This document shows, in pieces, positions 1 through 50,803 of a stretch of 50,803 nt of DNA. Under the pieces are notes generated by a model, which was not told the DNA's origin, ran no database searches, and was given only the letters and a program-made list of their open reading frames with translations. Position numbers and translations under genes: made by a program. Source of the stretch: Bacteroidaceae bacterium (GTDB taxonomy: Bacteria; Bacteroidota; Bacteroidia; Bacteroidales; Bacteroidaceae). Each line of letters begins with the position of its first letter. Position 1 is the stretch's first letter. Location: contig JAFUVE010000035.1 of NCBI GenBank assembly GCA_017483765.1, positions 1 to 50,803 on the forward strand. The letters are read 5' to 3'.

Positions 1-147
1 ACGAGTTTGTTGGTGGATGAGCTTCGGTAAGAGTTAGGGAAGTTGTACGTGTAAAAACGGATTTTTCACCTCCTACGAGTTTGTTGGTGGACGGGCATGG
101 TACGAATCAGGGGCGTTGTACGTGTAAAAACGGATTGTTCACCTCCT
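1..147. repeat. Tandem repeat, about 74-base unit, two copies plus a partial third
   Basis: Two units (1-74 and 75-147) share their first 16 bases and their last 33 or so; about 24 central bases differ. A degraded third unit seems to start at 148. Each unit holds a short hairpin-forming stretch (49-69 and 122-142) of the form GTG-A-rich, CGGA, T-rich-CAC. The array begins exactly at the window edge, so more copies may lie to the left. It sits just downstream of the minus-strand tRNA gene. Function unknown. Confidence 0.75.
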
Positions 148-170
148 ACGGGGTTGTTGCGAGGTATATC

Positions 171-207
171 AAAAAACGCAGGCAGTCGAAAAAGACTGTC
201 TGCGTTT
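171..207 (-). terminator. Rho-independent terminator after tRNA-Lys
   Basis: On the minus strand a 14-base stem (194-207 with 174-187, one G-T pair) closes a six-base T-rich loop and is followed by TTTT. It starts four bases after the encoded CCA end of the tRNA, the expected place for its terminator. Confidence 0.85.
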
Positions 208-210
208 GGT

Positions 211-286
211 TGGTGACCTGTCTGGGGCTCGAACCCAGGACCCCCTCCTTAAAAGGGAGATGCTCTACCTACTGAGCTAACAAGTC
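211..286 (-). tRNA. tRNA-Lys (anticodon TTT)
   Basis: The minus strand folds as a full cloverleaf. The acceptor GACTTGT (280-286) pairs with ACAGGTC with one G-T pair. The D arm TAGCTCAGTAGGTAGAGC, an anticodon loop CTTTTAA between TCTCC and GGAGG, and the T loop TTCGAGC are all present. Positions 34-36 are TTT, giving lysine. The discriminator A and an encoded CCA (211-213) follow. The lysyl-tRNA synthetase gene lies about 5 kb away on the same strand, which may be coincidence. Confidence 0.97.
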
Positions 287-425
287 TACCTTAAAATGCT
301 TCTTTCGAAGCGCAAAAACTGATTTTGTCAGCTTTCGCAAAGACTGCGGGGCTTTACTTCCGCAGGTGATTTTTTGAAATCGGTTGCAAAGTTACAAAAA
401 ATTTTGATACCAGAAAAATAAATCC

Positions 426-1442
426 CTACTTTTTTGATGTTTTCTTTTCGGATTTCTTTGATTTCGATGATTTGTTGCCCGTTTTCTTCGATTTTCGCTC
501 AGATTTTGGCGTTTTTTGGGAGGATTCTGACTTCTTGGTTTCTGACTTCGATTTCTCCGGTTTTGCCTGCTTCGTAGCAGATGAGTCTGATTTGACGGAA
601 TCATGAGCAACAGCGAGAGAGTCGGAGTCAGACGGCTCGGGACGAGCCGAGAGATTGGCTGGTCGGCGGTTATAGGGCAGTTTCACGTATGGGCGTCCTG
701 CCTTATAGGGTGCAATCTCATATTCCTGGTAGATGAAGACGAGGGAGTCGTCCTGGAGGAATGCTCCGTTGGCCGGCAGGGGGACCATGCCCTGGCTTCG
801 GCAGTCTTCTCCAATGAGGAGAAAGTCGAACAGCTGGCTTGGATGCTTCACGAGGGTCTTGCCCAGGTAGTCGGTGATTTGCCGCCGGTAGTTGTCGACG
901 TCCGCCGAGTCAACGAGGTCGGCCAGCGTGAAGTCAGCCTTTGTGAAAGTATATCCTACGGAGAGGTGCGACTTGTTTTGGTCGCCTCCGATTATGGTGT
1001 CTTCCTTCATAAAGGTGATGTAGTCCTTGTTCTCATAGATTTTCCGGATGCCCGTCCGGATGAAGACCTCACGCACGAGCGACGCCTCCAGCTCCTCCCT
1101 GTTGTTGATGAACTCGGCCTGTTTTTTCAATGCCTCCTTGCGAACATAAGCTGCAGCAAGCGACTTGACAGCTTCTTTGTCGCTGGTTGGGTCCACCTGC
1201 AAGACGGTGCTGAGCCACATGGCATAGTTTTTCTTGCACAGCTCGCTCAGTCCCGATGGGTCGGCTATATATACCGTGGCAAAGGCAGTCCCCTTCCCTA
1301 CTTTATATCCCGCAGAGTCGTTTGCCACGAATGTGTTGATTTTATAGAATCCGCCCTCTGGCTCCTTGTCGCCAGGGCAAGCGGTCAGCGCGATGCACAG
1401 GGCGCTGAGGAGGACGGAACGCAAAAGTAGACGGAGTGACAT
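426..1442 (-). CDS. RsiV-family (DUF3298) lipoprotein with Lys/Ser-rich tail
   Basis: This 338-residue protein starts with a lipoprotein signal peptide ending in ALTAC, so it is probably anchored in an envelope membrane. Residues about 50-265 resemble the DUF4163/DUF3298 pair of RsiV and PdaC. The C-terminal part carries the typical pattern of a Phe-rich strand, then YEIAPYKAGRPYVKLPY. In Bacillus, RsiV is an anti-sigma factor that binds lysozyme, but this protein has no transmembrane anti-sigma segment and no sigma factor beside it, so that role should not be assumed. The last 70 or so residues are almost only Lys, Ser, Thr and Glu, an unusual tail that may contact anionic envelope polymers (inference). 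It is the last gene of a minus-strand run, 120 bases after the HAD gene across a nonamer repeat. Confidence 0.8.
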   Translation of the reverse strand: MSLRLLLRSVLLSALCIALTACPGDKEPEGGFYKINTFVANDSAGYKVGKGTAFATVYIADPSGLSELCKKNYAMWLSTVLQVDPTSDKEAVKSLAAAYVRKEALKKQAEFINNREELEASLVREVFIRTGIRKIYENKDYITFMKEDTIIGGDQNKSHLSVGYTFTKADFTLADLVDSADVDNYRRQITDYLGKTLVKHPSQLFDFLLIGEDCRSQGMVPLPANGAFLQDDSLVFIYQEYEIAPYKAGRPYVKLPYNRRPANLSARPEPSDSDSLAVAHDSVKSDSSATKQAKPEKSKSETKKSESSQKTPKSERKSKKTGNKSSKSKKSEKKTSKK

Positions 1443-1466
1443 TGAATTTAAGTTTTTTTATAGATA

Positions 1467-1550
1467 ATCGGAGTACTCTGAATACTCAGAGGAATCGGAA
1501 CACTCTGAATAATCGGAGGAATCGGAATACTCGGAGGACTCGGAGAGATC
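1467..1550. repeat. Degenerate 9-base tandem repeat (CGGAnnACT type)
   Basis: About nine imperfect copies of a nonamer close to CGGARTACT fill the spacer between the HAD gene and the RsiV-type gene. The same unit recurs at 2352-2450 and in drifted form at 22219-22295. Confidence 0.8.
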
Positions 1551-1562
1551 CAAAGGAGGAGG

Positions 1563-2333
1563 TCAATCTGAGACAACGGATTTCAATGAATCCAGCAGCT
1601 CTTCCCATCCGTCGGCAAGGGCTTGCATGGATGGATAGAGGATGTTGGCACCAGCCTGATAGAGCACCTCGTCGGGCAGCGGCCCGGTGTTGACAGCGAT
1701 GGTGAAGACGCCTGCCGCCACTCCTGCCTGGACTCCGAGGGGTGCGTTCTCGATGACGACAGACTGCCATGGCTGGAGCCGTCCGCCGTCGGCATTCAAG
1801 AAGCGTCCACCCTTCTCCAGCCCCATGAGATAAGGCTCTGCGTCAGGTTTTCCTTTCTTTACATCATACGCGGTGACCATCAGTTCCTGCCGGAAGATGC
1901 CCGGAAAGCTGCGCTGAAGGCGCTGCAAAAGCACTTTCTGCCCGGATCCCGTCACGATGACCGGCGTCACCCCTACCCCCTTCACTTTCTTCAGCAGCTC
2001 GTATGCCCCGGGCATGGGCTTTGCCTCCGGGCACTGCTCAAAAAGCTTGCTTTTATAGTGGTACATGGCTTCGCACTCCTCATCCGTAGCGAGATGGCCG
2101 CGCTCACGCATCGACACGATGTTGATGGTTCCGGCTCCAGTACGTCCTTCATGCATGTAGGCCTCCCATTCCGGGAAGGTGAATCCGAAATGTTCCATCG
2201 TGCGGTGCCAGCAGCTGGCATGGTTGCGCATGGAGTCGTAAAGCACACCATCCATGTCGAACATGGCAGTGCGCACGTCCATTCTTTTCTGGCCGGTGGT
2301 CTGTAGATATTTCTGTATTGCGGTTTTTATCAT
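1563..2333 (-). CDS. HAD-superfamily phosphatase/phosphomutase, beta-phosphoglucomutase-like
   Basis: The 256-residue product has the HAD core of subfamily I with a helical cap. Motif I is FDMDGVLYDS (residues about 25-34, with the nucleophile Asp and the general acid Asp). Motif II is VTGSG (about 129-133), a conserved Lys follows in KKGKPDAEPY (motif III), and the acidic motif IV region is VVIENAPLGVQAG. The arrangement fits sugar-phosphate phosphatases and beta-phosphoglucomutases; the substrate cannot be read from sequence. A shorter start at Met18 is possible because the first 17 residues precede the usual HAD start. It lies downstream of pgi on the same strand, which suits a role near sugar phosphates (inference). 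Confidence 0.88.
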   Translation of the reverse strand: MIKTAIQKYLQTTGQKRMDVRTAMFDMDGVLYDSMRNHASCWHRTMEHFGFTFPEWEAYMHEGRTGAGTINIVSMRERGHLATDEECEAMYHYKSKLFEQCPEAKPMPGAYELLKKVKGVGVTPVIVTGSGQKVLLQRLQRSFPGIFRQELMVTAYDVKKGKPDAEPYLMGLEKGGRFLNADGGRLQPWQSVVIENAPLGVQAGVAAGVFTIAVNTGPLPDEVLYQAGANILYPSMQALADGWEELLDSLKSVVSD

Positions 2334-2351
2334 GAGTTGTTTTTAGGTGAT

Positions 2352-2486
2352 AGGAGTACTCAGAGCACTCGGAGAACTCAGAGTATTCGGAGAACTCAGA
2401 AAGACCGGAGATTCCGGATATTCCGGAGAGAGCGGGAGAATCCGAAAAAGCTAATCCGGAGAGTCCGGAAATATTCCGGGCTCTCC
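2352..2486. repeat. Degenerate 9-base tandem repeat ending in a hairpin
   Basis: Nonamers of the type GGAGAACTC and GGATATTCC run from 2352 to about 2450. At 2458-2486 a clean hairpin follows: GGAGAG and CCGGAA pair with TTCCGG and CTCTCC, with one opposed base on each side. It lies 28 bases past the pgi stop codon and may act as its terminator, although only a short T run follows it on the minus strand. Confidence 0.75.
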
Positions 2487-2513
2487 AGATTTTCTCTTAT
2501 CGGATGCGTAGAA

Positions 2514-3848
2514 TTAAGCCAGTCTGGCCTTGATAGCCTTGCTTTCTGCCTCGTATCCCGGCTTGTCGAGCAGCGCGAACATATTGCGCTTGTAGTCCTC
2601 GACACCAGGCTGGTTGAACGGGTTGACCTTCAGCACGAGTCCGCTCACTCCGCATGCCTTCTCAAAGAAGTAGATGAGCTGTCCGATGTTGTACTCGTCG
2701 AGCTTGTCGATGCAGATGCGAATGTTAGGCACGCCTCCGTCGACATGTGCGATCTGCGTGCCCAGCTCAGCCATCTTGTTCACCTCGTCGATTCGTTTGC
2801 CTGCAAGGAAGTTCAGTCCGTCAAGGTTTTCCTCGTCTGTAGGCACAGCCAGCGTGTGGTTGACATTGTCCACAGAGATGACCGTCTCGAAGATTGTGCG
2901 TTCTCCGTCCTGGATCCACTGTCCCATGGAATGGAGGTCGGTGGAGAAGTCCACAGCAGCAGGGAAGATGCCTTTCTTGTCCTTTCCCTCGCTCTCTCCA
3001 TAGAGCTGCTTCCACCATTCGTTCATGTAGTGGAGCTTGGGCTGGAAGTTGACGAGGATCTCGATTTTCTTTCCCGCGTTATAGAGCGCGTTGCGGATGG
3101 CAGCATACTGAGAGCATGGGTTGTCGGCAAACGGTATGTTCAGACCAGTGGCCTCTTCCATGTCCTTGGCTCCCTTGACGAGCGCCTTGATGTCGTATCC
3201 GGCGCATGCGATGGGCAGCAGTCCCACGGGCGTGAGCACCGAGAAGCGTCCTCCCACATTGTCCGGTATGATGAACGACTTGTATCCCTCCTTGTCAGCC
3301 GTAGTGCGTGCCGCACCTTTCTTGGCGTCGGTGATAGCAACAATCACTTTCTTAGCCATTTCCTTTCCGCGCTCGTCCTCGCAGAGTTTCTTGAGCAGAC
3401 GGAATGTGATGGCAGTCTCGGTGGTGGTTCCAGACTTGGAGATGTTGATCACTCCGAATTTCTTTCCTTTCAGATAGTCGATGAGCTCGGCAAGATAGTC
3501 CTCGCTGATGTTGTTGCCGGCAAAGAGAATTCTGGGATAATCGCTTGGCTTGAGCCATCCGAACGTGTCGCCGAGAGCCTCGAGCACAGCACGTGCACCC
3601 AGGTAGCTTCCACCGATTCCCGCCACGACCACAGCCTCGCAGTTGTCGCGAAGCACAGCCGCACAGGCATTGATTTCGTCGAGGAATTCCTCAGTGATTT
3701 GAGACGGCAGGTGCATCCATCCCAAGAAGTCATTTCCGGGGCAAGTGCCCTCTTCGAGCGCCTTGTTGGCGTCATTCACAGCCGGTTCAAAAGCCTGAAC
3801 CGCATTTGCGTCGACAAACTGCAACGCTTTTGTGATGTCTAATTTCAT
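2514..3848 (-). CDS. pgi: Glucose-6-phosphate isomerase
   Basis: The 444-residue product interconverts glucose-6-phosphate and fructose-6-phosphate in the cytoplasm. Clear family signs are the phosphate-binding stretch [10 protein letters not shown] (about residues 136-145), [16 protein letters not shown] (about 200-215), and the C-terminal catalytic region with [10 protein letters not shown]. The length matches the short bacterial class (about 450) rather than the 550-residue E. coli class. The start ATG fits the family N-terminus. The gene stands between gpsA and the HAD gene, with a heptamer repeat in the 102-base upstream spacer and no clear TAnnTTTG box there, so it is probably read through from the lysS promoter (inference). 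Confidence 0.97.
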
Positions 3849-3860
3849 GTTTTTTATGTA

Positions 3861-3909
3861 GTTTAGAGTTGAGAGTTTAGAGTGAGTTTAGTTGAGAGTT
3901 TAGAGTTGA
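3861..3909. repeat. Degenerate 7-base tandem repeat (TTTAGAG/TTGAGAG)
   Basis: Seven or so copies of a heptamer close to TTTAGAG fill the spacer between gpsA and pgi. The same unit recurs at 14152-14183. Confidence 0.8.
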
Positions 3910-3950
3910 ATGAGGGGGAAAAGCTGTACCATGTCGACGCACATCACTAT

Positions 3951-4952
3951 TTACCTGAATGAGTCGCTGAGGATCTTGATTTCCACGGATGTGGAGATAC
4001 GCTCATAGAGGATGTTATAGACCGCGTCGAGAATGGGCATGTTCACGTGGTAGCGCCTGTTGATTTCCTTGAGGCACTTGGTCCCGAAATAGCCTTCCGC
4101 GATCATCTCCATCTCCAGCTGTGCGGTCTTGACAGAATAGCCGTTTCCGATCATGGTTCCGAACACACGGTTGCGGGAGAAATTGGAGTACATAGTGACC
4201 AGCAAGTCGCCCATATAAACAGAGTTTGAGATTCGGCGGTTGGCAGGCACGATGGCCTGGAGGAAACGCTCCATCTCCTGTATGGCGTTTGCCACGAGTA
4301 CCGACTGGAAGTTGTCGCCCTTCTTCAGTCCGTGGCATATTCCTGCGCAAATGGCATATACATTCTTAAGCACGGAGCTGTATTCGATGCCCTCGATGTC
4401 GGTGCTGACAGTGGTCTTCACGTTCTTTCCTGCAAGGATGGCCGCCACCATGGCACCGTTCACCGTGCTTCGGCACCCGACGGTGAGATAGCAGAGACGC
4501 TCGAGCGCCACCTCCTCCGCATGCGACGGTCCGCCGATACAAGAGATCTGCTCTTCCGGCACGTCGAACGTGTGATGGAAATACTGCGAGATGGTGATGT
4601 TGTCGTCGGGCACAATACCTTTAGTGGCAATCACAATCATCTTGTTTCTCAAGCTGGTCTTCAGCTTTTTGAGGTGTCCCTTGAGATAAGGCGAGGGCGT
4701 GACGAAGATGAGTGTGTCGCTGTTTTTCACGACGTTGTTGATGTCGGAGTAGAACGTGATCCTGTCGATGTCGAACTGCACGCTCGTGAGGTAAGCCGGG
4801 TTATGTTTCAGACGCTTGAAGTCGTCAATACGGTCTTCGCGCCGGAAATACCAGTTGATATTCTCGACGTTGACCATGACGATCTTGGCAATGGCAGTGG
4901 CCCAGCTGCCGCCTCCGATAATCGCCACTCTTCCACAATTCTGAAATTCCAA
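3951..4952 (-). CDS. gpsA: NAD(P)-dependent glycerol-3-phosphate dehydrogenase
   Basis: This enzyme reduces dihydroxyacetone phosphate to sn-glycerol-3-phosphate, the backbone of phospholipids. The Rossmann motif IIGGGSWATAIAK is near the N-terminus, followed by LIFVTPSPYLKGHL, the Lys-containing IATKGIVPDD, and GPSHAEEVA, which places the catalytic lysine region at KNVYAICAGICHGL. The open frame reaches 4985, but both upstream candidates are TTG codons. I prefer TTG at 4952, which gives 333 residues starting MEFQNCGRVAIIGGG and fits homologues. No ATG is available before the Rossmann motif. The gene follows lysS by 125 bases on the same strand. Confidence 0.93.
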   Translation of the reverse strand: MEFQNCGRVAIIGGGSWATAIAKIVMVNVENINWYFRREDRIDDFKRLKHNPAYLTSVQFDIDRITFYSDINNVVKNSDTLIFVTPSPYLKGHLKKLKTSLRNKMIVIATKGIVPDDNITISQYFHHTFDVPEEQISCIGGPSHAEEVALERLCYLTVGCRSTVNGAMVAAILAGKNVKTTVSTDIEGIEYSSVLKNVYAICAGICHGLKKGDNFQSVLVANAIQEMERFLQAIVPANRRISNSVYMGDLLVTMYSNFSRNRVFGTMIGNGYSVKTAQLEMEMIAEGYFGTKCLKEINRRYHVNMPILDAVYNILYERISTSVEIKILSDSFR

Positions 4953-5077
4953 GATAGCTATTATTTTAGTAGAAGAAAAAAACAAAGATGCGGGTTGATG
5001 GACTCATTGTCTATCAAAACGGGAAAAACCCGGTCCATGGACGTTCTTTCGTCCACGAGCCAGGTTATCCTGCCTTT

Positions 5078-6805
5078 TTATCCCAGTTTGGCAAGCACTT
5101 CCTCCAGTTCAGCCACTGACGGCTTCTGGAGTTCGAGCTTGTATTTCTTGATTACTTCTCCAATTTGCTGTTGTATCTTCTGTGCGTTGGCCTTAGCCAG
5201 GTCGCTGACGAGGTTGTACCCGCACTTGTGCAGTACCGGCACGAGGTCAGCCTGAATGCCCACCTCGGCGAACTTGTCTGCTCCGTCCTGCGGCATCTTC
5301 TTCTCCGGCTTCATCTGCGGGAAGAAGAGCACCTCCTGGATGGTCATGTTTCCGGTCATGAGCATGACGAGACGGTCGATTCCGATTCCGATTCCCGACG
5401 TAGGCGGCATTCCGTACTGTAGCGCGCGGAGGAAGTCCTGGTCGATGATCATGGCCTCGTCGTCACCCTTGTCGGCAAGTCGCATCTGCTCGACGAATCT
5501 TTCCTCCTGGTCGATCGGGTCGTTGAGCTCGGAGTAGGCGTTGGCCAGCTCCTTGCCGTTCACCATCAACTCGAAGCGCTCGGTCAGCCCTGGTTTCGAG
5601 CGGTGCATCTTCGTCAGCGGCGACATCTCCACGGGATAGTCCGTGATGAAAGTAGGCTGAATGAAGTTGCCCTCGCAGAATTCGCCGAAAATCTCGTCGA
5701 TGAGTTTTCCCTTGCCCATGGTGTCGTCGATTTCCATGTTGAGCGCCTTGCACACCTCGCGGATCTCATCTTCCGACTTACCTTCGAGGTCGTATCCAGT
5801 CTTCTCCTTGATGGCCTCGAGGATGGGCAGTCGCCGGTAAGGAGCCTTGAAGGAGATGGTCTTTCCGTCCACCACGGTCTCCGTTGTTCCGTTGACGGCA
5901 ATACATATTCGTTCGAGCAGTTGCTCCGTGAAGCTCATCATCCAGTTGTAGTCCTTGTATTGCACGTATAGCTCCATGCACGTAAACTCCGGGTTGTGCG
6001 TACGGTCCATACCCTCATTCCGGAAGTTCTTTCCGATTTCGTACACGCCTTCGAATCCACCCACGATGAGTCGCTTCAGATAGAGCTCCGTGGCGATACG
6101 CATGTACATGTCGACGTTCAGCGCGTTGAAATGGGTGATGAAAGGTCTTGCCGATGCCCCTCCCGCAATATTCTGCAGTGTAGGAGTCTCCACCTCGGTG
6201 TATCCGTTTTCGTCGAGAATCTGTCGCATGGTGCGCAGAACTGTGGCGCGTTTGAGGAAGATGTCTTTCACCCCCTTGTTGACGATGAGGTCGACATAAC
6301 GCTGGCGGTATCTCATCTCCGGGTCCTCGAATGCGTCGTAAGTTTTTCCGTCAGCCTCCTTGACGATAGGCAGTGGCTTGAGGCTCTTAGCCAGCACCGT
6401 GAGTTCCTTCGCATGAACAGAAATCTCTCCAGTCTGTGTGCGGAACAAGAATCCCTTGACACCTACGAAGTCACCGAGGTCGAGTAGTTTCTTGAAAACG
6501 TTGTTGTACAAAGTCTTGTCCTCCTCCGGGCAGATGTCGTCCCTTGTGATGTAAACCTGTATACGTCCTTTAGAGTCCTGCAGTTCGATGAAAGAAGCCT
6601 TACCCATGATTCTTCGGCTCATCATACGTCCGGCAATGCACACGTCCTTCTGTGGTGCGTCGTCCTGGAACTGCGCCAGGATGTCGGTAGAGAATGCGTC
6701 CGTAGGGTATTCAGCAGCAGGATAGGGATTGATGCCCAGTTCCTTCAGTGCCTGCAAGTTGTTACGTCGGTTGATTTCTTGTTCTGAAAGTTCTAAGATG
6801 TTCAT
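5078..6805 (-). CDS. lysS: Lysyl-tRNA synthetase, class II, with C-terminal extension
   Basis: The product charges tRNA-Lys. It has an N-terminal OB-fold anticodon-binding domain (residues about 55-160) and a class II catalytic core. Motif 1 lies near VETPTLQNIAGGA. Motif 2 is in FRNEGMDRTHNPEFTCME, and motif 3 in GIGIGIDRLVMLMTG. The core ends at about residue 500, as in E. coli LysS. A further 70 or so residues follow (from about KKMPQDGADKF), rich in Lys and Gln with a helix-hairpin-helix-like look. Such a tail is, to my knowledge, common in Bacteroidetes LysRS; its role is not known to me. A good promoter lies upstream at 6921-6928 with a leader of about 108 bases. Confidence 0.97.
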   Translation of the reverse strand: MNILELSEQEINRRNNLQALKELGINPYPAAEYPTDAFSTDILAQFQDDAPQKDVCIAGRMMSRRIMGKASFIELQDSKGRIQVYITRDDICPEEDKTLYNNVFKKLLDLGDFVGVKGFLFRTQTGEISVHAKELTVLAKSLKPLPIVKEADGKTYDAFEDPEMRYRQRYVDLIVNKGVKDIFLKRATVLRTMRQILDENGYTEVETPTLQNIAGGASARPFITHFNALNVDMYMRIATELYLKRLIVGGFEGVYEIGKNFRNEGMDRTHNPEFTCMELYVQYKDYNWMMSFTEQLLERICIAVNGTTETVVDGKTISFKAPYRRLPILEAIKEKTGYDLEGKSEDEIREVCKALNMEIDDTMGKGKLIDEIFGEFCEGNFIQPTFITDYPVEMSPLTKMHRSKPGLTERFELMVNGKELANAYSELNDPIDQEERFVEQMRLADKGDDEAMIIDQDFLRALQYGMPPTSGIGIGIDRLVMLMTGNMTIQEVLFFPQMKPEKKMPQDGADKFAEVGIQADLVPVLHKCGYNLVSDLAKANAQKIQQQIGEVIKKYKLELQKPSVAELEEVLAKLG

Positions 6806-6920
6806 GTGAAATAATTTGATTATGATGTCAGCAACATCAGTATTCAGTCAGGAATCCGCTTTTGCTCACAAAAACGTCACCCCAGTAGATGCTGCCAAAA
6901 GTTTAAGTCCATATATTTTG

Positions 6921-6928
6921 CAAAGTTA
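6921..6928 (-). promoter_or_regulatory. Promoter -7 box of lysS
   Basis: On the minus strand this reads TAACTTTG, a perfect Bacteroidetes -7 box. The -33 element is weak (TTTC instead of TTTG). The leader to the lysS ATG is about 108 bases and ends in a small hairpin (GATGT-TGCTG-ACATC) next to the start codon. Confidence 0.7.
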
Positions 6929-6971
6929 CTAATAAAAAAGAAGATTTGAAAATGAAGAAAGAAGAATTTTT

Positions 6972-7004
6972 AAGTGAAAAGTGAAAAGTGAAAAGTGACA
7001 AGTA
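6972..7004. repeat. 7-base tandem repeat AAGTGAA
   Basis: Four to five near-perfect copies of AAGTGAA lie between the lysS promoter and the end of the Ro60 gene. A longer array of the same unit is at 43825-43914. Confidence 0.85.
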
Positions 7005-7106
7005 AATTTAACATATAAAATGAGCATTTCAGGAACATCACCCCCCGCAGTGTAATTTGCCGGCCGTGCTCAGCCACTTCCAGCCCATCCTGCCAGAAAG
7101 AGAAAA

Positions 7107-7137
7107 AAGGTGTGCCGTCTCACGACGTCACACCTTT
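7107..7137 (-). terminator. Terminator of the Ro60 gene
   Basis: AAAGGTGTG (7107-7115) pairs with CACACCTTT (7129-7137), and the inner CGTC/GACG extends the stem past one mismatch. On the minus strand the stem is followed by a TTT run, about 70 bases after the Ro60 stop codon. Confidence 0.75.
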
Positions 7138-7209
7138 GCCGGTTAAGTTTATGAAAGAATAGTCTAACCTTAAAAAAACAAATGTCTAACAAAAAGAATA
7201 TGCATGGGT

Positions 7210-8733
7210 TTATAATTCGATTGCCTTGATCTGGCTGAGCACCTCTTCCCCTCTCTCGATAGCCTGCAGCATGTCGAACACCTTGTCGCTCCATCCAGCA
7301 ATGAGGAACACATCGTCGTCTTTGACGGAGAGCGGGGTGCTTCCGTAGCCACAGAGGTCGAACAGATAGATCTTGGCCTCAGGTGCGACCTGCTTGTATG
7401 ACTTCCACGAGCGGCGGAGTGAATCGCCATCGCTGTAGGAACTGTTCCACATCTGGCAGTCGGTGAAGAAAAACACCTTGTCCACAACCGTCTTGTTTCT
7501 TGCCAGCCAGTTGATGACTTTGTGTCCGTTTGTGGAGAATCCGACCTTGTTCCCATATTTATGCATCTTATCCATGGACTTGAGCACATCGTTACCTGGA
7601 ACTTCCAGCGGTCTCCACACATCCCCGAAAATACCAGTCACCACTTCCTGGCAACGGGTCTTCATCAGCATGGCCAGCAACAGTCCGATGTCATAGTACT
7701 CTATCTTGCTATTAGCCGAGACAGGGCTTCTCATCGACCCACTCACGTCGCACGCCAAAAGTACGCGTGTGTCGGCGTCGAAGCCCGGGATATTCTCTGT
7801 CGACGCGCTTACGGCCTGCTCGAGTGCGGCTCCCAGCTCGCTGTGCTCCACATCGAACTCCCTCAACTCACGGTAAGCCGAGAGGAATCGGAACGGCAGC
7901 TGCCGTGATTTTCTTACAGCCTCCCTGTTGGCGAGATAGCTGCACACCGACCGTATCGTCTTATCCGCCACGTTCATTTTCAGCATATTGCGCAGATTAC
8001 GCAACGTGGCCATATAGCCCATCCGTCGGCTCTCCACGAGCTCTTCCCACTTACGGGCAAAAGCAGCTTCACGCTCAGCATTGTCGGAAAATTCCGTTTT
8101 TCCCAGTTCTGAGAGTTCCGTCTCCCAAGTATAAGGCGTGTCGAGGGTTCCCGTGACGATCTTGTCGAAAATGGCCTGCTGAGCAGCATCCTTGGCTTTA
8201 GGATGAACAAGGAAGAGTGCGTCGCGCAGCTTCACCTCGGCATTGTCGCGGTCATACTTGGCGAACTGGTACTCATCGAAGCGGTTGAATGCCGCCTTCA
8301 GTCCTTTGAGTATCTGATTTGAGACCTTGGCCAGCTTCTTTCGTTTGTCACCCGTAGGGTTCAACTTCTGATAGCAGGCCAGGAGCTCCGTGATTTCGTC
8401 AGCTCTCTGCACAACCTGCGCCACGGTACGTGCCACGAGGTCGTCGCCGCTGTGCACACTTGCCAATGCCACAGTCAGGAGCAACGGCACAGAGCGGAGG
8501 TTCATCTGTGTACGCGCATAGACAGCGAGACGAGCCACAAACTGCGGATCGGTCTTTTTCACCAGATTCTTGATGCGGTTGAGGCGCTCACCGCCTTTCT
8601 CATAGAAATTGTCGTTGAGCATGGAGGTGACAACAGCGGTGTAGAGTTCCATCTCCGCCGACATCATGTAAGCCCGTGCGCCCTCATGGTTGAGGGTCAG
8701 GTTCTGTTCTTTTGCTTTCTCGTTAAATTTCAT
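7210..8733 (-). CDS. rsr: Ro60/Rsr-type RNA-binding protein (TROVE + vWA)
   Basis: The 507-residue protein is a bacterial orthologue of the Ro 60 kDa autoantigen. Residues about 15-320 form the TROVE domain, a HEAT-repeat ring that binds Y RNA and the ends of misfolded RNAs in studied members (established for the family). Residues about 322-500 form a von Willebrand A domain with an intact MIDAS start, DVSGS (Asp329, Ser331, Ser333), and a later FFFTDC. In Deinococcus and Salmonella the partner Y RNA tethers Ro60 to the exonuclease PNPase. Here the gene is monocistronic: it has its own promoter about 330 bases upstream and its own terminator, and neither pnp nor rtcB is nearby. The long leader contains a candidate Y RNA at 8914-9012. 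Confidence 0.93.
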   Translation of the reverse strand: MKFNEKAKEQNLTLNHEGARAYMMSAEMELYTAVVTSMLNDNFYEKGGERLNRIKNLVKKTDPQFVARLAVYARTQMNLRSVPLLLTVALASVHSGDDLVARTVAQVVQRADEITELLACYQKLNPTGDKRKKLAKVSNQILKGLKAAFNRFDEYQFAKYDRDNAEVKLRDALFLVHPKAKDAAQQAIFDKIVTGTLDTPYTWETELSELGKTEFSDNAEREAAFARKWEELVESRRMGYMATLRNLRNMLKMNVADKTIRSVCSYLANREAVRKSRQLPFRFLSAYRELREFDVEHSELGAALEQAVSASTENIPGFDADTRVLLACDVSGSMRSPVSANSKIEYYDIGLLLAMLMKTRCQEVVTGIFGDVWRPLEVPGNDVLKSMDKMHKYGNKVGFSTNGHKVINWLARNKTVVDKVFFFTDCQMWNSSYSDGDSLRRSWKSYKQVAPEAKIYLFDLCGYGSTPLSVKDDDVFLIAGWSDKVFDMLQAIERGEEVLSQIKAIEL

Positions 8734-8775
8734 ATTTCTCGTGTTTATTTGGTTTTACATCGCGGTGCTACTTCA

Positions 8776-8821
8776 TGGAGGCCCAAAGCCGTTGTCTGAT
8801 GGCTCTTCCTCCACTAACGGC
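8776..8821 (-). other. Hairpin with competing partner in the Ro60 leader
   Basis: TGGAGG and CCTCCA (8776-8781 with 8808-8813) form a six-pair outer stem, enclosing AGAGCC with GGCTTT (8785-8790 with 8801-8806). A competing perfect stem is possible between 8788-8793 and 8816-8821 (GCCGTT with AACGGC), which would break the inner stem. It lies 40 to 90 bases before the start codon of the Ro60 gene. The structures are visible; a regulatory switch is only an inference. Confidence 0.45.
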
Positions 8822-8913
8822 AACCACGTATTGATCATGATTTACTTCATCTTTGTATTGCAGATATACTATTTTATATATGCCTACATGGAATTGGAGA
8901 GAAAAACAGAAAG

Positions 8914-9012
8914 GGAGTAAATGCGGTGATACATTCGCACAGAGACTTTAAAAAAAATGATGTATCTAAAATCACTCGAAGTAACCCTACGCTACGTCAA
9001 CCGCATTTCTCC
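8914..9012 (-). ncRNA. Candidate Y RNA upstream of Ro60
   Basis: The 99 bases on the minus strand fold into a Y-RNA-like shape. The ends form a 13-pair stem: GGAG and AAATGCGGT (9000-9012) pair with ACCGCATTT and CTCC (8914-8927), with a single bulged A at 8918. A bulge in the closing stem is also a feature of known Y RNAs. Directly stacked on this stem is a perfect seven-pair hairpin (8960-8966 with 8928-8934, GATACAT/ATGTATC) with a U-rich loop. A short hairpin TTACT-TCG-AGTGA (8972-8984) completes a three-way junction; its loop region contains TTCGA, like a tRNA T loop. After the stem comes a pyrimidine-rich run (CTTTCTGTTTTTCTC). It lies between a strong promoter and the Ro60 gene on the same strand. 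Whether it is processed or an independent transcript cannot be told from sequence. Confidence 0.55.
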
Positions 9013-9069
9013 ACTCATCCAGTTCACATTTCCCCCGGTTTCAAAGAGCTCTTATTTTTAATTTCGATG

Positions 9070-9106
9070 CAAAGTTAGGATTGTGCTACGCAAAAGTTCT
9101 GCGTAG
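9070..9106 (-). promoter_or_regulatory. Promoter of the Y RNA candidate and Ro60, with palindromic operator
   Basis: The -7 box TAACTTTG lies at 9070-9077 (minus strand), so transcription should start near 9063. Over the -33 region sits a perfect inverted repeat, CTACGCA and TGCGTAG, at 9086-9092 and 9100-9106, with a seven-base centre. Its position suggests an operator for a dimeric regulator (inference). The motif CTACGCTACG recurs inside the RNA candidate at 8987-8996. Confidence 0.65.
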
Positions 9107-9226
9107 ATAAAAAAATTTTTATTGTTGTCGTAAAAAATATGGTACTTCAGGAATATTTGTGGAAGAAAATCCTATATCGTTGTTTGACCGTGCTTCGCCG
9201 GTCAGATGTGCGGGCGAGCCGCCCAC

Positions 9227-9333
9227 TATCCCAGCCGATGTCCTGTCGGAATGAAAAAGGAGACCCAAAGTTCGACAGAGATGAAATCGGACGTGTATCC
9301 CAGCCGACGTCCTGTCGGAATGAAAAAGGGGAC
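9227..9333. repeat. Two 38-base direct repeats with a 31-base spacer
   Basis: Copies at 9227-9264 and 9296-9333 match at 36 of 38 positions. Each contains an internal hairpin, CCGA and TCGG around seven bases. Two small hairpins (GACCG/CGGTC and GGGCG/CGCCC) lie directly before copy 1. The spacing resembles a CRISPR unit, but there are only two copies and no cas genes. It is more likely a dispersed intergenic repeat. Confidence 0.8.
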
Positions 9334-9527
9334 AGCAGATGACAATAAAATTAATCACCACACGAAATCCTGAATAACCTAAAAAAATAGAGATGGAGAG
9401 CATATACAAGAGCCCGCGGGATGTCACACTGTAAATTCACCATTCAAGTAAATCATTTCTAATCAAGCAGATATGGGTATTTCCCCTATCGTATGGGAAA
9501 AATCCAATGGCAATTAGGGAATTAACA

Positions 9528-9559
9528 TTTGGTGGTTTGGATAAACTTTCCTAACTTTG
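9528..9559 (+). promoter_or_regulatory. Promoter of the His/Gly/Asn-rich protein gene
   Basis: TTTG at 9528-9531 and TAACTTTG at 9552-9559 are 20 bases apart, an excellent Bacteroidetes promoter. The leader is about 50 bases. Confidence 0.8.
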
Positions 9560-9614
9560 CGTCATCAAAAAGATAGAAACAGAAAAAATTATTAACAATT
9601 AATACGAAAGCCTT

Positions 9615-10379
9615 ATGAAAAAGTTATTACTCATGACCATGTTTCTCGCAGCGACGCTGACGATGAACGCCCTACCAATCGACGAAGCACAGCGTGAGGC
9701 CCTCTTCCTCACCGACAAGATGGCATACGAACTCGACCTGACCGAAGAGCAGTATGAACTGGCCTACGAGGTGAACCTGGACTATCTGCTCAGCATCAAC
9801 TACCACGGTGACCTTTACGGCACATGGTGGAGCCGCCGCAACGCAGACCTTCGCTATATTCTCTCCGACTATCAGTATCGTATCTACGTTGGGCTCAACT
9901 ACTTCTATCGCCCGTTGGCATGGAGAGGCGGCAGATGGTACTACCCAATCTACGGACGCTATGCTGACCGCTATCACTTCTATCGCGCCCGTCCTCACGG
10001 ATTCGGTGTTTACAGAGGAGGACACAACCGCATCCACGGACACTACAACAGGCCCATCCACCGTCCGCACGCCGGAAGAATCGGTAATCACCCAGGTGGA
10101 CATCCGGGAGGACACTACGGAGGACATCCGGGCGGACATCCAGGCGGACACGTAGGAGGCAACCATCCAGGTGGCAACTACAACAACCGCAACTACAATG
10201 GTGGCGGCAACCGCCCTGGAGGGAACTACAACGGCAACCACAACGACAATCGCAACTACAACGGTGGCGGCAACAACAGGAACTACAACGGCGGCGGCCA
10301 CCGTCCAGGCAACATCCGCTCACAGCAGAACCGCTCCAACAGCTCCGGACGAGTAGCAGCCCCTGGACGCCGCAGATAA
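9615..10379 (+). CDS. Secreted His/Gly/Asn-rich low-complexity protein
   Basis: I do not recognise a characterised family. The 254-residue product has a signal peptide (to about residue 20), then a folded-looking part of about 110 residues rich in Tyr, Trp and Arg, with acidic helix LDLTEEQYELAYEVN and later segments such as YRIYVGLNYFYRPL. From about residue 130 the chain is low complexity: GGHPGGH-type repeats, then NYNGGGN-type repeats, then a basic end. The His-rich part could bind metal ions (inference). The isoelectric point should be high. It has its own strong promoter and a 20-pair bidirectional terminator, so it is monocistronic. A calcium- or RNA-related function cannot be inferred. 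Confidence 0.85.
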   Translation: MKKLLLMTMFLAATLTMNALPIDEAQREALFLTDKMAYELDLTEEQYELAYEVNLDYLLSINYHGDLYGTWWSRRNADLRYILSDYQYRIYVGLNYFYRPLAWRGGRWYYPIYGRYADRYHFYRARPHGFGVYRGGHNRIHGHYNRPIHRPHAGRIGNHPGGHPGGHYGGHPGGHPGGHVGGNHPGGNYNNRNYNGGGNRPGGNYNGNHNDNRNYNGGGNNRNYNGGGHRPGNIRSQQNRSNSSGRVAAPGRRR

Positions 10380-10391
10380 GCAAATCACAAA

Positions 10392-10436
10392 AAAATAAAA
10401 AATGTGCTCAGACTTTCTGAGCACATTTTTTATTTT
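10392..10436. terminator. Bidirectional terminator
   Basis: A 20-pair stem (10392-10411 with 10417-10436) closes a five-base loop, with A and T runs at its base. It ends the plus-strand gene and also overlaps the last codon and stop of the convergent DUF1573 gene. Confidence 0.9.
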
Positions 10437-11209
10437 CCACATACCACCTTGATAATTTTCTTTGGAGAGATCTGGTCGTTGGAGTAGATGATGAACTGCT
10501 GGGGGTCGTCTGCGTCCTTCATCTTCGCTGTGTCCACCCAGACTTTGATTTTGAACGTCTGGTTTTTCTTCAGCGCCAGCTGCGGACATTCCACGAGTAC
10601 AGCCCCCGACGCCTCCACCTTCTCCACCAAGAGCAAGGCGTCTCCGCGATTGCTGATAGTCAGCGTTCCCTTCAGCTTCTTGTCGGGCTTGAATTTACCT
10701 ACAATCAACGATGATGTCGATGTGAGCATCACAGGCTTGGCATAGTCAATCAGGGGCTGCTTTGCAGACTGGGTTTCTTGGGCGACAACCGGTTTTTCTT
10801 CCTCAGGCTCAACCACCTGCTTCTGCTGCACCACCTCGTGGTCCACCACCTTGCATTTCATCCTCACCAGCTGCGGCTCGGCATCCAGGCTGTTCCTCAC
10901 CTCGATCATGCGGTCGAACCGTCCGAGCATCTCAGCGTTGTAAGTGACGACGACACGTCCGGTTCCCCCTGGCTGGATAGTGCCTCTCGTCCATTCCGGC
11001 TCCATGCATCCACAGCCCGGATCCACATATTGGATGGTCAGCGGCTGCCCGCTCTTATTCGTGAACACATAGGTGGCCGTAATGGGATGATACCACTGCG
11101 TAAGGCCCACGTCGATGGATTCTTCCTTAAAAGACAATGACTGTCCATGCGTGACAGCTACCGTCAGAAGCGTCAGCAGACCGACAAGAAAAAACTTCAC
11201 TCTATTCAT
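10430..11209 (-). CDS. DUF1573 domain protein, secreted
   Basis: The preferred start is the ATG at 11209 (MNRVKFFLVG), giving 259 residues with a signal peptide cleaved after about THGQS. The open frame runs 26 codons further upstream, but that part is not a plausible signal sequence. Residues about 25-130 are a DUF1573 immunoglobulin-like domain with the family hallmark VDPGCGCMEPEW. A Glu/Gln/Val-rich linker follows (about 135-165), then a second similar domain (about 175-255). DUF1573 proteins are common in the Bacteroidetes envelope; their role is not established. It follows the MBL-fold gene by 82 bases on the same strand and ends inside a shared terminator. Confidence 0.88.
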   Translation of the reverse strand: MNRVKFFLVGLLTLLTVAVTHGQSLSFKEESIDVGLTQWYHPITATYVFTNKSGQPLTIQYVDPGCGCMEPEWTRGTIQPGGTGRVVVTYNAEMLGRFDRMIEVRNSLDAEPQLVRMKCKVVDHEVVQQKQVVEPEEEKPVVAQETQSAKQPLIDYAKPVMLTSTSSLIVGKFKPDKKLKGTLTISNRGDALLLVEKVEASGAVLVECPQLALKKNQTFKIKVWVDTAKMKDADDPQQFIIYSNDQISPKKIIKVVCGK

Positions 11210-11291
11210 TATAATATATATAAATACAAGCGTATGGTTTGAATATAGCCCCAGTCTTAACAGAGAAAAGAGTAATTCCACTCTCAACCCT

Positions 11292-12088
11292 TTAAAACTC
11301 TATACTGAACTGCATCCCGTCGTATGCCAGATGTCGGTGGGGTGGCAGCTTGGCCGCCTCCTCTGCATGCAGACCAACGTGATGGGACATGTGGATGATA
11401 TACGCCTCCTCAGCTCCCAGCTTGTCAGCAAACGCCACCGCGTCTTCCACCGACTGGTGTGTCATATGCTCTTCATGACGCAAGCCGTTCACAATCAGGT
11501 ATCTGACGCCATGCAGGAGACGTTCCTGGTCGGGGTGGATGGTCTTCATGTCGGTGACATACGCAAAACAGCCGATTCGGAAAGCCAGAATCGGCAGTTT
11601 TCCGTGCATCACCTGCAGCGGCAGCACATCCACACCGTTCACCTTTACCGCCTGTCCCGGCTCCACCCGTTCGAGGTCGATTCCCGGCACCCCCGGATAC
11701 CTCACATCTTTAGGTGTGAAGCAATAAGGAATGCGTTCCATCAGGTGTGTGGCACAATAGTCGTCGGCATAAATCACCATGTCTCCAAATACGGAGAATG
11801 GCCTGATGTCGTCGATTCCGCCCACGTGGTCGTAATGCTCGTGGCTGATGAAAATAGCGTCGATAGGTTGGAATCCGTTACGCAGCATCTGCTGACGGAA
11901 GTCGGGCCCGCAGTCCAGGAGTATGCGTGTGACGCCGTTCTTCGCCGACGGGTCGTCGATTTCCACGAGTGCAGAACACCGCAACCGCTTGTCGCGCGGG
12001 TCGTCGGAGGTACACACCCTGCATTTACACCCCAACTGCGGCACGCCGCATGAGGTGCCAGTGCCCAGAAGAGTCACTCGCATCCTGC

Positions 12089-12092
<4 letters not shown>
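11292..12092 (-). CDS. MBL-fold metal-dependent hydrolase, PhnP-like
   Basis: The 266-residue protein has the metallo-beta-lactamase fold with the metal motif SHEHYDHVGGIDD (about residues 94-106), further ligands near MKTIHPDQ and a final IIHMSHH. The N-terminus contains GTSCGVPQLGCKCRVC, a zinc-binding Cys cluster typical of the PhnP group of cyclic phosphodiesterases. No phn genes are nearby, so the substrate is open. Its start codon overlaps the murB stop by four bases (ATGA type), which implies translational coupling with murB. Confidence 0.9.
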
Positions 12093-13313
<1,221 letters not shown>

Positions 13314-13319
13314 TAAAAA

Positions 13320-14144
13320 TTACTTCAGTCCTGCTTTCAGGCTTCTGATGACAGCGGAGTTGAAGCCGGCATGGTCGAGCTCGTTGAGCCCCTTGATTGT
13401 GGTTCCACCCGGGGTGGTCACCTTGTCGATGGCAGCCTCCGGATGCAGGCCGGTCTCGCGCAACAGTGTGATGGCTCCGTCCATGGTCTGCATGGCAATC
13501 TGCTGAGCGTCTTTGGGATAGAAGCCCATCTCAACGCCCGCCTCCATCTGCGCGCGGATATAGCGCATGATATAAGCGATGCCACAGCTGGCCATCATCA
13601 TGCCAGGGCCTACCATCTTCTCCTCGCACACATTCACCTCTCCGACCATCCTGAAGAGCGCAGCCACCTTTTCAGTTGCCTCGTTCGTCACGCTCACACC
13701 TGGAGCCACGAACGACATGCTCTTGCCAAACTCCGCTCCGATGTTAGGGATGACATAGAAGAACTGGGCCTCGCCCACTCCCTCCTGTCCGGAGAAGAAG
13801 CCCTCGAGCTTTTCGGTGGTGATGCCAGCCGCGTCGGACACGATAATCTGATTGTCGAAGTCGATCACAGGCGCGATCTCATCGGCCACCACCTCCACGA
13901 GCCACGGCTTGACAGCCAGCACCACAATGTCGGCGCCCTTCACGGCCTCCGCATTGTCTGTGAACGTGTTGATACCAGGGAAAGTCTGCTTGAAATTGTC
14001 AAGCACTTGTGTGTTGCGGTCGGCGATGTTGATGTCAGCCTCGCTGGACAGCACGTTGCCCGCTCCGCCTTTCTGGGCTGCTTTCGCCCATCCTTTGATT
14101 AAGGCACCGCCCATATTGCCGGCACCAATTACTGCTATTTTCAC
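13320..14144 (-). CDS. proC: Pyrroline-5-carboxylate reductase
   Basis: ProC reduces pyrroline-5-carboxylate to proline with NAD(P)H. The 274-residue product begins KIAVIGAGNMGGALIKG, the Rossmann dinucleotide site. The family stretch IVVLAVKPW follows at about 70-78. The C-terminal dimer domain carries the signature GGTTIKGLNELDHAGF near residues 247-262, where family members have the conserved P-G-G-x-T. It lies 75 bases after pheS on the same strand, across a heptamer repeat. Confidence 0.96.
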   Translation of the reverse strand: MKIAVIGAGNMGGALIKGWAKAAQKGGAGNVLSSEADINIADRNTQVLDNFKQTFPGINTFTDNAEAVKGADIVVLAVKPWLVEVVADEIAPVIDFDNQIIVSDAAGITTEKLEGFFSGQEGVGEAQFFYVIPNIGAEFGKSMSFVAPGVSVTNEATEKVAALFRMVGEVNVCEEKMVGPGMMMASCGIAYIMRYIRAQMEAGVEMGFYPKDAQQIAMQTMDGAITLLRETGLHPEAAIDKVTTPGGTTIKGLNELDHAGFNSAVIRSLKAGLK

Positions 14145-14151
14145 TTTTTTT

Positions 14152-14183
14152 AGTTTAGAGTTTAGAGTTGAGAGTTGAGAAGT
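14152..14183. repeat. 7-base tandem repeat TTTAGAG/TTGAGAG
   Basis: Four copies fill most of the pheS-proC spacer; the same unit is at 3861-3909. Confidence 0.8.
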
Positions 14184-14219
14184 TTCGAGATTACGAAGAT
14201 TCGCGAACTCGGGAAAAAT

Positions 14220-15239
14220 TTAGTTTGCCGCCTCAAACTCGCGCAGGAATCTCACGTCGTTCTCAGAGAACATAAGGAGGTCCTTCACCTGGTATTTGAG
14301 GTTGGTGATGCGCTCGATGCCCATACCGAAGGCATAACCTTTATATTTCTTGCTGTCGATGCCGTTGAGCTCCAGCACCCGTGGATGTACCATGCCGCAT
14401 CCCAGGATTTCCACCCATCCTGTGTGCTTGCAGAATCCGCAGCCTTTTCCTCCACAGATGTTGCACGAGATGTCCATCTCCGCAGAAGGCTCGGTGAACG
14501 GGAAATAAGACGGACGCAAGCGGATTTTAGTGCCTTCGCCGAACATCTCCTGTGCGAAGAGCAACAGTACCTGCTTCAGGTCGGTGAACGACACCTGCTC
14601 ATCTACATAAAGCCCCTCCACCTGATGGAAGAAGCAGTGGGCACGTGCCGAGATGGCCTCATTACGGTAGACGCGTCCTGGGCAAATGATGCGTATAGGC
14701 GGCTGCTGACGCTCCATCACCCGGCTCTGGACCGATGACGTGTGTGTGCGGAGAATGATGTCGGGATGGCTCTCCACGAAGAAAGTGTCCTGCATGTCGC
14801 GAGCCGGATGGTCGTCGGCGAAATTCATCGCGCTGAACACATGCCAGTCGTCCTCCACCTCAGGTCCCTCGGCCAGGCAGAATCCCAGGCGAGAGAAAAT
14901 GTCCACGATCTCGCTCTTCACGATGTTCAGCGGATGGCGGGTGCCGAGAGGGAGCGGATATCCCGTTCGAGTGACGTCGAAATCACTGTCGTCGGCGTCG
15001 GATGTGGCAAATCCGTCACGCAACGCGTTGATTTTCTCCAGCGCCTTCGTCTTCAGCTCGTTGATTTTGATTCCGGTCTCCTTCTTCAGCTCCGCAGGCA
15101 CCGAACGGAAGTCGTTCATCAACGACGGAATGAGTCCTTTCTTACTAATATACTTAATTCGCAGCTTTTCCACATCATCAAGCGAAGTGGCCGTCAGTTG
15201 TGCCACTTCAGCAAGCAATGCCTCAATTTTTTCTAACAT
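14220..15239 (-). CDS. pheS: Phenylalanyl-tRNA synthetase, alpha subunit
   Basis: PheS is the catalytic subunit of the alpha2-beta2 enzyme that charges tRNA-Phe. The 339-residue product has the N-terminal coiled-coil (about 1-85) followed by the class II core. Motif 1 includes HPLNIVKSEI, motif 2 FHQVEGLYVDE and motif 3 GMGIERITNLKY near residues 312-323. GGKGCGFCKHTGWVEILGCGM lies in between, and the family normally has Cys or Gly here. The beta subunit gene pheT is not adjacent, which is common in Bacteroidetes. A perfect -7 box lies upstream at 15288-15295. Confidence 0.97.
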   Translation of the reverse strand: MLEKIEALLAEVAQLTATSLDDVEKLRIKYISKKGLIPSLMNDFRSVPAELKKETGIKINELKTKALEKINALRDGFATSDADDSDFDVTRTGYPLPLGTRHPLNIVKSEIVDIFSRLGFCLAEGPEVEDDWHVFSAMNFADDHPARDMQDTFFVESHPDIILRTHTSSVQSRVMERQQPPIRIICPGRVYRNEAISARAHCFFHQVEGLYVDEQVSFTDLKQVLLLFAQEMFGEGTKIRLRPSYFPFTEPSAEMDISCNICGGKGCGFCKHTGWVEILGCGMVHPRVLELNGIDSKKYKGYAFGMGIERITNLKYQVKDLLMFSENDVRFLREFEAAN

Positions 15240-15287
15240 GATTTATATTTTTTGATGTTTTATTCACGTTTTTTTAGAAATTTCATG

Positions 15288-15295
15288 CAAAGATA
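15288..15295 (-). promoter_or_regulatory. Promoter -7 box of pheS
   Basis: The minus strand reads TATCTTTG, a consensus -7 box, about 49 bases before the pheS start codon. It probably drives the pheS-proC-murB-MBL-DUF1573 run. On the opposite strand a weaker box (TAATATTTG, about 15366-15374) serves the divergent gene. Confidence 0.75.
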
Positions 15296-15385
15296 CGCAA
15301 TTTCGGCCATATTTTTACCATATAAAAAAATAAAACATTAAATTTGCATAAATTTTATACCTTATTAATATTTGAAAAAGCATAT

Positions 15386-16237
15386 ATGACTTACAGACGT
15401 CTGATTTTTGTGCTTGCAATTCTACCCTTCCTCGCTGCTTCCTGCAGCCAGTGCGAAAAGAAACAAGACCCGCTCGACGGGGAAATCCACAGCGACTCGG
15501 CCACAACCGACACGGCAGAGCGTGAACTCGACCTTTTCAAGAAACGAGCCATACCGTCGTCGGCCGACGCCAACTTCGAGGACTTCCTCTACGCATTCCT
15601 CACCGACGACGAATTCGCTGAGGCCCGCGTGGCCGACACCATCACCGTAGAGACTGGCGACAGCACCAGCCTTCTACCCGGAGAGTCATGGAACGACATG
15701 CACCTGTTCAAATACCAGAATCTGTACACCTATCTCTACACCAGCGAGCAAGACGAAGCACTGATTAAAAGCCCCGAGCTGACCTGCGTGGCATTCGAAT
15801 GGCTGAACCTCGACTCGCTGCATTCCGACCGATATGAATTTCACCTGACCGAGGGCAAGTGGATCCTCGACCACATCATCCGCCACCACACGATTGACCG
15901 CTTCCAGAACGACTTCCTCACATTCTACTGCCAGTTCATAGCCGACAAGGAATTCCAGGAGCAGTCCATCGCCAATCCCGTCCAGATTGTGTATGAGGAC
16001 GAAAGCGAAATGAACGAGGGCTCCACATACGACCTGAAACCAGGAGAGTGGGCCGAGTTTCATGCCCAGACCCCGATGCCCGACAAGACGATAGTGCTGA
16101 TGGACTACGGCCAGAAAGTGAATCCGGGCACCAGCATCAACTTCCTCGTCAGAAGCATCACCGAGGCCGCATACGCCAACTACCATTTCCGACGCACCCG
16201 CGGACAGTGGACCCTCTACAGCGTCAACTTGATGTAG
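15386..16237 (+). CDS. DUF4348-type lipoprotein
   Basis: I chose the ATG at 15386 because it is followed at once by a lipoprotein signal (MTYRRLIFVLAILPFLAASC, lipobox LAASC). The 283-residue mature protein is acidic and has two similar halves. Each has an FEDFLYAFLTDDEFA- or FLTFYCQFIADKEFQ-like segment, followed later by PGESWNDMHLFK or PGEWAEFHAQTP. This fits the DUF4348 family of Bacteroidetes lipoproteins, whose function is unknown. The internal duplication is my own observation. It is divergent from pheS. Confidence 0.8.
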   Translation: MTYRRLIFVLAILPFLAASCSQCEKKQDPLDGEIHSDSATTDTAERELDLFKKRAIPSSADANFEDFLYAFLTDDEFAEARVADTITVETGDSTSLLPGESWNDMHLFKYQNLYTYLYTSEQDEALIKSPELTCVAFEWLNLDSLHSDRYEFHLTEGKWILDHIIRHHTIDRFQNDFLTFYCQFIADKEFQEQSIANPVQIVYEDESEMNEGSTYDLKPGEWAEFHAQTPMPDKTIVLMDYGQKVNPGTSINFLVRSITEAAYANYHFRRTRGQWTLYSVNLM

Positions 16238-16239
16238 AA

Positions 16240-16449
16240 GTGTGCAACCCCGTGTGCACACGTTTCAATAAATGTGTGCATTTTTTATCCGCAATGATTG
16301 CACAAATAAGATATATTTGTGTAAATTACTAATAATTAACACTTTTTTTGATTATTATATCATTTATTTTGCCTAATTTTGAATCGTAAATGAGGCAGAA
16401 AGCCTTGAGTGTGCACCCCATGATTGCCCATCTCGAGCCAAAGTGTGCA
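16240..16449 (+). promoter_or_regulatory. Five GTGTGCA motifs and a promoter before the acyl-CoA synthetase
   Basis: GTGTGCA occurs at 16240, 16252, 16274, 16409 and 16443, always in the same direction. A consensus -7 box TAATTTTG lies at 16374-16381, so three copies are upstream of the promoter and two are in the leader. Repeated identical heptamers in the same orientation may be regulator sites; they could also be chance duplications. The rest of this 300-base spacer is AT-rich and shows no gene. Confidence 0.45.
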
Positions 16450-16537
16450 AAAAATATTAGTCATCACTAACACCTCATGCACCGCCCCATTTTCAGAAAC
16501 AACTAAAATAGAGAGAGAAAGCAAAATAAATAGATTT

Positions 16538-18211
16538 ATGTTAGAAAGATTTCTAAAACAAGTAAGTTTTTCGTCGATGGAGGATTTCAGGCAGAACCTG
16601 GAATATAGAGTACCGGAGAATTTCAATTTTGCCATCGACGTCATGGACGCATGGGCCCAGGAGGCTCCTGACAAACTTGCCATGTTATGGACAAACGACA
16701 AGGACGAGGAGATACACTACACCTTTGCAGACATCAAGAAGGAGTCGGACAAGGCCGCATCATTTTTCCAGCAATTGGGCATCGTCAAGGGCGACATGGT
16801 CATGCTCATTCTCAAACGTCGACATGAGTTCTGGACCTGCATGATGGCACTCAACAAAATCGGCGCCGTAGCCATTCCAGCCACATTCCTTCTCACAGCC
16901 AAAGACATCGTCTACCGATGCGGAAAAGCTTCAATCAAGGCCATCGTCACTTGCGGCGACGAGGAAATCACCGGCCACGTGAACGCGGCAATGCCAGAGT
17001 GCCCCTCTGTGAAGCACCGCATCAGCATCGGCCCGTTCATACCCAAAGGATGGCACGACTTGCATAAGGGAATGCAAGAGGCCCCCGCCTTCGTCAACCA
17101 CTACACCGACCGCAACGTCAACGACTACATGCTGATGTACTTCACCAGCGGCACCAGCGGTGAGCCCAAGATGGTGATCCACGACAACACATACGCCATA
17201 GGACACATAGCCACTGCCGCATTCTGGCATAACCTCCACCCCGACAGCCTACATCTCACCATCGCCGACACAGGATGGGGAAAAGCGGCCTGGGGAAAAC
17301 TCTATGGACAATGGTTCGTAGGCGCCACGCTGTTCGTCTACGACCACGAGAAATTCACGCCGGCAGACATACTGCACAAAATCGAACAATACAAGGTGAC
17401 CAGCCTCTGCGCTCCTCCAACGATATTCAGATTTCTGATCCGTGAGGACCTCAGCAAGTACGACCTCTCGAGCCTTCAATACTGCACAACTGCCGGCGAG
17501 GCACTCAACGGCGCCGTGTTCGACAAGTTCTACCAGCAGACCGGCATCAAGCTCAAAGAGGGATTCGGTCAGACCGAGACCACCCTCACCCTGGGCATCT
17601 TCCCCTGGATGGAGACCAAGCCCGGGTCGATGGGAGTGCCCAACCCCCAGTACGACGTGGCACTCATCAAGAACGACGGATCACTCGAGCCTGTCACCGA
17701 GCCAGGACAAATCGGCCAGATTGCACTGCGCACAGACCGCCGCCGTCAGCTCGGACTCTTCCGTGGCTACTACCGCAACGAGGCGCTGACCAAGTCCGTC
17801 TGGCACGACAACTACTACTTCACAGGCGACCTTGCCTATTTCGACGAAGACGGATACTACTGGTTTGTTGGCCGTGCCGACGACGTGATCAAGAGCAGCG
17901 GCTACCGCATCGGTCCGTTCGAAGTGGAGAGCGCGCTGATGACCCACCCGTCAGTCGTGGAATGCGCCATCACAGGTGTGCCCGACCCCATACGCGGGGA
18001 GGTGGTGAAAGCCACCATCGTCCTTGCACGGGAATGGAAAGACAAAGCCAGCGAAGAACTCATCATCGAGCTTCAGAACCACGTCAAGCGTGAGACAGCA
18101 CCTTATAAATATCCGCGCGTGATAGAGTTTGTGGATGAACTGCCGAAGACCACCAGCGGAAAAATCCGACGCGTAGAAATCCGCAAACGCGACCACCAGA
18201 AACAAGAATAA
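16538..18211 (+). CDS. AMP-forming acyl-CoA synthetase, medium-chain type
   Basis: This enzyme activates a carboxylic acid to acyl-AMP and then to acyl-CoA. I chose the ATG at 16538, giving 557 residues, the usual length; the open frame runs further but without family features. The P-loop-like motif YFTSGTSGEPKMVIHD is at about 201-216. Further on are TTAGEALNG, GFGQTET, YYFTGDLA and RADDVIKSSGYRIGPFEVE, and finally TSGKIRR with the catalytic Lys near residue 540. SGEPKMV and the spacing point to the medium-chain (ACSM-like) group rather than AcsA. The exact acid is unknown. It has its own promoter and a strong terminator. Confidence 0.93.
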   Translation: MLERFLKQVSFSSMEDFRQNLEYRVPENFNFAIDVMDAWAQEAPDKLAMLWTNDKDEEIHYTFADIKKESDKAASFFQQLGIVKGDMVMLILKRRHEFWTCMMALNKIGAVAIPATFLLTAKDIVYRCGKASIKAIVTCGDEEITGHVNAAMPECPSVKHRISIGPFIPKGWHDLHKGMQEAPAFVNHYTDRNVNDYMLMYFTSGTSGEPKMVIHDNTYAIGHIATAAFWHNLHPDSLHLTIADTGWGKAAWGKLYGQWFVGATLFVYDHEKFTPADILHKIEQYKVTSLCAPPTIFRFLIREDLSKYDLSSLQYCTTAGEALNGAVFDKFYQQTGIKLKEGFGQTETTLTLGIFPWMETKPGSMGVPNPQYDVALIKNDGSLEPVTEPGQIGQIALRTDRRRQLGLFRGYYRNEALTKSVWHDNYYFTGDLAYFDEDGYYWFVGRADDVIKSSGYRIGPFEVESALMTHPSVVECAITGVPDPIRGEVVKATIVLAREWKDKASEELIIELQNHVKRETAPYKYPRVIEFVDELPKTTSGKIRRVEIRKRDHQKQE

Positions 18212-18246
18212 AAAATTCAAGATAAAGACTTTCTTACGCTTTGAGA

Positions 18247-18286
18247 GCACGTGGGCATGAGAAGTCATGCCCACGTGCGTTGTTTT
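18247..18286 (+). terminator. Terminator of the acyl-CoA synthetase gene
   Basis: A perfect 14-pair stem (18247-18260 with 18265-18278) closes a four-base GAAG loop and is followed by GTTGTTTT. Confidence 0.9.
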
Positions 18287-18295
18287 AGAATAGTA

Positions 18296-18361
18296 TCTAT
18301 AGATTCTATAGTTGCTATAGATGCTATAGTTGCTATAGATGCTATAGTTGCTATAGATTCC
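18296..18361. repeat. 9-base tandem repeat CTATAGWTG
   Basis: About seven copies alternate between CTATAGTTG and CTATAGATG, ending in CTATAGATT. The core CTATAG is palindromic. They lie between a terminator and the esterase promoter. Confidence 0.9.
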
Positions 18362-18423
18362 ATTTTGTTACATTTGTGCAAGCCTTTGAACATATATTTC
18401 ATCCTTTTTTGCAAATATTTTCG

Positions 18424-18431
18424 TACTTTTG
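18424..18431 (+). promoter_or_regulatory. Promoter -7 box of the carboxylesterase gene
   Basis: TACTTTTG fits TAnnTTTG. No well-spaced TTTG is seen upstream. The leader is about 35 bases. Confidence 0.65.
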
Positions 18432-18471
18432 CAATCGAAAACGCTAACTACTCTAACTAATTAATTTCAAT

Positions 18472-20040
18472 ATGAGAAAAACTGCGATTTCAGCATTGCT
18501 GCTGATGTCATCTGTGTCCATGACAGACATCGTGGCCCAGCCCATCACAGCGGGTGAACACACCCGCGTGCAGACCGTCTACGGCCCCATCGAGGGTTAT
18601 CAGGACGGCAGTATCTTCACCTTCAAAGGCATTCCCTACGCCAAGGCCGAGCGGTTCATGCCCCCTCAGGCCCCCGACCACTTCACGCAGCTTCGCCAGT
18701 GCAAGGTGTACGGTCCACAAGCCCCACAGGGCGAGTCGCTCCGATGGAACGGGCGCAACAGCCAGACGGACTATGGATTCGGCAACCAGTTCGTCATCGA
18801 GCCGATGGACGAGAAGGAATGCCTCGTGCTCAACGTCTGGACGCCCAGCATCAGCGACCAGAAGAAGCGTCCTGTGTTCGTGTGGATCCACGGCGGCGGA
18901 TATGCCGGCGGTTCGGGTCACGACCTCCCCTGCTATGAGGGCCGCGGACTGGCAGAGGCAGGCGACATCGTCGTAGTCAATCTCAACCACCGCCTGAACA
19001 TCCTCGGCTATATCGACCTCACCGGTCTGGGCGGGAAATACGCTCAGAGCGTGAACCTCGGACAGCAGGACATCGTGAAGGCGCTGGAATGGGTGCGCGA
19101 CAACATCGACCGCTTCGGCGGCGACCCTTCACAAGTCACCATAGGCGGTCAGTCGGGTGGCGGTGGCAAAGTGTCCACGCTGCTGGCCATGCCGTCGGCC
19201 AAAGGGCTGTTCAAGCGTGCCATCGTGCAGAGCGGATCGACGCTGCGTCAGGCAGAGCCGGAAGGAACACGGAAATACGGACTGGCATTTGCCAAGGAAC
19301 TGGGGCAGCCTGAAAACGAGCAGGCCGACTTTTCCAAGTTCTCGTACGAAGAGCTGAACGAGGCAGCCGGCCGACTCGCCCGCCAAGGCATCCGCGGCGG
19401 ATTCTCGCCCGTTGTTGACGGTAAGATTCTGCCTCAGCACCCCTTTGAGCCAGCGTCAGAGGTATCGAAAGACGTGCCTATGCTCATCGGTACAGACTTC
19501 AACGAGTTCACGTTCGACATCAGCCGCAACATGAGCTGGCAGGAGGCAGAGGACGCCGTACGCAAACGTATGGGCGAAGAGCAAGGCAACCGCTTCATCG
19601 CTGCCTTCAAGAAAACCTACCCTAACGCGGAACCCAAGGAGCTGACCTACGTGGACACCGGATTCCGTGCCGGAGCCGTACGTCAGGCAGCAGCCAAGAG
19701 CAAGCAGCAGGGCGCACCTGCATGGCTCTATCTCTTCACCTGGAAGCCGGAGAGCAACGCGCTGGGGGCATCCCACGGCATGGAACTGCCGTTCATGCTC
19801 CACAACGTCAGTCTGCAGCGTGAGATGACCGGGGCGTCTGAGAAAGCCTACAAATTCGAGAAGCTTATCAGCAGCATCTGGCTTTCGTTCATCAAGACAG
19901 GCAATCCCAACGTAGCCGGACTTCCACAATGGGATGCCTACGACGAGGAGAACGGCACCACCATGATCCTCGACAACGAATGCAAGCCCCTCCACCACCA
20001 CGACCGCGAACTCATGCAGATGAGCAGAAGCATATGGTGA
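18472..20040 (+). CDS. Secreted type-B carboxylesterase
   Basis: The 522-residue protein has a signal peptide cleaved near VAQP and the alpha/beta-hydrolase fold of the carboxylesterase type B family. The oxyanion hole is VWIHGGGYAGGSG. The nucleophile motif is GGQSGGGG with Ser228, the acid is probably Glu345 in TDFNEFTF, and the base His435 in ASHGMELPF, so the triad is complete. The natural substrate is not readable. In gut Bacteroidetes such enzymes often remove acyl groups from plant polymers (established for some members), but no polysaccharide-utilisation genes surround it here. Confidence 0.93.
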   Translation: MRKTAISALLLMSSVSMTDIVAQPITAGEHTRVQTVYGPIEGYQDGSIFTFKGIPYAKAERFMPPQAPDHFTQLRQCKVYGPQAPQGESLRWNGRNSQTDYGFGNQFVIEPMDEKECLVLNVWTPSISDQKKRPVFVWIHGGGYAGGSGHDLPCYEGRGLAEAGDIVVVNLNHRLNILGYIDLTGLGGKYAQSVNLGQQDIVKALEWVRDNIDRFGGDPSQVTIGGQSGGGGKVSTLLAMPSAKGLFKRAIVQSGSTLRQAEPEGTRKYGLAFAKELGQPENEQADFSKFSYEELNEAAGRLARQGIRGGFSPVVDGKILPQHPFEPASEVSKDVPMLIGTDFNEFTFDISRNMSWQEAEDAVRKRMGEEQGNRFIAAFKKTYPNAEPKELTYVDTGFRAGAVRQAAAKSKQQGAPAWLYLFTWKPESNALGASHGMELPFMLHNVSLQREMTGASEKAYKFEKLISSIWLSFIKTGNPNVAGLPQWDAYDEENGTTMILDNECKPLHHHDRELMQMSRSIW

Positions 20041-20044
20041 GTCA

Positions 20045-20075
20045 TATGATTTGAGGTTTGAGATTTGAGATTTAG
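20045..20075. repeat. 7-base tandem repeat TTTGAGR
   Basis: Four copies follow the esterase stop codon directly. Related units are at 20860-20882, 26685-26700 and 44722-44812. Confidence 0.75.
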
Positions 20076-20110
20076 AAGCCAACGAATATCAAGAATTATC
20101 AGCAAAACAG

Positions 20111-20146
20111 GGCGTGTCAACTGCCGTTGACACGCCCCGTCATTTT
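20111..20146. terminator. Bidirectional terminator between esterase and rubredoxin
   Basis: GGCGTGTCAA (20111-20120) pairs perfectly with TTGACACGCC (20127-20136) around a six-base loop, followed by TTTTT on the plus strand. The minus strand has only a weaker T run. Confidence 0.85.
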
Positions 20147-20159
20147 TCCGACGCATAGG

Positions 20160-20321
20160 TTATTCAGCCGGGCTGAACTCGTCCTTGCCTACTCCACAGA
20201 GAGGGCACTCGAAGTCCTCAGGGAGATCCTCGAAAGCGGTTCCGGGTTCAATACCTTTTTCTGGCACGCCCACTTCAGGGTCGTACTCCCAGCCACATAC
20301 GTCGCATACATACTTTGCCAT
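20160..20321 (-). CDS. Rubredoxin
   Basis: The 53-residue product starts [15 protein letters not shown] and ends [17 protein letters not shown]. Two CxxCG knuckles (Cys6 and Cys9, Cys39 and Cys42) hold one iron, as in all rubredoxins. The aromatic and Pro pattern ([16 protein letters not shown]) is also intact. It is a small electron carrier of the cytoplasm, typically serving oxygen or peroxide detoxification in anaerobes such as via rubrerythrin. It stands alone, convergent with the esterase gene and with its own promoter, so its redox partners are encoded elsewhere. Confidence 0.96.
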
Positions 20322-20361
20322 ATTCGTTGCTTTTTAACAGTTAATAATTCGAAACTTGTTG

Positions 20362-20392
20362 CGAAGATATTAAAAAAAGTGCGATTTGCAAA
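20362..20392 (-). promoter_or_regulatory. Promoter of the rubredoxin gene
   Basis: On the minus strand TTTG (20389-20392) and TATCTTCG (20362-20369, one mismatch to the -7 consensus) are 19 bases apart. Confidence 0.65.
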
Positions 20393-20471
20393 GAATTCAG
20401 CCGATTTTATTTCGCAGGGTCGTCAAAATTCATTAAATTCGCAGTAAGAAACCCCAAAACAAAGAAAAAAA

Positions 20472-20774
20472 ATGAAACTTATTGGTTGTTCACTTTCCGT
20501 ATTTTTCCGCTTCGTCCTGCCCACGGCAGTCGCCTGCTTTCTTGCCATGTGGATCTGCGACATCGAGCCGGGAGAGAAATACCGCTGGGCAAGCGGCATC
20601 TGGCACGGCATTTTCGTCGTACCAAACTTCATCAGGCATATCATCTCTCACAACGTGCGATTCGTAGCTGACAACGGTACCGAAGCGTACTATATCTTCT
20701 TCTGGCTCATCACCATCTCCACCATCATCACCTTGGCCATGCAAATCGTCAACAACCTCAAGAAACTGAAGTAA
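20472..20774 (+). CDS. Small two-helix membrane protein, unknown function
   Basis: I do not recognise the family. The 100-residue protein has a first hydrophobic segment at about 10-30 (FFRFVLPTAVACFLAMWI) and a second at about 73-92 (YYIFFWLITISTIITLAM). A polar loop in between contains GEKYRWASGIWHGIFVVPNF. The C-terminus is basic (NNLKKLK). The residues and predicted topology resemble small inner-membrane proteins found in many Prevotella, but this is memory, not a search. The spacing to the rubredoxin gene is divergent, with no perfect promoter. Confidence 0.8.
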   Translation: MKLIGCSLSVFFRFVLPTAVACFLAMWICDIEPGEKYRWASGIWHGIFVVPNFIRHIISHNVRFVADNGTEAYYIFFWLITISTIITLAMQIVNNLKKLK

Positions 20775-20779
20775 GAATA

Positions 20780-20951
20780 TTTGAAGTTTATTGGCATGAT
20801 TCTCGACTGCACTCGGCATAATTGAAGCGAGCTTCATTCTGCTCTCGTTTGCACGAGAATTGAAATTTGAAATTTGAAATTTTTGCCATCCGGACGAAAC
20901 AAGAAGACAGGACGAAACAAGAAGACAAGAAGACAAGACGATAGTCTGTCA
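20780..20951 (+). repeat. Composite intergenic element, copy 1
   Basis: It has three modules. First is a hairpin module (about 20783-20860) whose outer stem is ATTCTCG (20799-20805) with CGAGAAT (20854-20860). Next come GAAATTT heptamers (20860-20882). Last is GCCATCCGGAC (20885-20895), GAAGACAA-type octamers and GACGATAGTCTG (20937-20948). Copy 2 is at 26687-26826, and a version without the hairpin is at 44722-44848. The following GGAGCAGAAGGTGAAACA (20967) also has a counterpart at 44867. Confidence 0.85.
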
Positions 20952-21008
20952 TAACCTTCATGCCAATGGAGCAGAAGGTGAAACATTTTTTTTTAAACTT
21001 CCAAAAAC

Positions 21009-21749
21009 ATGAACGCATTTATTCTGGCAGCGGGTCTTGGCACCCGCCTGAAGCCCCTGACCGACCACATGCCAAAGGCGATGGTGCCTGTGGCAGGTAA
21101 GCCGCTGATTGAGCATCTGATACTGAAGTTAAAAGCCAGCGGCTTCAGTCATATCGTAGTGAACGTGCATCATTTCGCCCAGCAGATTATCGACTTTATC
21201 GACGCCAACCAGCAGTTCGGCATCGACATACGCATCAGCGACGAACGCGACTGCCTGCTCGACACGGGAGGAGCCATACGCAAGGCATCCCCACTCTTTC
21301 CTGAAGGAGAGCCGTTCCTCATCCACAATGTAGACATCCTCCACAATCTCGACCTGGCAGAGGCCTGCCGACAACATTCGTCCGACGCAGACGCCACGTT
21401 GTTCGTCAGCCAGCGGACGTCCAACCGCCACCTGCTGTTCGACGAGGAAGGCATGCTCATGGGACGCGACAACACCACAACCGGGGAAGTTGATACACCG
21501 TTTGCAGAGGTGCGTCAGAATCCGCAGTCGTTCAACGCATATCCGTTCTCAGGCATCCACATCTTCTCCCCCGCCCTGCTCCCGCTTATGGAGACCTGGC
21601 CGGAGAAGTTCCCGATTATTAACTTCTACCTCGACGCAGCGTCGAAAGGTCGTCGGATCAAAGGCATAGAAATTCCCGGTCTCCATTTGCTCGATGTAGG
21701 CAAGCTCGACACACTTGAGCAAGCAGAGCAGTTTATTACATCTTCTTGA
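21009..21749 (+). CDS. Sugar-1-phosphate nucleotidyltransferase (MurU/RmlA-like)
   Basis: The 246-residue protein has the nucleotidyltransferase fold: the signature ILAAGLGTRLKPLTDHMPKA (residues 5-24) contains the G-x-G-T-R-x-x-P loop and the Lys that holds the nucleotide. VAGKPLIEHLI and HNVDILHN (metal-binding Asp) follow. Short length and the fully cytosolic chain fit MurU, which makes UDP-MurNAc in cell-wall recycling, or the mannose-1-phosphate guanylyltransferase group. No AmgK kinase is adjacent, so the substrate is not settled. The last 14 bases overlap the convergent gene. Confidence 0.88.
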   Translation: MNAFILAAGLGTRLKPLTDHMPKAMVPVAGKPLIEHLILKLKASGFSHIVVNVHHFAQQIIDFIDANQQFGIDIRISDERDCLLDTGGAIRKASPLFPEGEPFLIHNVDILHNLDLAEACRQHSSDADATLFVSQRTSNRHLLFDEEGMLMGRDNTTTGEVDTPFAEVRQNPQSFNAYPFSGIHIFSPALLPLMETWPEKFPIINFYLDAASKGRRIKGIEIPGLHLLDVGKLDTLEQAEQFITSS

Positions 21750-22194
21750 AGGCAACCGTCTCACGTTCATATTTTTCCATCTTTTTGTATTCCTCGGGAG
21801 TGGTATCCTCGAGCAGGTATTGACCGTGGAGATAGTATTTCGTTGTTTCTTCGCCGAACGTGATTTCAACCACATCGTCCTTCACTACATATGTTCCCGT
21901 CTTCTTTTCCTCGGAAGTTGAGCCTGGCGTGTAGTTCACGGTTCCGTCCTCGTTCATGTAGGATGCGCTGTATCCACTACGTTCAGTTATATCGGTCAGT
22001 TCCACCTTCGTATCGTCGATGAAGTTCAGTTTTTGGTCGCACTTGATATTCGGTCCGTCGTCCATGGCCAGCATCTCATAGTGGAGATGCCACGATGTGC
22101 CCGCCAGCTTAGGATTTTTACAGGCAGACGTAATGAAGGAGGCCGTCAGCAGGAGGATGCCCGCCAAAAGGAGAAATATATGTTTTGTGCTCAT
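21736..22194 (-). CDS. Small lipoprotein, lipocalin-like, unknown function
   Basis: I do not recognise a named family. The start ATG at 22194 gives 152 residues with a lipoprotein signal ending FITSAC. The mature part has alternating strands and begins with LAGTSWHLHYE, a pattern seen in small lipocalin-like lipoproteins (the opening GTSW motif). Later segments include GTYVVKDDVVEITFGEETTK and a Tyr/Glu-rich end. It overlaps the convergent nucleotidyltransferase by 14 bases at the 3' end. A nonamer repeat separates it from the next gene upstream. Confidence 0.82.
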   Translation of the reverse strand: MSTKHIFLLLAGILLLTASFITSACKNPKLAGTSWHLHYEMLAMDDGPNIKCDQKLNFIDDTKVELTDITERSGYSASYMNEDGTVNYTPGSTSEEKKTGTYVVKDDVVEITFGEETTKYYLHGQYLLEDTTPEEYKKMEKYERETVAFKKM

Positions 22195-22218
22195 GATTTT
22201 TGGGGTTGAAGTCAAAGA

Positions 22219-22295
22219 TTGAGAACTCAGATGCTTGGATAACCCGGAGGATCCGGATAGTCCGGAAATTCCGGAGAAACCGGATATTCCAGAAA
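22219..22295. repeat. 9-base tandem repeat CCGGANATT
   Basis: Six to seven imperfect copies (CGGAGGATC, CGGATAGTC, CGGAAATTC, CGGATATTC) fill the spacer between two minus-strand secreted-protein genes. The unit matches that at 1467-1550 and 2352-2450. Confidence 0.85.
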
Positions 22296-22308
22296 AAAGG
22301 CATTCCTT

Positions 22309-22725
22309 TTAATCGTAGTACATGGAGAAATCCACTTTCTTTCCTTTGGTGTTGGTGAAAGTTCCGCTGTAGGTCATGCAGGTCATTTGCTTGGCTGGCT
22401 CATAGAACTCATCATAAATGCCAACGAATTTGCCGACGTAACGTCCTTTCAGATCGTACTCATTGAGCACCAGTTGTTTCGTCCGTTTGTTGTAGGATAC
22501 GAACTTCAGTTTTCGCTTGATGCCAGAGTACTCGAATGTGCCGGTTGTGCCGTTCATCTCCATCTCGCAGTGCGCGCCGCCGATATACCCCCAGACGGAG
22601 AAGTTGATGCCGGCCTTCTGCATATTGATTACATTGTTGATAGGTGAGGCGGTCCGCCCCATCTCAGCCGCTTGCGTCATCGTCATGCAAGCCGACAGAA
22701 TAAGAAATAAAAAGGTTCGTTTCAT
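22309..22725 (-). CDS. Small secreted protein, unknown function
   Basis: No family is recognised. The 138-residue product has a signal peptide (MKRTFLFLILSACMTMTQAA). The rest is beta-rich, with GYIGGAHCEMEMNGTTGTFEY, NKRTKQLVLNEYDLKGRY and YSGTFTNTKGKKVDFSMYYD as the clearest segments. This order suggests a small barrel or sandwich that scores a property of the cell surface; that is only an impression. A good promoter (22793-22822) lies 70 bases upstream. The gene may be cotranscribed with the lipoprotein behind it. Confidence 0.8.
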   Translation of the reverse strand: MKRTFLFLILSACMTMTQAAEMGRTASPINNVINMQKAGINFSVWGYIGGAHCEMEMNGTTGTFEYSGIKRKLKFVSYNKRTKQLVLNEYDLKGRYVGKFVGIYDEFYEPAKQMTCMTYSGTFTNTKGKKVDFSMYYD

Positions 22726-22792
22726 AAGTGTTCAGTTAATTGGTTACACAAGTGTTTTCGTTGTCAGATCCGGCTATTTCCGGTTCGTATTG

Positions 22793-22822
22793 CAAAAATA
22801 ATCAAAATTTTTTATATGACAA
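22793..22822 (-). promoter_or_regulatory. Promoter of the small secreted protein gene
   Basis: On the minus strand TTG (22820-22822) and TATTTTTG (22793-22800) are 19 bases apart. Confidence 0.75.
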
Positions 22823-22928
22823 GTGAAACGTAGAAATTAATTCTCAAAAAGTGTAGAAACATGGCGAACAATATGAAAAGTTACAAAAAATTCTTTATCC
22901 GATTGGGGCATAATTCAAGAAATTTGTG

Positions 22929-22936
22929 TAAATTTG
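22929..22936 (+). promoter_or_regulatory. Promoter-like -7 box far from the next gene
   Basis: TAAATTTG fits the -7 consensus, but the next start codon is 233 bases away. The 22937-23169 stretch holds an octamer repeat (23050-23092, GAAGACRA type) and no open frame. It may be a long leader of the DUF4468 gene or a small RNA; nothing decides this. Confidence 0.4.
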
Positions 22937-23169
22937 CAGAAATTCGTGTGTTGGAAGAAGACCGCTCACGATTTATCCTACATATTTTTACATACCTGAA
23001 CCAAAGACGAAAATATTAAGTAACCGGAAAAATAAGTTGTCTCACTTTCATGAAGACAAGAAGACGAGAATACAAGAATACAAGACAAAAGTCTGCTATG
23101 ACCAACATTGCAAAAAACAGAGGCTAAGGCAAGTTATTTTTTAATCTTATTAAACGACTATAAAACGAC

Positions 23170-23901
23170 ATGAAAAAGTTATTCACCCTCATTCTCTCTG
23201 CAGCATTCTTTGCCTGCACCGCCACCATCAACGCCCAGATTATCAAGCCATCCGATCTTGAGGCCTATGCCAAACAGCGGTATGGCGACAAATGGCTTGA
23301 CGCCGCCGCCAACCTGGCCCGCGAAGTGCAACTTGACAAGAACGAGTCACTGACGTTTCAGGAGGTGATAGAAGCGCCGGGCAAGAGCAAGCAGCAACTC
23401 TACGTGGCCCTCAACTACTGGGCCACTGCCACCTTCAAGGACAAGCAGGCCATCACGCTTGATGACAAGGAGGCCGGCTGCATCATCATCTCGTCCACGA
23501 TCAAGAACATCGCCGAGCATATGGGGACCATCAACTCCTACTCCGTGAGCATCACTCCTGTGATCAGAATCGACATCAAAGAAGGCCGCATCCGAGTGAC
23601 TTACACCGTTCAGAACTACGACATCCTTGGCGACCGCAGCGGGGGCTGGCTGAGCATGCCCGACAAGAAAGAGCGCACGGGCGGGGACTCCAAGCGCAAA
23701 GCTGACGACAAGACGAACGAGAACCTGTACGACGAGCAGTGGGAGATTGCTCGCCACTACCCCTACGTGGAGAAAGACCCCCAGAAGCGCACCTGCGCTA
23801 AGGCCTTCATCATGGCCAACGCCTACTCCAACGCCGTTCTCGACAAAATCAACGACACCATCAAAAACGGCATGGTGGGCAACGAGGACGACGACTGGTA
23901 A
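23170..23901 (+). CDS. DUF4468 domain protein, secreted
   Basis: The 243-residue product starts with a signal peptide ending near TINAQI. Residues about 55-150 fit DUF4468, a domain with a TBP-like fold found in Bacteroidetes: VIEAPGKSKQQLYVALNYW, then LDDKEAGCIIISS, and RIDIKEGRIRVTYTVQNYDI. The function of this family is not known. A basic Lys/Asp-rich linker and a helical tail with DKINDTIKNGM follow. The upstream GGCAAGTTATTTTTTAAT (23130) resembles the leader before the GH27 gene at 44885. Confidence 0.82.
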   Translation: MKKLFTLILSAAFFACTATINAQIIKPSDLEAYAKQRYGDKWLDAAANLAREVQLDKNESLTFQEVIEAPGKSKQQLYVALNYWATATFKDKQAITLDDKEAGCIIISSTIKNIAEHMGTINSYSVSITPVIRIDIKEGRIRVTYTVQNYDILGDRSGGWLSMPDKKERTGGDSKRKADDKTNENLYDEQWEIARHYPYVEKDPQKRTCAKAFIMANAYSNAVLDKINDTIKNGMVGNEDDDW

Positions 23902-23940
23902 GAAAAAAGAGGAGATTCCTGTCATTTTCTCCTCTAAATA

Positions 23941-23972
23941 TTTGTCTGTAAGTGGGATTTTGGTTATATTTG
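23941..23972 (+). promoter_or_regulatory. Promoter of the BspA-like gene
   Basis: TTTG (23941-23944) and TATATTTG (23965-23972) are 20 bases apart. A small hairpin before it (23908-23935, AGAGGAG/CTCCTCT) may end the DUF4468 transcript but lacks a T run. Confidence 0.75.
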
Positions 23973-24036
23973 CGGAAAGATTGGCTGCAAGCCAGTTTTG
24001 CAAACCTTTATTAATAACCAAAATCCCGCTTTCTAT

Positions 24037-26664
24037 ATGAAAACAATCTTTCTATTTCTGAATAGGGCATTGTACGCAAGGATCGTAGCACTGTTGGTGT
24101 TTTGCGTTTCGACCCATACAGTCATGGCAGACACCCCCTTGGCCTATTATGAGGCGTCCAGCCAGACCCTGTGGTTCAGAGTAGTCAGCGACGCCACCGC
24201 ATCGGAGTTTCTGGCAGAGCATCCCCAGTCCGCCTGGAGCGGTGAGGAGCAAATGCATACGGGCCAGATGAAGAAGGCTCCGTGGCTGGCATACAAGGAC
24301 GAGATTACGACCGTGATATTCGAGTCCAGTTTCTCCCTTTTCCATCCTACGACGGTATATGCCTGGTTTTCTGGCTGCAAGAACCTCACGTCGTTAATAG
24401 GCACCGGCAGTCTGAAGCTCAACGAGGTCACAGATATGCAATACATGTTTTCGGATTGTTCATCGCTCAAGGAGATTGACCTCAGTGGCCTCAACACCAA
24501 GAACGTGAAGTACATGAGTAACATGTTCATAAACTGCAGCTCACTGGAGAGCGTGAACTTCGGGAGCATCGACACGCGAAGCCTCTTGTCGACAAGATCC
24601 ATGTTCTATGGAGCCAGCAAACTGGAGAGTGTGGACATGAGCCAACTGGACTTCTCGAACGTGACGAGTATGTCACGTATGTTTCAGGAATGTTCGGCCC
24701 TCAAGTCGGTGAAATTATCCAAAGAAAGCACCCCCAACCTGACCGACATGTCCTACCTCTTCTATAGGTGCACACAGCTGAAGGGTGTGGACCTCTCGGG
24801 ATTCAACACGCGGAACGTGACCGACATGTCATATATGTTTGAGTTCTGCTCATCGCTCGAGGAAGTGGACCTGCGAACGTTCGACATCACCAGCCTCAAG
24901 GTGGCAAGCGAGATGTTCAGCCACTGCACAAGACTGAAGAAACTCTATAGTGACAAGGACTGGAAAGTGGAGTCCATCTTGTTTTTCAACTGCCCTAAGC
25001 TGTCGGGCTCCATCCTGTTCGACCCCAAAAAATATTCCAGTCTTCTCTTTGCCAACACCTACAACGGCTATTTCACCCCCTCTTCATTCAACGAGCAGAA
25101 GGCCTGCGCCGTATGGTGCGAGGACAGTGAAACACTGTACCTCACCTCCACCAAGACTCCATTCCGTATCGGCGCAAGCTTCAACGGAACCCCTATTACC
25201 GATTGGTGGTGGTGCGAAGAACTGACTAACTGCGGCAAACTGGGCAAGTCGGTGTGGCTGAACAGCTATAACCGTACCAGCTTCAAGACAGTGGTGTTCA
25301 CCAAAGAGTTCCTCAACGCAGCAGACAAGGTGAAGTCCGTGAGGAGCTGGTTCGACGGCTGTTCCCGTCTTCAGTCCGTAACGGGATGGGAGAATTTCGA
25401 CACCAGCGAGCTGACCGACATGGGCCATATGTTCAACCAATGCACAAGCCTCAAGTCGCTGGACGGTATCAGCTGCCTGAACACGTCCAAAGTGACCGAC
25501 ATGGACAGCCTGTTCAACGATTGCCAGAAGCTGGAAGAGCTTGACTTGAGCGGATTCAACACGTCGAAGGTAAAGAATTTCGCCGACATGTTCGGCAGGT
25601 GCTACGCGCTGACCACGATTGACGTGGACAATTTCAGCACAGAGAGTGCTGAGAATTTCAAGCAGATGTTCTACTACTGCACCGGCCTCACCACTATCTA
25701 CTGCAATCAGAGTTGGACGAAGGATGTGCTATCCGAGAAAATGTTCTACAGATGCGAGAAGCTGAAAGGCAGCATCAAGTACGACAGCAAGAAGGTGGAT
25801 GCCACCTATGCCAATCCCGACAACGGCTACTTCACGAAGCTTGAGACCTACGACCTCTGGATTTGCGGCACTCAGGTGACCAACCGAAACTGCTCCGACC
25901 TGACGGTGATTGACGGTGTGGACGTAACCACCGACGACGGATATTTCTATTACGATCCGGAATCGAACAGACTGAAGATAAAAGACGGGATCGCCTTCTG
26001 TAAGGACGACTACGCCCTGCACAGCAACATCAAGGACCTCACCATTGAGACTGACAAGGATGGGACCGCTCTTATCCAGACACAGACGGGCAACAGTGCC
26101 ATGTTCCTGGAAAAACGCACCTACATCACGGGAGGTCTGCTCATGGCGATTGGAGGCGGATTGTTGGACCCCACCACAACGGGATTGATAGCCAAACACA
26201 TGATACGTGTCGAAGACGGCATGCTCGTAGCCGCCGGCACCTACGGCATCAGCGGCTACTACGACATGCAGGACGGAGTCATGACCTACTATGGAGGACT
26301 GGCTATAAAAGGAGAGTCGGGCGTGTCGGCATACGGGACCCAAGCCAGCATCTCCACCCTTGGGTCCTTCTCGATGGACGAGAACATCAAGATTATTGAG
26401 CCGGAGGGAGCTGTGTTCAGCAACAAAAACTTCATGCTCGACGGCGAGATCATTAAGAATGCCAGCGTCGTCATGATGTACGTGGAGCCGGAAATCACGG
26501 GTGACGTGAACCAGGACGGCAACGTGGATATCTCCGACATCGTGGCCATTATCAACACCATTGCAGGAGACGACACCTACAAGGAGCGTGCCAACGTGAA
26601 CGGTGACAGCAATGTCGACATTTCCGACATCGTGGCGGTCATCAACATCATCGCATCGAAATAG
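24037..26664 (+). CDS. BspA-family leucine-rich surface protein with dockerin C-terminus
   Basis: I chose ATG 24037, which is followed by a signal peptide (about 33 residues), giving 875 residues. Two blocks of BspA/DUF285-type leucine-rich repeats occupy about 95-335 and 395-590. Each unit has the pattern VTDMSYMFEFCSSLEEVDL. A non-repeat region follows (about 610-810) with beta-helix-like strands. The last 60 residues are two EF-hand-like dockerin repeats (DVNQDGNVDISDIVAIIN and NVNGDSNVDISDIVAVIN). BspA proteins of Tannerella bind fibronectin and other bacteria (established). A dockerin normally pairs with a cohesin; no cohesin is seen here. The same cassette ends the C10 protease. Confidence 0.9.
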   Translation: MKTIFLFLNRALYARIVALLVFCVSTHTVMADTPLAYYEASSQTLWFRVVSDATASEFLAEHPQSAWSGEEQMHTGQMKKAPWLAYKDEITTVIFESSFSLFHPTTVYAWFSGCKNLTSLIGTGSLKLNEVTDMQYMFSDCSSLKEIDLSGLNTKNVKYMSNMFINCSSLESVNFGSIDTRSLLSTRSMFYGASKLESVDMSQLDFSNVTSMSRMFQECSALKSVKLSKESTPNLTDMSYLFYRCTQLKGVDLSGFNTRNVTDMSYMFEFCSSLEEVDLRTFDITSLKVASEMFSHCTRLKKLYSDKDWKVESILFFNCPKLSGSILFDPKKYSSLLFANTYNGYFTPSSFNEQKACAVWCEDSETLYLTSTKTPFRIGASFNGTPITDWWWCEELTNCGKLGKSVWLNSYNRTSFKTVVFTKEFLNAADKVKSVRSWFDGCSRLQSVTGWENFDTSELTDMGHMFNQCTSLKSLDGISCLNTSKVTDMDSLFNDCQKLEELDLSGFNTSKVKNFADMFGRCYALTTIDVDNFSTESAENFKQMFYYCTGLTTIYCNQSWTKDVLSEKMFYRCEKLKGSIKYDSKKVDATYANPDNGYFTKLETYDLWICGTQVTNRNCSDLTVIDGVDVTTDDGYFYYDPESNRLKIKDGIAFCKDDYALHSNIKDLTIETDKDGTALIQTQTGNSAMFLEKRTYITGGLLMAIGGGLLDPTTTGLIAKHMIRVEDGMLVAAGTYGISGYYDMQDGVMTYYGGLAIKGESGVSAYGTQASISTLGSFSMDENIKIIEPEGAVFSNKNFMLDGEIIKNASVVMMYVEPEITGDVNQDGNVDISDIVAIINTIAGDDTYKERANVNGDSNVDISDIVAVINIIASK

Positions 26665-26686
26665 CAACGAGTTATTACGGTGACTT

Positions 26687-26826
26687 TGAAATTTGAGGTT
26701 TATTAGCATGATTTTCGGCTGCACTCAACATAGCTCAAGCAAGCATGGCTCTGTGTTCGTTTGCAGGAAAATTGAGATTTGAAATTTAGCCATCCGGACG
26801 AAACAAGAAGACGAGACGATAGTCTG
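26687..26826 (+). repeat. Composite intergenic element, copy 2
   Basis: It has the same module order as 20780-20951. The outer hairpin stem is ATTTTCG (26711-26717) with GGAAAAT (26766-26772), then heptamers, GCCATCCGGAC (26789-26799), one octamer and GACGATAGTCTG (26815-26826). The inner C-G pair of copy 1 is replaced by T-A here. Confidence 0.85.
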
Positions 26827-26850
26827 CAATGAACACATAGCAATTTTTAT

Positions 26851-26898
26851 AAAAACAATGATGGTGTGCCGGGGGGCCGACACACCATCATTGTTTTT
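26851..26898. terminator. Bidirectional terminator between BspA-like gene and fimbrial operon
   Basis: An 18-pair perfect stem (26851-26868 with 26881-26898) has A and T runs at its base. It ends two convergent transcripts. Confidence 0.93.
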
Positions 26899-26931
26899 TA
26901 AGGCGAAGATGCAGCAAGCACTTTTGTCCGT

Positions 26932-29900
26932 TTATCTCACGAGCACCTTCTTTACAGCCTGGCTCTTCTCCGTTTTTCCTCTGACCAGATACATTCCTGT
27001 AGGCAGATGGAATGTTGCGGACTTGGAATTCAGGGCACTTTTCGATTCAACCAGTTTTCCGTCGATGGAGAAGATGTTGACGTTGGTCAGCATATCACTG
27101 CCCACCGATGTCACTCTGATGACACCTTCTTCGATTTGCGTGATGAGGATGTCGGATTCAGAGATGTTCTCCTTTGCCTTCGGAGAAGTGACGATGAGAT
27201 AACGTCCATGTGAATTACCAGATACCGTGATTGGCTCTCCTTCCGCAATCGGAATGGTAGTGTCCTCCACCATGTCCTGCAGATAGAGCTGTCCGAAGTT
27301 GTCAGTCCCCGTGAATGTGAGCTCGGTCTCCGTGTTGTCAGAGCTGTATATGCCCAGCGGCAGACTTGTGAGCTGGTTGATTGTGTTGATTGCCGCCGCG
27401 TTTCTTCCTGCCATCGTATAGACATTCGGCAGTTCATAGCTTGTGGACTCGATGAAAGTAGGCGCGTCCTCGCTGATGTCGTAGTTGTTGTCGGCATTCT
27501 CGCGTATCCTGACCACAGCGGATGTGCTTAGGCCATTTCTTGTTGCCCTGATGCAAAGCATATTGTCGTTTACGGACACCCCAAGCCTACCTCGTGCTTT
27601 CACTCTGACTGTTTTGGTTCCGTCAGGGTCGACAGCAGAAGAATAGGTCGTCAGCTTCAAAGTTTTTGTAAGACTTTCCGTTTGTGCCTTGTTATAGAAT
27701 GTGGAATCCACGGTCACGGTCGTAATTTCTTTTGAAGGAATGGCCTGGCACATCATGTCGGCCGTGAACGTAAGGTCGGTGATCGTGTTTCCGTCAGTCT
27801 TCTTCTTGACGAAGAATCCCTGCCTTGCAGCCACAATTCCGGTCTGTCGGCTGGCAAGCTGGTCGGAGGAGATCCATGTTCCGTCATCCTCCTTCATAAT
27901 CACCATCTGGTGGTCCTCAGTCATGATCCAGTACATCGGGTCAATGAGTTCGGAGTTGGCATTGAGGAATTTTTCCATGTCGAGTCCACATGGGAACGGA
28001 TTGCCGACGAGGAAGAAGCTGTTGTCACTTTTCTCATTCGTGAACGTGAAGGTGAGAGGTGCCGGACTGTTCGGATTAGCCGGGTTCTTGATGTTGTCGG
28101 TGAACAGCTTGTGGTAGTACTCGCTGTGGTTGATATTCGTGTTCCATGCCTTCTGCGTTCCGCTGATGTCGTAATAATCGTAGAACGTGTCCTCTTTAGG
28201 CAGTCTGATGATAAGTGAGTCAGCAGGTGTTTCCATATAGACGGTGATGGGCTTGATGGCAAATCCGCCATGTGAGAAGTCCACGGTGACATCGTTGTAC
28301 GCCACACTCCAGTCGCCCAGGATGATGACATCGCGGATGCCGTCCTCCAGCAACTCGCTGGTACCTGCTGAGCCAGGTCCACCGTAGTTCACGCCGGAGA
28401 ACTCGTCTGGCACATAGTAGATGTAGGCATGAGCCTTGTCCCATCCCCTTTGGTAGATGGCCGGCTTATACCGGTTGTTGATTTCCTCGTTGTAGGTGAC
28501 GTCATGGAAATAGGTAGTCTGCTGCATTCCGTTGTCCGACGGTGCATACCATTCACCAGAATAGACAGTCTGTATCGGCGATGAGAAGAGTTGCCATCGG
28601 CTTTCGTTGCTGACGCCGTCGGTTGTTCTTCCATGAGCGTAAATCTTGTATTCCATCCATACCTTGTCGTAATCCAGGAAGTGGGTGTTGAGGATTTCCC
28701 TCTCCGACTGCAATGCCAGTCCGTCGCAGTTGTTGGTGTGGAACTGCTCGCAGTAAATATTATCCGGGTCGTTCTCTTTCTTGTAAGCCAGGAGGTCGAA
28801 GTTGAGGTATTTCGAGCATGTATGTCCGTTGAGGATAGGGAATCCGTCGACATCCTCTCCGTAGTGGTACATCACCGGCGCAGCCACATTGATGCTGTCG
28901 GTGATGAGGGCATGAGTGACATAGAGCGGCACGAATCCGTTGCTGGTGGTGTTCTCCTCATTGGTCTCGTAGTCGTTCAGTCCTCCCTTTCCAGCATAGA
29001 GCTCGTTACGGTCTGCCCGCCGCCAGTTGTTGTCGTTGTTCCAGTCGGTGTTGCCTGCAGCCCCAGTCCACACCTCATAGTCAGGGACAATCTTAATCAT
29101 CATCAGGAGGTCGCCCGGGCAGGAAGTGGGTGAACTGTCGGGCACCTTCTCGATGAACGGCATCTTCAGCGTGTAGTTATATCCTTCTCGGAACTTGAAC
29201 TCAGGGTCCAGTGTGATTTTAGCGTACTTTTCGTCAGCCTGAGTACTGATGTCTCCGTGAATGTTCACCACCGAACCAACAGTCCTCAGGTAATGTCCGG
29301 AATCAGGGTCATCGTCCTCTATCTCATAGTTGATGTCTGTTGTCTCCGACAAGTAAATGTTCAAGTCCTGCGGATTCTCTTTCACACCGAGCGCTCCGTC
29401 AGAAACCGTGTGTATGTCACGAAGCGGAAGTACCAGGCTTTTCCCGTTCTGAATTTCCTCTACCTGTGATTTTGAGATACGCAGACTGAGCACAGACAAT
29501 TCCCCCGGATAATTCAATCCGTCCATACCGTTTTTCAGCGTAGGTGCCTCAGAGTCGAGCTGAATGCTCATCGTCTGTGGCTTCGCGCAATACACCACGA
29601 TTTGCCTTTCCGCCATGACTTGTAAGAATGCCTCATCATCGACAGGCTGAGTGGTGTAATAGATGACGCGGTCGAACTCCTCAAGCTTTTCGCCCTCAGG
29701 AGAATAATGCCACAACGTGTCGATCATCTCCTCGTCCATCTTCATGTTGACGCTAGTTCTGTAAAGATACAGGTCCGGTCTTCCTGTTTTCGGATTGTCA
29801 GCCGTAAGCCGTTTGAGGTAGTCTATCATGTGCTGAGAGAACTCGAATTGTTCGTTGGGAACGACATCGTTGAGGTCGACGTCGCCTGGATAGAGTTCCC

Positions 29901-32900
29901 TGAAGAGCTCTAAAGTTTCCTTCAGCGTGACAATATCAGGGCCGTTCTCGGTTTGTATGGTGTCGGCCACGGTTTCGAAATTGGCTCTATTGGCATGCTG
30001 GTCAGGATTTCCGAGCCACCAGTCGTAATGTAGGTTGTTGATGGTGGTGGGTTTTCCCGAGTCGTCGATGGTGTATAACTTCATAGAAATGGTAGGCGTC
30101 TGTCCGATACAAGCGAAGACACGGTCTGTCGCCTCCTTTGACTCGAGGTCTCCGAGCATGATGTAAGGTGCGGGCGATATAAATTCCTCCTTAGCCGAAC
30201 ATTCGTCGAGTAGGCTGAAGAGTTCGTCCACCTGGTTGTTCTCGATATCCTCGTTGGTTGCTATCTGAGATGAAAAAATCAGATAATATCGCTTCCCCGG
30301 AACCCAAAGGGCATCGAAGAACTTATCGTTGAAGACGAGCATCTGAGTTTCGTTCTGCACCTTCCTGTACACAGTACTTGGTGTGACCACGGTTCCGTCC
30401 CTGAGTTTTCCGATTGCATGGTACATGTTGTACTCTGGCTGCACCTCGTCATCCTGGAAATAGGTGCTAAAGGTGAAGTTGTGGAAAGCCGACCTTGGCT
30501 GGTTGATGGAGTACTCACCCACGATTGAATTTCTGAACACCTGCTTATAGAGCGCATACCTTTCCTCTTGCGTTGAAAGCTGGTTGACAGCCTCGATTTG
30601 ATAGTCGTAGATATCGGCATCCAGCACGCCGTAGGTTACGGAAACCAGGCTGGACTCTTCCTTGTTCACGGCATAGCGTGTGCCAGTGGAACTGAGAATC
30701 TGTGCGAACTCCGCGTCGATGAGCGCATGCTGCACTTCGTCTGCACACACTGGTGTGCTCATGCCCATCTGTATTTGCGGAGAGAGCACATATACATAAA
30801 TGTCATCAAGCAAGTAGTCTCCACCCGATGTAGAGAAGCAGTTGTTGTCAATGTCCAGCTCATATCGGTCGTATTGCTTTGTGATCATGAAATTGAAATA
30901 GAACTGCTGCCAAACGGCTGCTTCTCCGTCAACACCCTTGTTTACGGTAGTTTTACCGTCGGCTTTTCTTCCTTCGTATGAAAGTTGTCCCGGGCAATAC
31001 GAATACAGTGTAGTTCTTGTTTCTTCCTTGGTGACAGGATCAATCATGATTCCGTCGACATTCAGGATGATACTACCTCCGGCCGTATTTCCTTCCGGTT
31101 TGTTAAGACTTCCCATCCATCCGGTGCAAACCAGTCTGACTCCTGTACAAGTGATATCTCCATGGAATGCGACATTGGCGACCTTTCCCGGCTGCTCGGA
31201 TGCATCGACATAAAAGAATCCTGCTTTGTCTCCGCTGAGTGTGGGAGTTGGTTCTCCCATAATCATGCTGTTGAGCTCGTTTATGGTCTTGAATATGCCA
31301 GACGAGCCCCATGTAGCTTTCAATCGGCGGTTGATGGAATAGCTACCATATTGATTTTCCCACCATTTGTTATCTCCGCCGTCACCGGGTGCTCCATAGT
31401 AATCGAAGAAGTATGTGGTTTTAGCGAAAGAAAGCGGTGTTGGCGCTGAGTTGGTGGTTGAAATGGGATTGTTATGGTGGTCCTTATGGAAGAATACTCC
31501 GTCAGGCGTGACATACGGCTGAGTGTCTGGGAAGTCAAAGTCGATACGTGCAGTCGGCTCCCCATATGTCTCCATCATCGCATACGGAGAGCGTCCGCTC
31601 TTCCAGTTACCTTCTTCTGTTTTTCCGAGAATATCCGTATATGGCAACACCGGTTCTTCGTCGAAATAGACGAGGTATTTCGCGATGTTGTACGTGTAAT
31701 CGCCATCCACGGCCCTGACGTAGATGTAAGCCGAATCACCCTGTGCAATGTTCACGCCGTTGGTTTTCGGATAGAGGAATTGCAAGAACCTGGATCGGTT
31801 GTTGGCGTTGACACTTCTCAATTTTTGATTTACGGTAATCCCAGCCGGATTGGAACCTAATGATACAATACATTTGTTATAATCCAGCTGTGTCAAGTTG
31901 TCTTCACTCCAACTGCCAGGTGCCGCCTTATAATAGAAATAGTTCTCCACTTCGTTCTCCAGTCCGAGGAGTTCAGCCGACGTGAATCCCACAGACTGTT
32001 TTGGGTAGTGCACCGTCTTTTCCTCCAGCCATTTGTCGCCCGTGCATTCCGAGAGTTTCTTGGCGATGATGTTTGCGTCGTGGAGCTCATAGATGACACG
32101 TATATTCAAAGAGGGTTCCACCATGTCTCCCTTGTCCCACGTCCCGCTGCGGTATTCGTAGTCGGTGAATCGTGATAAGTCAGCCGCAAGCACATACGTG
32201 CAATCCTCTTCATAAGTTGCAGGCAGTTTCACGGTGATGGAAGCGTTCAACTGTCCGCCTGTGACAGATTTTACATGGCTTCCCATGACATGTCCTTCCG
32301 GATAAAGCAGACTTTTATTGTTCAGGTCCACTACATTGCGGTCGACAGGTCCTTCCGTCTCGAAGTTGTACCAGCGCTGGTAGTATCCATTATAAGCAAT
32401 TGCTGTTGTTCCCTGGATAGTAGGCAGGTAGATGGTTCTGTTCACCCCCCGTTTCAGGTATTTGTCGACCCTGAAGACCGACACGTTCTGAATCTGGTCG
32501 CCAGTAAATTCGTTGGTGAGCCATCCCTGGTCATTCTGCAGGAAGACGGTCCCGTCGTTTTCCCTGGCGTAATTGATAAGATAATTCTGTTTATGGATGA
32601 TGTGTGGCTGTTCAATCAGGTTGGTTTCCTGAACCGCAATGAGCTTGATGAGGTTGCCGTCAGCCTCGTTCCACTGGCTTGACACCACACTGCCTTGCTT
32701 TGCGTCGGTGGACATTGCCTCATTATTGTTGTTTACGGCAATGCGTTTGATAGCCAGCTTATTGGCGCTGGTCCTCACGAACTTAAAACTTTCGGCTTCA
32801 TCCGCATCGTCAGTTGCAAGAAAAGTTTTCTTTGCGCTGTCGAATTTAAGATAGAATCCGTTGTAATTTTTTATTTTGAAGCTGGTATAGCCATAACCGA

Positions 32901-35052
32901 CAAAAGCCCAGGTCCCCTCTTTCAGATTGGGGAAAGCCTGTGTGAAACAGGTGGAATACTCGTTGTCGTCGACAACCCAGTGTTGGTTCTTGACCTCCTC
33001 TCCGTTAAGGTTGGTCACGTATAGCTGGCTCTTCTCGAACTGAATCTGATACCAATGCGGTGTGGCTTCATCGGTGGTCATCGTGCATGGATTCAACAAG
33101 TCGCCGTTACCCGTTGATTTTGTGATATTCAAGGAAACATTGTCGTTATTTATCGGCCTTCGGAAAATGACATCATTGAAATTCGAGCTATTTTCCCCTA
33201 TACAATTATTATTTCCGTCCTTGATTTTCCATGTACCTCCAAGACCGGCAACCATCTCAAAAGAAGTTGCCATTGTTTCGTCAGTTGTTCCGACATACCG
33301 GTTTCCGTTGTAAGTGAGGTAAAATCCTTCCTTGTTGACCATCTTGAATTCCTGTGCATTGCCCACGAATTGCCACTGCGTCGCTTTCACGGTAGTAACA
33401 TTGGACAGGAAAGCGCCGGAATCATAGCCATACTCGGCAAGATAGTTTTTTCCATTGTCGAACTGTATGTTGTACCACTCATTTTTGTTGATGTCTCCGT
33501 CTCGGTAAAGGATTTCAGGGTAGTCGTCGTGGAGTTCTCCTGTGGACGGTTCGAAACTCACGTAGTTTCGGTTATGGCAGTTATTGTTTGTCTCGATAAC
33601 CGCATTGACGTTGTCATTAGAGAGAGCCAAGGATTTGCCTGTCTTATAATCGTATTCCTCCTCGCTAAGTTTAATCTCGAAGTATTTTCCCGCCCGCATG
33701 ATGAGCTGGAAGGATGTGGCGTCGGCCTCGTCCTCAGTCATTATATAGTGCGTCCCGTCGAACTTCAGATAGTAGCCTTTGTCGTTCAGGAGTTTCACGT
33801 TGTCGAGTGTCTCTCCGACGAGTTGCCATCTAGTGCCGGACAATGTGTTGTCGTTCTGGCTGTAAGCTCCGTCCGCATAGTCGTCCCGCAAGGTGAGAAA
33901 TTTGTTGTTCCGTTTGAATTGAATGCTGTATCGTGCACCAGCATCCTGTGCTGATGTTTTCGGGCACAGAAGGTCGGAATAGACGTTGTGTGCGTCTACT
34001 TTCTCAAATGAAACGAAATTATTGAAACTATTGTTACTGCCCCCTTTGATAGGAGAGAATAAAGCAGTTCCGCTTGGTGCTATATTACCTCCATTGTTGC
34101 CGGCGTCCGCCCTTTTAATCTCATAAATGCCGTTGTTGGCGACAATCAGCTTGAATGTCACGGTCTTCTTGTCGTTAGCTGACAAAGATTCATAGTTGTC
34201 CTCAAATCGGTAGTTAGCGTCACCGGCATTGGCATTTCTCAAATAATAGCCGTTATAGTTTTGCAATAAGAAAGCGGAATAAGGACTCGTTCCCTCTTCA
34301 GCCACGCTGACCAGCTGCCACTGCGCCCAGACCAGGTTTGGATCGTTTTTTGCGTCCGCTCCGTAAGAGTTATCATGCGTGCTGGTGAGGTAACGTCTGT
34401 CGGCCTCAGCATCCGAGTTGGCGTTAATATTCTTATATCTGATGGCATACCAGGCGTCAGCGTTATCAGCCTGGAATCCAGGAGCTGCGGCAGTGAACAA
34501 TTCCACCCGTGAATTGTTGTCTGTAGCCCTGAATGCCACGATGTTTGTGTTGCTGGTCTGCCCCACTCTCATACTCAATGCCTTGATGGTGTCGTTAATG
34601 ACGGGCCTAAGCCAAGTCCAGGTGTCCGTTTCGCTGGTTTTGTTCGACCAGTCATAAACGAACGTCTGCGCCTCCTCTCTTGACCTCGTCAAATGCAATG
34701 CGTTGTCATAGCCACTTCCGATTGATCCGGAGTGCTGCTTGATGTACATGCCGTTGATGTTCTTGATGATGAATCCGCTCTGGCTTCCAATAAAACACCA
34801 TTGCATATCAGGTCTGAAGATAGCCGGCTCAGCCGTTGATGCCACATACCACAGATCCCTGTTGCTGGCATAATCAGTGTGAATGTAATGATTTTGTGCA
34901 GAGTGAATGAGCATCCACACCGGTGCGTCCTCGGTGGAGAAAACGGGAGTTCGGCTGCCGTTGTTAGCGGTAGCCGATAATACCGTCAAGAATAAAGCGG
35001 CAATTATCAGGATTAAGCGTCTGCTCAGATATGTAAGGATATGCATGTTCAT
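26932..35052 (-). CDS. Giant surface protein with type IX sorting domain; putative fimbrial tip adhesin
   Basis: The 2706-residue product has a signal peptide (about residues 1-29). Five tandem repeats follow, at about 46-190, 201-352, 374-502, 526-643 and 667-806. Each has WYxIxF, WQxVG, GxYL and an ATSF-like segment, resembling ricin-type beta-trefoils. The middle is long and mostly beta; near 1990 it has EVWTGAAGNTDWNNDNNW, typical of large Bacteroidetes adhesins, and later FFLVGNPFPCGLD. The last 75 residues, with NVNIFSIDGKLVE and LPTGMYLVRGK, fit a type IX secretion C-terminal domain (type A). It is the last gene of a Mfa fimbrial operon, where Porphyromonas has Mfa5, a tip protein also exported by this system. 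Unlike Mfa5 I see no vWA domain. The tip role is an inference from position. Confidence 0.85.
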   Translation of the reverse strand: MNMHILTYLSRRLILIIAALFLTVLSATANNGSRTPVFSTEDAPVWMLIHSAQNHYIHTDYASNRDLWYVASTAEPAIFRPDMQWCFIGSQSGFIIKNINGMYIKQHSGSIGSGYDNALHLTRSREEAQTFVYDWSNKTSETDTWTWLRPVINDTIKALSMRVGQTSNTNIVAFRATDNNSRVELFTAAAPGFQADNADAWYAIRYKNINANSDAEADRRYLTSTHDNSYGADAKNDPNLVWAQWQLVSVAEEGTSPYSAFLLQNYNGYYLRNANAGDANYRFEDNYESLSANDKKTVTFKLIVANNGIYEIKRADAGNNGGNIAPSGTALFSPIKGGSNNSFNNFVSFEKVDAHNVYSDLLCPKTSAQDAGARYSIQFKRNNKFLTLRDDYADGAYSQNDNTLSGTRWQLVGETLDNVKLLNDKGYYLKFDGTHYIMTEDEADATSFQLIMRAGKYFEIKLSEEEYDYKTGKSLALSNDNVNAVIETNNNCHNRNYVSFEPSTGELHDDYPEILYRDGDINKNEWYNIQFDNGKNYLAEYGYDSGAFLSNVTTVKATQWQFVGNAQEFKMVNKEGFYLTYNGNRYVGTTDETMATSFEMVAGLGGTWKIKDGNNNCIGENSSNFNDVIFRRPINNDNVSLNITKSTGNGDLLNPCTMTTDEATPHWYQIQFEKSQLYVTNLNGEEVKNQHWVVDDNEYSTCFTQAFPNLKEGTWAFVGYGYTSFKIKNYNGFYLKFDSAKKTFLATDDADEAESFKFVRTSANKLAIKRIAVNNNNEAMSTDAKQGSVVSSQWNEADGNLIKLIAVQETNLIEQPHIIHKQNYLINYARENDGTVFLQNDQGWLTNEFTGDQIQNVSVFRVDKYLKRGVNRTIYLPTIQGTTAIAYNGYYQRWYNFETEGPVDRNVVDLNNKSLLYPEGHVMGSHVKSVTGGQLNASITVKLPATYEEDCTYVLAADLSRFTDYEYRSGTWDKGDMVEPSLNIRVIYELHDANIIAKKLSECTGDKWLEEKTVHYPKQSVGFTSAELLGLENEVENYFYYKAAPGSWSEDNLTQLDYNKCIVSLGSNPAGITVNQKLRSVNANNRSRFLQFLYPKTNGVNIAQGDSAYIYVRAVDGDYTYNIAKYLVYFDEEPVLPYTDILGKTEEGNWKSGRSPYAMMETYGEPTARIDFDFPDTQPYVTPDGVFFHKDHHNNPISTTNSAPTPLSFAKTTYFFDYYGAPGDGGDNKWWENQYGSYSINRRLKATWGSSGIFKTINELNSMIMGEPTPTLSGDKAGFFYVDASEQPGKVANVAFHGDITCTGVRLVCTGWMGSLNKPEGNTAGGSIILNVDGIMIDPVTKEETRTTLYSYCPGQLSYEGRKADGKTTVNKGVDGEAAVWQQFYFNFMITKQYDRYELDIDNNCFSTSGGDYLLDDIYVYVLSPQIQMGMSTPVCADEVQHALIDAEFAQILSSTGTRYAVNKEESSLVSVTYGVLDADIYDYQIEAVNQLSTQEERYALYKQVFRNSIVGEYSINQPRSAFHNFTFSTYFQDDEVQPEYNMYHAIGKLRDGTVVTPSTVYRKVQNETQMLVFNDKFFDALWVPGKRYYLIFSSQIATNEDIENNQVDELFSLLDECSAKEEFISPAPYIMLGDLESKEATDRVFACIGQTPTISMKLYTIDDSGKPTTINNLHYDWWLGNPDQHANRANFETVADTIQTENGPDIVTLKETLELFRELYPGDVDLNDVVPNEQFEFSQHMIDYLKRLTADNPKTGRPDLYLYRTSVNMKMDEEMIDTLWHYSPEGEKLEEFDRVIYYTTQPVDDEAFLQVMAERQIVVYCAKPQTMSIQLDSEAPTLKNGMDGLNYPGELSVLSLRISKSQVEEIQNGKSLVLPLRDIHTVSDGALGVKENPQDLNIYLSETTDINYEIEDDDPDSGHYLRTVGSVVNIHGDISTQADEKYAKITLDPEFKFREGYNYTLKMPFIEKVPDSSPTSCPGDLLMMIKIVPDYEVWTGAAGNTDWNNDNNWRRADRNELYAGKGGLNDYETNEENTTSNGFVPLYVTHALITDSINVAAPVMYHYGEDVDGFPILNGHTCSKYLNFDLLAYKKENDPDNIYCEQFHTNNCDGLALQSEREILNTHFLDYDKVWMEYKIYAHGRTTDGVSNESRWQLFSSPIQTVYSGEWYAPSDNGMQQTTYFHDVTYNEEINNRYKPAIYQRGWDKAHAYIYYVPDEFSGVNYGGPGSAGTSELLEDGIRDVIILGDWSVAYNDVTVDFSHGGFAIKPITVYMETPADSLIIRLPKEDTFYDYYDISGTQKAWNTNINHSEYYHKLFTDNIKNPANPNSPAPLTFTFTNEKSDNSFFLVGNPFPCGLDMEKFLNANSELIDPMYWIMTEDHQMVIMKEDDGTWISSDQLASRQTGIVAARQGFFVKKKTDGNTITDLTFTADMMCQAIPSKEITTVTVDSTFYNKAQTESLTKTLKLTTYSSAVDPDGTKTVRVKARGRLGVSVNDNMLCIRATRNGLSTSAVVRIRENADNNYDISEDAPTFIESTSYELPNVYTMAGRNAAAINTINQLTSLPLGIYSSDNTETELTFTGTDNFGQLYLQDMVEDTTIPIAEGEPITVSGNSHGRYLIVTSPKAKENISESDILITQIEEGVIRVTSVGSDMLTNVNIFSIDGKLVESKSALNSKSATFHLPTGMYLVRGKTEKSQAVKKVLVR

Positions 35053-35068
35053 ATAATCAAGTCACATT

Positions 35069-36427
35069 CTATTTTTTCACAATGAAAACACGGAATCTCA
35101 GAACCCTTGAAAGCGTCTCCGACAATTTCACTTTGATGGATATGATGACGTAGTTCGTTCCGGTCGTTCCGTCGGACTTCAATTCGCCGATAATCTCACC
35201 GCTTTCGTGCATTTCGGGCGCCAGTGCGTAAATCTCACGTCCTTCCTCACCCAGCTGTATGGTGTATTCCTCGACGATGCTGGTACGGAAAATCTGAATC
35301 CATTCGGTAGTTCCAGTCTCCCGGATAAACGGCTGTATTACGAACGGTCCTCCTGCAAGGAAAGTCGTGACGAAATCGTCGGTCTCAGCCCGGCTCACGG
35401 TAGCAGGCAGTCCACCGATAGGCGGATAGAACAGGACTCTCAGGTAGTATTCGTAGCTGCCGAGGTCGACGGGGATCTTGACCCAGTCGTTACGTCGCAG
35501 CTCATTCATGTCGGTGTTGAGGATGAGGTTGTATCGCTGCTCTGTGTCAATATCCCAAGATCTTTTTGCATATACCCTGAGCGCATAGCTTTCCGTCACG
35601 TTTGCCGCCTTGTTGTCGCTCTCGTTCACGTAGATATAGTGTGAGCCGCTTGTTGCACCCTTGGCGATGACGATGGGAGAGGTGATGAGCGTGTCCTTCA
35701 CCCGCTCAGTCGTAGTGGAAGCAGGCAGAGAGAACAAGATCTTCTCATTGTTGTCAAGCCTTGGCATGAGGAACACGGGCGAGTTGGATATAGGTTCGAT
35801 ATTGATGCTGTTGACCATCATCTCCTCCTTTGCGCTGTTGAAGAAGGTGAACTCCAGCTTGGCCATGGTTCGGATGACCTCCACAGAGAAATTCTGGTCG
35901 TCGCCTTCAGTCACGCGTATGGTCTGACCGTCAAGCCTTGAAGTCATCGGGATATTGCCTTTGTAGTTGTTGGGCCTTTGGATAGTCTTGTTGGTGAGGT
36001 CGGGCATCTGGCTGCCTTCCGTGATGCCCAGTGCCTGAAACTCACTGTCTTCTATGTTGGAAAATCCGTAGAGGCGGTAAGTGCCTGGTGTGAGCTGGAA
36101 TTTCTCGCTATAGGTGTGTATCTCAGCCGGCGACACCGCTCCGCTGCTGACCAGCTTGACCACCTTTCCAGCGTTGTCGGCCACGGCAATCCAGTATTTG
36201 TGGATTAATTCCACTTCGGCATCAGGGTCCTTGGGCACACCGTCTGTCACACGTGTTGACACATTTCCGTTTGCCTTTGCCGCCACGATTGAGAGCGTCA
36301 CGTCCTGAGGTGTCGGCGTGTTTTCGGAAACCTCGTCGTTGTCATTGCAAGACAGGCATATCGCGCTGATGATGCAAATCAGGATGATGTTATGTAGAAG
36401 ACTTATTTTCAAGATATTATATTGCAT
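35069..36427 (-). CDS. Fimbrial minor subunit, Mfa3/Mfa4-like lipoprotein
   Basis: The 452-residue protein has a lipoprotein signal ending ICLSC, then two beta-rich halves. The N-terminal half (about 40-200) shows the fimbrillin strand pattern YWIAVADNAGKVVKL and YRLYGFSNIED, and the C-terminal half has SWDIDTEQRYNLILNTDMNEL. Its start is 9 bases after the stop of the previous gene, and its stop is 16 bases before the giant gene. It could be an adaptor between shaft and tip (inference from the Porphyromonas mfa order). The subfamily is not certain by eye. Confidence 0.75.
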   Translation of the reverse strand: MQYNILKISLLHNIILICIISAICLSCNDNDEVSENTPTPQDVTLSIVAAKANGNVSTRVTDGVPKDPDAEVELIHKYWIAVADNAGKVVKLVSSGAVSPAEIHTYSEKFQLTPGTYRLYGFSNIEDSEFQALGITEGSQMPDLTNKTIQRPNNYKGNIPMTSRLDGQTIRVTEGDDQNFSVEVIRTMAKLEFTFFNSAKEEMMVNSINIEPISNSPVFLMPRLDNNEKILFSLPASTTTERVKDTLITSPIVIAKGATSGSHYIYVNESDNKAANVTESYALRVYAKRSWDIDTEQRYNLILNTDMNELRRNDWVKIPVDLGSYEYYLRVLFYPPIGGLPATVSRAETDDFVTTFLAGGPFVIQPFIRETGTTEWIQIFRTSIVEEYTIQLGEEGREIYALAPEMHESGEIIGELKSDGTTGTNYVIISIKVKLSETLSRVLRFRVFIVKK

Positions 36428-36436
36428 TATGATTGA

Positions 36437-38065
36437 TTACAAATAAATGATGCTGGTCTCGTAGTAGTTCCACTTGCGAACGAAAATCTTCAACCTCACG
36501 TACTCAGGTCCGTCCGGTTCCGGCTTTTCCTCTCCGATTTTCGAGATGTTGTCGATGGCCACTCTGTAGATGTTGTTACGCACGATGCCGTATTCCATGA
36601 TTCCGGTTCCCTGCTCTGGAGAGTTGTTGCCATGGCGAAGCCACACGTAGTAGTAGCACACTCCGCCTGTGTATTCCACGATCGTGCCGAAGTCTTCAGG
36701 ATGTGCAGCCATGAACGCGTTGGCAGTGGCGATGTTGTCGAAGTAAAGTGCTTCTTGCTCGTCGTCATCCCCTAAGGCCCTCACATACCTGTAGAATGTT
36801 GTGCCTTTCGTGTATGTGGTGCTTTTTGTCAGGGTGTTGGTTGAGGCTTCATAGCCGGAGTATACGGTAGCCGGCACGAAAGTGCCTTTGAGTTCCAGTC
36901 CGGTCACAAATTCTTTCTCCGAGATGTCCTTGTCCATCGTGTTTTCGTTCACATAGCCCACCACATAGTAGTTCAGTCGGTCCTTGTCGTCGTAGCTTGT
37001 TCCGTTAGTGAATGCGTTGCCCGACCCAGTGTGCACACGATCGGCGTCAGTCATATAAGTGAGTTGCATAGACTCAGCCAGTGTGGAGCTTCCGAACCAG
37101 CTGGTCAGCAGTGCCGTGTTAGTCTGGTTTGATGCGGTTTTGAGTGAGGTGGTCGGCTCAATCACATAGTTTGTAGGCACTCCAGCAGTGGTAGCAGTCT
37201 CGTCGCCAAGATAGGTGACATCACCTCCGACGGTGTTAGCCACCCGTTTGAGCAGATACGACGGTTTTGTCATTCCGTTCACGATCTTGACATGGCTGAG
37301 ATAGAAATTGCTTCCGTTGGGAGTGGTCAGGTCTTCATTATAAATAGGATATTTATATTCGTTTCCGGAAATTGTGGCTCCGTCCTTGCAGAAATCGACA
37401 CGTGCCGCCATCCGCTCGATGGACACATGAAGACGTACCGGGTCGAACTGGCTTCCAGTGCCGGTGATGTATTGTCCGTCGTTTTCGTTCGACATCACAA
37501 ACCGGCTGTATTTGTCGAATGAGCTGTAGGGCGTCCATGTCTGTTCGGGTATGTAATCGCGCACCTGTCCTAAGAGTGCAAACTTCTTGGAGAGGTCACC
37601 TGCGTTGGCCACGACAATGAACCTGAGTTTGTCGGGACTGATGATGTCTTCCCCTTTGGCATAACGAACAGTGATGGTGAAGTCGTAGGAGACAACGTCC
37701 TTTCCGTTCACAGTCTCGTTGGCCATTGTCGCTGCAGCCACGTCGCCGCTGCTGAAATACTTGGAACCGATGATAGGCACGTTGGCTCCGTCGTTAACGT
37801 CGCTGTTGGTGATGACGAACACCGTGAAGTCGTGTAGCCTGTTCTCTTGTTCTGCCGCATATCTCCAGCCGTCGCCTTCCTCTCCGCCTGTGGGGTTGGA
37901 GCGTGTAGCCGGCGTGCTGCTCTGCCTTTCGATTTGCAGCGACACAAACAAATTGCCGACATAGTCGTCTATGTCATTCGTCCCGCCATTGTCGGTGTCA
38001 CTGCATCCCGTGAATATCAAGACGCAGGCAAGAAACAGGAATATAATATGTCGGCAGTTAAGCAT
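36437..38065 (-). CDS. Second Mfa1-type fimbrillin, probable minor subunit
   Basis: The 542-residue lipoprotein (lipobox IFTGC) has the Mfa1-family C-terminus: GIMEYGIVRNNIYRVAIDNI followed by EYVRLKIFVRKWNYY. This donor or acceptor strand region is shared with the major subunit at 39360-41285 but the rest of the chain differs. Early residues include TPATRSNPTGGEE, an Arg site where gingipain-like proteases cut Porphyromonas fimbrillins (comparison only). The likely role is a minor subunit of the same fimbria or the shaft of a second one. Confidence 0.83.
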   Translation of the reverse strand: MLNCRHIIFLFLACVLIFTGCSDTDNGGTNDIDDYVGNLFVSLQIERQSSTPATRSNPTGGEEGDGWRYAAEQENRLHDFTVFVITNSDVNDGANVPIIGSKYFSSGDVAAATMANETVNGKDVVSYDFTITVRYAKGEDIISPDKLRFIVVANAGDLSKKFALLGQVRDYIPEQTWTPYSSFDKYSRFVMSNENDGQYITGTGSQFDPVRLHVSIERMAARVDFCKDGATISGNEYKYPIYNEDLTTPNGSNFYLSHVKIVNGMTKPSYLLKRVANTVGGDVTYLGDETATTAGVPTNYVIEPTTSLKTASNQTNTALLTSWFGSSTLAESMQLTYMTDADRVHTGSGNAFTNGTSYDDKDRLNYYVVGYVNENTMDKDISEKEFVTGLELKGTFVPATVYSGYEASTNTLTKSTTYTKGTTFYRYVRALGDDDEQEALYFDNIATANAFMAAHPEDFGTIVEYTGGVCYYYVWLRHGNNSPEQGTGIMEYGIVRNNIYRVAIDNISKIGEEKPEPDGPEYVRLKIFVRKWNYYETSIIYL

Positions 38066-38108
38066 TCTATTTTTATAATTATTAGATTTCAGTCTGTATA
38101 TCGTATTG

Positions 38109-39257
38109 TTAGATTTCTGTGTTTTGGAATCTCATGCTCCATGGAAGTGAATGGATGGAAAGGCTGGCCTCCCTCCATTTTCCGCCCACGAGAATGAAAT
38201 GCAGGTTGTAGTCGTAAGCTCGGTCGAGGAATCCCTGATAGGTGTATACCACTTTTTCGAAGGCTCCACGTCCTTGTGCCAGGATTTCCGGCAGGTTGAT
38301 GGTTGCCACGTTTTCTCCGTCCTCACGTCGTGTGATGTAGAGCATGGCAGGCTTGATGGTGCTGCTACCAGAACGCATCATCAGGCGGTTGAAGTCGATG
38401 TCGGCATGTGCTGTCTCTTCTACGTTTTCAGCACCTTCCGGCCGTGTGTCGCTGCCCTCGCCCGTGTCACCGTTATAATAGGTGTTCCATCGTGCGAATG
38501 GCGTGTAAGTGATGTCGGGCTGTCCCTCCGTCTCGACGGAGTTGTCCCAGAGAATCCGTCCGTTGCGGTCTTCTATCCTGATGTCGAAATCTTCGATGTC
38601 GCAGTTCGACGGATCGTCGCTTTGGTAAATGGAGAGGTGCAGGCGTTTTGTGTCGCGCACAAGGCTGACCACACACTCCGTCATGGTGTATTCCTTCACG
38701 GTCACAGTCTCTGCAAGCACTTGCTCGTCGGTTGCTCGTGTGGCCGGATTTTTCGTGTATTGTGCTGAGCGGAGCGTTCCGTGCCACAGCGTGTCGAGCT
38801 GCTGGCTGATGTCAGCTGCCGGCTTTCCGGAAGACTTGTCAGTCAGCGTGACCATGAGGTTATTCATGGGGCTGGACTCTCCGTCTCTGATATATCTTAT
38901 GCCACCCAGCTGGCTGATATCCTTGTAAGGGCGCTGGTTGGCCAGTGCCAGCAGGCGATATTCCCCTGGCTGCAGTCCTTCCACCCTCATTCGGTATCCC
39001 TCTTGTTTCAGGGGTTGTGAACCAGCGGTGTTGTCCTCTGTTTGTGTACGCACAAGATTTCCTGCCTCGTCATACACATAGAGCGTGACGCTGCCCACAT
39101 GGTCTGGGAACATGTCGGCCTGCTCTATGTTGTAGTCGTAAACAAAACGTATGCTCAGCCCCTGCGGACAGTCTTCCAGGCTGTCGGACATCAAGGAGCA
39201 AGATACGAGTCCTATTGAAACAATCCCTATAAGGGCTATATGGCGTAAAAACTGCAT
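38109..39257 (-). CDS. FimB/Mfa2-family fimbrial anchor lipoprotein
   Basis: The ATG at 39257 (MQFLRHIALIGIVSIGLVSC) starts a lipoprotein signal, giving 382 residues; the open frame reaches 39341 without a signal. The mature chain opens DCPQGLSIRFVYDYN, the hallmark of the FimB/Mfa2 family, and continues with VTLYVYDEAGNLV and GEYRLLALANQ. Members anchor the fimbria to the outer membrane and limit its length (established for Mfa2). It ends ILVGGKWREASLSIHSLPWS, which also fits. It follows the major subunit by 102 bases. Confidence 0.9.
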   Translation of the reverse strand: MQFLRHIALIGIVSIGLVSCSLMSDSLEDCPQGLSIRFVYDYNIEQADMFPDHVGSVTLYVYDEAGNLVRTQTEDNTAGSQPLKQEGYRMRVEGLQPGEYRLLALANQRPYKDISQLGGIRYIRDGESSPMNNLMVTLTDKSSGKPAADISQQLDTLWHGTLRSAQYTKNPATRATDEQVLAETVTVKEYTMTECVVSLVRDTKRLHLSIYQSDDPSNCDIEDFDIRIEDRNGRILWDNSVETEGQPDITYTPFARWNTYYNGDTGEGSDTRPEGAENVEETAHADIDFNRLMMRSGSSTIKPAMLYITRREDGENVATINLPEILAQGRGAFEKVVYTYQGFLDRAYDYNLHFILVGGKWREASLSIHSLPWSMRFQNTEI

Positions 39258-39359
39258 TGAGTCTGAATTATTATAATGTAAAAGTTGTGATCGAGTAAGT
39301 AAAGGATGGCACCGGGCGGACGTACTCACGCCCGATGCCATGATTGTTTTATCGAAAGA

Positions 39360-41285
39360 TTAGAGAATTACACGCTGCGTGCGTACAGCCCAAGGAAGAA
39401 TATGGATCTTCACGCTGATGTATTTCTCGAGCTCATCGTCAGGAGTTCCGTCCGGAATGCGTGGCACAGGGTCACCGATTTCACGTACTCCGTCAACCTT
39501 GATGTCATACCAGTTGTTACGCAGCACTCCATAGCGTCCGAGGAAGTTCTGCTCCTGCTCAGCAACCGTGTAGCCGGTTGAAGTACCTGCGTTGTTCCAC
39601 TTCTGGTAAACATACTCAACGCTGTTGATGTCATGTATGTTGGCAAACCAAGGAGTCTCGCAACCGGTTTCACCCTCAGCAGTGGTGGTACCGCCCGCAC
39701 CGAAGTGCTTGATGCGTACGTCGTAGTAAGAAAGACCACCCTTGTAGTACTTGATTGTAACTGCGTTGTTGAGTTCCTGAACGTTCAATGCAGCAGCCAA
39801 TGTAGGAGTGAAAGTCAATCCAGCTGCAGGTGCAATGCTTGCGATGGTGGCAACACCAGTTGTTTCGTCCTGAGCCATCTTGAACACGATGTTGTCCTTC
39901 TTAGTCGGGTTAGCCTCACCTTCTTCACCGGTGATGAAATCCTGAACCTCCTGGTTGTTAGCCAAGTAAACATCGAGGAAATAATCCTTGATAGTCTGTG
40001 CGTTGCCAGTGTAGCCGTCGTCCTTTGAAAGCTGGAGGATATTGCTTCTTCCATAGTTGTCGATGATGTAGAAGTCGTTACCATCATTGAATTTCAGGGA
40101 GATACCTACATAAGTAGTGTTCTGGAACGACTGGTGAGCCACGTCCAAGGTGTTTTCTGTGGTGTAGGCGTTCTGACCGCTTGTGAAAGTGTAGTTGCCG
40201 GCAGCAATACCTGGATTGTCGAAAATCGTAGAGAAGTCAGCGATGTCGGTGTCATAGTTAGGGTCTACGCCCCAGTAAGTACGAACAGCCTCAGCATGCT
40301 CTGCATCGTTGGCGAGAGTTGCACCACTGGCGAAACGCTTGATGGTAGCAGCCAGAGGAGTTCCCTCCGCATAACCTGTGGTCTGTCCTGCATAGAGAGC
40401 GAGCCAACGTTTTTCGAACTGCTTCGTGTTGTAGAACGTCTTGTTGGTGTTTCCGAGCTGCCAAGCGAAGTCAGAGAAAGTGACATCGTTGTGTCCCTGC
40501 AGAGCAGTCTGGTCAGTAGTGACCGTAACCTTCACAGCAACGCGCTCCACGTCGATATGTCCAGCAGGATTGTCCTCAGCCTGTGTAGCCGTAGGATAGA
40601 TCTTTGTCATGTCGAGCGTTGCGAGAGTGTAAGGAGTTCCCTGCTCAGGAGTAGAACCCACGAGACCACCAATCTTCGTTGTGAGAGCCGCGTTGGTCAT
40701 CATGAAGAGTCTTCCTCTTCCATTGTTGATTACGCTTGCAGGCAATGTGTATTTAGAGAAGTCTCCAAAAGTGGTGGCTGTGGAGATGGCCTGGTTGCCC
40801 TCTGTCGTAGTGAATGTGAATGTGGATGGATCGCTTGCATTGTAGCCGGAGATCACTCCGTTAGGGTTGAGAATCACGTAGGCATAGAGTTTGTCCTGTG
40901 TGATGTACTGACCGTCGATCTTGGTTGTCACCTGAGATTCGGTCGTAATCTGGTCAGAAGCGTGCTTGCTGAACGGATTGGTCTGGAGCGGATATATTCC
41001 GCAGAAAGTAGCACTTGCCTCGGCTGCATTTTCAGCGCCGTTGAAGAGAAGAAGATAAGCATCTCCGACAGCATATTCGTCTTCGGTGCCATCATCGAAA
41101 GTGTCGTTCGCACGGGTTCCCGGGGTAGTAGTTGTTGGCAAGGTGATTCCAACGGAAATATAACCGTTGCCCTCAGCGTCGAAGGATTTAGGCTGAACCT
41201 CCACAACGCTGTTGCTACTGTCCGAGCATGCAGCCAGTGTTACCAGAGAGGCTGCTAAGAAAGAATACTTAAACAGTTTCATCAT
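39360..41285 (-). CDS. Mfa1-family major fimbrial subunit
   Basis: The 641-residue lipoprotein has a lipobox TLAAC and a P. gingivalis FimA/Mfa1-type N-terminal domain (about 35-210: YAVGDAYLLLFNGAENAAE, LYAYVILNPNGV). The Mfa1 C-terminal domain has GRYGVLRNNWYDIKVDGVRE and YISVKIHILPWAVRTQ. Polymerisation in this family depends on removal of the N-terminal strand and strand exchange (established for Mfa1/FimA). An Arg-Ala site (PGTRAND, about 57) is a possible processing point. It is longer than Mfa1 (about 560). Its place after the DUF3868 gene and before the anchor fits a shaft protein. Confidence 0.92.
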   Translation of the reverse strand: MMKLFKYSFLAASLVTLAACSDSSNSVVEVQPKSFDAEGNGYISVGITLPTTTTPGTRANDTFDDGTEDEYAVGDAYLLLFNGAENAAEASATFCGIYPLQTNPFSKHASDQITTESQVTTKIDGQYITQDKLYAYVILNPNGVISGYNASDPSTFTFTTTEGNQAISTATTFGDFSKYTLPASVINNGRGRLFMMTNAALTTKIGGLVGSTPEQGTPYTLATLDMTKIYPTATQAEDNPAGHIDVERVAVKVTVTTDQTALQGHNDVTFSDFAWQLGNTNKTFYNTKQFEKRWLALYAGQTTGYAEGTPLAATIKRFASGATLANDAEHAEAVRTYWGVDPNYDTDIADFSTIFDNPGIAAGNYTFTSGQNAYTTENTLDVAHQSFQNTTYVGISLKFNDGNDFYIIDNYGRSNILQLSKDDGYTGNAQTIKDYFLDVYLANNQEVQDFITGEEGEANPTKKDNIVFKMAQDETTGVATIASIAPAAGLTFTPTLAAALNVQELNNAVTIKYYKGGLSYYDVRIKHFGAGGTTTAEGETGCETPWFANIHDINSVEYVYQKWNNAGTSTGYTVAEQEQNFLGRYGVLRNNWYDIKVDGVREIGDPVPRIPDGTPDDELEKYISVKIHILPWAVRTQRVIL

Positions 41286-41363
41286 AAGAGAGTAATTTAA
41301 AAGATTAATATTAGTTGAATTTAGTTATCGCCTATATATATAATATGTATTATGTCTTCATCT

Positions 41364-42800
41364 TCACTCGCTGACAAATTCCTGGAGTTCCTCCACCTGA
41401 TAGACAGCCTGCGGGATGTCCCCCTCCTTGGCAATCTTCATCAGCTTGATGGACTCGGAATATTTACCCTGCATCTTCTTTGCCGCTCCTAACAGGTATG
41501 CCTCCTGAGGAGATGTGGGCTGGGCAGGAAGGATTTTCTCGGCACGCGGGAAGTCCTTGTTTCTGATGGCCGCCTGTGCCGCCATCAGTCTTGCTCGCTC
41601 GTTGTCGGGGTTGAGTTCGTATGCCTTATAGAGAATCTCACGTCCCTTGTCGGTGTCAATGCCGTAGTGGGTGGCGAGGGTGGCAAACTCAGCCACGCTT
41701 AAGTCCTGGGGGCTGTTTTCGTAAATGGTCATACTCTGCTCCAGGCTGTACGGCTTGATGGAGTATACGATGACGTAGTCGGAGTGTCGCAGATAAGGAT
41801 ACACCTCCTGGTGCAGTTGCTTATATCGCTCAGGATATTGCTTCATGATGGCGTCGTTCTTCTTGTCCGGCTCCATCGGTGAGTCGATAAGTGCGAGGAT
41901 GCCGTCTCTCTCCGGCATGTCTGTGGTCTTTTCCACGTAAGCACGCAGGCCGGCCCAGTCCTCAGGTGTGGAGGTGGAACCGATGACGCCGGGCTGGAAG
42001 TGGTAAAGGCTCTGGATATGGTTGCGCAATGTTGCCGCACGGTTTTCCGCCAGCCATGCATTGTGGCTGTAAGTACCTTCAGGAGAAGCATATCCGTGGA
42101 TGGTGACGGTGTCGATATTCACGTCCTGCTTTCCCTTGACCTCGTCAATCGTGGCCAGTATTTTCTTAAGTTCCTCCGGGTTGTTATGATAGTCGGGCCT
42201 CAGTCGGATGCTGTCGAGCTCAAAGTCGATAAACGCACGTCCCTCAATCCTGCGGATTTTGCTGTAGTCGTCAGTGAGGAGCGGAATTTCAATCCTTGAC
42301 GGCATGGTCGGCACAGGCTCATGGGTGAGAATAGGAGTCTCAGCCAGGTTGGACAGGTCTCCACACCCACACAGGTCTTCCTCAATCACTAATTTGTATC
42401 TGTTCATCCACGGCTCCCGCTTGACGCTTGACGTGTATGGCTCGGTCTGAGGCTTTTTGTTATGCCGTTTCACATGACGTGCGCCAGCATACTCCTTGGT
42501 TGCCAGTCCTCTCTGATAGAGCACATATTGTGCGTGGCTGTCGATGACGATAGGTTCGAAAGCAGCTTTCCGCTCTCCGGAAACGTCGGTGAGTACAGGA
42601 AGTAGCACGACGGACTTGTCCGATCCGAGTTTGAGGTCGTCCAGTTTGACATCCATGCTGAGCAGCATCTGATCGCCCTGCCTTGTCACCGTCGCGTTTG
42701 CCACGCGGGTCTTTTGGTCGCTCATCACCTGCGCCACGGATTGCAGCGTAGAAAGCATCAGCAGACATACTGTAATATATATGGTCTTAGTCTTCATCAT
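41364..42800 (-). CDS. DUF3868/OmpA-like protein of the fimbrial operon
   Basis: The 478-residue protein has a signal peptide (to about SVAQV) and no lipobox. The N-terminal DUF3868 part (about 25-130) is a beta domain. An OmpA-like peptidoglycan-binding domain follows at about 185-320 with IHGYASPEGTYSHN and ENRAATLRNHI. The C-terminal part (about 360-470) looks like TPR helices (FPRAEKILPAQPTSPQEAYLLGAA). Proteins of this type occur in many Bacteroidetes fimbrial operons, next to DUF3575. A role in assembly or in tying the fimbria to the wall is an inference. It starts 35 bases after the DUF3575 stop. Confidence 0.87.
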   Translation of the reverse strand: MMKTKTIYITVCLLMLSTLQSVAQVMSDQKTRVANATVTRQGDQMLLSMDVKLDDLKLGSDKSVVLLPVLTDVSGERKAAFEPIVIDSHAQYVLYQRGLATKEYAGARHVKRHNKKPQTEPYTSSVKREPWMNRYKLVIEEDLCGCGDLSNLAETPILTHEPVPTMPSRIEIPLLTDDYSKIRRIEGRAFIDFELDSIRLRPDYHNNPEELKKILATIDEVKGKQDVNIDTVTIHGYASPEGTYSHNAWLAENRAATLRNHIQSLYHFQPGVIGSTSTPEDWAGLRAYVEKTTDMPERDGILALIDSPMEPDKKNDAIMKQYPERYKQLHQEVYPYLRHSDYVIVYSIKPYSLEQSMTIYENSPQDLSVAEFATLATHYGIDTDKGREILYKAYELNPDNERARLMAAQAAIRNKDFPRAEKILPAQPTSPQEAYLLGAAKKMQGKYSESIKLMKIAKEGDIPQAVYQVEELQEFVSE

Positions 42801-42835
42801 TTCTTATATTATAATAATGAATAGGTGTATGAATT

Positions 42836-43417
42836 CTACAAATTGTAAATAAGGTTGATTGCCACTTTCGTGGGGCCAACATAGTGATAGTCGCCATTGT
42901 CGATTTCGGTGCCGCACTTCTCGCAAGGGAACTTCTTATACTTAAGATAGTCGTACCCCACTCCGATGACGGCTTCCATACTGAAATGTTTGCTCACCGG
43001 CCACTGGTAGCCATAGACAAATCCGCCTCCCACATACCATCCTTCATAACGGTTGTTGTGCAGACAGGGAGCGATGCCGAACGGGAACTTCACGTTACCC
43101 GCGTTAAACTCACCTCCCATAAGATGTCCTCCGATGAAATGTCCGTTGAACGGCTGGCAGAACCAGTATCGCATCTCAGGCTGAACTAACCAGTGACGCC
43201 ACTTTTTGTTGTCCTCAAACTGCCAGGGATTCAGTCCGAAGGTAGCGTCAAAGGTCCATTTTCGGGCCACCTTCGTCTCAAACCCTATGTTGGGGGTGAG
43301 ACTTGCATCGTAGAGCAAGTTGTTTTTCAGAGAAATCTGTGCATGCGAGGTGACAACCCCACAAAGCAGAAATCCTATGGATAGAAATATCCTGCCGATG
43401 TCACGTTTGATTTGCAT
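42836..43417 (-). CDS. DUF3575 outer-membrane protein, first gene of the fimbrial operon
   Basis: The 193-residue product has a signal peptide ending THAQI and then the DUF3575 pattern: LKNNLLYDASLTPNIGFE, WLVQPEMRYWFC, GYQWPVSKHFSMEAVIGVGYDY and the C-terminal PTKVAINLIYNL. Alternating strands with a terminal aromatic-free hydrophobic end suggest a small outer-membrane barrel. DUF3575 genes start many fimbrial operons in this phylum. Two Cys (CEKCG) near 166-169 are of note. It has a strong promoter 250 bases upstream. Confidence 0.88.
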   Translation of the reverse strand: MQIKRDIGRIFLSIGFLLCGVVTSHAQISLKNNLLYDASLTPNIGFETKVARKWTFDATFGLNPWQFEDNKKWRHWLVQPEMRYWFCQPFNGHFIGGHLMGGEFNAGNVKFPFGIAPCLHNNRYEGWYVGGGFVYGYQWPVSKHFSMEAVIGVGYDYLKYKKFPCEKCGTEIDNGDYHYVGPTKVAINLIYNL

Positions 43418-43650
43418 TATGAATGTATGTTATAGTTTTTTTTAGTTAATAAATCTTTTGCGTCATCATTCTCCTAATTGGCATAAAGTCAAAAGTTTGT
43501 CTTCAAATTCATTCCCTTGGTCGTCATTTATTGTTTCATAAAAATATGCTTAGGTCTTCCCCATAATTGTTTAGCGATATATTTGGGACGTTTATCCGAT
43601 ACCGTTTCTATGAAAGAATCTTCGCGTTCCTATCCCTTGTATCAATATAA

Positions 43651-43734
43651 AATTGACCTGATGACTTAAATTATGCAAAAATACATATTTTTGATATATT
43701 ACAAAAAAAAATCAAACCTTTCTTTGTGTCAATT
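43651..43734 (-). promoter_or_regulatory. Promoter of the fimbrial operon
   Basis: On the minus strand TTTG (43702-43705) and TATTTTTG (43676-43683) are 18 bases apart. The 5' leader is about 250 bases and holds no clear gene. Short inverted repeats AATTGAC (43651-43657) and GTCAATT (43728-43734) flank the promoter. They are only seven bases long and no recombinase is nearby, so an invertible promoter is not supported. Confidence 0.7.
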
Positions 43735-43824
43735 AACAAAACTTAACACTTCGACAAAAAAAAGAAAAAAATTGCACAATCTGTCTGCCATTTTGTTGAA
43801 AAAAGTATTCATTTAGTAAATATT

Positions 43825-44024
43825 AAGTGAAAAGTGAAAAGTGAAAAGTAAAAAGTGAAAAGTAAAAAGTGAAAAGTAAAAAGTGAAAAGTGAAAAATGA
43901 AAAGTGAAAAGTTTAGTTACTCTGGTGATGGAAATTCGGTGATGAGGGGGAAATAGGCTGGCTCGGTTTTATAAAGACGAGAAGACGAGAACACGGGAAG
44001 ACGGGAAGATGGGAAGACGGGACG
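43825..44024. repeat. Heptamer array AAGTGAA (13 copies) and octamer array GAAGACGG
   Basis: AAGTGAA and AAGTAAA alternate over 43825-43914, a nearly perfect period of seven. A second array of octamers (GAAGACGA, GAAGACGG, GAAGATGG) runs from 43972 to about 44024. Both lie between the divergent fimbrial and flavin-protein promoters. The remaining bases of this 770-base spacer are AT-rich and show no gene. Confidence 0.92.
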
Positions 44025-44125
44025 GCAAGCAAGCTTTTTACCTCACTTAGAGAAAAAACATTTGAAACAGTTCGATTTCCTGGAACAGAATCGTAACAAG
44101 ATTTTCAAAAAAAATGAAGCGATGG

Positions 44126-44156
44126 TTGCATGATTCCAACAAAATGATTATATTTG
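44126..44156 (+). promoter_or_regulatory. Promoter of the flavin-fold protein gene
   Basis: TTG (44126-44128) and TATATTTG (44149-44156) are 20 bases apart. Confidence 0.75.
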
Positions 44157-44187
44157 CAAGACGAATTAACCAATCAGTAAAAAAACT

Positions 44188-44721
44188 ATGATGAAACGAA
44201 CGATCATGGGCATGATGCTCGCCGCCATGGTGCTATCGGCATCCGGCCAGAACCAGGCAAATCACAAAGACAACGCAGACGGCATCACTGCCACCATTAA
44301 CGAACAGACAAAAGTAGCCAACATGGAAGAAGTGCAGGCTTACCTGAAAGAATGCGGCACGTTCTACATCGCCACCAATGAAGGCGACCAGCCGCGCGTC
44401 AGGCCATTCGGCGTGTCGGAGATCATCAACGACCGGCTCTATATCATGACTGGCAAGGTGAAGGACGTATTCAAGCAGATGGCCGCCAACGGCAAGTTCG
44501 AAATCTGCGCGCTCAAACCTTCGGGAAGCGAATGGATGCGACTGAGCGGTACGCTCGTTAACGACGAGACACTCGCAGTCAAGGAGGAATTCCTCAACCG
44601 CAACCCGGGACTCAAATCCATGTACAAGGCAGACGACGGGAACATGGCTGTGCTCTACATCACCAACGCCACCGCACGCTTCTGCTCTTTCTCCGCGGCA
44701 GAACGGACCGTCAACTTCTAA
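44188..44721 (+). CDS. Pyridoxamine 5'-phosphate oxidase-like flavin-binding protein with signal peptide
   Basis: Residues about 45-175 form the split-barrel flavin-binding fold: VQAYLKECGTFYIATNEGDQPRVRPFG, then RLYIMTGKVKDVFKQM and SEWMRLSGTLV. The family usually works in the cytoplasm on FMN or F420. Here it carries an N-terminal signal (MKRTIMGMMLAAMVLSASG), so the protein should be exported. Export of a flavin fold is unusual, although exported flavoproteins are known. The gene is monocistronic. Confidence 0.85.
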   Translation: MMKRTIMGMMLAAMVLSASGQNQANHKDNADGITATINEQTKVANMEEVQAYLKECGTFYIATNEGDQPRVRPFGVSEIINDRLYIMTGKVKDVFKQMAANGKFEICALKPSGSEWMRLSGTLVNDETLAVKEEFLNRNPGLKSMYKADDGNMAVLYITNATARFCSFSAAERTVNF

Positions 44722-44848
44722 GTTTGAAATTTGAGGTTTGAGATTTGAAATTTAGCCATCCGGACAGAGAGTTTGAAATTTGAGGTTTGAGATTTGAGGT
44801 TTGAAATTTAGCCATCCGGACAGAAAAAAAAGACAAGACGATAGTATG
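44722..44848 (+). repeat. Composite intergenic element, copy 3 (no hairpin)
   Basis: Heptamers (TTTGARR) are followed by GCCATCCGGAC twice (44755-44765 and 44811-44821), then a short AGACAA run and GACGATAGTATG (44837-44848). GGAACAGAAGGTGAGACA follows at 44867. The module order matches 20780-20951 and 26687-26826, but the hairpin module is missing and the middle is duplicated. Confidence 0.8.
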
Positions 44849-44951
44849 TCAAGGATGGCATTCAAGTGGAACAGAAGGTGAGACAAGTTATTTTTCATTC
44901 TAACAAAACCAATTTCTTCGCAAAAACATAGAACCATAAAACCTATACACA

Positions 44952-47456
44952 ATGAAACGGTTTTTTCTCAGCCTCATGCTGGCGGCCTCGTCGGCATGTT
45001 GTTTGTATGCACAGGAGTCTGACATGGACACATTCCGCACATGGGCCAAGACACCACCGATGGGCTGGAACTCATGGGACTGCTATTACTCCTCCGTTAC
45101 GGAGAAGGAAGTGATGCAAAACGCACACTACATCGTGGACCACGACCTGCTGCGCCACGGGTGGGAATACGTGGTGATTGACATCAGATGGTACTGCAAC
45201 CACCCATCGCTTGGAGGCGGATGGTACAACCAGCGGGGCGACCAGGACTATGTGCTCGACGAGTACGGCAGATACCTGCCCTCGCCCACCCGATTCCCGT
45301 CATGCATGGTGGACGGAAAGAACCAGGGGTTCAAGGCCATCGCAGACAGCCTGCACAACATGGGGCTGAAATTCGGCATCCACCTCATGAGAGGACTGCC
45401 CAAGGCGGTCGTCGGCTCCAACTGCAAGCTGAAAGGAAGCGAGGAAACACCATGGTCGAGCGTTTACGCCAGCACAACGCCGGCTTGCACCTGGCTTCAG
45501 GACAACCTCACCGTCCGCAACAACCAGTACGGCCAGCTATACTATAACAGCATCATGGACCTCTACGCGCAGTGGGGAGTGGACTTCCTGAAAATCGACG
45601 ATCTCTCACGGCCTTTCTACACCGACGAGATCCACATGATCCGAAAGGCCATCGACCAGACAGGAAGACCCATCGTTCTCTCCCTCAGTCCAGGAAAGAC
45701 ACACTACCAATACACGGAGGAATGCCTGCAGAACGCCAACATGTGGAGGATGATGGACGACCTCTGGGACCGTTGGAACGACGTGAACGCGGTGTTCAAC
45801 GAGGCGGCCTACTGGAGCCAGCACTCCCGTCCCGGCAACTTTGCCGACTGCGACATGCTGCCGCTCGGGCAGATATCCATGACCGTGGCCGACAACGGAT
45901 TCGCGCAGCGCGACAACGGGCACTGGACCAACCTCACACACGACGAGCAATACACCATGATGACGCTGTGGGGTATCTGCCACTCGCCACTCTTCTTCGG
46001 TGGAGAAATGACCAAGAACGACGAGTTCACCAACTCACTCCTGACCAACGAGGAATACCACCGCATGCACAAGCTGGGAGTGAACGCAAGGGAGGTGGAG
46101 CGCGACGACGACGGATACATCGTATGGAGCTCCGACGACCCAGAGACGGGAAACAAATACCTCGCCATCTTCAACAACGGCAACTCCAGGTGGGTGGTAG
46201 GCAGCAAGGCGCTCTTCCAGTCGGAGGTGGTGGCTTACACCACCGACGGACATGCCGTCAACGTGGACATCGAATGGCCCCAGGGAAGCAAGCAGCTCGT
46301 GCTCGTCACGGACGACGCGGGCGACAACTTCAACTACGACCACGCCGACTGGATCAACCCCACCCTCGTGCTGCGAGACGGGACGGAAGTGCCGCTGACC
46401 GGAACATACAAGACTCGGGACTACACCGCCTCCTATTTCAACCGCGTGTACGAGAACAAGAACGTGGAGCACGGAGGACAAATGAAGGTGATGGGAACTG
46501 CCTACTCCCGCGGATTCTCCATGGACGCCAACGCCGCCCTGTTCTTCACCATACCTGAGGAGATGGACGTGGTCAGATTCAAGGCCATGGCTGCGGCAGA
46601 CGACTCCGGCATCGGACAGCCTAACTCCACGACCACCCTGCGGTTCATGGTATTCGACCAAAACCCGCTCACGGCAGAGCAGGAGGACTATGCGGCACGC
46701 TCCGGACTCATCTCCCGTACCGGAAACCGGTCGGCTTCCATGGAAGCGGACATCACAGACGCAGAGCAACTGACCATCGTCGTGAGCAACTATGACGACG
46801 GATTCGCATACGACCGGGCCGACCTCATCAATCCCGTCCTCATCGACGAGGAGGGCAACGAGACATCCCTGACCTCTCTCTCACCGGCATCGTACACCAG
46901 CGAATGGGGCACGCTGCACGTGAACCGAAACGTGGAAAACGGAACGCTGAGAGTGGACGGAAAGACCTACACCACTGGGCTGGGACTGAACGCCGAATGC
47001 AAGCTCATCTATGACCTGCCGAAAGACCACCACTTCAAGACATTCCGCACACTCTGCGGCTATGACTCCAGCTGCGACACGGACAACAAGTCCAGCAGCG
47101 GAACGACCATGGAGTTCCTCGTCTACGTCACACGGAGCAACAGCTTCAGCTTCGACCTCACAAAACTGGGATACGACGCCGAAGAAGAAGTCCCCGTCTA
47201 CGACATCTGGGCACAGGAAGACCTGGGCAACGCCACGGGCAGCGTGACCGCTGAGATTCCGACCCACGGCGTCAAGCTCTACCGACTGGGGGACAAGGAG
47301 CCGGTCGGCATCAACCAAGTGAGAACCACACCCGCCTCGCAGGCCATTACCCCCAAAAGCAAAGACAAGAGCATCTACGACCTTCAGGGACGACGGATAA
47401 AGAAACCAGGCAAAGGATTCTTCATCCAGGGGGGTGTCACTTTCCTCAGCAGGTGA
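44952..47456 (+). CDS. GH27-type alpha-galactosidase with tandem NPCBM-like domains
   Basis: The 834-residue protein has a signal peptide (to about LYAQ). Residues about 30-410 form a TIM barrel of the GH27/GH36 clan, starting with TPPMGWNSWDCYY. The nucleophile Asp216 (FLKIDDLS) and the acid/base Asp270 (WRMMDDLW, four residues after Arg266) are in the expected places. Two carbohydrate-binding-like NPCBM segments follow, about 455-600 and 610-740. The last residues, SIYDLQGRRIKKPGKGFF, resemble a short type IX sorting end. GH27 members act on alpha-galactosides or alpha-N-acetylgalactosaminides; which one cannot be read. The C10 protease gene follows 41 bases later. Confidence 0.9.
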   Translation: MKRFFLSLMLAASSACCLYAQESDMDTFRTWAKTPPMGWNSWDCYYSSVTEKEVMQNAHYIVDHDLLRHGWEYVVIDIRWYCNHPSLGGGWYNQRGDQDYVLDEYGRYLPSPTRFPSCMVDGKNQGFKAIADSLHNMGLKFGIHLMRGLPKAVVGSNCKLKGSEETPWSSVYASTTPACTWLQDNLTVRNNQYGQLYYNSIMDLYAQWGVDFLKIDDLSRPFYTDEIHMIRKAIDQTGRPIVLSLSPGKTHYQYTEECLQNANMWRMMDDLWDRWNDVNAVFNEAAYWSQHSRPGNFADCDMLPLGQISMTVADNGFAQRDNGHWTNLTHDEQYTMMTLWGICHSPLFFGGEMTKNDEFTNSLLTNEEYHRMHKLGVNAREVERDDDGYIVWSSDDPETGNKYLAIFNNGNSRWVVGSKALFQSEVVAYTTDGHAVNVDIEWPQGSKQLVLVTDDAGDNFNYDHADWINPTLVLRDGTEVPLTGTYKTRDYTASYFNRVYENKNVEHGGQMKVMGTAYSRGFSMDANAALFFTIPEEMDVVRFKAMAAADDSGIGQPNSTTTLRFMVFDQNPLTAEQEDYAARSGLISRTGNRSASMEADITDAEQLTIVVSNYDDGFAYDRADLINPVLIDEEGNETSLTSLSPASYTSEWGTLHVNRNVENGTLRVDGKTYTTGLGLNAECKLIYDLPKDHHFKTFRTLCGYDSSCDTDNKSSSGTTMEFLVYVTRSNSFSFDLTKLGYDAEEEVPVYDIWAQEDLGNATGSVTAEIPTHGVKLYRLGDKEPVGINQVRTTPASQAITPKSKDKSIYDLQGRRIKKPGKGFFIQGGVTFLSR

Positions 47457-47497
47457 CACGCCACACCCAGCCACATTAACATCTTAACAGCAAAAAC

Positions 47498-49351
47498 ATG
47501 AGACAACCCATCATCATCCTGCTTGCCCTGCTCACAGTCATGCCCGCCTCCGCCAAGACCGGGCGCCAGCTCATCGAGGAGAACGGACTCAAATCATCGG
47601 TAGGGCCACTGCTGGAAACAGAATGGTCGCAGAGAAGAGGCGAGAACTGCCTGCTGCCCATGCTGACCAACACAAAGCAGGCTGTCACCGGATGCGGCGC
47701 AACCGCCATGGCGCAGCTCATCAAATTCTGGGGAGCTCCCAAGCATACCTCCGGAAAAAATTTCTACCACTGGAGCTACGGAGGAAAGTCAGACGTGTTT
47801 TTTGCAGACTTCGAGAACACGTCCTACGACTGGGAAAACATGATTGACAAATATTGCGGCAACTCCGCTGCGACGGAAACCCAGAAGAAAGCGGTAGGAA
47901 AGTTGATGGCAGACATCGGCATCGCGCTTGAGATGAAATACCAGCTGAATGAGAAGGGCAATCCCAGCACAGCCACGAACATCGAATATATACACACTGC
48001 GCTGAAAAAATATTTCGGCTACAACCCCAACTCGCGAATCTTGAGATTCATCAACGGCGCATATACGATGGACGAGTGGCGGACGATGATTTACAAGGAG
48101 CTGTCGGAGGGAAGACCCATACTGATGGGAGGGCGATACGACGATGCAAACCACATCTTCGTAGCAGACGGCTATGACGAGGAAGGACGCGTCCATCTCA
48201 ACCTGGGCAAACCAGAGAGCGACTCAATCTACAACCAAAGCGCCTACTACGACCTGACAAAGACAAGCGCCACATACATCGAAGACATGCGTATGCTCTT
48301 GGAGGTTTGCCCCGACACGATCGAGACGGAACTGACCGAGGCGCACGTTGGCAAGGCCGGAACGCTCAAGGAAGTGCTGGGCGGCGAAACGGCAAGCCGG
48401 CGGATATGCAGGCTGAGACTCTCCGGAAACATCAACGTGGAGGACATCTGCTGGCTTCGCGAGCTGAGCAAAGTGACAAAAGGACAGCTGTCGTACATCG
48501 ACCTCTCAGAATGCAACATTGAAAACCACGAGATCCCCGACAGCGCATTCAAAGACTGCTATGCACTGCAGGAAATCATCCTGCCCGACAACATCGACAG
48601 AATCAGGTCTAAAGCCTTTTACCACTGCCTGGGACTCTACGCCATCCACCTGCCCAAGAAACTGCAGACGCTGAAGAACTACGTCTTTACCCGATGCCGG
48701 TATCTCACATCGCTGGATTTTCCTGCTACATTGACGTCAATCGCGTCCGGTCCCTTTGCCTACGTAAAACTAAGCCATCTCAGCGTGGACGAAGGCAATA
48801 GGAACTTCATGGTGGAAAACAACGCGCTACTCACCAAGGACAGAAAGACGCTGCTGGCCATGCCCATGTGTCTGTTTGGAGACTACGAGGTCGCTGACGG
48901 CATCACAAAAATCAACGTCCACGCATTCAACTGCTGCGACGGACTGCGCGACATCGTCCTGCCCGTCTCGGTCAGAGAGATCGGTCAGGAGGCCTTCAAG
49001 TCGTGCAACCGGCTTTCCGACTTCTACTGCTACGGCTCAACGGCCCCCAGCCTGGCATCCAACGTGTTCCTGTCGTCTCCCAACCTCAACATCCTGCACG
49101 TGCCGGAAGGATGCCGTCAGGAATATCAGGACAAAGGCTGGACGATGTTCAAGGAAATCGTGGAGGACCTGCCGCTGCCTATGGAGGGAGACGTCAACCG
49201 CGACGGAGCAGTCGACATCTCCGACATCGTGGCGGTGATCAACACGATTGCTGGAGACAGCACAAACCTCCCACGCACCGACGTGAACCAGGACGGGAAA
49301 ACCGACATCTCCGATATCGTCAGCATCATCAATCTCATTGCAGGCGAGTAA
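47498..49351 (+). CDS. C10-family (streptopain-like) cysteine protease with leucine-rich repeats and dockerin
   Basis: The 617-residue protein has a signal peptide, a short propeptide-like region and a C10 peptidase domain (about 25-270). The catalytic Cys66 is in VTGCGATAMAQL, and His219 in ANHIFVADGYD matches the family GHAFVCDGYD site. The domain is short: SpeB has a larger propeptide. BspA-type LRR_5 repeats follow (about 320-540), e.g. IDRIRSKAFYHCLGL. The chain ends in two dockerin repeats (DVNRDGAVDISDIVAVIN, DVNQDGKTDISDIVSIIN), nearly the same cassette as in the BspA-like protein. The combination of a protease and a binding module suggests a surface or secreted targeting enzyme (inference). 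Confidence 0.9.
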   Translation: MRQPIIILLALLTVMPASAKTGRQLIEENGLKSSVGPLLETEWSQRRGENCLLPMLTNTKQAVTGCGATAMAQLIKFWGAPKHTSGKNFYHWSYGGKSDVFFADFENTSYDWENMIDKYCGNSAATETQKKAVGKLMADIGIALEMKYQLNEKGNPSTATNIEYIHTALKKYFGYNPNSRILRFINGAYTMDEWRTMIYKELSEGRPILMGGRYDDANHIFVADGYDEEGRVHLNLGKPESDSIYNQSAYYDLTKTSATYIEDMRMLLEVCPDTIETELTEAHVGKAGTLKEVLGGETASRRICRLRLSGNINVEDICWLRELSKVTKGQLSYIDLSECNIENHEIPDSAFKDCYALQEIILPDNIDRIRSKAFYHCLGLYAIHLPKKLQTLKNYVFTRCRYLTSLDFPATLTSIASGPFAYVKLSHLSVDEGNRNFMVENNALLTKDRKTLLAMPMCLFGDYEVADGITKINVHAFNCCDGLRDIVLPVSVREIGQEAFKSCNRLSDFYCYGSTAPSLASNVFLSSPNLNILHVPEGCRQEYQDKGWTMFKEIVEDLPLPMEGDVNRDGAVDISDIVAVINTIAGDSTNLPRTDVNQDGKTDISDIVSIINLIAGE

Positions 49352-49450
49352 ATTATCCAATTTTCCGCAAAAGACTTGGCACATGGGGCTGCAAAGAGTG
49401 GTTACAGCTTTAAAATCGGAAAGTTGTGCAGATTTCTCAAAAAAAATATG

Positions 49451-49458
49451 TATCTTTG
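49451..49458 (+). promoter_or_regulatory. Promoter -7 box of the DUF3791 gene
   Basis: TATCTTTG is a perfect -7 box, with a TTG about 24 bases upstream. Confidence 0.65.
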
Positions 49459-49485
49459 CAAAATTGAAACGTAATAATCAACACA

Positions 49486-49722
49486 ATGGATTCCACGGAA
49501 ATAAACAAAATCAGTTTCGTTACGTTAGCCATAGGAGCTACAGCAAAACGTATGGGAATCTCAGCTACAGAACTATACAATAGGTTAAAGCGCCAAAACT
49601 TAGTTCGTAATTTATTATTCGACTGCTATGACACCCTGCATGCCGAAAGCATAGCCGGAGTTGCTTGGAACGTAGAGGAAGCACTGAAAAACTGGGAAGC
49701 AAAGGAAGGAGGTACGCAATGA
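49486..49722 (+). CDS. DUF3791 domain protein (first copy)
   Basis: The 78-residue product has the small helical DUF3791 pattern: KISFVTLAIGATAKRMGISATELYNRL, then LVRNLLFDCYDTLHAESIAGVAWNVEEAL. In Bacteroidetes and Firmicutes, DUF3791 genes normally flank a DUF3990 gene, and the trio is thought to be a toxin-antitoxin-like module (inference from context; no experiment known to me). Here the ATGA overlap to the next start is intact, but the DUF3990 gene is reduced to a stub. Confidence 0.88.
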   Translation: MDSTEINKISFVTLAIGATAKRMGISATELYNRLKRQNLVRNLLFDCYDTLHAESIAGVAWNVEEALKNWEAKEGGTQ

Positions 49723-49769
49723 GATTATATCACGGCTCTTATATTAGTGTGCCACACCCACTACATTGA
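49719..49769 (+). pseudogene. Remnant of a DUF3990 gene (16 codons)
   Basis: MRLYHGSYISVPHPLH is the typical N-terminus of DUF3990 proteins (LYHGSY...P), which have an ADP-ribosyltransferase-like fold. A TGA then ends the frame at 49767. A full DUF3990 is about 150 residues. The bases around the stop carry a short direct repeat, CTACATT at 49761 and 49778, a possible sign of a deletion between repeats. The second DUF3791 follows in its usual place. Confidence 0.75.
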
Positions 49770-49822
49770 CCGATGCCTACATTACATTGGTTCCGAACAA
49801 GTATAAAAGAAATAATAAAGTC

Positions 49823-50026
49823 ATGAGAGATCAAGTATTCTGGCGTAAAGTCGCACGCATAGCTGCATTGCTCTCCGACCGGCTTGAAATAGACGCAGAG
49901 GAGGCACTCGACATTCTATATAATTCCCACACCTATGAACTGTTGGCCAATCCTGACAGCGGACTGCAATTACAAAGCGACAACTATATACTGACAGACT
50001 TAATCCGCGAATTAAGCGATATGTAG
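49823..50026 (+). CDS. DUF3791 domain protein (second copy)
   Basis: I chose ATG 49823 (MRDQVFWRKVARIAALLSDRL), giving 67 residues; the open frame starts at TTG 49766 but lacks homology-like residues there. The helical chain with LEIDAEEALDILYNS and NYILTDLIREL fits DUF3791. It lies after the DUF3990 stub, completing the flanking arrangement. Confidence 0.83.
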   Translation: MRDQVFWRKVARIAALLSDRLEIDAEEALDILYNSHTYELLANPDSGLQLQSDNYILTDLIRELSDM

Positions 50027-50208
50027 AAACATACTGAGCGACGAGTCACGGATACAAGCCGACATCTTCCATTTTCTCTGTACCGCCAACATAGTGAACG
50101 CTAAACCATCGCAACCGCCCTCTATCAGTATTCCTACCTCCTCAGATGGAAAGGAATCAACAACTGAGAACCGAAAACCATAGGCGTGCTGAGCCTACCA
50201 ACCGCAAT

Positions 50209-50289
50209 GAGGGTGTGTCAAAATGATTAGGAGTGCGCTTCGCGCAGAAATCCGCGATTAAGCCAAATGAGCAAAAGGGAGCTTGCTCA
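50209..50289. mobile_element. Insertion-sequence-end-like sequence
   Basis: GAGGGTGTGTCAAAAT (50209-50224) resembles terminal inverted repeats of Bacteroidetes insertion sequences of the IS1182 type (from memory, not searched). A perfect hairpin TGAGCAA/TTGCTCA follows (50268-50274 with 50283-50289), and GCGC-TTC-GCGC lies near 50235. No matching end or transposase is seen in the window, so this is a remnant at most. Confidence 0.35.
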
Positions 50290-50388
50290 CATTTTGCCAT
50301 GGCGGAGCGGATTGTCGAAGAAAATCTAACAAATCTTTTCAAATCTGGCAAAAAAGTCGAGATTGCACCAACTTATAAAGCGCAGAAA

Positions 50389-50498
50389 GGAATAAGTGGC
50401 CATTTTCACAGTATAAAAAAACGGAATAAGTAGGAATATATATGGTAAAAAAAACGAATAAGTAGGCAAAATTGTTGTTAAAAATATGGAATAAGTGG
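50389..50498 (+). repeat. Four phased GAATAAGTRG repeats before the AAA ATPase gene
   Basis: GAATAAG starts at 50390, 50424, 50456 and 50489, spaced 34, 32 and 33 bases (about three helical turns). The last copy ends 9 bases before the -33 element of a strong promoter. Such phasing is typical for iterons or cooperative operator sites. The remaining bases of this spacer show no gene. Confidence 0.8.
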
Positions 50499-50506
50499 AT
50501 TTTTCC

Positions 50507-50537
50507 TTTGCTGAATGAAGATTTTATTGTAATTTTG
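50507..50537 (+). promoter_or_regulatory. Promoter of the AAA ATPase gene
   Basis: TTTG (50507-50510) and TAATTTTG (50530-50537) are 19 bases apart. Confidence 0.85.
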
Positions 50538-50561
50538 CAGCGAAAATTTAATGAAATTGTT

Positions 50562-50803
50562 ATGCTTGAACGTAAATTCACTTCATTCTTGGAAAGATTC
50601 CTTTTGGAAGAGCCAAATAAGATTCTGCTCGTTAACGGTGCACGGCAGATAGGTAAGTCTTTCCTTATCCGTTATGTTGGGCAGAAGTTGTTTCGACATT
50701 TTGTTGAAATCAACCTCAAAGAAGACATCGAAGGTGATAAGGTTTTCGCTGATGTTCATACAACCAACGACCTCTATATGCGGTTGAGCAACTTCTATTC
50801 CTC
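50562..50803 (+). CDS. AAA-family ATPase (DUF4143 type), cut by the window end
   Basis: Eighty codons are visible, starting MLERKFTSFLERFLLEEP. The Walker A loop is VNGARQIGKSFLI (residues about 24-36), a typical start of the DUF4143/ATP-binding family common in Bacteroidetes, where a DUF4143 domain follows. The rest lies outside the window, so the C-terminal domain cannot be confirmed. Its role is not established in the family. Confidence 0.82.
   Translation, partial: MLERKFTSFLERFLLEEPNKILLVNGARQIGKSFLIRYVGQKLFRHFVEINLKEDIEGDKVFADVHTTNDLYMRLSNFYS

Follow-up and report, generated by a model that had tools for sequence, protein, structure and literature searches.

A very probable Y RNA with a diverged second copy in the leader of a Ro60 gene from Bacteroidaceae

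Described Y RNAs and the Ro60 leader

Among bacterial Y RNAs, YrlA of Salmonella (Rfam RF02553) is represented by the structure PDB 6CU1 (PMC8394870), and the Salmonella rsr-yrlBA-rtcBA operon is described as combining Y RNAs and Ro60 with a dedicated regulator, RtcR, and RNA repair genes (PMC7790460). In Deinococcus radiodurans, a Y RNA, the Ro60 orthologue and PNPase are described as forming RYPER, in which the head of the RNA tethers the nuclease (PMC4726728, PMC8394870). Ro60 binds vertebrate Y RNAs, by the published description, at a helix in which one strand carries a bulged C and the other a 3-nt bulge (PMC4726728). Ro60 ribonucleoproteins immunoprecipitated from Propionibacterium propionicum and Bacteroides thetaiotaomicron are stated to have included bacterial Y RNAs, and the same article, where it treats the work of Greiling et al., discusses Ro60 proteins of the phylum as possible triggers of human anti-Ro60 autoimmunity (PMC11277228). 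Among the titles and abstract openings of the matches listed, none was on a Y RNA of Prevotella or Bacteroidota, which is not a claim of absence from print. Chen et al. reportedly described Y RNAs in over 250 bacteria and phages in 2014, with the motif GNCGAAN0-1G, and species with bacterial Y RNAs are said there to have at least one with a tRNA-like domain. In other bacteria, tRNA-like heads have been proposed to engage PNPase.

The window (the whole stretch of DNA that was analysed, 50,803 nt) encodes a Ro60/Rsr protein (Table 1), with the PDB sequence relatives Rsr (2nvo) and Ro60 (1yvp) and the closer TROVE-protein entries 9l5y and 9kop. Read along the minus strand, a palindrome is followed by the promoter element TAACTTTG (the Bacteroidota -7 consensus is TAnnTTTG), then by the leader and the Ro60 gene; transcription is expected to start near 9063. 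A preliminary description had placed a candidate Y RNA between promoter and Ro60 gene, and this placement holds, all three being on the minus strand; its account of the leader captured unit 1 and missed a second, diverged unit. From sequence comparison, we conclude that the region 9012-8914 is very probably a Y RNA with a diverged second copy beside it; in many related bacteria, rows of such RNAs adjoin this gene. The class is already known, and the RNA would be a further member, in a set spread across the phylum. Its identity as a Y RNA is supported by covariation, by an element that tracks Ro60 across the phylum, and by units with a tRNA-like domain, permuted as in bacterial Y RNAs, in the same genome. 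The naming of Prevotella as host was not established: the assembly is incomplete, and its closest relative to bear a name, L005, is an uncultured Prevotellaceae MAG.

Table 1. Features of the Ro60 locus and tRNA-headed units elsewhere in the same genome (G000).
Feature	Position	Strand	Basis or remark
Y RNA unit 1	8914..9012	-	R1 match 9006-8920, 61.9 bits, E 9.9e-16
Unit 1, extended closing stem	9012-9000/8927-8914	-	Comparative model, pairs checked
Unit 1, past closing stem	Bulged U 8999; G8998-C8928; A8997-U8929; conserved unpaired C8996	-	
Unit 1, inner pairs G.U, U.G, A-U	8995-8993/8933-8931	-	
Unit 1, 3-nt bulge	8936-8934	-	
Unit 1, upper helix	8992-8985/8944-8937	-	Then UACUUC and variable A+T-rich interior
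Y RNA unit 2, diverged	8759..8829	-	R1 24.3 bits, E 7.3e-5
Ro60/Rsr gene, 507 aa	7210..8733	-	TROVE PF05731 E 6.2e-27; vWA_Ro60 PF25045 E 7.3e-12
Promoter element TAACTTTG	9070..9077	-	Sequence and coordinates
Palindrome TACGCAGAACTTTTGCGTA	9087..9105	.	Candidate operator
Units with tRNA-like head in G000	L095 6047-6115; L096 2107-2193		Rfam YrlA match, below cut-off

The units share the layout of YrlA: the ends form a basal helix with an asymmetric internal loop, above which lie an upper helix and a head that varies. The 3' strand of the loop is cUuGucGcc in the YrlA consensus and YUGUNGC in the family captured by our covariance model (R1), with two units of locus L082 reading exactly CUUGUCGCC; the 5' strand is GNCGUA here and ggCgaAUG in the YrlA consensus, the YrlA motif at this position being GNCGAA. 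Sequence words of both the T-loop and the D-arm occur in 60 of the 177 units found by script, with the T-arm first in all 60, which is the permuted order of YrlA. Unlike YrlA, neither window unit carries a tRNA-like head, the units match the Rfam model below its cut-off or are unmatched, and up to seven occur per Ro60 gene. As in the Salmonella operon, the Y RNAs would share a transcription unit and a dedicated regulator with Ro60; where that operon has RtcR and RNA repair genes, this system has a palindrome, a -7 box and a WYL-type gene (33 of 82 loci). The likeness to RYPER of D. radiodurans is one by description, namely a Y RNA with a bacterial Ro60 orthologue, the tie to PNPase being known there; the vertebrate Y RNAs resemble these units in layout only, through the invariant unpaired C and the 3-nt bulge.

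The Rfam YrlA model reported neither window unit, even at E ≤ 10. At Rfam cut-offs the window gave only a distant tRNA, and at E ≤ 10 the region 8600-9250 gave one RUF4 match, which we judge to be due to chance. No unit scored above the YrlA cut-off in 20 relatives, and no YrlA was reported at cut-off in 20 viral Ro60 loci searched as a bridge to that family; the gathering cut-off is 69 bits, and the best YrlA match in G000, at another locus, reached 42.3 bits. This work supplies the phylum with a Y RNA model tested by covariation, for RNAs that the bacterial model of Rfam misses.

Conserved fold of the units

Because the 12 other genomes of the genus sample yielded just one relative, the comparison was widened to further loci. 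A scan of species genomes for relatives kept the best 80 of 433 stretches; with four earlier loci added, and the duplicates L003 and L005 and the own locus (L001) removed, 81 loci were compared. Among the matches listed, the flanks had a common core, G-N-C-G-U-A, then ACUUC and, further on, UGUNGC, and the bare core word occurred 207 times forward and three times in reverse in the 81 loci. Because a regular expression on the 3' motif alone often ended at tRNA D-arms, a pairing-aware script was used instead, which found 177 units on the Ro60 strand, none antisense and none within Ro60. These units are distributed over 74 loci, some with units on both sides: 98 lie upstream (46 loci) and 79 downstream (37 loci) of Ro60. 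In rumen Bacteroidales they are mostly upstream, as in the window; in Flavobacterium, Pedobacter and similar loci they are downstream.

The seed alignment (A1) was built from 55 compact units in 38 loci, with the window and L002, its nearest relative, left out; under the pairing rule used for selection, a unit had to form at least 4 of 5 and at least 5 of 8 pairs, and its length could not exceed 102. Its fold begins with a basal helix, a bulged U, a G-C pair with an adjoining covarying pair and an invariant unpaired C, and continues inward with G.U, U.G and A-U; next come a bulge of 3 nt in the 3' strand, the eight-pair upper helix, a conserved ACUUC and the variable interior. Paired cells account for 92.2% of A1, versus 71.1% after shuffling and at most 58.3% with slid partners; 15 of the 19 modelled pairs changed on both sides (shuffled mean 11.6), cells with a double change number 241 versus 72 when shuffled, and the covariation score is 0.603 versus 0.206 when shuffled and at most 0.227 with slid partners. 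As A1 was picked with a pairing rule, these covariation figures lean to structure, which is not so for a test on units selected by sequence only; the pairs G9-C110, G12.U107 and A14-U105 are invariant in A1 and hence uninformative either way. The sequence-only selection, made to avoid choosing by pairing, holds 94 units from 50 loci (84 distinct): stem a is 92.3% paired versus 57.3% when dealt anew (z 18.3), and stem b is 88.5% paired versus 64.6% (z 18.7). Sixty-eight units have C-G as the inner pair, seven have U-A, four U-G and two A-U, and in three it is unpaired. A basal helix formed by the 5' and 3' ends, with a conserved internal loop, is thus supported by covariation. The preliminary description had proposed a covariance model and a search for compensatory changes, the absence of which would count against a Y RNA; such changes proved abundant.

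The window was kept out of R1, and the core of unit 1 had already been seen when the motif was first recognised. After the two units (Table 1), the next best R1 match in the window scores 12.8 bits. The loop words of unit 1 are GACGUA and UGUAUC, and its sequence allows every one of the 26 pairs of the comparative model. Read along the minus strand, the region 9012-8914 has a folding energy of -31.1 kcal/mol (z -3.58), which 0 of 200 shuffles equalled. The plus strand likewise folds well (z -3.38), but this reading was dropped, as it is the minus strand that holds gene, promoter and conserved loop. In the energy fold the inner hairpins have 8, 11 and 4 pairs, close to the structure drawn in the preliminary description, and the energy model favours this fold over the comparative one by 5 to 10 kcal/mol (-31.1 unconstrained versus -21.3, or -25.7 with a free interior). 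The comparison, however, points to a single long helix interrupted by a conserved asymmetric internal loop, so that the inner hairpins are unsupported as the conserved form, the strand 8992-8985 pairing with 8944-8937 instead; the 13-pair bulged closing stem drawn there is retained. Between the window and L002 (Ro60 94% identical) the leaders are nearly the same, the interior of unit 1 differing most, in both length and sequence; in the conserved part of L002 unit 1, one change preserves a pair and one breaks a pair (A14-U105 to A-A).

Unit 2 departs further from the family. Its core, GCCGTTAG, carries an extra base, its 3' loop strand, GAAGTAGC, is shorter by one base, and UACUUC is lacking after the upper helix; its 3' end lies about 25 nt ahead of the Ro60 start codon. 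The L002 homologue scores 17.6 bits with R1, and unit 2 was absent from the R1 matches in the search of the whole of G000. No terminator or processing site able to free a unit was found, including between the units and the Ro60 gene.

Co-occurrence with Ro60 and further arrays

At E ≤ 0.01, R1 gives 276 matches in the related loci, all on the Ro60 strand and none on the opposite strand. The window has a unit beside its Ro60 orthologue and on the same strand, and so do 77 of the 81 related loci; these counts are not of independent events because L008-L010 look alike, as do L016, L017 and L032. R1 matches 39 of the 43 loci that contributed no seed sequence, and the greatest number of units around one Ro60 gene is seven (L055). 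R1 misses L004, L011 (where coverage begins just 77 bases upstream), L012 and L080; once the filters are removed, L080 scores 35.9 bits and L004 a marginal 12.3 bits, and L011 and L012 show nothing above 8.6 bits. L012, with a Ro60 59% identical and 3 kb covered on either side, has no R1 unit. In viral contigs (L125-L144), 28 R1 units occur in 14 of 20 loci with Ro60 relatives (loci counted by eye), all on the Ro60 strand. Some of these 20 viral loci carry dense tRNA clusters.

Across 296 genomes of the phylum, R1 was found in 16 and Ro60 in 24; all 16 genomes with R1 have Ro60, and none of the 272 genomes without Ro60 carries the element (Fisher p 6.7e-21, with relatedness of genomes ignored). 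In the 15 of these R1 genomes other than G000, the listed units lie near Ro60, on the same contig and strand, as judged by eye. Under strict filters R1 was absent from eight of the 24 Ro60 genomes, three of which have a Ro60 54-55% identical. Among 301 genomes of the family, R1 and Ro60 were each found in eight and together in six (p 8e-10); in this sample, R1 without Ro60 was found in G083 (31 bits) and G099 (63.9 bits), and Ro60 without an R1 match, under stricter filters, in two of the eight (G032 and G269).

G000 contains four more R1 units, two on contig C29 and two on contig C90, none of them adjoining Ro60, of which one copy was found. In each array, one unit contains a YrlA-like tRNA module (42.3 and 29 bits with the Rfam YrlA model, below cut-off); this genome thus has two Y RNA units with a tRNA-like domain. 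The C29 array has a tRNA-Met gene 3 bases past its first unit and a third core, spotted by eye, that R1 scores at just 13 bits. Palindromes resembling the one in the window precede both arrays, and on C29 the palindrome is imperfect. The C29 array also adjoins a 138-aa ORF (L095 7020-7436) that has no Pfam match and is 49-75% identical to the N-terminus of the WYL/WCX-type gene of Ro60 loci. In the single-contig genome G115, arrays occur both at Ro60 (near 2,227 kb) and at 89 kb, so scattered arrays are not merely an assembly artefact. A search of G000, an assembly 70% complete, found no RtcB. Real tRNA genes occur among Y RNA units at L095 6150-6222, L017 2698-2771, L014 236-309, L070 2566-2847 and L075 2585-2846; tRNA processing could release adjoining Y RNA ends.

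Proposed role, alternatives and regulation

We consider it highly probable that the Ro60 leader comprises two Y RNA units behind one promoter, with unit 1 excised and carrying a Ro60-bound handle and an exchangeable head. Both units would be transcribed together with Ro60 from the single promoter, which adjoins a possible operator, and unit 1 would most likely be excised to give an RNA of about 100 nt. As with other Y RNAs, the part bound by Ro60 would be the end-to-end helix, which includes the conserved loop (GNCGUA / UGUNNC) and, in its 3' strand, a 3-nt bulge. Binding would stabilise the RNA, which, lying on the outside of the ring, may in turn gate the entry of other RNAs. The variable interior would act as the exchangeable head, and tRNA-like heads would be supplied in trans by the two further arrays, which lie behind a similar promoter region and may share its regulation. 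Natural units with a common handle and differing heads would offer a ready test of Y RNA head function.

The units might instead remain in the Ro60 messenger as a cis element, where Ro60 would act on its own leader, lowering translation or stabilising the message. The position of the units fits this, in that they lie upstream of Ro60 in the window and in 46 of 81 loci, unit 2 ends close to the start codon and no terminator was found between units and gene; however, the units are downstream of Ro60 in 37 of 81 loci, some interiors contain tRNA-like domains, and whole arrays lie away from Ro60 in G000 and G115, making cis control of Ro60 impossible there. On this balance we regard a cis element as an improbable explanation, though a cis role and a Y RNA role may exist side by side. 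Still less probable, and in our estimation quite unlikely, is that unit 1 is a decaying copy kept by chance, with the working Y RNAs in the two other arrays of G000. Such decay would fit the clear divergence of unit 2, the location of the tRNA-like Y RNAs elsewhere and the one conserved pair of unit 1 that is broken in L002, but unit 1 of the window retains every comparative pair and the conserved loop words, and the stems in L002 are otherwise kept while the interior varies. That the structure is a chance hairpin, terminator or inverted repeat with no tie to Ro60 is scarcely credible: it is a strong inverted repeat that folds on either strand, yet it belongs to a covarying conserved family with a strand bias of 276 to 0 and co-occurs with Ro60.

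The palindrome at 9087-9105 is a possible operator of the Ro60/Y RNA promoter. In 49 of 82 loci a similar palindrome stands in the 1200 nt ahead of Ro60, whereas the opening 1200 nt of the ORF contain one in three of 82; by a loose pattern across the 82 loci, a -7-like box lies within 26 nt past the palindrome in 43 of 57 cases and on the other side in one of 57. The form ahead of the Ro60 -7 box in many relatives (L002-L084) is RCGCA-N7-TGCGY; TRCGCA-N5..7-TGCGYA fits seven places in G000, and the reversed pattern fits two. The WYL-type gene has copies in 35 of 82 loci; 33 of these loci have it upstream of Ro60 and on the other strand, at a distance of no more than 1.5 kb in 28 of the 33; both full-length examples checked (n = 2) contain WYL and WCX domains. 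More tentatively, as a possibility that we rate at somewhat worse than even, Ro60 in Bacteroidota may be served by a set of Y RNAs with one handle and varied heads (tRNA-like, hairpin or unstructured), encoded in arrays that a WYL-family regulator switches together at RCGCA-N7-TGCGY. Such a set would be organised in multi-unit arrays, some of which sit apart from Ro60 with real tRNA genes among the units, and the array expressed would set the client choice of Ro60.

Three further features of the window were noted. At 9220-9335, CCCAGCCGAYGTCCTGTCGGAATGAAAAAGG is present in two copies, and about 40 bases of it recur at 12 further places in the genome with 82-100% identity; it is a small dispersed repeat. 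An ORF at 9615-10379 encodes a repetitive protein rich in His, Gly and Asn, with a signal-like N-terminus by eye and no Pfam match. The ORF at 12867-13316 has a terminal run of QTGRTG repeats, which suggests an intergenic short tandem repeat in the DNA.
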